Assembly (NCBI GenBank): GCA_902625125.1
Contig: CACOAB010000007.1
Location: 1 to 33,562, forward strand
Reading direction: 5' to 3'
DNA: 33,562 nt
From: an uncultured Pelagibacteraceae bacterium
Lineage (GTDB): Bacteria; Pseudomonadota; Alphaproteobacteria; Pelagibacterales; Pelagibacteraceae
The notes under the pieces are model-generated. The model was not told the DNA's origin. It worked only from the letters and a program-made list of their open reading frames with translations, and searched no databases. Made by a program: the position numbers and the translations under genes. This document shows, one piece after another, positions 1 through 33,562 of the stretch; position 1 is the stretch's first letter, and every line of letters begins with the position of its first letter.

Positions 1-1
1 T

Positions 2-568
2 CATAAACATTGAAATTGTTATACTTAAAGTTAAATAAGTAAGCATAGTAATCGAAATTATTTCTATAGCCCTTCCTGTTTGCATTAAAGCAGTTCCTGC
101 GAAAACTAATACTATATCCGGATAGGCTATTGCTGCTGCCAAAGAAGAGTTTTTTGTTAAGTTTAAATATTGGTTTGTAGTTGGTGGAATAATAATTCTT
201 AATGCTTGAGGCATTACTACAAGTTTTAAAATTTGATTTTTATTTAATCCTATACTTGCTGCGGCTTCTTTTTGACCTTTGCCAACTCCCAAAATTCCAG
301 CTCTGACATTTTCAGCAATAAATGTTGCTGTGTACATTGATAAAGCTAAAGCTAAAGCAATCAACTCTGGAATTATACTTACACCCCCTTCATAAGTATA
401 AACTGTTGATGATAATTGTTTTAAGACAGGATATTCAAAAGTGAGAGATACACCAAGAAAAAGAAATGTTATTAAAGGTATAAGTATCAATGTTGTTAAC
501 GAGATTATTGCTGTAGGTAATTGTTTTCCAAATTGCTCTCTTTGTTTAGTCGCATAAAAGTTAATAAA
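2..568 (-). CDS. aapQ: AapQ-like amino-acid ABC transporter permease, partial (C-terminal part)
   Basis: Inner-membrane permease subunit of a general L-amino-acid ABC importer. Read on the minus strand, one open frame runs from about 568 to the window edge with no stop. It contains the typical hydrophobic spans and the EAA loop that contacts the ATPase (EAAASIGLNKNQILKLVVMP, about 180-270), followed by PQALRIIIPPTTNQYLNL, typical of AapQ/BztB permeases. There is no start codon at its right end: the frame meets a stop just past the junction at 565-571, and the residues at the edge (FINFYATKQREQFGKQ) look like the middle of AapQ. The N-terminal half is therefore missing, and the 3' end lies outside the window. 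Its orientation, opposite to aapM and aapP, is abnormal for this operon and suggests a chimeric or inverted join. Confidence 0.85.
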
Positions 569-573
569 ATAGG
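563..573. other. Inverted breakpoint joining aapQ interior to aapM interior
   Basis: Left of about 565 the minus strand encodes the middle to C-terminal part of AapQ. Right of about 568 the plus strand encodes AapM from an internal position (N-R-F-M-Y-G-L-Y-P). Both reading frames are intact up to this point and neither gene has its own start here. In Rhizobium-type aapJQMP operons the two genes are co-directional, so the sequence has turned back on itself with the stretch between the two points missing. The AT-rich bases around 565-571 could belong to either parent, consistent with microhomology joining. This could be an amplification or assembly artefact or a real inversion. Confidence 0.75.
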
Positions 574-576
574 TTT

Positions 577-1410
577 ATGTATGGCCTTTATCCTGATGCA
601 GAACAATGGAGAATAAATACAGCATTTTTAATTTTATTCGCAATTGTAGGTGTTTCATTTTTTGTATCTGAAAAACTTAAAAAGTATTTTATCTTGTTCT
701 TAGTCTTTGTTTTTCCATTTGTAGGAATTAAACTAATCTCTGGCGGAAGTTTTGGACTTGAGTATGTTGAAAGTGCAGCTTGGGGCGGTCTTTCACTTAC
801 TTTCATTATTTCTGCTTTTGCTATACTTTTTTGTTTTCCGATAGGAGTAATTTTAGCCTTAGGAAGAAGATCTTCTTTGCCAGCAATAAAGTATATTTCA
901 ATAGGCTTTATAGAACTCTGGAGAGGAGTTCCTCTAATTACAGTTTTATTTATGTCTGCTGTAATGTTCCCTATGTTTTTACCAGATGGAACTTTTATCG
1001 ATAAATTAATAAGAGTTTTGATAGCAATTACATTATTTGAGGCTGCGTATATGGCAGAAGTTGTTAGAGGAGGATTACAAGCTTTACCAAAAGGCCAATA
1101 TGAAGCTGCAAAGTCTTTAGGAATGGGTTATTGGAGAATGAACGCACTCATCATTTTGCCTCAAGCACTTAAATTAGTGATACCTGGAATAGCAAATACT
1201 CTTTTAGCTTTAGTAAAAGATACACCATTAATTTTCGTAGTAGGGTTGATGGAATTAGCTGGTATGATAGGTTTAGCAAAAACTAATCCAAAATGGCTTG
1301 GAATGGCAATGGAAGGTTATGTTTTTGCAGGTTTAGTTTTCTGGGTAATATGTTATGCAATGAGTAGATATAGTCAAAATTTAGAGAAAAAATTAAGTAC
1401 AGAAAGATAA
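577..1410 (+). CDS. aapM: AapM-like amino-acid ABC transporter permease, 5'-truncated
   Basis: Second permease subunit of the general L-amino-acid importer. The 277 residues include several membrane spans and the EAA loop ([24 protein letters not shown], about residues 168-191), then [18 protein letters not shown], typical of AapM/BztC. Family members are usually about 380 residues; here the first 100 or so are absent. The apparent start ATG at 577 corresponds to the internal family sequence FMYGxYP, and homologous codons continue upstream to about 568 (N-R-F) before a stop at 565-567 in the foreign aapQ sequence, so this is not a natural start. The gene ends 2 bp before aapP. Function of this copy is doubtful if the junction is real, and it is probably intact in the true genome if the junction is an artefact. 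Confidence 0.85.
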
Positions 1411-1412
1411 AA

Positions 1413-2144
1413 ATGTCAAAAATAATTGAACTTAAAAAAGTAAACAAATGGTTTGATAAATTTCAAGTTCTAAAGGACATTGATCTTGAAGTAGCTCCAC
1501 AAGAAAAAATAGTTATATGTGGGCCATCCGGATCTGGTAAGTCAACACTAATTAGATGTATAAATAGGCTGGAAGAGCATCAAGAAGGAAATATTATTGT
1601 TGATGGAACAGAACTTTCAGAGAGTACAAAAAATATTGAAAAAATAAGAGCCGAAGTTGGAATGGTATTTCAACAGTTTAATTTATTCCCACACTTATCT
1701 ATTTTAGACAATTGTTCTTTGGCACCTATATGGGTAAAAAAACTTCCTAAAAAAGAAGCCGAAGAAATAGCAATGAACAATTTAAAAAGAGTTCAGATAG
1801 ATGATCAAGCTTTAAAGTTTCCGGGACAACTTTCAGGCGGTCAACAACAACGTGCAGCCATAGCTAGAGCTTTATGTATGGAACCTAAAATTATGTTATT
1901 TGATGAACCAACATCTGCGTTAGATCCAGAAATGATTAAAGAGGTTTTAGATGTAATGGTAGATCTGGCTAAAGGTGGAATGACAATGATCGTAGTTACT
2001 CATGAAATGGGATTTGCAAAGGAAGTTGCAGATTATATGATTTTTATGGATGAAGGAAAAATTGTGGAAAGAGCAAAAACTAAAGAGTTTTTTGAAAAAC
2101 CAAAATCTGAGAGAACAAAACTTTTCTTAAGTCAAATATTATAA
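1413..2144 (+). CDS. aapP: Amino-acid ABC transporter ATP-binding protein AapP
   Basis: Cytoplasmic ATPase that powers the AapQM permease pair for uptake of a broad range of L-amino acids. At 243 residues it has the usual length of polar amino-acid ABC ATPases. Visible motifs are Walker [10 protein letters not shown] (37-45), Q-loop [10 protein letters not shown] (about 85-94), signature LSGGQQQR (140-147), Walker B IMLFDEP (160-166) and the H-loop VVTHEMGFA. It starts 2 bp after aapM, so it is translated from the same mRNA. Its stop overlaps the stop of the convergent cysteine synthase gene by 6 bp, leaving no space for a terminator between them. The gene itself looks complete and normal. 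Confidence 0.95.
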
Positions 2145-3134
2145 CCATTTAGGCACTGGAAGATTTTTGCTTTTTAAAAAATCTTTATTAAAAATTTTAC
2201 TTGCATATCTTCTTCCATGATCACAAAGAATAGTGACAATCGTTTTACCTGGTCCCATTTGTTTTGCTAGTTTAATTGCTCCAGCTATATTTATCCCAGA
2301 AGATCCACCTAAAACAATTTTTTGTTTTTCAATTAAATCATAGATTAAATTTAATGCCTCAATGTCATTTGTTTGAAAAGCCTCATCTACCAATGCTTTA
2401 TCGAAATTTTTAGTAATTCTTCCAGTGCCTATACCTTCAGTTATTGAGTTTCCGGTACTTTCAAGTTTATTATTTTTAAAATGAGAATAAAGAGATGAAC
2501 CCATTGGATCAGATAAAGCAATTTTGATATTTTTACTTTTGTTTTTAAGACCAATAGAAACACCAGCCAAAGTACCTCCTGTACCAACTGCACAAGTAAA
2601 TCCGTCTATAGATCCGGCTGTCTGACTCCATATCTCTTCTGACGTTGTTTGAATATGGGCCTCAGTATTTGCAATATTATCAAATTGGTTTGCCCAAAAA
2701 ACACCATTTGAATTAGTTTTATTTAAATCTTCTGCTATCTGCTTTGATTGTTTGATATAATTTTTTGGATTTGAGTAAGGCACTGCTTCGACTTCGATTA
2801 GATCGGCACCTAATTTTCTTAAGGTCTCTTTTTTTTCAATTGATTGTGTTTTAGGTATAACAATTTTTAATTTTAAACCATACTCTTTACACACTACAGC
2901 CAAACCTATACCAGTGTTACCAGCTGTTCCCTCTACAATTGTACCTCCTTTTGAAATTAGTTTTTTTTTAATAGCGTCTTGCACAATGAATAAAGCAGCT
3001 CTATCTTTTACAGATTCTCCAGGATTAAAATATTCAGCTTTTCCGTAAATGTGGCAACCTGTTAATTCTGAGGCTTGTTTTAATTTGACTAATGGTGTAT
3101 TCCCAATCTGATTTAATATTGTGCTAGTGACCAT
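2139..3134 (-). CDS. cysK: Cysteine synthase (O-acetylserine sulfhydrylase), PLP-dependent
   Basis: Makes L-cysteine from O-acetylserine and sulfide with pyridoxal phosphate. The 331-residue protein has the PLP lysine in [10 protein letters not shown] (K43), the substrate loop [10 protein letters not shown] (68-77), the phosphate-binding glycine loop GTGGTLAG, and a C-terminal [11 protein letters not shown] segment. The C-terminus, ending in LPVPKWL, resembles the longer CysK-like subgroup common in Alphaproteobacteria rather than E. coli CysK. SAR11 bacteria are known to lack assimilatory sulfate reduction and to need reduced sulfur, so sulfide here would come from organosulfur breakdown (inference). 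The start is only 12 bp from the divergent downstream gene's ATG. Cystathionine beta-synthase is a less likely alternative, because no CBS regulatory domains are present. Confidence 0.9.
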
Positions 3135-3146
3135 ATCATTAAATAT

Positions 3147-3830
3147 ATGAAAAAAATTATACTTTCAATTGCATTTTTATTGCTAATTAAATCTCAATCT
3201 TTAGGCCATGTAGCTCACTATGCCAGTTATAATTATTTAGAATATGAATTATTTAGAAATAACAGTTCTATCGGTTATCACAAATATGATTTTGTAAGAG
3301 ACGGGGATAATCTCTCTATTATCAGTGAGGTAAGTTTTAAAATTACTAAATTAGGAGTAGATTTATATAAATATTTTGCGAAAAGTGAGGAAAACTACCA
3401 AAACGGTTTTTTTAAAAGTTATTCATCAAAAACAAAACAAAATAAAAAAGATAGATATGTTAACATTGATTTAGACGAAAATAATGATCACTTAATTATC
3501 GACGGATCTTCATATAAAGGCAAAGCCAATAAAGAATTTATAGTTGGTACTTGGTGGAATCATGAAATTATTCAAGCAAAAGCACAAATAAGTGGGATTT
3601 CGGGAAGGATAATTGACCAAACTGTTACATTTATTGGCAAAGAAAATATAAAAATTGGTGAAAAAACTTACAAAACATTACGTTTTAATTTTAAATCTTC
3701 TGATGAAAGTCTTCCTGACAGTAAAAAATTAAATACTGATATTTGGTATGAGGAGGGAACTTATTTGTGGGTAAAAGCTGCCTTTGAAAAGACTGGTTAT
3801 TGGGAATATAGGATTAAAAAAGTAAATTAA
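3147..3830 (+). CDS. Secreted DUF6134-like protein of unknown function
   Basis: A 227-residue protein with a clear N-terminal signal sequence (two lysines, then a hydrophobic stretch at about residues 4-19, probable cleavage after SLG or nearby). The mature part is predicted to be rich in beta strands: it begins YLEYELFRNNSSIGYHKYDF and contains several alternating hydrophobic/polar stretches and a WYEEGTYLWVKAAFEKTGYWEYR end. The pattern of 'Y-x-V/L-x-G-x-x-I-G-xx-x-x-x-F' plus an aromatic C-terminus resembles DUF6134 proteins, small periplasmic or outer-membrane-associated proteins of unknown role; this assignment is from memory of the family pattern. It is divergent from cysK with only 12 bp between start codons, so its promoter must lie within cysK or it is transcribed with a very short leader. 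Confidence 0.65.
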   Translation: MKKIILSIAFLLLIKSQSLGHVAHYASYNYLEYELFRNNSSIGYHKYDFVRDGDNLSIISEVSFKITKLGVDLYKYFAKSEENYQNGFFKSYSSKTKQNKKDRYVNIDLDENNDHLIIDGSSYKGKANKEFIVGTWWNHEIIQAKAQISGISGRIIDQTVTFIGKENIKIGEKTYKTLRFNFKSSDESLPDSKKLNTDIWYEEGTYLWVKAAFEKTGYWEYRIKKVN

Positions 3831-3972
3831 TTATAATTAGGTCAAGATTTTAGGCGATTAGTCAATAGATAAAATGAATATATTTATCGATTTTTTGGAT
3901 GAATTTTTTTATTTTAGGGTATTGCTAAACAGTTCATTTTGAGGTTTTATATTTAAAAAAAAGGGAGTACCA

Positions 3973-4338
3973 ATGGAAGAAAATTTCAATATTCATTTAG
4001 GAAAAAAATTAAGAATGAGAAGACTTTCTTTAGGTCTCACTCAAACAAAAGTCGCTCAAGCAATCAACGTTACATTTCAACAAATTCAAAAATACGAAAA
4101 AGGTACTAATGGAGTTAGTTCTAATAGACTAATGCAATTATCACAGTTTTTAAAAGTTCCTATAATTTACTTTTTTGAAGATTTTAAAGAATTTAAAGAC
4201 ATCAATAGTAATGATGAGATTAATGATGATTTAAATTATTCATTTTTAAGTAGAACCTTTTCATCATTGTCAAAATTACAAAAAGAGAAGATTTTACAAA
4301 TTTTAAATAATACAACAAAATTTGAAAAAGTTGGTTAA
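3973..4338 (+). CDS. Xre/Cro-type HTH transcriptional regulator (PraR/PhrR-like)
   Basis: A 121-residue DNA-binding protein. Residues about 10-65 form a Cro/C1-type helix-turn-helix (LGKKLRMRRLSLGLTQTKVA, then INVTFQQIQKYEKGTNGVSS), followed by KVPIIYFFED and an acidic, Asn/Asp-rich linker. The FQQIQKYEKGxNxVSxxRL signature matches the alphaproteobacterial PraR/PhrR-type regulators, which control stress, quorum or surface-related genes in rhizobia; the SAR11 target is unknown. The start is supported by a strong Shine-Dalgarno-like AGGGAG at 3962-3967, 5 bp before the ATG, unusual in this window where most starts have none. It stands alone: the next genes are tRNAs on the opposite strand. The 142 bp upstream (3831-3972) is one of the longer non-coding gaps and could hold autoregulatory sites, but I saw no clear operator. 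Confidence 0.85.
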   Translation: MEENFNIHLGKKLRMRRLSLGLTQTKVAQAINVTFQQIQKYEKGTNGVSSNRLMQLSQFLKVPIIYFFEDFKEFKDINSNDEINDDLNYSFLSRTFSSLSKLQKEKILQILNNTTKFEKVG

Positions 4339-4339
4339 T

Positions 4340-4415
4340 TGGCTCCTCGGGCAGGACTCGAACCTGCGACCAATTGATTAACAGTCAACTGCTCTACCAA
4401 CTGAGCTACCGAGGA
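4340..4415 (-). tRNA. tRNA-Asn (anticodon GTT), CCA encoded
   Basis: The reverse strand folds as a complete cloverleaf. The acceptor is TCCTCGG with CCGAGGA, the D arm is GCTC-AGTTGGTA-GAGC, and the anticodon stem GTTGA/TCAAT encloses loop CTGTTAA (anticodon GTT). The T arm is GCAGG-TTCGAGT-CCTGC, with discriminator G and an encoded CCA at 4340-4342. The anticodon loop has U33-G34-U35, the sequence recognised by tRNA-guanine transglycosylase, so it is a potential substrate of the Tgt encoded at 29807. Confidence 0.97.
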
Positions 4416-4462
4416 ATAGATCGCAACATACTTTTTTTAGTGAAATAAAACAACTAAATTTT

Positions 4463-4536
4463 TGGAGGCCACGTCCAGAATCGAACTGGAATAAAAGGAT
4501 TTGCAATCCTCTGCGTAACCATTCCGCCACGTGGCC
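4463..4536 (-). tRNA. tRNA-Cys (anticodon GCA), CCA encoded
   Basis: The reverse strand gives acceptor GGCCACG/CGTGGCC, anticodon stem GAGGA/TCCTT with loop TTGCAAA (anticodon GCA), T arm TCCAG-TTCGATT-CTGGA, discriminator U73 (the known tRNA-Cys identity base) and an encoded CCA at 4463-4465. It lies 47 bp upstream of tRNA-Asn in the same direction, so the two are probably co-transcribed, with the promoter in the 115 bp gap shared with the divergent valS gene. Confidence 0.97.
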
Positions 4537-4650
4537 AATTTTTACAATTAATAATTTAATAAAGCATTTGGTAATCTTAATAAAGAAAAATCTAACTATT
4601 TAAGGTTGTAGCCTTAATGATATAAAGTAGATTAATTATTATTCAAAAAT
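4537..4650. promoter_or_regulatory. Divergent non-coding region between tRNA-Cys and valS
   Basis: A very AT-rich gap of 114 bp that must carry the promoters for the tRNA-Cys/Asn pair (minus) and the valS operon (plus). It contains one perfect inverted repeat, TTAAGG-N6-CCTTAA at 4600-4617, ending 33 bp before the valS start and not followed by a T-run, so it is not an obvious terminator. I could not identify -35/-10 boxes with confidence. The last 12 bases before valS (TTATTCAAAAAT) recur just upstream of the ssb start. Confidence 0.4.
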
Positions 4651-7296
4651 ATGGAATTTAAGAAATATAACCATTCTGAGGAAGAAAAATTAATCTATGA
4701 TTATTGGATTAAAAACAACTGTTTCAAGCCAAAAAAAACTAAATTAAATAAAAAATTTTCAGTAGTAATACCACCACCAAATATAACAGGCAGACTTCAT
4801 ATGGGTCACGCTTTAAATAATAGCCTTCAAGACGTGCTTGTTCGTTTTAAACGAATGAAAGGATTTGAGACTTTATGGCAGCCAGGAACAGATCACGCTG
4901 GAATTGCAACGCAAGCGATTGTTGAAAAAAATCTAGAAAAAGAGAATCTTAATAAAAATCAGCTTGGGAGAGAGTCCTTTATAAAACGAGTATGGGAATG
5001 GAAAGAAAAGTCAGGCGGAATTATTTTAGAACAACTTAAAAAGTTAGGATGTTCGTGTGACTGGTCTAGAACCAGGTTTACGATGGATAAAGAATTATCA
5101 AAAGCAGTTATAAAAGTATTTGTTGATTTATACAAAAAAAAATTAATCTATAAAGATAAAAAATTAGTTAATTGGGATACCAAATTACAAACCGCAATTT
5201 CTGATTTAGAGGTAGTACAAAAAGATGTTCAGTCAAATTTATATTATATTGATTACCTAGTAGAAGGAACTAATGACAAAATAACAATAGCAACTACTAG
5301 ACCTGAAACCATGATGGGAGATACCGCAATTGCAGTAAATCCTAAAGACGCAAGATATAAATCTTTAATAGGAAAAAATGTTTTAATACCCCTGGTTAAT
5401 AGAAGTATTAAGATAATAGCTGATCATTATGCTGATCCAGAGCAGGGATCTGGAGCAGTGAAAATTACCCCAGCTCATGACTTTAACGATTATGATGTTG
5501 GAAAAAGGAATAAACTTGAAGTAATTAATATCTTAGAAAAAAATGGGTCAATAAATAAAAATGGAATAAAAGAGTTCATAGGATTAGATCGTTTTCAAGC
5601 AAGAAAACTATTAATAAAAAATTTAAAAGAAAAAGGTCATTTAGTCAAAATCGAAAATATTAAAAATAAAGTTCCTTATGGTGATCGATCTAATTCAATT
5701 ATAGAACCATTGTTAACAGAACAGTGGTTCGTGGATGCAAAAAAATTAGCTCAAAAACCAATTAAGATTGTTAAAGAAAATAAAACGACTTTTTATCCTG
5801 AAACTTGGACAAAAACTTTTTTTCAATGGATGCAAAATATTGAACCTTGGTGCATATCTCGCCAAATTTGGTGGGGACACAGAATACCAGCGTGGTACGA
5901 TTCTAATAATAATATTTTTGTTGCGGAAAATGAAAGTGAAGCAATAAAATTAGCTAAGAAAAAAAATAAAAAAAAATTTAAATTAAAACAAGAAACAGAT
6001 GTTCTTGATACTTGGTTTTCATCAGCTTTGTGGCCATTTGCTACATTAGGTTGGCCTAAAAAAACTAAAGAGCTTAATAAATTCTATCCTACTTCTGTTT
6101 TAGTTACTGGTTTTGATATTATATTTTTCTGGGTAGCGCGAATGCTTATGATGGGTAACTTTTTTAAAAATAAAACACCTTTTAGTAAAGTTTATGTTCA
6201 TGCACTCGTAAGAGATGAAAAAGGTCAAAAAATGTCAAAATCTAAAGGTAACGTAATTGATCCATTAGAATTAATAAATGAATACGGGGCAGACAGTTTA
6301 AGGTTTACTTTAACTTCGATGGCTTCTCCAGGAAGAGATGTAAAATTATCAAAAGACAGAGTAATAGGTAACAGAAACTTTATTACAAAAATATGGAGTG
6401 CAAATAATTTTCTAAAATTGAATAATTGCAAATATAATAAAAAGATAAATATTAACTCAATTAAATTACCAATTAATCAGTGGATATATAATGAGTTTGT
6501 AATAACACAAAATTTGGTATCTAAAAATCTAGAAATTTTTAGGTTTGATGAAGCTGCTAAGCATATTTATAAGTTTGTATGGCATTCTTATTGTGATTGG
6601 TATTTAGAATTTTTAAAACCAGTTTTTAATTCAAAAAATAAATCTGAATTAAAAGAGGCAAGATTATTCTCGTCTTTTATGATGGCAAACATCCTAAAGT
6701 TACTTCATCCATTCATTCCTTTTTTTTCAGAAACACTCTGGGCAAATAATAATTTTAAAAGATTGTTTAAAACAAATTTAATTTTATCTGAATGGCCAGA
6801 ATTTAAGACAATTAGTAAGTTTAAAAAGGATTGTTCGAATATTAACAACTTGATAGAATTCATCTCAAGTATTAGATCCTCAAAATCAGAACTAAAAATC
6901 ACTCCGAAATTATACTGTGATATTCATTTTTTAGAGAAATCTTCCAAATTAAACAAGATTGTGCAATCAAATTTAATGTTAGCTAAACAAGTAGGTAGAA
7001 TAAGAAATATTTTGAAATCAAAAAAAATTGATAAAAATACGATTGAAATATTAACTCAAAACGAAAAAATATCTTTGAGTTTCAATGAAAATGTAGATTT
7101 GGACTCTCAAAAAATTAGAATTTCGCAAAAAATTGAAAACATAAACAAACAAATTAACAATTTAGAAAATAAGCTTAAAAATAACGCTTATCTAAAAAAC
7201 GCGCCTAAAGAAATAGTTCAAAATGATAAAAATCTATTAAAAGAATTAACTATTGAAGATAGTAAATTAAGAAGTATTGTATCTAGTATTGATTAA
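4651..7296 (+). CDS. valS: Valyl-tRNA synthetase
   Basis: Class I aminoacyl-tRNA synthetase that charges tRNA-Val. The 881 residues cover the full enzyme: HIGH-type motif in [13 protein letters not shown] (41-53), CP1 editing domain with [17 protein letters not shown] (about 215-231), a second catalytic block [22 protein letters not shown] at 527-531, the anticodon-binding domain, and a C-terminal Lys/Asn-rich coiled coil that contacts the tRNA (last 60-70 residues). It is somewhat shorter than E. coli ValS (951), fitting a streamlined genome. The start ATG is the first in frame and keeps the usual N-terminal F-x-x-x-x-x-E--IYxYW pattern. ilvD begins 1 bp after its stop, so the two are co-transcribed; both concern branched-chain amino acids. 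Confidence 0.97.
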
Positions 7297-7297
7297 A

Positions 7298-9016
7298 ATG
7301 TCTAAATTTAACAAAAAAAAATTACCAAGTCGACACACATCATTAGGTCCCGATAGGGCTCCACATAGATCATTTTATTACGCTATGGGCGAAACCGAAC
7401 AAGATGTTGCAAAACCATTTGTTGGTGTTGTTTCAACTTGGAATGAAGCTGCACCATGTAATACAGCTTTGATGAGACAAGCTCAGTCAGTTAAAAAAGG
7501 AGTTAAAGAAAATGGTGGAACTCCGAGAGAATTTTGCACTATTACAGTTACCGACGGTATTGCAATGGGTCATGAAGGTATGAAATCATCTTTGATCTCA
7601 AGAGAGATAATAGCTGACTCAGCAGAATTAACTGTTAGAGGACATTGTTATGATGCTCTAGTTGGAATCGCAGGGTGTGATAAATCTTTGCCAGGATTAA
7701 TGATGTCTATGCTTAGATTAAATGTTCCTAGTGTTTTTATATATGGTGGGTCTATCTTACCAGGAAAATTCAAAGGCAAAGATGTTACAGTTGTAGATGT
7801 GTTTGAAGCTGTGGGCAAACATTCATCAGGAACAATGTCATCAGAAGAATTAAGAGAATTAGAATTAGTTGCTTGCCCAAGTGCAGGAGCTTGTGGAGGA
7901 CAATTTACAGCTAACACTATGGCTTGTGTTTCAGAAGCAATTGGTCTTGCATTACCTTATTCAGCTGGAACACCGGCACCTTATGAAGAAAGAGATAAGT
8001 ACGCTTTTTATAGCGGTCAAACAGTAATGAATTTATTAGAAAAGAATATTAAACCGCGTGACATTGTTACAAAAAAAGCATTAGAGAACGCTGCTACGAT
8101 TGTAGCAGCTACAGGCGGATCGACTAATGCAGCTTTGCACCTTCCTGCTTTAGCAAACGAGGTAGGAATAAAGTTTGATCTTATGGATGTTGCAAAAATT
8201 TTTAAAAAAACCCCTTATCTTGCAGACTTAAAACCTGGTGGAAAATATGTGGCTAAAGATATGTGGGAAGCAGGTGGAGTTCCAATGTTATTAAAGACTT
8301 TATACGATGGAGGATATATTCATGGTGAGTGCATGACTGTAACAGGTAAAACCATGAAAGAAAATTTAGAAAATATAAAGTTTAACACTAACCAGAAAGT
8401 TTTAAGAGAATATAATAACCCATTATCTCCAGACGGTGGTGTTGTGGGATTAAAGGGTAATTTAGCTCCAGAAGGCGCAATTGTAAAAATTGCAGGTTTA
8501 AAAAAATTACAATTTACAGGTAAAGCAAGATGCTTTGATAATGAAGAAGACGCCATGAAAGCAGTTCAAACAAAAAAATATAAAGACGGTGATGTAATAA
8601 TAATTAGATATGAAGGCCCAAAAGGTGGACCAGGTATGAGAGAAATGCTTTCAACGACTGGAGCCATCTACGGACAAGGAAAAGGAGAAAAGGTAGCCTT
8701 AATAACCGATGGAAGATTTTCAGGTGCCACTAGAGGATTTTGTGTTGGCCATGTTGGCCCAGAAGCTGCTATTGGCGGACCAATAGCATTACTCAAAAAT
8801 GGAGATGTTATAGATATCGATGCTAAGAAAGGATCTATTAACGTGAGGCTAACAAATGCTCAATTAAAAGTTAGAAGAAAGAAATGGAAAGAAAAAAAAC
8901 TAAGCTTTGGATCTGGCACTATCTGGAAATACGCCCAAACAGTAGGACCTGCATATCTTGGTGCCCCAACACATCCAGGAAAGAAAAAAGAAGTTAAAGA
9001 ATATTCAAAAATTTAA
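7298..9016 (+). CDS. ilvD: Dihydroxy-acid dehydratase
   Basis: Fe-S dehydratase that turns 2,3-dihydroxy-isovalerate and 2,3-dihydroxy-3-methylvalerate into the keto acid precursors of valine, leucine and isoleucine. With the start at 7298 (MSKFNKKK) the protein has 572 residues. An in-frame ATG 21 bp upstream would overlap valS and adds a non-conserved extension, so I reject it. Cluster ligands are C54 (NEAAPCN), C127 (AGCDKSLPG) and C199 ([11 protein letters not shown]); D128-K129 match the metal-binding Asp and carbamylated Lys. [19 protein letters not shown] near the C-terminus holds the catalytic serine region. Three cysteines of this spacing are seen in family members with [4Fe-4S] or [2Fe-2S] clusters; the type cannot be decided here. 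Confidence 0.97.
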
Positions 9017-10218
9017 TGAAAATACGTCCAGTTATTTTATGTGGCGGTTCTGGTTCAAGACTTTGGCCTGATCAAAAACATCATCAGCCAAAACAATTTA
9101 TTGATTTTGGAAATTGGAATTTATTTGGCAGAACACTAGAAAGGATAAAAAGCCCAATATTTGATTATCCAATCATAAGTACTAATAAGAATTATATTAC
9201 TGATATTAAAAAAAACTTAAAATTAAAAGGTTTTAACAAATACAAAATTGTTCTTGAACCAGCAAAAAGAAATACATCATCTGCTATTCTAAGCTCAGTA
9301 TTAATTAAAGAAATACCCGAGAACCAATCTTTAATTTTTTTAACATCAGATCATATAATTGAGAAAACAAGTATATTTAATAAATCCATTAAACATTATC
9401 AAAAGTATTTGACAGATAAAAATATTTTTATTTTTGGAATCAAACCATCTAATCCATCATCTGATTTTGGTTATTTTTTATCAAAAAGAGTGAATAATAA
9501 AAATAAGGTAACAAAGTTCATAGAAAAACCAAATATAGAAAAAGCAAAAAAAATAGTCAAAAATAATGCTTATTGGAATTCTGGAATGTTTTTTTTAACA
9601 AAAAAATCAGTTATTAATAATTTTAAAAAATATCAAAACAAAAACTTTAAACATTGTTTGAACGCTGTAATTAAATCAAAATTTAGGAATAATATTTATT
9701 ATCTTAACAAAAAAGATTTTTTAAAATGTAAGTCTATTTCATTTGATTACGCTATTTTAGAAAAATCAAAAGATATTAATGCTATAAAATTGAATATACC
9801 TTGGTCTGATTTAGGAAGCTGGAAAGAAATCTGTAAATTATATGATAAATTAAAAAATAAATATCGAAAAAAGAAGAATATTTTTTTTAGACCCTGGGGT
9901 AGCTATACAAATTTATACAATGGTAAAAATTTTTTGATAAAGGAATTAAATGTTAAGTCTAAAGGAGTTTTAAGTCTTCAGAAACACTTTCATCGTGCAG
10001 AGCATTGGGTGGTCACTCAAGGAACTCCAAAAATAACACTTAACAAAAAAAATTTTTTTTTAAAACCTAACGAAACTATTTTTATACCGGCCAAATCTAT
10101 TCACAGAATTGAAAATCCTTTTAAAAGAACAGTTAAAATAATTGAAGCCCAATTAGGATCAATTTTAAAAGAAACGGATATAGTTCGATATCAAGATATA
10201 TATGGTAGAGTTAAATAA
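9016..10218 (+). CDS. Mannose-1-phosphate guanylyltransferase / mannose-6-phosphate isomerase, compact form
   Basis: Bifunctional enzyme (AlgA/ManC/CpsB type) that makes GDP-mannose for surface polysaccharide. The N-terminal nucleotidyltransferase domain has GGSGSRLWP (10-18), PKQF, LTSDHIIE, FIEKP and WSDLGSW (263-269). The C-terminal cupin has RPWGSY (292-297), LSLQKHFHRAEHW and IPAKSIHRIEN with the metal ligands kept. It is 400 residues instead of about 470-480. Only about 22 residues separate LGSW from RPWG, whereas the Pseudomonas AlgA sequence I recall has about 86, so the usual segment (GNV..GDV...LVxVxGLEDxVVVxT) is missing. Its ATG overlaps the ilvD stop by 1 bp, and its end overlaps the convergent xthA by 8 bp. 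Confidence 0.9.
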   Translation: MKIRPVILCGGSGSRLWPDQKHHQPKQFIDFGNWNLFGRTLERIKSPIFDYPIISTNKNYITDIKKNLKLKGFNKYKIVLEPAKRNTSSAILSSVLIKEIPENQSLIFLTSDHIIEKTSIFNKSIKHYQKYLTDKNIFIFGIKPSNPSSDFGYFLSKRVNNKNKVTKFIEKPNIEKAKKIVKNNAYWNSGMFFLTKKSVINNFKKYQNKNFKHCLNAVIKSKFRNNIYYLNKKDFLKCKSISFDYAILEKSKDINAIKLNIPWSDLGSWKEICKLYDKLKNKYRKKKNIFFRPWGSYTNLYNGKNFLIKELNVKSKGVLSLQKHFHRAEHWVVTQGTPKITLNKKNFFLKPNETIFIPAKSIHRIENPFKRTVKIIEAQLGSILKETDIVRYQDIYGRVK

Positions 10219-10987
10219 TTTCTAGTTCAATTGGAGTGTGATCAGACGGTTTTTCTTTTGATCTTGGTTTACTGTTTATTTTAATTGATTTTATATTTTC
10301 TATTAAATTATTTGATAGTAGAAAATGGTCTATTCTCATTCCATAATTTTTCTGCCACGAGCCAGCAAAGTAGTCCCAAAATGTAAACTCTTGTTTTATT
10401 TTATTTTTAAAACGATATACATCTTTAAAACCTAAATTAATCAATTCCCTATATTTCTTTCTAATTTCTAATCTACCCAATGCGTCGTTCTCATATCTTT
10501 TAAAATCATGAACATCTATTTCTTCAGGAATAATATTAAAATCTCCAGCGATAAGAATATTTGAGTTTTTTTGAATTTTCTTTTTAACTTTAGTAATAAA
10601 TCTATTCAACCACACTTTTTTATATTCATATTTTTCTGTATCCACGGGGTTACCATTAGGAACATAAATATTTATTAATTCTATCTTTTTTTTTTTTAGT
10701 TTTAATTCAGCAGCGATAACTCGAGATTGTTTTAAATCATCTTCTATAAAGTTATTATTAATATTATCTAATTCAAGCTTAGAAATAATTGCCACGCCAT
10801 TATAACTTTTTTGACCAAATACATATGATAAGTAACCTAATTTCTTGAACTCATCGATTGGAAAATTTTCGTTTTGGGTTTTGATTTCCTGCAATAAGAG
10901 TATATCTGGAGTAGAATCTTTAATATAATTTTTAATGTTTTCTATTCTAGCTCTTACAGAGTTTACGTTCCAAGATATTATTTTCAT
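10211..10987 (-). CDS. xthA: Exodeoxyribonuclease III (AP endonuclease)
   Basis: Mg-dependent AP endonuclease and 3'-5' exonuclease of base excision repair. With the start at 10987 (MKIISWNVNSVRARI) the protein is 258 residues, normal for the family; a further in-frame ATG 30 bp upstream lies inside erpA and is rejected. Motifs of the EEP superfamily are visible: N in SWNVNS, catalytic E in LLQEIKT, YVPNG, GDFN (Asp and Asn of the active site), RIDHFLLS and the terminal SDHTPIE (catalytic Asp-His). Its start overlaps the erpA stop as TAATG, so translation is coupled. The convergent mannose enzyme overlaps its 3' end by 8 bp. Confidence 0.96.
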   Translation of the reverse strand: MKIISWNVNSVRARIENIKNYIKDSTPDILLLQEIKTQNENFPIDEFKKLGYLSYVFGQKSYNGVAIISKLELDNINNNFIEDDLKQSRVIAAELKLKKKKIELINIYVPNGNPVDTEKYEYKKVWLNRFITKVKKKIQKNSNILIAGDFNIIPEEIDVHDFKRYENDALGRLEIRKKYRELINLGFKDVYRFKNKIKQEFTFWDYFAGSWQKNYGMRIDHFLLSNNLIENIKSIKINSKPRSKEKPSDHTPIELEII

Positions 10988-11301
10988 TATATGGAAAAAG
11001 AAAGACCACATCCGCAAGACGCAGTAGCCTTAGGATTATTAATTACAAATGCCTCACCAATCATCTCTTTTTTAAAATCAACTACCGAACCAGAGATTAT
11101 CTCAAGTGAGGATTTGTCAATAATAGCTTTCCCAAAAATTATGTCATCATCATTTGATTTTGTGTCAAAGCTAAAATTATATTTAAATCCAGAACAACCA
11201 CCGCCTTGAACAGTGATTCTAAAAAATTTTTTCTCTTCACCTTTAGTTATCATATTTATTTGATTTAAGGCTTGATCTGTAAAATTTAATTTCTTTTCCA
11301 T
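10987..11301 (-). CDS. erpA: Iron-sulfur cluster insertion protein, ErpA/HesB family
   Basis: A-type carrier that hands Fe-S clusters to target enzymes. With the start at 11301 (MEKKLNFTDQAL) it is 104 residues; the longer in-frame option reaches into dgt and has a non-conserved extension. The three cluster-binding cysteines are in GGGCSGFKY and the terminal SCGCGLSF. Gene order erpA-xthA divergent from dgt is conserved in Alphaproteobacteria, which favours the ErpA name over IscA, although these two are hard to separate by motif. Only 38 bp separate its start from that of dgt. The Fe-S enzyme IlvD encoded nearby is a plausible client (inference). Confidence 0.92.
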   Translation of the reverse strand: MEKKLNFTDQALNQINMITKGEEKKFFRITVQGGGCSGFKYNFSFDTKSNDDDIIFGKAIIDKSSLEIISGSVVDFKKEMIGEAFVINNPKATASCGCGLSFSI

Positions 11302-11320
11302 AAACGATATATATTTAGTA

Positions 11321-11334
11321 TATAATCTATGAGG
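11321..11334 (+). promoter_or_regulatory. Possible -10 box and Shine-Dalgarno of dgt
   Basis: A perfect TATAAT at 11321-11326 is followed by GAGG at 11331-11334, 5 bp before the dgt ATG. If the TATAAT is used, transcription would start inside or right after the GAGG, so the two signals conflict: either the mRNA is nearly leaderless or the TATAAT is chance in AT-rich DNA. No good -35 box is visible 16-18 bp upstream. Confidence 0.35.
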
Positions 11335-11339
11335 TAAGC

Positions 11340-12479
11340 ATGCAAAAAAAATCAATTAGAAATTTATCTAAATTTGCCGTCCCACTTAAGTCTAGAGGAA
11401 GATTTTTTAAAGAAAAAAAAACTGATTTAAGGAACGATTTTCAAAGGGATAGGGATAGAATTATCCATTCAACTGCATTTAGAAGATTAAAGCACAAGAC
11501 CCAAGTTTTTGTAAATACATCGGGAGATCATTTTAGAACAAGAATTACTCACTCTCTTGAAGTATCTCAAATAGCAAGAACACTATCTAAGTTTTTTAAT
11601 TTGAACGAAGATTTGTCAGAAACTTTGAGCTTAGCACATGACTTAGGGCACACTCCGTTTGGTCATGCAGGAGAAGAAGCTTTAAATTACTGTATGAAAG
11701 ATTATGGAGGTTTTGATCATAATATTCAAACATTAAGAATTATAACAATACTAGAAAATAGATATTATGAATTTAAAGGTCTTAATCTTTCAATTGAAAC
11801 ACTAGATGGTCTAATTAAGCATAATGGGCCTGTTAAAGATTTAACTAAATTGAATAAAATTTTAGGAAATAATTTTTTTAAAAGAAAAATTAATTTTGCT
11901 TTAAGCTCATCTTTAGAGGCACAGATTGCATCTATATCAGATGATATAGCTTACAATAGTCATGATCTTGAAGATGGATTAAAATCTAATTTATTTAATT
12001 TAAATCATTTAAAAGATATACCTATGCTTAATGAAATTATATTAAAACATACTAAAAAATTACAGAACCATTCAATAGATTTAGTAATTAGACAGATTAT
12101 AAGAGAAGTGATTAATGCGATGGTTAGCGATGTTATAAATACAACTAAGAAGAATATAAAGCTATATAAGATTAAAAGCTTGAGTGATATTTACAAAACA
12201 AAAAAACAATTAGTTGCCTTTTCTAAGAGTATGCAAAAATTTGATAAAAAAATTAAAAGCTTTTTGAAACAAAAAATGTATTTTCACAAAAGTGTTAACT
12301 CAAATACTAATTACGGAAAAAAAGTGTTAACAAAACTATTTTTACAAATTAAAAAAAATCCAAAAAAATATATAAATATTAAAAAATATAGTAATTCAAA
12401 TACAGAGCGAATTATTTGTGATTATATTGCTGGTATGACTGATAGATATGCAATAAATCTATATAATCAAATAAAATGA
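11340..12479 (+). CDS. dgt: Deoxyguanosinetriphosphate triphosphohydrolase-like HD-domain protein
   Basis: HD-superfamily phosphohydrolase that removes triphosphate from dNTPs, so helping balance the nucleotide pool. The 379 residues start with the family pattern RDFQRDRDRIIHS-type and FRRLKHKTQVF (about 47-57), then the HD metal site: H71 (THSLEVSQIARTL), H100-D101 (LAHDLGHTPFGHAGEEAL) and a later Asp in SISDDIAYNSHDLEDGL. This matches the type 2 (dGTPase-like) subfamily found next to argS in Alphaproteobacteria. The actual substrate range of this subgroup is not established for SAR11. It overlaps argS by 4 bp (ATGA), so it is the first gene of a long operon. Confidence 0.93.
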   Translation: MQKKSIRNLSKFAVPLKSRGRFFKEKKTDLRNDFQRDRDRIIHSTAFRRLKHKTQVFVNTSGDHFRTRITHSLEVSQIARTLSKFFNLNEDLSETLSLAHDLGHTPFGHAGEEALNYCMKDYGGFDHNIQTLRIITILENRYYEFKGLNLSIETLDGLIKHNGPVKDLTKLNKILGNNFFKRKINFALSSSLEAQIASISDDIAYNSHDLEDGLKSNLFNLNHLKDIPMLNEIILKHTKKLQNHSIDLVIRQIIREVINAMVSDVINTTKKNIKLYKIKSLSDIYKTKKQLVAFSKSMQKFDKKIKSFLKQKMYFHKSVNSNTNYGKKVLTKLFLQIKKNPKKYINIKKYSNSNTERIICDYIAGMTDRYAINLYNQIK

Positions 12480-14197
12480 ATATTTTTGATCACCATTTAT
12501 CTGAGATTAAGAAATTAGTAATTGCTGAGAAAGACTCATTAAAATTAGACAATGTTGACAATTTGCAAGGGGTAAATTTGGAAATACCACCTGAACATTT
12601 CAATTATGATTTATCTTGTAACGTTGCTATGGTTCTAGGAAAAAAAAATAAGATAAATCCAAAAGCATTAGCAGCCAAATTTAAAGATGTTTTATTAATT
12701 AATATTGATAATTTTTCAGAAGTTGACATAGCCGGTCCTGGTTTTCTAAATATAAAACTCTCAAAATCTGCATTATTAAATAATATTAGTTTAATTCTAA
12801 AAAATAAAATTTATGGTTCCTATAAAAGTAATGAAACTTATAATATTGAGTTTGTTTCAGCTAATCCAACCGGACCAATGCACGTAGGGCATTGTAGAGG
12901 TGCAATTTACGGAGATGTTTTAGCAAATTTGTTAATGTTTAACGGAAACAAAGTTACTAAAGAATATTATATAAATGATTATGGTGGTCAAATTAAAAAT
13001 TTTGTTGAGTCTGTTTATTTACGAATAATAGAAATCAAATATAAAAAGAAATTTCCAAACAATGAAAATCTATATCCAGGAGTCTATGTAAAAGATATTG
13101 CTGAAAAGATCATAAAACAAAACATTAGTATGGATTTTAAAGATTTTGAAAAAAATTACGAATTTTTAAAGCAGGAGTCATTAAATGCTTCAATGGAATT
13201 AATTAAAAACGACTTAAAGCTCCTAGGCATTAAACATGATAACTTTTTTTCAGAAACAGATATAGTAAATAAAGATCTAGTTAATAAAACAATTAAACTA
13301 CTTAAAGAAAAAAAATTTGTTGAAGAAGGTTTTCTTCAACCTCCCAAAGGTGAGTCCACAGAAAATTGGAAAAAAATCAAAAGATTGATTTTTAAATCTT
13401 CATTGTTTGGAGATGATGCTGATAGGGCGCTTCAAAAAAATGATGGATCTTGGACATATTTTGCTAATGACGTTGCTTATCATATGGATAAAGTAAATAG
13501 AAATTATAAGAATTTAGTCAACATACTTGGTGCGGATCATACAGGTTACATAAAAAGAATTACTGCTGCAGTTTCAGCTTTATCTGATAACAAAGTTAAA
13601 CTTAACTGTAAGGTTTGCCAACTAGTGAAACTATATAAAGATGGATTACCTTTTAAAATGTCTAAAAGAGCTGGAGAGTTTATTTCTGTTAAAGATCTTT
13701 TAAATGAAGTAGAAAAAGATCAAATAAGATTTATGATGCTTAACAGAAGTAACGACGTTGAATTAGATTTCGATTTCAACAAAGTAAAAGAAAAAACAAA
13801 AGATAACCCTGTGTTCTATGTTCAATATGCGTTCGCAAGAATTAATTCTCTTTTAAGAGCAGTCAACCTAAGTTTATCTAATCAAATTGAGTTGAATGAA
13901 AGTAGTATTAAATTTAATGACATGGAACTTAAAATTATTAGAAAAGTTTTTGAATGGCCAAAAATAATAGAATCCACGTCAAGAAAATTTGATCTACACA
14001 AAATACCTTTTTATTTGTATGAATTGTCAACTCTTTTTCATGCTTATTGGAGTAAGGGTAATGAAGACAAAGATTATAAGTTCATAATTAAAGAAAAAAT
14101 TGCAAGGAAAGAAATTTTACTAATAATAAATCTTGTAGCTATTGTAATTCAAAATGGTATGAGAATTTTAGGAGTGTCACTTCCTGAGAAAATGTAA
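12476..14197 (+). CDS. argS: Arginyl-tRNA synthetase
   Basis: Class I synthetase that charges tRNA-Arg. The 573-residue length is normal. It has the N-terminal Add-1 domain with DLSCNVAMVLGK and GPGFLNIKL, the HIGH motif as HVGH (136-139 in SANPTGPMHVGHCRGA), YGGQIKNF, GADHTGYIKR, KMSK at 394-397 (canonical, as in many bacterial ArgS), and the C-terminal DALR anticodon-binding domain ending GMRILGVSLPEKM, a very typical ArgS terminus. It overlaps dgt by 4 bp and the next small gene by 1 bp (TAATG), indicating translational coupling. Confidence 0.97.
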   Translation: MNIFDHHLSEIKKLVIAEKDSLKLDNVDNLQGVNLEIPPEHFNYDLSCNVAMVLGKKNKINPKALAAKFKDVLLINIDNFSEVDIAGPGFLNIKLSKSALLNNISLILKNKIYGSYKSNETYNIEFVSANPTGPMHVGHCRGAIYGDVLANLLMFNGNKVTKEYYINDYGGQIKNFVESVYLRIIEIKYKKKFPNNENLYPGVYVKDIAEKIIKQNISMDFKDFEKNYEFLKQESLNASMELIKNDLKLLGIKHDNFFSETDIVNKDLVNKTIKLLKEKKFVEEGFLQPPKGESTENWKKIKRLIFKSSLFGDDADRALQKNDGSWTYFANDVAYHMDKVNRNYKNLVNILGADHTGYIKRITAAVSALSDNKVKLNCKVCQLVKLYKDGLPFKMSKRAGEFISVKDLLNEVEKDQIRFMMLNRSNDVELDFDFNKVKEKTKDNPVFYVQYAFARINSLLRAVNLSLSNQIELNESSIKFNDMELKIIRKVFEWPKIIESTSRKFDLHKIPFYLYELSTLFHAYWSKGNEDKDYKFIIKEKIARKEILLIINLVAIVIQNGMRILGVSLPEKM

Positions 14198-14460
14198 TGA
14201 AAAAAGTTATTAAATTTTTTTTTCTATTATCGGTTTTTTCTTTTTTTTTAATCACTTATAAATTTTATTCCTCAAATAAGAATATTGAAGCTAAAGATTT
14301 TAATAGAAATAATATAAATGATATTATCAATAAAAAGATTTCAAATTTACCTATTTTGGAGAATGATACTAATAATGTTATTGAATTTAATGACGGTTTT
14401 TCAAATGAAATTAATAATGATAAACCTAGAAGTTTCTGGAATTTGTTAAAGTCTGAATGA
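14197..14460 (+). CDS. Small membrane-anchored protein in the SPOR-protein slot
   Basis: An 87-residue protein: positive N-terminus (MKKVIK), one hydrophobic span at about residues 7-22, then an Asn/Asp/Glu-rich hydrophilic tail that should be periplasmic. I recognise no domain. Many Alphaproteobacteria have, exactly between argS and nagZ, a larger single-span protein with a C-terminal peptidoglycan-binding SPOR domain. This gene keeps the position, direction, membrane anchor and linker-like tail but has no room for a SPOR domain of about 70-80 residues. I infer that it is a reduced descendant. It overlaps argS by 1 bp and nagZ by 4 bp (ATGA), so it is translated as part of the operon and has not simply decayed. 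Its overlaps could also make it a mere coupling element. Confidence 0.75.
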   Translation: MKKVIKFFFLLSVFSFFLITYKFYSSNKNIEAKDFNRNNINDIINKKISNLPILENDTNNVIEFNDGFSNEINNDKPRSFWNLLKSE

Positions 14461-15401
14461 AAAGAAAAGCTATAATTATAAGTATTAAAGGGCATAAATT
14501 AAGCAGTAAAGAGAAATTGCTTTTAATGAAAGAAAAGCCATGGGGATTAATATTATTTAAGAGAAATTTTAGATCATCAATTCAAGCTCATAAATTGATC
14601 ACTAATATAAAAAGATTAACAAAGGATAAAAAATTTCCAATTTTGATTGATGAAGAAGGTTCGTCCGTGTCAAGATTAAGAAACATTTTTAATCATAATA
14701 TTGATGCTTATTATTTTGGAAATCTTTATAAAAAGGATAAAAAAATCGCTATAAGACTTTATGAAAACTATTTAGAGTCTTTATGTAATAAATTAAGTAA
14801 AATTGGAGTTAATATAAACACCATACCTGTGCTTGATGTTTTAAGAAAAAATACGAATAAAATAATAGGAAAAAGAAGTTTTTCAGAAAATATAAAAATC
14901 GTAAAAAAATTAGGTGAAATTACAATTAGAAAGTGCCATTCGCAAAATATCGCTACGGTAATTAAACATATTCCTGGCCATGGCTGCACATCAGTTGATA
15001 GTCACTTGAGCATGCCAAAGGTAAATTTTAACGAAAAGGAATTAGAAAAAAAAGACTTTTATCCTTTTAAATATACAAAAGCAAAATTAGCTATGACAGC
15101 ACATATACATTATCTTAAAATTGACTCCAAAAATATTTCCACTTTTTCAAATAAAGTTATAGAAAAAATAATAAGGAAAAAAATTGGTTTCAAAGGGATC
15201 CTTATGTCTGATGATATATCTATGAAAGCTCTTAAATATGATCTGATCACTAATGCGAAAAAGTCATTAGCAGCTGGGTGCAATTTAGTTTTGTATTGTG
15301 CTGGAAACATAAAGGACAACTTTAAATTGATTAAAACCGTTCCTTATATTGATAAATTTACTATAAAAAAAACATCAGAAATTTATAAAATTTTAAGGTA
15401 A
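14457..15401 (+). CDS. nagZ: Beta-N-acetylhexosaminidase, glycoside hydrolase family 3 (NagZ-like)
   Basis: Family 3 glucosaminidase that removes N-acetylglucosamine from muropeptides during peptidoglycan recycling. The 314 residues have WGLILFKRNF, LIDEEGSSVSRL (bacterial LIDQEGGRVxRL), KHIPGHG with the catalytic histidine loop and DSHLSMP, and the nucleophile region GILMSDDISMKAL. The GGRV part of the substrate motif is changed to GSSV, a mild divergence. There is no signal peptide, so it acts in the cytoplasm. It follows the SPOR-slot gene with a 4 bp overlap and precedes scpA by 8 bp, the standard alphaproteobacterial order. Confidence 0.92.
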   Translation: MKRKAIIISIKGHKLSSKEKLLLMKEKPWGLILFKRNFRSSIQAHKLITNIKRLTKDKKFPILIDEEGSSVSRLRNIFNHNIDAYYFGNLYKKDKKIAIRLYENYLESLCNKLSKIGVNINTIPVLDVLRKNTNKIIGKRSFSENIKIVKKLGEITIRKCHSQNIATVIKHIPGHGCTSVDSHLSMPKVNFNEKELEKKDFYPFKYTKAKLAMTAHIHYLKIDSKNISTFSNKVIEKIIRKKIGFKGILMSDDISMKALKYDLITNAKKSLAAGCNLVLYCAGNIKDNFKLIKTVPYIDKFTIKKTSEIYKILR

Positions 15402-15409
15402 AATTATTT

Positions 15410-16144
15410 ATGGAATCAAAAAACATTAATCAAATTTCTATCAACATACCTAACTATAGTGGACCGCTTGATGTTTTGCTTGATCTAGCAAAGTCACAAA
15501 AAGTGGATCTTGCAGAAATATCAATAACCAAACTTGCTGATCAATTCTTAGAATTTATTAAAAAAAATGAAAATTTAAACTTAGAGTCTGCATCTGAATA
15601 TTTATTAATGGCAACATGGTTGGCATATTTAAAATCAAAATTACTTCTTCCTGAAGATGAAACAGATGATTTTAAAGCTTTAGAGGTAGCTAAAAAACTT
15701 AAGTTGCAATTAAAAAAACTTGAACTTATAAGAATTTTGTCAGATCAAATGTTACAAAAAAAAAGATTAGGTGTTCATATTTTCACAAGAGGAATGAAAG
15801 GTGGAATAAGATCAATCAAAACTCCAATGTATGACGTCTCTCTTTATGAGCTTTTAAAGAGTTACGCCGGAATTCAAATGCAGAAAACTTTTCAAAATAT
15901 AAGTATTCCTAAATTACCTGTTTTAACCACAGAGGAAGGTATTAAACAAATTAAAAATAATATTGATAAAATTGGAGATTGGAAAAATATTATCGAATTA
16001 ATTCCAAAATTTTATTTAAAAAATGAAATGAAAAAAACAGGTATTGCAGGTATTTTTTCTGCAAGTTTAGAGTTGACTAAAGAAGGGTTAATAAAGATGT
16101 CACAAAATAAAGTTTTCGATGATTTAATGGTTAAAAAAAACTAA
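15410..16144 (+). CDS. scpA: Segregation and condensation protein A
   Basis: Kleisin subunit of the SMC-ScpAB condensin that organises and segregates the chromosome. The 244 residues open with the typical YSGPLDVLLDLAKSQKVDLAEISITKLADQF, then a hydrophobic helix region YLLMATWLAYLKSKLLLP(ED), and end with a winged-helix C-terminus (FSASLELTKEGLIKMSQ). The early YSGPLDVLLDLA is a ScpA hallmark. It lies 1 bp ahead of scpB, its partner. The smc gene is not in this window. Confidence 0.95.
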   Translation: MESKNINQISINIPNYSGPLDVLLDLAKSQKVDLAEISITKLADQFLEFIKKNENLNLESASEYLLMATWLAYLKSKLLLPEDETDDFKALEVAKKLKLQLKKLELIRILSDQMLQKKRLGVHIFTRGMKGGIRSIKTPMYDVSLYELLKSYAGIQMQKTFQNISIPKLPVLTTEEGIKQIKNNIDKIGDWKNIIELIPKFYLKNEMKKTGIAGIFSASLELTKEGLIKMSQNKVFDDLMVKKN

Positions 16145-16145
16145 A

Positions 16146-16835
16146 ATGGTAAATAAGAAAAAAAATAATATTATTAGTTTCCCATCTTCTCCATCAAAAT
16201 TAGAAAGACAAGTCGAGGCAATCTTATTTGCTGCATCAGAACCTTTGGATATAGAGACTATCGAAAAAAGAGTTCAAACATCTACTAATATTAAAAAAAT
16301 ATTAGAAAACTTAAAAAAAATATATAAAACTCGTGGTATAAATCTAGTAAGTATTAAAAACAAATGGTCTTTTAGGACCGCCGAGGACTTATCAAGATTA
16401 ATGTCTTTGCAGAAATCAACTCAAAGAAAATTATCAAAAGCTACCATAGAAACATTATCGATCATTGTTTATCATCAGCCAGTGACTAGATCAGAAATTG
16501 AAGAAATAAGAGGTGTTTCTTTTGCTTCAAATACACTTGAAATCTTACTTGAACTTAACTGGGTTAGACCTGCAGGAAGAAAAGATGTTCCCGGGAAACC
16601 TATACAGTATGCAACGACAGAAAATTTTTTGAATCATTTTAATATTCAAAAACTATCAGATTTACCAACAATCGAAGAGCTTGGATCTGCAGGTCTTATA
16701 GATACTAGTAGTATCGATCAATCCATATTTGGAACAGGTAAATTTTTTAAAGAACAATCAATTAATAAAAATCAAAATAATATTTATGAGGATATTGATG
16801 AAGCTATTAAAAAAGCTCCAGAGGAAGAAAAATAA
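16146..16835 (+). CDS. scpB: Segregation and condensation protein B
   Basis: Winged-helix partner of ScpA in the condensin complex. The 229 residues include VEAILFAASEPLDIETIE (first winged helix), LSKATIETLSIIVYHQPVTR and EIEEIRGVSFASNTLEILLE (second winged helix, hallmark A-x-x-E-x-L-x-I-I-A-Y-x-Q-P pattern) and VPGKPIQYATTENFLNHF. The C-terminal tail is acidic and Asn/Gln-rich and probably disordered. It is 1 bp after scpA; a 39 bp gap follows before tatA. Confidence 0.95.
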   Translation: MVNKKKNNIISFPSSPSKLERQVEAILFAASEPLDIETIEKRVQTSTNIKKILENLKKIYKTRGINLVSIKNKWSFRTAEDLSRLMSLQKSTQRKLSKATIETLSIIVYHQPVTRSEIEEIRGVSFASNTLEILLELNWVRPAGRKDVPGKPIQYATTENFLNHFNIQKLSDLPTIEELGSAGLIDTSSIDQSIFGTGKFFKEQSINKNQNNIYEDIDEAIKKAPEEEK

Positions 16836-16874
16836 ACATATTTATTTAAGTTAAATTATTGTATATAAATACGT

Positions 16875-17075
16875 ATGGGAAATATTGGATGGACAGGTAT
16901 AATAATAATAGCCATTTTGGTTGTTATTCTTTTTGGAAAAGGAAAAATTTCAAGCATTATGGGTGACCTAGCCAAAGGTATTAAAAGTTTCAAAAAAGGC
17001 ATGTCAGATGACAATTCTTCAGGAAACGATAACCCTGATAATAATTCAGATAACTCAAATTCTGAAAATAAATAA
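16875..17075 (+). CDS. tatA: Sec-independent translocase protein TatA
   Basis: Pore-forming subunit of the twin-arginine export system. The 66-residue protein has an N-terminal membrane span (residues about 5-20), the hinge [20 protein letters not shown] with the conserved FG and basic amphipathic helix, and an acidic Ser/Asn/Asp-rich tail. It heads tatA-tatB-tatC. The 39 bp before it has a TATAAA-like run (16864-16869) very near the ATG that could be a promoter element, but it may just be AT-rich DNA. Confidence 0.96.
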
Positions 17076-17081
17076 CCTCAT

Positions 17082-17318
17082 ATGCCTCAAATAGGTTGGT
17101 TAGAGATTTTAGCGATAGTAATTATTGCAATATTAGTTTTAGGTCCAAAAGAATTTCCTATAGCTCTTAAAAAAATTGGATCATATTTTGGTAAATTAAA
17201 AAACACTCTTAGTAGTTTTCAAAGAGAGTTAAATTCAGTTACCGATAAGATTGATATTGAAAAAGATATAGAAAGTCAGAAAGAAAATAATCAAAAAAAC
17301 ATAAAAAATGATGAATGA
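17082..17318 (+). CDS. tatB: Sec-independent translocase protein TatB
   Basis: Receptor-side partner of TatC in twin-arginine export. The 78 residues have an acidic residue in the membrane segment (MPQIGWLEILAIVIIAILVL), GPKEFPIALKKIG at the hinge (TatB-type GP/E rather than the TatA FG) and an amphipathic helix then a charged tail. It is short compared with the roughly 130-200 residues of many TatB proteins because the C-terminal tail is reduced. It is 6 bp after tatA and overlaps tatC by 11 bp. Confidence 0.93.
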   Translation: MPQIGWLEILAIVIIAILVLGPKEFPIALKKIGSYFGKLKNTLSSFQRELNSVTDKIDIEKDIESQKENNQKNIKNDE

Positions 17319-18066
17319 TAATAATTCCTTTACCAGTCACTTTATTGAATTACGCTCAAGATTAATAAAATCAATTGTTTTCATATTTATTGTGTTTGTT
17401 TTATCTTATACTTTTGCTGAGTATATTTACTCTTTTCTTGTAAGTCCTTATGCTGAAGCAGTAAAAGATGATCCAGTATCTAGAAGACTTATTTTTACAG
17501 CACTACATGAAACATTCATTACATATTTAAAAGTTGCTTTTTTTTCTGCAATTTTTTTAGGAAGCCCAGTTTTATTAATACAAATTTATAAATTTATAGC
17601 ACCTGGTTTATATAATAATGAAAAAAAAGCTTTATTACCTTACCTAATTTCTACGCCAATACTTTTTTTGTTAGGTGGAATGCTTGTTTATTATTTGGTT
17701 ATGCCATTGGCTATTAAGTTTTTTTTATCATTTGAAACTTTAGGATCGAACACAAGTTTACCAATCCAATTAGAAGCAAAGGTCAATGAATATTTATCAT
17801 TAATAATGAGATTGATTTTTGCATTCGGTATAAGTTTTCAATTACCAATTTTATTAAATTTATTAGCTAGAATTGGTGTTGTAAATTCTGAATATCTTAA
17901 AAAAACAAGAAGATACGTAATTGTAATTATTTTTACACTAGCAGCAATATTAACTCCACCAGATCCTATTACTCAAGTAGGTCTAGCAATACCCTTACTA
18001 TTACTTTATGAATTATCTATAATAACTGTTCGATTCACCGAAAAAAAAGATAAAAAGAGAACTTAG
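17308..18066 (+). CDS. tatC: Sec-independent translocase protein TatC
   Basis: Six-span inner-membrane receptor for twin-arginine signal peptides. The 252 residues contain FTSHFIELRSRLIKS at the N-terminus (the TatC HLxELRxRL motif), ALHETFITYLKVAFFSAIFLGSPVLLIQIYKFIAPGLYNNEKK in the first periplasmic loop region, and FAFGISFQLPILLNLLARIGVV and LTPPDPITQVGLAIPLLLLYE near the C-terminus. The ATG at 17308 and the next codon (17311) are equally possible starts. It overlaps tatB by 11 bp. A candidate Tat substrate lies in this window: the M48 protease at 31048-31881. Confidence 0.97.
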   Translation: MMNDNNSFTSHFIELRSRLIKSIVFIFIVFVLSYTFAEYIYSFLVSPYAEAVKDDPVSRRLIFTALHETFITYLKVAFFSAIFLGSPVLLIQIYKFIAPGLYNNEKKALLPYLISTPILFLLGGMLVYYLVMPLAIKFFLSFETLGSNTSLPIQLEAKVNEYLSLIMRLIFAFGISFQLPILLNLLARIGVVNSEYLKKTRRYVIVIIFTLAAILTPPDPITQVGLAIPLLLLYELSIITVRFTEKKDKKRT

Positions 18067-18069
18067 AAA

Positions 18070-19296
18070 ATGTATAACTTAAAAGAATTAAGAAAAAACC
18101 TTGATGATATTAAAAAAAAATTGCAAAATCGTAATATAGATTTTGATATAAACAATTTTAAAACAATAGACTCTTTAAATAGAGATTTAATTAATAAAAA
18201 AGAAAAACTTGAACAAGAAAAAAAATCTTTATCAAAATCAAAAGATAAAGCCAATTTCGAGAGATCTAAAAAAATTACCCAAGAAATTTCAGACCTAGAA
18301 AAAAAACAATCTATTAGTCAAAGCGAAATAGACAAAATAATTTTTTCGCTCCCTAATTTAGCTCACGATGACGTTCCAATTGGAAGAGATGAAAAATCAA
18401 ATAAACTGATAAAGAAAAAAGGGGATATTAAAAAATTTACATTTTCAGCAAAATCTCACATTGAATTAGGAGAAAGAAATCAAAATATTGATTTTGATAC
18501 TTCAATAAAATTATCTGGATCAAGATTTGTAGTGTTGAAAGATAAATTTGCAATGCTCGAGAGAGCATTAATTAATTTTATGTTAGATACGCATGTAAAT
18601 GAATTTCAATATACGGAGATTTCTCCTCCTCTGATAGTTAATGAAGATGTAATGTTTGGTACAGGACAGCTACCAAAATTTGAAGAAGATCAATTTGAGA
18701 TAAAATTTGACAACTCCGATCAAAGAAAATTTCTAATACCGACAGCTGAAGTAGTTTTAACTAATTTAGTTAGGAAATCAATAATTGAAAAAAATTTATT
18801 ACCAAAAAGGTTTGTCGCTTCAACACCATGTTTTAGAAAAGAGGCAGGAAGTTATGGAAAAGACACTAAAGGAATGATTAGGCAACATCAATTTTATAAA
18901 GTTGAACTTGTAAGTATAGTTGAACCAAATAAGTGCCTGAATGAGTTAGAGCGAATGTTAGGTTGCGCTGAGAGTATTCTTGAAAAATTAGAAATTCCAT
19001 ATCAAGTAGTATTACTCTCTTCTGGAGATATGGGATTCAGTGCTGAAAAAACTTATGATATCGAAGCATGGATCCCCTCAGAGAACAAATATAGAGAAAT
19101 TTCAAGTTGCTCCTCTTGTGGTTCTTTTCAAGCTAGAAGAATGGGGGCAAAATACAAATCTGAAAGTGGAAATGATTTTGTGGGAACTCTTAATGGATCT
19201 GGTCTGGCTGTAGGAAGATTAATGATTGCTTTATTAGAAAACAATCAAAATGAAGATGGTTCAATTAATATCCCTAATGTATTAAAAAATACATGA
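18070..19296 (+). CDS. serS: Seryl-tRNA synthetase
   Basis: Class II synthetase for tRNA-Ser (and tRNA-Sec where present). The 408 residues have the N-terminal long antiparallel coiled coil (about residues 1-105, very rich in Lys/Glu) that binds the long variable arm, motif 2 in FRKEAGSYGKDTKGMIRQHQFYKVELV, IEAWIPSENKYREISSCSSCGSFQARR, and motif 3 in LNGSGLAVGRLMIALLEN. It starts 3 bp after tatC, as in other Alphaproteobacteria. In many of those, surE and pcm follow serS before yajC; here yajC follows directly after 67 bp. Confidence 0.97.
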   Translation: MYNLKELRKNLDDIKKKLQNRNIDFDINNFKTIDSLNRDLINKKEKLEQEKKSLSKSKDKANFERSKKITQEISDLEKKQSISQSEIDKIIFSLPNLAHDDVPIGRDEKSNKLIKKKGDIKKFTFSAKSHIELGERNQNIDFDTSIKLSGSRFVVLKDKFAMLERALINFMLDTHVNEFQYTEISPPLIVNEDVMFGTGQLPKFEEDQFEIKFDNSDQRKFLIPTAEVVLTNLVRKSIIEKNLLPKRFVASTPCFRKEAGSYGKDTKGMIRQHQFYKVELVSIVEPNKCLNELERMLGCAESILEKLEIPYQVVLLSSGDMGFSAEKTYDIEAWIPSENKYREISSCSSCGSFQARRMGAKYKSESGNDFVGTLNGSGLAVGRLMIALLENNQNEDGSINIPNVLKNT

Positions 19297-19327
19297 ATAA
19301 TCTAGAAAAAATTTAAATATAATTTAC

Positions 19328-19354
19328 TTGTTTATCTAAAGTTTTTCATATAAT
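19328..19354 (+). promoter_or_regulatory. Probable promoter of yajC-secDF, almost leaderless
   Basis: A perfect -10 hexamer TATAAT at 19349-19354 has a possible -35 TTGTTT at 19328-19333 with a short 15 bp spacer. The yajC ATG is at 19364, so transcription would begin about 2-3 bp before the start codon, and no Shine-Dalgarno is present. It lies in the only gap of more than 50 bp between serS and the sec genes, where a new transcription unit is expected. Confidence 0.45.
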
Positions 19355-19363
19355 TGTTCTTCC

Positions 19364-19648
19364 ATGAGCGGACAGGGAATAGCACAGTTTATACCATTAA
19401 TATTAATTTTTATAATTTTTTATTTCTTTTTAATAAGACCACAACAAAAAAGAGTTAAAGATCATAAAGCCATGGTAGAATCTTTAAAAAGAGGCGATGA
19501 AGTTATTACATCGGGCGGTATTATAGGTATTGTTGATCGCGTGATGGAAGATGATCGTATCGAAGTTACTATTGGTGAAAATACAAAAGTTCAAATAATA
19601 AGATCTACAATTACAAGTTTATTAAAAAAAGAAGAAGTTAAAAAATAA
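19364..19648 (+). CDS. yajC: Preprotein translocase subunit YajC
   Basis: Small single-span accessory of the SecDF complex. The 94 residues start with a hydrophobic span (about 7-26), then the YajC hallmark FFLIRPQQKRVKDHKAMVESLKRGDEVITSGGIIGIV and the C-terminal beta-rich part VTIGENTKVQIIRSTITSLL. It is 9 bp before secD in the usual yajC-secD-secF order. Confidence 0.96.
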   Translation: MSGQGIAQFIPLILIFIIFYFFLIRPQQKRVKDHKAMVESLKRGDEVITSGGIIGIVDRVMEDDRIEVTIGENTKVQIIRSTITSLLKKEEVKK

Positions 19649-19657
19649 TTCTTTTTC

Positions 19658-21202
19658 GTGTTAAATTTTTCTAAAATAAATGTTTTAATTATCTATTTTT
19701 TATTTGTATTTATAGCTATATTTTCATTCTTAAATTTTCAAAACGCAAATGATCAATTAATAAAAAAAAAAATTAATTTAGGTTTAGATCTTCAAGGGGG
19801 ATCTTATTTATTATTGGAGATTAATTCAGACAGCTTAGTAAAAGAAAAAATTCAATCTAAAGTTATACCTATTAAGAAATTACTTAAAGATAACAACATA
19901 AATTATAACAATTTTAAAATTAATGAGAACAATTTATCTCTTTCGATAGATAACATTGAAAAATTTGACTTATTATTCAATTCAAGAAAAGATAATCTTG
20001 TAAATCCTTATATTGATAATTTTAGATCTTATGAACTAGAATATAAAAAGATAGATAATAATCAAATCCAAATATCTTTTTCAAAGTTTGGATTACTAAC
20101 TATAAATAATGCAGCTTTAAAACAATCGATAGAAATAGTTAGACGTAGAATTGACGATGTAGGAACAAAAGAACCAACAATACTTCAAAGAGGTGAAAAA
20201 AGAATACTTGTAGAGTTACCAGGGTTGAAAGATCCAGAGAGAATAAAAGCCCTATTAGGTAAAACGGCACAACTAAATTTTAGACTTGTCTCAGATAATA
20301 ATGAATTTGGAGTAGATGAGTTAATCTCCGAAAACGGGGAAAAACTTAATATCAGCAAAAGAATAATCATGAGCGGTGAAAATCTAATAGATGCTCAGCC
20401 AAGTATTCAAAATCAAAACAATGAACCGACTGTATCTTTTACATTAGATAGGTTAGGAGCGCAAAAATTTGGAAGAGCAACCACTGATAATGTTGGAAAA
20501 AGATTAGCGATTGTTTTAGATGGTGAAATAGTTAGTGCTCCAAACATAAATGAACCTATTACTTCTGGTAACGGAATGATTTCAGGAAATTTTACTTTTC
20601 AAGAAGCTACAGATTTAGCATTGTTACTTAGATCCGGAGCTTTACCTACTCCTTTGATTGTAGTTGAGGAGAGAACTGTTGGACCAGATTTAGGAGAAGA
20701 CTCAATAAAATCTGGAGTTATATCTTTAATAGTTGGATTTATTTTAGTTATCTTTTTCATGCTATTTAAGTATAAAATATTTGGTCTAATTGCTAATACA
20801 GCTTTAATTGCAAATTTATTAATGTTAGTTGGCGTACTTACAATTTTAGAGGCAACACTTACTTTACCTGGTATTGCTGGTATTATTTTAACTGTGGGTA
20901 TGGCTGTAGATGCTAATGTTTTAATTTTTGAAAGAATAAGAGAGGAACTAAAAACTGAAAAATCAATAATTCATGCATTTGACTCAGGTTATTCAAGAGC
21001 AAAAATAACAGTTTTAGATGCCAACATAACTACTTTAATTGCTGCAATTATATTATTTGCGTTTGGTTCAGGCCCAGTTAAAGGCTTTGCTATTACTTTA
21101 GGAATCGGGATTATTACGACGCTTTTTACAGCATATTTTTTAGCAAGACACCTTACTTCTTTAGTAGTTTTAAATACTAGGAATAAGGAGATCAAAATTT
21201 AA
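19658..21202 (+). CDS. secD: Protein translocase subunit SecD
   Basis: Proton-driven subunit that helps release exported proteins on the periplasmic side. The 514 residues have an N-terminal span, GLDLQGGSYLLLE (the SecD D1 motif), the periplasmic P1 domain with REIVRRRIDDVGTKEP-type sequence, and the C-terminal six-span region with VGPDLGEDSIKSG, AGIILTVGMAVDANVLIFERIREE and GFAITLGIGIITTLFTAYF. The start is GTG at 19658, as no ATG fits the first span. It overlaps secF by 1 bp (TAATG). The P1 domain is less conserved than the membrane part, as usual. Confidence 0.96.
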   Translation: MLNFSKINVLIIYFLFVFIAIFSFLNFQNANDQLIKKKINLGLDLQGGSYLLLEINSDSLVKEKIQSKVIPIKKLLKDNNINYNNFKINENNLSLSIDNIEKFDLLFNSRKDNLVNPYIDNFRSYELEYKKIDNNQIQISFSKFGLLTINNAALKQSIEIVRRRIDDVGTKEPTILQRGEKRILVELPGLKDPERIKALLGKTAQLNFRLVSDNNEFGVDELISENGEKLNISKRIIMSGENLIDAQPSIQNQNNEPTVSFTLDRLGAQKFGRATTDNVGKRLAIVLDGEIVSAPNINEPITSGNGMISGNFTFQEATDLALLLRSGALPTPLIVVEERTVGPDLGEDSIKSGVISLIVGFILVIFFMLFKYKIFGLIANTALIANLLMLVGVLTILEATLTLPGIAGIILTVGMAVDANVLIFERIREELKTEKSIIHAFDSGYSRAKITVLDANITTLIAAIILFAFGSGPVKGFAITLGIGIITTLFTAYFLARHLTSLVVLNTRNKEIKI

Positions 21203-22098
21203 TGACAGATTATAATTTTTCATCAAAATTCAAGCACGCAAATATTTTTTCAATAATCATTTTTTCGATTAGTATTATTCTAATTACATTCAAAGGACTT
21301 AATTACGGAATTGACTTTCAAGGAGGCACACTAATTGAATTAAGATCAAAAAATATAGAAGCCTCTTCAATTAGAGAAGTTCTTAAAAATATGAACTTAG
21401 GTGATGTCAACGTAAAAAAATTTGGTAAAGAGGGTGATTTTTTAATAAAAGTTGAGCAAAAAGGTGATAACAACAAATTAATTCCTGAGATTAAAAACAA
21501 ACTATCAGAAAACTTAAATTCTGAAATTAACTTTAGACGAGTAGAGAATGTTGGTCCAAAAGTAAGTGCTGAATTACTACAATCAGGTATAATTGCGATA
21601 TCATTGTCCTTAGCAGCGATGCTTTTTTATATTTGGGTTAGGTTTGAGTGGCAATTTAGTGTAGGTTCTATTATAGCTTTATTTCATGATATAATTATTA
21701 CACTTGGTATTTTTTCGCTTTTATCTTTAGAAATTAATCTCTCAATAATTGCAGCAGTTTTAACTATCGTTGGATATTCAATGAATGATACTGTAGTAAT
21801 ATATGATAGAATTAGAGAAAATCTTGGCAAATTTCATAAATTAGCTATTAATGATATTGCAAATTTATCAATTAATGAAACTTTAGCTCGTACAATTATA
21901 ACATCCGCAACCACCCTACTTGCACTTTTTTCGATTTTTATTTTAGGCGGAGAAATTTTGAGAGGTTTTTCTTTTGCTATGATATTAGGCGTGCTAATAG
22001 GGACATACTCATCAATATTTGTTGCTTCTCCAATCCTTAAATACTTTAAAGTAAGTTATAAAACTTTAGAAAAAGAAGAAGAAAAAATAGTTCCTTAA
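21202..22098 (+). CDS. secF: Protein translocase subunit SecF
   Basis: Partner of SecD. The 298 residues show GLNYGIDFQGGTLIELRS (SecF D1 motif), RRVENVGPKVSAELLQSGIIA, the membrane block with VGYSMNDTVVIYDRIREN (RND-type signature) and GFSFAMILGVLIGTYSSIFVASPIL near the end. It begins on the last base of secD and ends 2 bp before the convergent PuuD-like gene. Confidence 0.96.
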   Translation: MTDYNFSSKFKHANIFSIIIFSISIILITFKGLNYGIDFQGGTLIELRSKNIEASSIREVLKNMNLGDVNVKKFGKEGDFLIKVEQKGDNNKLIPEIKNKLSENLNSEINFRRVENVGPKVSAELLQSGIIAISLSLAAMLFYIWVRFEWQFSVGSIIALFHDIIITLGIFSLLSLEINLSIIAAVLTIVGYSMNDTVVIYDRIRENLGKFHKLAINDIANLSINETLARTIITSATTLLALFSIFILGGEILRGFSFAMILGVLIGTYSSIFVASPILKYFKVSYKTLEKEEEKIVP

Positions 22099-22100
22099 AA

Positions 22101-22703
22101 TTAGTAAAGATTTTGAGCTGCAACCATCGATAGTAACATTGGAAGAGATAAAAGGGTATTAGTTCTAGAAAATAACATTGCAGTTTTAGCCGATGCAGTT
22201 TTTTCTTCAGGAGCACATTCTACTATACCAAGAGCTTTTTTTTGGTTCGGCCAAATTACGAACCAAACATTATAAGCCATTATTAAACCCAACCACATTC
22301 CAATACCAATTGCTGTATTTTTTCCGCCAGAGCCGTCTAGCCCAAGGATCATGGCACTATGAACATATCCATTAATCCAGGCTAACATTAAACCGGATAA
22401 TACTGTAACTGCAGCAGCCCATCTAAAATAGAAGAGAGCTGCAGGAGCTATAACTTTGCCAATAGCTGGTTTTTGTTCGTCCGGAATTTTAGGCATGTTT
22501 GGAATTTGAACAAAATTAAAGTACCATAATAAACCGATCCACATGATTGCTACGACAACATGAATAAACCTGAACAACCAGCTCCAAAAAAGAGTGTCAA
22601 AAGTAAAGCCATCACCAAAAAAGTGTAAGCCTAAAAATAGCAAAATTGCTATTCCGAGTGAAAAGTGAACTGTTTTTGATAATGATTGCAATACACTTGT
22701 CAT
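22101..22703 (-). CDS. PuuD-like (urate oxidase N-terminal family) membrane protein without cytochrome domain
   Basis: A 200-residue membrane protein with about five or six hydrophobic segments and sequence features of the Urate_ox_N/PuuD family: FLGLHFFGDGFTFDTLFWSWLFRFIHVVVAIMWIGLLWYFNFVQIPNMP, then FRWAAAVTVLSGLMLAW and MWLGLIMAYNVWFVIWPNQKKALG. Characterised PuuD urate hydroxylases of Agrobacterium type are about 400 residues with a C-terminal cytochrome c domain; that domain and its CxxCH motif are absent here. Several histidines remain in the membrane and could bind haem. A urate role is therefore uncertain. No other purine-degradation genes are near. It is convergent with secF (2 bp gap) and upstream of it is uvrA. 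Confidence 0.7.
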   Translation of the reverse strand: MTSVLQSLSKTVHFSLGIAILLFLGLHFFGDGFTFDTLFWSWLFRFIHVVVAIMWIGLLWYFNFVQIPNMPKIPDEQKPAIGKVIAPAALFYFRWAAAVTVLSGLMLAWINGYVHSAMILGLDGSGGKNTAIGIGMWLGLIMAYNVWFVIWPNQKKALGIVECAPEEKTASAKTAMLFSRTNTLLSLPMLLSMVAAQNLY

Positions 22704-22730
22704 GATTCTCTTATAACATAAATGGTGTTA

Positions 22731-25610
22731 TCAGGCAGTTTTTTTCATAGAATTATCACCCATTATTTCTTTAATAAATTTGCCTGTATAACTCTCTTTG
22801 ATTGTTGAAACTTTTTCAGGTGTGCCCTCAGCAATAATTTTTCCACCATTTACACCCCCCTCAGGGCCCATATCAATTATATGATCAGCCGTTTTTATGA
22901 CATCTAAATTATGTTCAATTACTACTACCGTATTTCCAGTATTTGCGAATGCTTGAAGTATTTCTAATAACTTTTTTATATCATGAGAATGCAATCCAGT
23001 AGTTGGTTCATCTAAAATGTATAAAGTTCTACCAGTTGGTCTTTTCGATAATTCCTTGGCTAGCTTTATTCTTTGCGCTTCACCACCAGATAATGTCGTA
23101 GCTTGCTGGCCTATTTTCATATACCCAAGACCTACATGCTTTAAAGTTATTAATTTTGATCTAATGCTTTGTATATTTTCAAAAAAATCACAACCTTCTT
23201 CAACAGTCATATCTAGCACATCTGCTATATTCTTATTCTTAAATCTAATTTCTAAAGTTTCTCTGTTATATCTGGCTCCTTTACAAGTATCACAAGGAAT
23301 AAATACGTCAGGCAAAAAATGCATTTCATATGTTATCACACCATCACCTTCACAAGTTTCACATCTACCACCTTTAACATTAAAAGAATATCTTCCAACC
23401 TTATAACCTCTAGCTTTAGACTCAGGTAGTCCTGCAAACCATTCTCTAATAGGCCCAAAGGCACCTGTATATGTAGCAGGATTTGATCTTGGTGTTCTTC
23501 CAATTGGTGATTGATCAATATCTATTATTTTATCAATTAGCTCGGTACCTTTAAAACCTGTAAAAGCTTTTGGAACTTTACGACTTTTGTTTTTGTTTAA
23601 CATTAAATTAAAAGCATTATACAGAGTATGTAGGATCAATGTAGATTTACCACTTCCAGAAACTCCAGTAACACAAGTAAAAGTTCCAACAGGAATTTTC
23701 AGATTTACTTTCTTTAAGTTATTTCCACTAGCTCCGTTTATTTCAATAAATCTTCCATTTTTTGCCAATCTTCTTTTTTTTGGTATTGCGATAAACTTTT
23801 TACCTGACAAGTAGTCACCAGTTATACTTTTTGTATTACTAATAATCTCTTTTACGGTTCCATCAGCAACAATCTGGCCTCCGTTTAAACCTGCTTCTGG
23901 CCCAATATCGATTATGTGATCAGAATTTTCCATTGTTTCAATATCATGTTCAACAACAATTACAGTATTTCCTAAATCTCTTAATTTTTTTAAAGCTTTT
24001 ATTAATTTTTTGTTGTCTCTTTGGTGTAAGCCAATAGAAGGTTCATCTAAAACATATAAAACGCCTGTAAGACCAGAACCTATTTGAGAAGCAAGTCTTA
24101 TTCTTTGTGCTTCTCCCCCAGACAAAGTACCAGACTCTCTAGACAATGTTAGATAATTTAAGCCAACATTTAAAAGAAAGTTTAATCTTTCGTTTATTTC
24201 CTTCAAAATATGTTGCGCAATCTTATTTTCACGTTCAGTTAAAACATTTTGTAAATTTTCAAACCATTTTTGAGCATCATCAATAGATTTTTCTGTAACT
24301 TCACTAATATTTAAAGAATTAATCTTTACACAAAGTGCTTCATCTTTAAGTCTCATACCTTTACATTTTTCACAATCAGTTTCACTTTGATACTGTGATA
24401 TTTCCTCTCTTTTCCATTCACTATCGGTCTCCAAATATCTTCTCTCTAGGTTGTTGACTACACCTTCAAAAGACTTTTTAGTCGTGTAAGATTCATAACC
24501 ATCATCATAAGAAAATTTTATTTCATCTTCATCAGATCCGTATAAAATTATATCTTGAATTTTCTTTGGAATTTTTTTCCATTGATCAGACATAGAAATT
24601 CCATAATGTTTTGTAATTGATGCTAAAGTTTGTGCGTAATATAAGGAAGTAGACTTAGCCCAAGGCTCAATCGCACCATCTTGAAGACTTTTTTTTGGAT
24701 CAGGTACAACTAAATTTGGATCTACATTAAGATTATGTCCGATACCTTCGCATTCTTCACATGCCCCATAAGGTGAATTAAACGAAAACAGTCTTGGCTC
24801 AACTTCTTCAATAGTAAAGCCACTTTCTGGACACGAAAACTTCGAGGAAAAAGTAATAGTTTCACGTTTTCTAAATTTCTTTGGCAATGTTTCGTTTTCA
24901 TATTCTACTACAAGCAATCCATTTGAAAGATTTACAGCTGTTTCAACACTGTCAGCTAATCTATTACCTAAGTTAGAGTTAAGAACTACCCTGTCAACAA
25001 TTATCGAAATTTCATGTTTGAGTTTTTTATTTAAGTTAGGAAATTCATCTATATTAAGATACTTTCCATTAACCTTTATCTTAGTAAATCCTCTTTTTTT
25101 ATAGTTTAAAATTTCTTTTTTGTATTCTCCCTTTCTACCTCTTACTATCGGCGCAAGAAGGAAAATCGTACTATCTTTAGGTAATTTATTTATCTTATCA
25201 ACCATTTCGCTTATTGGTTGCGATACAATAGGTTTACCAGTAAAAGGTGAGTAAGGTATACCAACTCTAGCAAATAAGACTCGCATGTAATCATAAATTT
25301 CAGTTACTGTGGCTACTGTTGATCGAGGATTTTTAGATGTATTTTTTTGTTCAATAGAAATAGCTGGACTTAAACCTTCAATTAAATCCACTTTAGGTTT
25401 TTTCATTTTATCAAGGAATTGTCTTGCATAAGAAGACAGACTTTCAACATATCTTCTTTGACCTTCAGCATAAATGGTATCAAAAGCCAAAGACGATTTG
25501 CCCGACCCAGAGAGGCCAGTTATAACAACTAATTTCTCTTTTGGTATCTCAAGAGAAACGTTTTTTAAGTTGTGTTCTTTAGCGCCTTTTACAACGATTT
25601 TTTTCAACAT
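22731..25610 (-). CDS. uvrA: UvrABC excinuclease subunit A
   Basis: DNA-damage recognition ATPase of nucleotide excision repair. The 959 residues contain two ABC ATPase modules: first Walker [15 protein letters not shown], signature [12 protein letters not shown] and [13 protein letters not shown]; second [10 protein letters not shown], the UvrA zinc finger CETC...CDTC, signature [15 protein letters not shown] and [13 protein letters not shown]. The first zinc-finger region reads CPESG...CEEC, with Ser at the second Cys position; I recall the same pattern in other alphaproteobacterial UvrA, so it is not an individual mutation. The protein start [18 protein letters not shown] is standard. It is divergent from ssb across 101 bp, as in E. 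coli. Confidence 0.97.
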
Positions 25611-25711
25611 ATTTTTAACCTTAAAATAACATACATCTTATAATTATTTGCTAATTATGATATAGTTACTAACTTATATAAATAAATAATCAAAATTTAT
25701 TCAAAAATATT
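25611..25711. promoter_or_regulatory. uvrA-ssb divergent promoter region
   Basis: A 101 bp AT-rich gap that should hold both promoters. I see no alphaproteobacterial LexA box (GTTC-N7-GTTC) and no E. coli-type CTGT-N8-ACAG. A short inverted repeat AGTTA-C-TAACT lies at 25664-25674 and a TTGCTA at 25648-25653, but no convincing paired -35/-10 elements. A 14-base run TTATTCAAAAATAT lies next to the ssb start. Confidence 0.4.
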
Positions 25712-26170
25712 ATGGCTGGAAGTTTAAATAAAGTACAATTAATAGGTCGTTTAGGCGCAGATCCCGAGATAAAGCAAATGGTCAATGGAAAAAGTGTTGC
25801 TAGATTAAGCATAGCCACTAGTCAAAGTTGGAAAGATAAATCAAGCGGAGAGAGAAAAGAAAAAACCGAGTGGCATCGGGTTGTAATATTTAATGAGGGA
25901 CTTGTTAGTGTTGTTCAGCAATACGTTAAAAAGGGTGCTAACGTATATGTTGAGGGGCAATTAAGTACAAGAAAATGGAAGGACGAAGCTTCTGGTCAAG
26001 ATAAATATTCAACGGAAATAGTTTTGCAGGGCTACAACTCTAGTTTAACAATGTTGGATAGCAGAGCTAATAGCAGTAATTCAAATTTAGTTTCAGAAAA
26101 TAAAAGCTCTTTACCAAATGATAATCTAAATCAAGATAGCGCTGATTTAGATGATGAAATTCCTTTTTAA
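25712..26170 (+). CDS. ssb: Single-stranded DNA-binding protein
   Basis: Protects single-stranded DNA and recruits replication and repair proteins. The 152 residues have the OB-fold start MAGSLNKVQLIGRLGADPEI, WHRVVIFNE and YVEGQLSTRKWKD, then a disordered Ser/Asn-rich linker and the acidic protein-binding tip LDDEIPF. It is 6 bp from gyrA in the same direction and divergent from uvrA. Confidence 0.97.
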   Translation: MAGSLNKVQLIGRLGADPEIKQMVNGKSVARLSIATSQSWKDKSSGERKEKTEWHRVVIFNEGLVSVVQQYVKKGANVYVEGQLSTRKWKDEASGQDKYSTEIVLQGYNSSLTMLDSRANSSNSNLVSENKSSLPNDNLNQDSADLDDEIPF

Positions 26171-26176
26171 AATTTC

Positions 26177-28750
26177 ATGGAAAAAAATATCCTAGAGAAT
26201 AATAAATCTTTCAAACCTATTTTTGTACAAGATGAGATGAGCTCATCTTACCTATCTTACGCTATGAGCGTAATAGTTAGCAGAGCTCTTCCTGATGTAA
26301 GAGATGGTTTGAAACCAGTGCATAGAAGAATAATTTATGCAATGTATAAAGGAGGCTATGATTGGTCAAAACCCTTTAGAAAATCGGCTCGTATAGTAGG
26401 AGATGTTATAGGTAAATATCATCCTCATGGTGATCAATCTGTTTACGACGCATTAGTAAGATTAGTTCAGGATTTTTCAATGAGAGTGCCTTTAATCACA
26501 GGCCAAGGTAATTTCGGTTCTATTGACGGAGACCCCCCAGCTGCCATGAGATATACTGAAACTAAATTAGGTAGAATTGCACAATTCTTGACAGAGGATT
26601 TAGAAAAAAACACGGTTAATTATAGAAGCAATTATGATGAAACAGAAAAAGAGCCAGAAGTTTTACCTTCGCAGTACCCAAATATATTAGTTAATGGAGC
26701 CGGCGGTATCGCAGTAGGAATGGCAACAAGTATTCCTCCACATAACTTAGGTGAAGTTATTGACGGAACAATAGCTTATATAAACAATAAAGATATTACG
26801 ATCACGCAGTTGATGAAACATGTTCCAGGTCCGGATTTTCCAACAGGAGGCATTATTATAGGAAAAGATATTATTAAACAGGGATATAACAAAGGAAGGG
26901 GCTCTTTTAAAATTAGAGGTGAAATCGATTTAGAAGAAAAAAAAGGTGGCAGAGAGACACTAATTATAAAATCCATACCTTATCAGGTTAATAAATCTAT
27001 TTTAATTGAAAAAATTGCTCAACTTGTAAGAGATAAAAAGATCGAGGGAATAAGAGATATCAGAGACGAGTCAAACAGAGAGGGAATTCGTGTAGTTATT
27101 GAGTTAAGGAAAGGAATTGAACCTGAAACAATTAGAAGGCAATTATTTAAACTTACAAATATTGAAAGTTCTTTTGGATTTAATACTTTAGCAATTGTAA
27201 ACAACAAGCCAAAAATTTTAAACTTAAAAGAATTCATTTCTGAATTTTTAAAATTCCGAGAAGACACTGTTATTAAAAGGGTAAAATTTGATTTAAAAAA
27301 AGCAGAAGAAAGAGCTCATATTTTAATCGGTTTAGCTACAGCTGTTGAAAATATAGATGAGGTAATTAAGATAATAAAAAATTCTAAAGATTCAGAAACT
27401 GCGAAAAAGAATTTACTTTCAAAAAAGTGGAAAATTAAAAAAAGTGCAAAGTTAATTGCTCTAATAGAAAAAAAGAAAAATTTAACTAATTATTCCTTAT
27501 CTGAAAATCAAGTCAACGCAATATTAGAATTGAGATTACAAAAATTAACCGCTTATGGAATAGGAGAAATTGAATCAGAAATAAGTAAATTATCTGAGAT
27601 GATCATTGAGTTTAATAGAATCATTGGTTCAAAAAAAGCATTATACAAATTAATTATTGAGGAATTAGAGAACATTAAAGATAAATTTGCTTCACCAAGA
27701 AAAACTAAGATTATTGATGCGGTGCTCAATTATAATATAGAGGAAACAATCCAAAAAGAGTCAGTGGTAATAAGTATTACCAATCAAGGTTATATAAAAC
27801 GTAGTCCGCTCAGTTCTTTAAAGGCTCAAAAAAGAGGTGGAAAGGGGAAAACAGGAATCTCAACAAGAGAGGAGGACTTTGTCGTTCAAATATTTACCGC
27901 TAATACTCATACGCCCGTTTTATTTTTCTCTACGCAAGGATTAGTTTATAAAATTAAAGCACATAAAATTCCTGAGGGTACCTCTGCTTCTAAGGGCAAA
28001 TCTATATTCAATATTTTACCTCTTAAAAGTCATCATTCTATTAGCTCAATAATGCCTTTACCTGAAGATGAGACAGAATGGAAAAATTTAATGGTAATTT
28101 TTGCTACAGCCAAAGGCAATATAAGAAAAAACACTTTAGAGGATTTTGTAAATATCAATAATAGTGGAAAGATAGCAATGAAATTAGATCAAGATGATAG
28201 AATTATAGGAGTTAAAATTTGTAGAGAAGATCAAGATATTTTATTAAGCACCCAATTTGGTAAATGTATAAGATTTAAATCTAAAAAACTGAGATTATTT
28301 AAAGGTAGAGCTTCTAAGGGCATAAAGGGAATTCAATTAAATGATAAAGATAAAGTGATATCGGTATCGATTCTGGATAATAGTAAAATTGACCCTAAAA
28401 CTATCGATAAAGATAAAAAAATAAAAAATGCAGTAAATAAATTTATTTTATCAGTATCAGAAAATGGATATGGAAAAAGATCATCATATTTAGACTACAG
28501 AGTGACAAATAGAGGAGGAAAAGGAATTATTGGAATTATAAATTCACCAAGAAATGGAAATATATCCTCATCTTTAGTAGTAAGTGAAACTGATGAAATT
28601 ATTTTATCGACAGACAAAGGCAGTATTATGCGTTGTGCTGTTAAAGAAATTAGAGTTGCGGGTCGTAATACGCAAGGTGTTAGGATTAAAAAATTATCTG
28701 GTAGCGAAAAAGTTGTTTCTGTGATTAAAATTGAAGACAACATACAATAA
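26177..28750 (+). CDS. gyrA: DNA gyrase subunit A
   Basis: Breakage-reunion subunit of the type IIA topoisomerase that introduces negative supercoils. The 857 residues show the winged-helix domain with the catalytic tyrosine Y126 in PPAAMRYTE, the GyrA box QKRGGKGKTG (551-560) that distinguishes gyrase from topoisomerase IV, and six-blade beta-pinwheel repeats in the C-terminal domain. The quinolone-determining region reads HPHGDQSVYDAL; the Gln where E. coli has Ser83 is the usual alphaproteobacterial state as I recall. No acidic C-terminal tail is present. It lies 6 bp after ssb and 4 bp before coaD. Confidence 0.97.
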   Translation: MEKNILENNKSFKPIFVQDEMSSSYLSYAMSVIVSRALPDVRDGLKPVHRRIIYAMYKGGYDWSKPFRKSARIVGDVIGKYHPHGDQSVYDALVRLVQDFSMRVPLITGQGNFGSIDGDPPAAMRYTETKLGRIAQFLTEDLEKNTVNYRSNYDETEKEPEVLPSQYPNILVNGAGGIAVGMATSIPPHNLGEVIDGTIAYINNKDITITQLMKHVPGPDFPTGGIIIGKDIIKQGYNKGRGSFKIRGEIDLEEKKGGRETLIIKSIPYQVNKSILIEKIAQLVRDKKIEGIRDIRDESNREGIRVVIELRKGIEPETIRRQLFKLTNIESSFGFNTLAIVNNKPKILNLKEFISEFLKFREDTVIKRVKFDLKKAEERAHILIGLATAVENIDEVIKIIKNSKDSETAKKNLLSKKWKIKKSAKLIALIEKKKNLTNYSLSENQVNAILELRLQKLTAYGIGEIESEISKLSEMIIEFNRIIGSKKALYKLIIEELENIKDKFASPRKTKIIDAVLNYNIEETIQKESVVISITNQGYIKRSPLSSLKAQKRGGKGKTGISTREEDFVVQIFTANTHTPVLFFSTQGLVYKIKAHKIPEGTSASKGKSIFNILPLKSHHSISSIMPLPEDETEWKNLMVIFATAKGNIRKNTLEDFVNINNSGKIAMKLDQDDRIIGVKICREDQDILLSTQFGKCIRFKSKKLRLFKGRASKGIKGIQLNDKDKVISVSILDNSKIDPKTIDKDKKIKNAVNKFILSVSENGYGKRSSYLDYRVTNRGGKGIIGIINSPRNGNISSSLVVSETDEIILSTDKGSIMRCAVKEIRVAGRNTQGVRIKKLSGSEKVVSVIKIEDNIQ

Positions 28751-28754
28751 GAAT

Positions 28755-29243
28755 ATGAACACAGCTATTTATCCAGGCACTTTTGACCCTATTACATATG
28801 GGCACATTGATGTAATCAAAAAATCACTAAAAGTTTTTGATAGACTAATTGTAGCCACAACAGATAATATTAATAAAAATTACCATTTTTCTATAGAAGA
28901 TAGATTAAGTATAATTAAAAATTCATTATTCAAAGACCTTAAATTCAGTAAAAGTAAAATCAAAGTTGTCCCTTTTGATGTTCTAACTATTGACTTATGT
29001 AAAAAATATAAAGCAGGGACGATAATAAGAGGATTAAGAGCAGTTTCTGATTTTGAGTATGAATTTCAGCTAGCTGGCATGAATAAAAAATTAAATTCTA
29101 AGATTGAAACAATGTTCTTAATGTCCGACGTCGAAAATCAAATTATTTCATCAAAATTTGTTAAAGAGATTGCAAGTTTAGGTGGTAATATAGATAGATT
29201 TGTGACTAGATCGACAGTAAAATTACTAAAAAATAAAATTTAA
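28755..29243 (+). CDS. coaD: Phosphopantetheine adenylyltransferase
   Basis: Catalyses the fourth, adenylyl-transfer step of coenzyme A synthesis from 4'-phosphopantetheine and ATP. With the start at 28755 (MNTAIYPGTFDPITYGHID) it is 162 residues, normal length; the in-frame ATG 24 bp upstream lies inside gyrA and is rejected. It has the nucleotidyltransferase motif TFDPITYGH (T/HxGH), RGLRAVSDFEYE and the terminal ISSKFVKEIASLGG. The 1 bp overlap with the next gene (TAATG) marks one operon: gyrA-coaD-ppi-tgt. Confidence 0.96.
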   Translation: MNTAIYPGTFDPITYGHIDVIKKSLKVFDRLIVATTDNINKNYHFSIEDRLSIIKNSLFKDLKFSKSKIKVVPFDVLTIDLCKKYKAGTIIRGLRAVSDFEYEFQLAGMNKKLNSKIETMFLMSDVENQIISSKFVKEIASLGGNIDRFVTRSTVKLLKNKI

Positions 29244-29800
29244 TGAAAAAAAATATCTATTTATTTATCCTATTTTTTAGTTTATTAACTACAAATATTT
29301 TCGCTCAAAATAATCTTATGATTTTAAAACTAACTTACGGTGATGTTGAAATAGAGCTCTATCCCGAGAAAGCTCCAAACCACGTAAAAAGATTTAAAGA
29401 ATTAGCAAATAGCGGAAAATACGATGGAGTGGTTTTTCACAGAGTTATAGAAGGTTTTATGGCTCAGACTGGAGATGTAAAATTTGGAAATTCAAATACT
29501 TCAGATTTTAATTTGTCATTGGCTGGCACAGGTGGCTCTGAGTTGCCTAATGTTAAAGCTGAATTCACAGATATAGCGCATACAAGAGGAATTCTTTCGG
29601 CTGCACGCTCAGCGGATCCTGATAGTGCAAATAGTCAATTTTTTATTTGCTATGATTCTGCTCCACATTTAGACAGACAATACTCAGCTTTTGGAAAAGT
29701 TATTAAAGGAATGGAATTTGTAGATATGATAAAAAAAGGCGATCCAAATAGTGGAGCTGTACAAGAACCTGATAAAATAATCTCTATAAAATCAAAATAA
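29243..29800 (+). CDS. Exported cyclophilin-type peptidyl-prolyl cis-trans isomerase
   Basis: Folding helper acting on proline bonds in the periplasm. The 185 residues have a signal peptide (MKKNIYLFILFFSLLTTNIFA, cleavage about after residue 21), then the cyclophilin core: YDGVVFHRVIEGFMAQTGD with the catalytic arginine, ILSAARSADPDSANSQFFI and YSAFGKVIKGMEFVD. It is one of the short bacterial cyclophilins like PpiA/PpiB; I leave the symbol open because both names are used in this locus. Many Alphaproteobacteria have a second ppi gene and queA before tgt. Here only this gene is present and tgt follows after 6 bp. Confidence 0.93.
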   Translation: MKKNIYLFILFFSLLTTNIFAQNNLMILKLTYGDVEIELYPEKAPNHVKRFKELANSGKYDGVVFHRVIEGFMAQTGDVKFGNSNTSDFNLSLAGTGGSELPNVKAEFTDIAHTRGILSAARSADPDSANSQFFICYDSAPHLDRQYSAFGKVIKGMEFVDMIKKGDPNSGAVQEPDKIISIKSK

Positions 29801-29806
29801 TTTTTA

Positions 29807-30922
29807 ATGTTAAGTAAAGAATTTTCTTTTGAGTTAATCACTCAAGATGACAAAGCTAGACTTGGAAAAATTCATACACAAAGAGGTTCAATAGATACAC
29901 CTGCGTTTATGCCAGTCGGCACTCAAGGAACTGTTAAAGGAGTTTTTACTGACGATATCTTAAAAACTAATACTCAAATTATTTTAGGCAACACTTATCA
30001 TTTATTACTTAGACCCGGGATAAAAACGCTTAACGAATTCAATGGTCTTCATAATTTTATGAATTGGAAAAAACCAATATTAACTGACTCTGGTGGATAT
30101 CAGATTATGTCTTTATCAAAATTTAATAAAATCGATTTAAAAATCGGTGCTATTTTCAGTTCGCATTTGGATGGGAAAAAAATAATTTTAAGTCCAGAAA
30201 AAAGTATTCAAGTTCAAAAATCTATTAATTCTGACATCTTGATGGTCTTAGATGAATGTCCTAAACTTACGTCTGATAAAAAAATCTTATCAAAAGCAAT
30301 AGATGTTTCAACAAATTGGGCCAAGAGAAGTAAGATCGAGTTTGGAAATATTAAGTCAAAAGCTTTATTTGGAATTGTTCAAGGTGGATTATTTAAAGAT
30401 TTAAGAATTGAGAGCATTGAAAAATTAATAGATATAAATTTCAGTGGCTATGCAATGGGTGGATTAGCAGTTGGTGAAAATCAATCAGATATGTTTAAGA
30501 TTTTGAGTGAAACTACAAATTATCTTCCTAAAAACAAACCAAGATATCTTATGGGCGTTGGTACACCATCTGATATATTGGGCGCAGTCAACGAGGGAAT
30601 AGATATGTTTGATTGTGTTATGCCAACTAGATCTGGAAGAACGGGTCTGGCTTTTACATGGCAAGGTAAGATCAATTTGAAAAATTCAAAATATCAAAAT
30701 GACAAGTCTCCTTTAGATGAAAATTGCACAATTCGAGACTTAAATAGATATTCAAAAAGTTATTTAAATCATCTTATAAAATCTAACGAAATGATGGCCT
30801 CTATGCTAATTTCTCTACATAATATATATTTTTATCAACAATTTATGCGCGAAATTCAAAAAAATATTCATAATGGCACATTTCAATTATTTTATAAAAA
30901 ATATATAAATTTGTTCGATTAA
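29807..30922 (+). CDS. tgt: tRNA-guanine transglycosylase with altered zinc site
   Basis: Exchanges guanine 34 for a queuine precursor in tRNAs with GUN anticodons (Asn, Asp, His, Tyr). At 371 residues it has normal length. Catalytic residues are kept: D94 (TDSGGYQIMS) and D269 (MFDCVMPTR), with GGLAVGE and the start typical. The structural zinc site is not: E. coli Tgt has C302, C304, C307 and H333. Here C307 and H338 keep the same 31-residue spacing, but the positions of C304 and C307 are I309 and L312 (sequence DENCTIRDLNRYSKSYL). The frame is continuous and the length conserved, so it is not a simple frameshift. queA is also missing from its usual place just upstream. The tRNA-Asn in this window has the target U33-G34-U35. 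Confidence 0.93.
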   Translation: MLSKEFSFELITQDDKARLGKIHTQRGSIDTPAFMPVGTQGTVKGVFTDDILKTNTQIILGNTYHLLLRPGIKTLNEFNGLHNFMNWKKPILTDSGGYQIMSLSKFNKIDLKIGAIFSSHLDGKKIILSPEKSIQVQKSINSDILMVLDECPKLTSDKKILSKAIDVSTNWAKRSKIEFGNIKSKALFGIVQGGLFKDLRIESIEKLIDINFSGYAMGGLAVGENQSDMFKILSETTNYLPKNKPRYLMGVGTPSDILGAVNEGIDMFDCVMPTRSGRTGLAFTWQGKINLKNSKYQNDKSPLDENCTIRDLNRYSKSYLNHLIKSNEMMASMLISLHNIYFYQQFMREIQKNIHNGTFQLFYKKYINLFD

Positions 30923-30926
30923 TTAT

Positions 30927-30953
30927 TTGAAATTTAATTAATAAGTATATAAA
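30927..30953 (+). promoter_or_regulatory. Possible tRNA-Lys promoter
   Basis: TTGAAA at 30927-30932 and TATAAA at 30948-30953 are separated by 15 bp and placed 14 bp ahead of the tRNA-Lys gene, giving a predicted start near 30960. The short spacer matches the one proposed for yajC. AT-rich DNA makes chance matches likely. Confidence 0.35.
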
Positions 30954-30967
30954 AGAACTTACTTTTA

Positions 30968-31043
30968 GGGCCCTTAGCTCAGTTGGTAGAGCACCTCCCT
31001 TTTAAGGAGGGTGTCGATGGTTCGAGTCCATCAGGGCTCACCA
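30968..31043 (+). tRNA. tRNA-Lys (anticodon TTT), CCA encoded
   Basis: Complete cloverleaf: acceptor GGGCCCT/AGGGCTC (one G-U pair), D arm GCTC-AGTTGGTA-GAGC, anticodon stem CCTCC/GGAGG with loop CTTTTAA (anticodon TTT), T arm GATGG-TTCGAGT-CCATC, discriminator A, encoded CCA at 31041-31043. It reads both lysine codons, which dominate in this AT-rich genome. The M48 protease gene ends 4 bp downstream on the opposite strand. Confidence 0.98.
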
Positions 31044-31047
31044 GTAA

Positions 31048-31881
31048 TTAAGATTTTATTGGTGGATATTTAATCATAACTTCTGTTATCCAATTATTTA
31101 AGTTTTCAATTCTTTTTTTACTACTTGGATGTGTGCTTAAAAAAACAGGTGGTTCCTTACCTTTATTTTTTTGTGACATTCTTTTCCATAAATTAACAGA
31201 CTCTCTAATATCAAACCCAGATAAAGACGAAAAAATTAATCCCAAATAATCTGCTTCTGTTTCTTGTTTTCTTCCAAATGGATTCATTATGCCTAATTGA
31301 AAAATATCCATACCTGTATTTTGCCCAATAGTATTCCTAGTTCTGTTTATAGCACCACCTAAAAAAATATCTGCAACAGTTGTTCCTAAATTTATTGTCA
31401 TAGCATGGCTCATTCTTTCAACAGAGTGTCTCGCTACAGCATGGGCTATTTCATGACCCATTACAATCGAAAGAGCATCAGTATTTTTTGTTATCTTTAA
31501 TAGCCCCGTATAAACAGCAATTTTTCCACCCGGCATACACCAAGCATTCACAATTTTATCGTTGTCTACTAATATGTAATCCCAGCCAAAATTTCTTGTA
31601 GGATTATCTTCTCCTTGTTGATCAAAAAAAGCACTCACAGCATATTCTATCTTTTTTCCAATTTTTCTTACTTCATCTAATTGACTGCCTGAAGTTATTA
31701 ATTTTGATTTACTTCTAAAGTTTTCATAAGCAGCAGCTGCTTGTCTATTAATTCTTTGTTCAGATATTATACTTAGTTGCTTTCTTTCCGTTATAGGAAC
31801 AGTAGTGCATGAGGGCAGTATCAAAGAACAACAACTGCAACCAAAATAGCCAAGAAATTTTCTTCTATTTATGTTATACAT
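31048..31881 (-). CDS. M48-family zinc metalloprotease, probable Tat-exported lipoprotein
   Basis: A 277-residue peptidase related to the LoiP/YcaL and BepA M48 proteins that handle outer-membrane protein quality. The zinc site is HEIAH (143-147, H-E-x-x-H) with the third ligand in QETEADYLG and the usual GGKIAVYTGLL upstream. The N-terminus is unusual: NRRKFLGYFG (arginines 6 and 7) is a twin-arginine-like motif, and the stretch ending LILPSC (Cys25) looks like a lipobox. Cys15, 17, 18 and 25 make it Cys-rich. I infer export through the Tat system encoded at 16875-18066 and anchoring by lipid. The start is the first ATG and puts the RR motif near the N-terminus. Only 9 bp separate it from a possible small ORF on the other strand. 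Confidence 0.88.
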   Translation of the reverse strand: MYNINRRKFLGYFGCSCCSLILPSCTTVPITERKQLSIISEQRINRQAAAAYENFRSKSKLITSGSQLDEVRKIGKKIEYAVSAFFDQQGEDNPTRNFGWDYILVDNDKIVNAWCMPGGKIAVYTGLLKITKNTDALSIVMGHEIAHAVARHSVERMSHAMTINLGTTVADIFLGGAINRTRNTIGQNTGMDIFQLGIMNPFGRKQETEADYLGLIFSSLSGFDIRESVNLWKRMSQKNKGKEPPVFLSTHPSSKKRIENLNNWITEVMIKYPPIKS

Positions 31882-31890
31882 TTTAGATTC

Positions 31891-31968
31891 ATGATTTTAA
31901 ATAATAAATTATTAATTGCAATTTTTATCTTGATAATAGCATTTATAATATTTTCAAGCTATTCTTAA
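31891..31968 (+). CDS. Candidate 25-residue single-span membrane microprotein
   Basis: A short open frame of 25 codons, starting ATG at 31891 and ending TAA at 31966-31968, 4 bp before the DUF502 gene. It encodes a short polar start (MILNNK), about 15 consecutive hydrophobic residues (LLIAIFILIIAFIIF) and a SSYS tail, consistent with one membrane span. It fills most of the gap between the M48 gene and the DUF502 gene. No Shine-Dalgarno is evident. Hydrophobic codons are AT-rich, so in this genome such a frame could be chance; conservation in relatives would decide. Confidence 0.3.
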   Translation: MILNNKLLIAIFILIIAFIIFSSYS

Positions 31969-31972
31969 ATTA

Positions 31973-32587
31973 ATGACTAAAACAAATATAAAAAAATCGA
32001 TTTTTTCTAGAATTAGAAATAATTTTATTGCAGGTATTGTAGTCCTAATTCCTATTGGTATTACATTGTATTTGACTGTTTTTTTTATAAGAATTTCTGG
32101 AAAAATTGTACCTAAAAAAATTAATCCAAATAATTATCTTCCCTTTGATATTCCAGGTTTAGAAATATTGATAGCATTATTAGTAATTACTTTAATAGGC
32201 TGGCTTTCTCTTTCTTTCCTAGGTAAAAAATTTTTTGAATTCTTTAACAATATTCTGAAAAAAATTCCAATCCTAAGGACCATTTATTCTGCTATAGGTC
32301 AGATGACTGAGAGTTTCACAAAATCAGATAACAAACAAAAAAGTGTAGTACTTTTAGAGTATCCGAGAAAAGGAGTCTGGGCGGTTGGGTTTGCAACAAA
32401 AGATAATGAGGGTATTATTAAAGAAAATCTTAAAGATGAGATTGTCAATGTATTTGTTCCTACAACTCCAAATCCTACAAGTGGTTTTTTATTAATGGTT
32501 CCAAAAAAAGATTTAATCTATTTAAACGTTTCCTTTGAACAAGCTTCAAAATTTATAGTTTCAGCTGGAACTACCAATATTGATTAA
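31973..32587 (+). CDS. DUF502 membrane protein
   Basis: A 204-residue inner-membrane protein of unknown function. It has two hydrophobic spans: NFIAGIVVLIPIGITLYLTVFFI (about 13-35) and a second at about 60-83 (IPGLEILIALLVITLIGWLSL), then a cytoplasmic part with PILRTIYSAIGQM, VVLLEYPRKGVWAVGFAT and VFVPTTPNPTSGFLLMVP, which are DUF502 signatures. The family is widespread in bacteria and often sits beside recG in Alphaproteobacteria, as here, where it converges on recG with a 4 bp overlap. No biochemical role is known to me. Confidence 0.92.
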   Translation: MTKTNIKKSIFSRIRNNFIAGIVVLIPIGITLYLTVFFIRISGKIVPKKINPNNYLPFDIPGLEILIALLVITLIGWLSLSFLGKKFFEFFNNILKKIPILRTIYSAIGQMTESFTKSDNKQKSVVLLEYPRKGVWAVGFATKDNEGIIKENLKDEIVNVFVPTTPNPTSGFLLMVPKKDLIYLNVSFEQASKFIVSAGTTNID

Positions 32588-33562
32588 GTTTTATTTATAT
32601 TAATTATCTCTGCTTTATCGAATAATTTCAAAAGAAATGAAAATTTTCTTTGATTGATTTCATCTTCAGCATTTTTTATGTGATTTTCAGCCAATACAAA
32701 TAAATCTTCATGATGAACAGGATCAGCAAATCTAAAGTTTTTAACACCACTTTGTTGGTAACCTATAAGATCACCAAACCCTCTTAACTTTAAGTCTTCT
32801 TCAGCTATAAAAAAACCATCATCAGAGTTTTTCAAAATTTTTATTCTTTTTATAGCATTTTTACTCAAACCCTCTTTGAATAAAAGAATACACGTTCCTT
32901 GTTTTGTACCTCTACCAACTCTCCCCCTTAATTGGTGTAACTGAGCGAGCCCAAATTTATTTGCATTTTCAATAATTATAAGGTTCGCATTAGGAAAATC
33001 AATTCCTACTTCAATTACAGTAGTAGAGACAAGTATTGAAATTTTTTTTTTCAAAAATTTTTTTAAAATTTTTTGTTTTTCTTCTTTATCTAAAGCACCA
33101 TGTATAAGACCAACTTTATTCTTAAATTTATTTTCTATCATTTCAAATTTTTTTTTTGCAGATGAGTAATCTAAAAAAGATGATTCTTCAATTAAAGGAC
33201 AAACCCAAAAAACTTGATTATCTATTTTAATTTGTTCTTTTAAATAGGGCCAAAGTTCATTAATTTTCTTTTCAGGTTTGCTAAGTGTTATAATTTTTTT
33301 TCTTTTAGCGGGCTTCTCTGTAATTTTTGAAATATCCATATCACCATATAAAGACATCATCATTGTTCTTGGAATTGGCGTAGCAGACATAAGCAAAACA
33401 TCGCAATCATCACCCCCTTTTTTTGCAAGATCACTTCTTTGCCGAACACCAAATTTATGTTGTTCATCAATTACAACTAAACCAAGTTTTTTAAAATTGA
33501 TTTTTTTTTGGAATAAAGCATGTGTTCCAATTAATAAATCAGTTTTTCCATTTAATAAATTA
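32584..33562 (-). CDS. recG: ATP-dependent DNA helicase RecG, partial (C-terminal part)
   Basis: Branch-migrating helicase that rescues stalled replication forks and Holliday junctions. The frame is open to the window edge, so the N-terminal wedge domain and Walker A lie outside. Visible, in order on the minus strand, are NGKTDLLIGTHALFQ, the DEQH box (LGLVVIDEQHKFGVRQR), motif III LLMSATPIPRTMMMSLYGDMD, the second RecA-like domain with STTVIEVGIDFPNANLIIIENA, the QLHQLRGRVGRG motif VI and the C-terminal RecG part LRGFGDLIGYQQSG (TRG-like motif). The apparent ATG at 33396 is internal. It converges with the DUF502 gene by 4 bp, leaving no terminator space. Confidence 0.96.
   Translation of the reverse strand, partial: NLLNGKTDLLIGTHALFQKKINFKKLGLVVIDEQHKFGVRQRSDLAKKGGDDCDVLLMSATPIPRTMMMSLYGDMDISKITEKPAKRKKIITLSKPEKKINELWPYLKEQIKIDNQVFWVCPLIEESSFLDYSSAKKKFEMIENKFKNKVGLIHGALDKEEKQKILKKFLKKKISILVSTTVIEVGIDFPNANLIIIENANKFGLAQLHQLRGRVGRGTKQGTCILLFKEGLSKNAIKRIKILKNSDDGFFIAEEDLKLRGFGDLIGYQQSGVKNFRFADPVHHEDLFVLAENHIKNAEDEINQRKFSFLLKLFDKAEIININKT

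Follow-up and report, generated by a model that had tools for sequence, protein, structure and literature searches.

The window, a 33,562-nucleotide stretch of DNA from an uncultured Pelagibacteraceae bacterium of the SAR11 group, carries a tgt gene whose product, a tRNA guanosine(34) transglycosylase (Tgt), lacks an intact zinc site. This raises the questions of whether the protein is still an enzyme, whether it has dispensed with the metal altogether, and what brought about the change.

The Tgt of the window and its zinc ligand positions

In canonical Tgt, the role of zinc is to fasten a small subdomain, like a staple, to the barrel close to the dimer interface; the metal is not directly involved in base exchange. 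Mutants of the E. coli enzyme altered at the ligands are said to have been found impaired by Chong in 1995. Passages of published work describe TGT as requiring zinc (PMC9508795), the zinc domain as a hallmark of TGT (PMC6165067) and the zinc residues as highly conserved (PMC4425180); the first two of these statements count against a zinc-free reading, as do the E. coli mutants. Our search of the open-licence PubMed Central literature returned no report of a zinc-free TGT.

The tgt gene lies at positions 29807 to 30922 of the forward strand and is a complete open reading frame (ORF) of 371 amino acids. Its product scored 470 bits against the bacterial Tgt equivalog model TIGR00430, whose curated cut-off is 306.75, and 479 bits against PF01702, and it was the sole match in its own genome (748 kb in 29 contigs, 73% complete). 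Aligned to the TGT of Zymomonas mobilis, which has C318-x-C320-x2-C323 and H349, the window protein shows Cys-Ile-Leu-His at the ligand positions instead of the canonical Cys-Cys-Cys-His, and it thus falls outside the zinc-metalloprotein form of Tgt (Cys-x-Cys-x2-Cys ... His). The former CxCxxC loop, located by sequence and alignment, spans 30725 to 30742 on the forward strand, with codons for Cys307 at 30725-30727, Ile309 at 30731-30733 and Leu312 at 30740-30742. His338, the fourth ligand position, aligns at 30818 to 30820 on the same strand. The alignment bears out the proposal, made from the sequence alone, that Ile309 and Leu312 replace two of the zinc cysteines, and the 31-residue spacing given for Cys307 and His338 was right.

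The window protein shares with Z. mobilis TGT the catalytic Asp102 and Asp280, Asp156, Gln203, the GGLAV pocket and the dimer residues Tyr330, His333 and Glu339 (Z. mobilis numbers). The alignment places catalytic Asp94 (Z. mobilis D102) at 30086 to 30088 and the nucleophile Asp269 (D280) at 30611 to 30613, both on the forward strand. The substrate pocket GGLAVG is at 30458 to 30475 of that strand; parts of PMC11570991 describe this motif as of the preQ1 type, and the counterparts of Asp156 and Gln203 that go with such a pocket are also present. Tyr319, His322 and Glu328 correspond to the homodimer residues, from which a dimer is predicted. An expected tRNA substrate is encoded in the window, where ARAGORN detected a tRNA-Asn(GTT) gene at 4340 to 4415 of the reverse strand. 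Upstream of tgt, at 28731 to 29800 of the forward strand, are ORFs that we named by eye as coaD-like and peptidylprolyl-isomerase-like (ppi-like), with no queA there. Elsewhere in the window, the ORFs at 3147-3827 (forward strand, 227 residues) and 22104-22703 (reverse strand, 200 residues) had no NCBIfam match at 1e-5.

The zinc site is lost throughout the SAR11 sequences

We gathered Tgt sequences from the genus, order and class of the window and from named genomes, and we read the zinc site from a joint alignment. After removal of a duplicate of the window, it held 285 rows, comprising 128 from SAR11, 66 others without an intact site and 91 with an intact site. The SAR11 rows represent 125 distinct sequences from two families; some are partial, and eight named records may repeat other genomes of the set. 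In the order Pelagibacterales, tgt was matched in 348 of 397 searched genomes, part of which were read. Four sequences with an intact site and an indel after the motif (L073, L081, L196 and L202) were scored by motif search, and L179 was read as S-N-C-H.

None of the 128 SAR11 rows had an intact site. Comparison with relatives had been set in advance as the test for a local error, and the absence of CxCxxC from every SAR11 row shows that the window is not a local case. The fragmentary state of the window genome, 73% complete in 29 contigs, might have pointed to a sequencing, assembly or annotation error. Such an error is refuted, its probability being next to nil, because the 125 distinct SAR11 sequences stem from many different assemblies; HIMB058, for one, has a Tgt that is 90% identical to that of the window and shows the same four residues at the ligand positions.

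Two ligands were kept in 90 SAR11 rows, one in 29 and none in 9. In the genus of the window (64 rows), C-I-L-H occurred 35 times, C-I-L-N 12 times and C-L-L-H 8 times, among others. In g3, a large genus with 26 rows, the patterns included C-N-L-H, C-K-L-H and V-K-L-N; four further genera (g2, g4, g5 and g8; 9 rows) had V-C-S-H or I-C-S-H, and all 14 rows of the second SAR11 family, f2, had S-N-C-H. Since the window and 89 other rows retain two of the four ligands, the protein might still bind metal through Cys307, His338 and other residues, or bind a metal other than zinc. However, the retained pair differs by lineage: the His is accompanied by the first Cys in most rows from the genus of the window, by the second Cys in g2, g4, g5 and g8, and by the third Cys in f2. 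Relatives also lose the retained ligands, down to none in nine rows, and no new Cys/His cluster appeared there when these two residue types were examined. In the segment 296-350 of these nine, the sole Cys or His residues were the invariant His322, His324 in three rows and Cys341 in one. We consider continued metal binding improbable. The preserved Cys-His spacing, to which the sequence-only reading drew attention, is no sign of a remaining metal site, because another residue stands in place of the first Cys in 42 of the 128 rows, and Asn in place of the His in 28; a residual site formed by the kept Cys and His was rejected on the same ground, both residues being freely lost in relatives.

Position 312 is Leu in every row of the window's genus, while positions 305, 306, 308 and 311 are highly variable. 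This invariance among varying neighbours suggests that Leu312 is a packing residue.

The gene itself was present in 141 of 151 near-complete, low-contamination Pelagibacterales genomes. As the other ten had no match, tgt may be lost now and then in the order.

SAR11 Tgt retains the features of an enzyme under selection

The nucleophile Asp269 was Asp in all 128 SAR11 rows, Asp94 in 127 with a gap in the remaining one, and GGLAV was identical in all 128. The counterparts of D156, C158, Q203, G229-V233, M260, G261, D280, C281, R286, R289, Y330, H333 and E339 were likewise invariant, and those of K52, D102 and S103 varied only by gaps. In window numbering, Asp94, Asp149, Asp269, Gln192, GGLAV, Tyr319, His322 and Glu328 are thus constant in SAR11 apart from gaps, in agreement with the earlier statement that the catalytic aspartates are intact. 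The Y106 counterpart was Tyr in 77 rows and Phe in 51, both of which also occur in zinc-bearing Tgts. The active-site, pocket and dimer residues give no support to the other suggestion of the sequence-only reading, an altered enzyme.

SAR11 Tgt is under purifying selection. Among 2016 pairs in the genus of the window, 744 had a dS of 0.05-1.5, and their median dN/dS was 0.096; the eight pairs of lowest dS that include the window gave 0.058 to 0.166. These values come from a Nei-Gojobori script, in which synonymous distances near 1 are rough.

The AlphaFold model of the window Tgt had a mean pLDDT of 91.6, with residues 301-340 at 92-96 in blocks of ten. Over the same region the model of L065, which bears the zinc site, was at 93-97, and the helices were nearly identical. 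The best Foldseek match of the window model in the PDB was Z. mobilis TGT (TM 0.94, rmsd 1.4); the top three matches, among its entries 1ozm, 1q2r, 1efz and others, had a like fold, with TM 0.94-0.96 and 48-49% identity. The confident metal-free model lends weak support to a zinc-free fold, because the underlying alignment is rich in zinc-bearing homologues and AlphaFold reproduces family folds.

Salvaged preQ1 as the probable substrate

We searched 24 genomes of the window's family for queuosine genes. Neither QueA nor QueG was found (0 of 24 each), and QueF had no match over its curated cut-off; the matches below it, in ORFs of about 200 residues, were taken for GTP cyclohydrolase I. QueC gave weak matches of at most 32.3 bits, many above the Pfam threshold of 22, whereas three outside genomes scored 205-222 bits; the weakly matching ORFs, of about 250-630 residues, were taken for other PP-loop enzymes. 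Judged by queA, queG, queF and queC, these genomes, of which that of the window is 73% complete, do not qualify as de novo makers of queuosine. The QPTR transporter (PF02592) was detected in all 24, in 4 of 4 genomes of f2, and so in all 28 SAR11 genomes. Passages of PMC11570991 propose preQ1 salvage for Pelagibacter, which has tgt and QPTR without the later enzymes. As queA and queG were not found and QPTR is present, the window Tgt most likely inserts salvaged preQ1, and its GGLAVG pocket would fit this base.

In f2 (G102, G104, G106 and G118), QueA was found in all four genomes, adjoining tgt, and QueG in three, with no QueF over the cut-off; this family would be expected to convert salvaged preQ1 all the way to queuosine. 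Since queA occurs in f2 as well as in three genomes without the site (G473, G606 and G720), loss of the zinc site and loss of the later queuosine steps are separate events.

Without queA, queG and queF, SAR11 Tgt may have little substrate. It could be decaying or have been put to another use, having ceased to modify tRNA, and be kept where the rest of the pathway has gone, as the gaps in the pathway of the window's family and the ten near-complete genomes lacking tgt might indicate. Yet tgt is retained in the other 141 of these genomes, its active-site, pocket and dimer residues are unchanged with a dN/dS near 0.1, QPTR accompanies it in every SAR11 genome examined for it, and f2 and the three site-free genomes just named keep queA. 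We regard decay or repurposing as quite unlikely.

The window very probably encodes a working, zinc-free Tgt in which the staple has been replaced by protein packing and which most likely inserts salvaged preQ1. We infer the absence of metal, the replacement by packing, the activity and dimeric state of the SAR11 protein, and preQ1 as its substrate. SAR11 would have given up the zinc staple, leaving the loop held by ordinary packing, after which nothing would have kept the other ligands from drifting. The enzyme would keep its usual dimer and exchange G34 of GUN tRNAs, preQ1 imported by QPTR being the likeliest base put in. A zinc-free fold, one of the possibilities first raised for this gene, gains support from the loss in every SAR11 row read, the ligand-free rows, the purifying selection and the confident model.

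Loss of the zinc site outside SAR11

All 43 named Hyphomicrobiales, including Rhizobium and Mesorhizobium, lacked the site, and 20 of them had S-C-A-N. Among 85 class-level rows outside SAR11 (25 loci and 60 fetched sequences, taken from the best-scoring among 347 matching genomes), 17 had no intact site, one of which, L207, misses the third Cys only. A second set of 20 class rows had 4 intact and 16 not. The other classes of the phylum, represented by 50 rows (30 best loci and 20 fetched), had 49 intact sites, and in the remaining row, L324, the frame is cut before the site. These outside rows are a non-random sample of score-ordered lists and hand-picked families and represent high-scoring Tgts of the class. 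The site had been called nearly universal in bacterial Tgt, which holds in the 50 rows from other classes of the phylum but not for Alphaproteobacteria.

Metal-poor ocean water had been offered as the cause, and the absence of an intact site from all SAR11 rows read would suit such an adaptation. It does not suit the 43 Hyphomicrobiales, many of whose genera are soil or plant bacteria, nor the marine SAR116 (L065) and Colwellia (L114 and L121), which keep the site; moreover, UvrA, which is also encoded in the window, still has four CxxC pairs. Ocean metal scarcity is therefore not supported, and we hold it to be an unlikely explanation. Because the site is also gone from rhizobia and related bacteria, zinc seems dispensable in Tgt, and an ocean shortage is not needed as an explanation.

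Over the 285 rows, four ligands were present in 91, three in 1, two in 101, one in 79 and none in 13. This distribution, with 193 rows at two or fewer, is as expected for a site that is valuable only when complete. A simpler account than metal scarcity would be that the staple is useful and not essential, that it becomes worthless as soon as one of the ligands has gone, and that its role passes to other packing. His is replaced by Asn at the fourth position in 39 of the 66 other site-free rows, as it is in 28 SAR11 rows, and this recurrence hints that Asn is a favoured replacement.

Comparison with Sinorhizobium meliloti and other known systems

The Tgt of Sinorhizobium meliloti strain Ak57 (L298, CP090106.1), 51% identical to that of the window, is also site-free, with Ser-Cys-Thr-Asn and thus one ligand of four; its ligand replacements are other than those of the window. 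It has GGLAVG, and coaD and ppi neighbours as in the window. The order there is coaD-ppi-ppi, an unlisted 368-codon ORF with a QueA-like start (by eye), then tgt, whereas in the window tgt follows the coaD-like and ppi-like ORFs without queA. Unlike the window's family, S. meliloti is a queuosine producer in its own right, with queA, queC and queF; genetic evidence from strain 1021 indicates that it requires tgt in vivo and that added preQ1 acts only where tgt is present, according to passages of PMC3568095. Assuming that strain 1021 has the same residues as Ak57, S. meliloti provides the best evidence that a one-ligand Tgt works in cells. The best PDB match of a Sinorhizobium Tgt, at 464 bits, was 1ozm, which Foldseek titles as a Z. 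mobilis entry; hence no structure of a nearer relative seems to have been solved. The 3.7-Mb record CP090106.1 is labelled as plasmid pSymB; as it carries coaD and tgt, this suggests a mislabelled chromosome.

The bTGT of Bartonella henselae resembles the window in having Tgt and QPTR without the enzymes from preQ1 to queuosine, and GGLAVG; parts of PMC11570991 group it with Pelagibacter as preQ1 salvagers. The comparison covers the genes and the pocket, and the words 'zinc' and 'cysteine' are absent from the main text of that paper. A precedent for zinc-bearing and zinc-free forms in one family is bacterial ribosomal protein S4, as described in PMC3087516; S4 differs in belonging to the ribosome rather than being an enzyme, and in its horizontal transfer.

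Number of losses and wider meaning

Gene trees were built without the zinc region from 175 of the 285 rows, with SAR11 reduced to 46 rows, for which ligand state was one ground of selection, and the named Hyphomicrobiales to 15 of 43. A second tree had 171 of these rows, L116, L145, L214 and L220 being left out; L116, from Halanaerobium, had grouped among SAR11 in the first tree, which we took for a long-branch effect. The intact/lost label changed 8 times on the 175-row tree (simple model) and 7 times on the 171-row tree (mixture model), and strongly supported branches force 3 and 2 changes, respectively. More than one change of the site state is supported, and the trees do not fix the exact count.

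In the mixture-model tree, SAR11 and family f25 formed one site-lost group of 48 rows. Parsimony on this tree had the first Cys disappear in the common ancestor of SAR11 and f25, which would make Cys307 of the window a regained residue; the second and third Cys were ambiguous. If no Cys was ever regained, SAR11 would have lost the site independently two or more times, because every one of the three Cys is still present in one branch or another. We lean on neither course, and a single loss at the root of SAR11 is only one possibility.

On balance we lean towards a broader interpretation, in which the zinc of Tgt is a dispensable staple that was discarded several times in Alphaproteobacteria by different routes, perhaps repeatedly within SAR11, and replaced by packing and often by a His-to-Asn change. 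SAR11 and Hyphomicrobiales would run zinc-free Tgt, and in most SAR11 it would be the last step, leaving tRNA with salvaged preQ1 and not queuosine. Tgt is a studied drug target for which zinc is described as needed. If true, natural zinc-free Tgts would mean that the enzyme can lose the site and still be maintained by selection, and they would supply a set of natural replacements for study. Zinc annotation would be affected if databases assign zinc to site-free Tgts, and in SAR11 the base at position 34 of tRNAs in some of the most abundant ocean bacteria becomes a testable question.

Phage-borne Tgts gave 20 records, all below 60% identity. The f25 sequences L132 and L135, which grouped with SAR11 in the mixture-model tree, come from the small genomes G618 and G487 and have L-C-S-H. 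In G618 (79% complete), QueA, QueG and QPTR were not found, QueC is present, and a QueF gene adjoins tgt; its pathway possibly ends at preQ1 made de novo.
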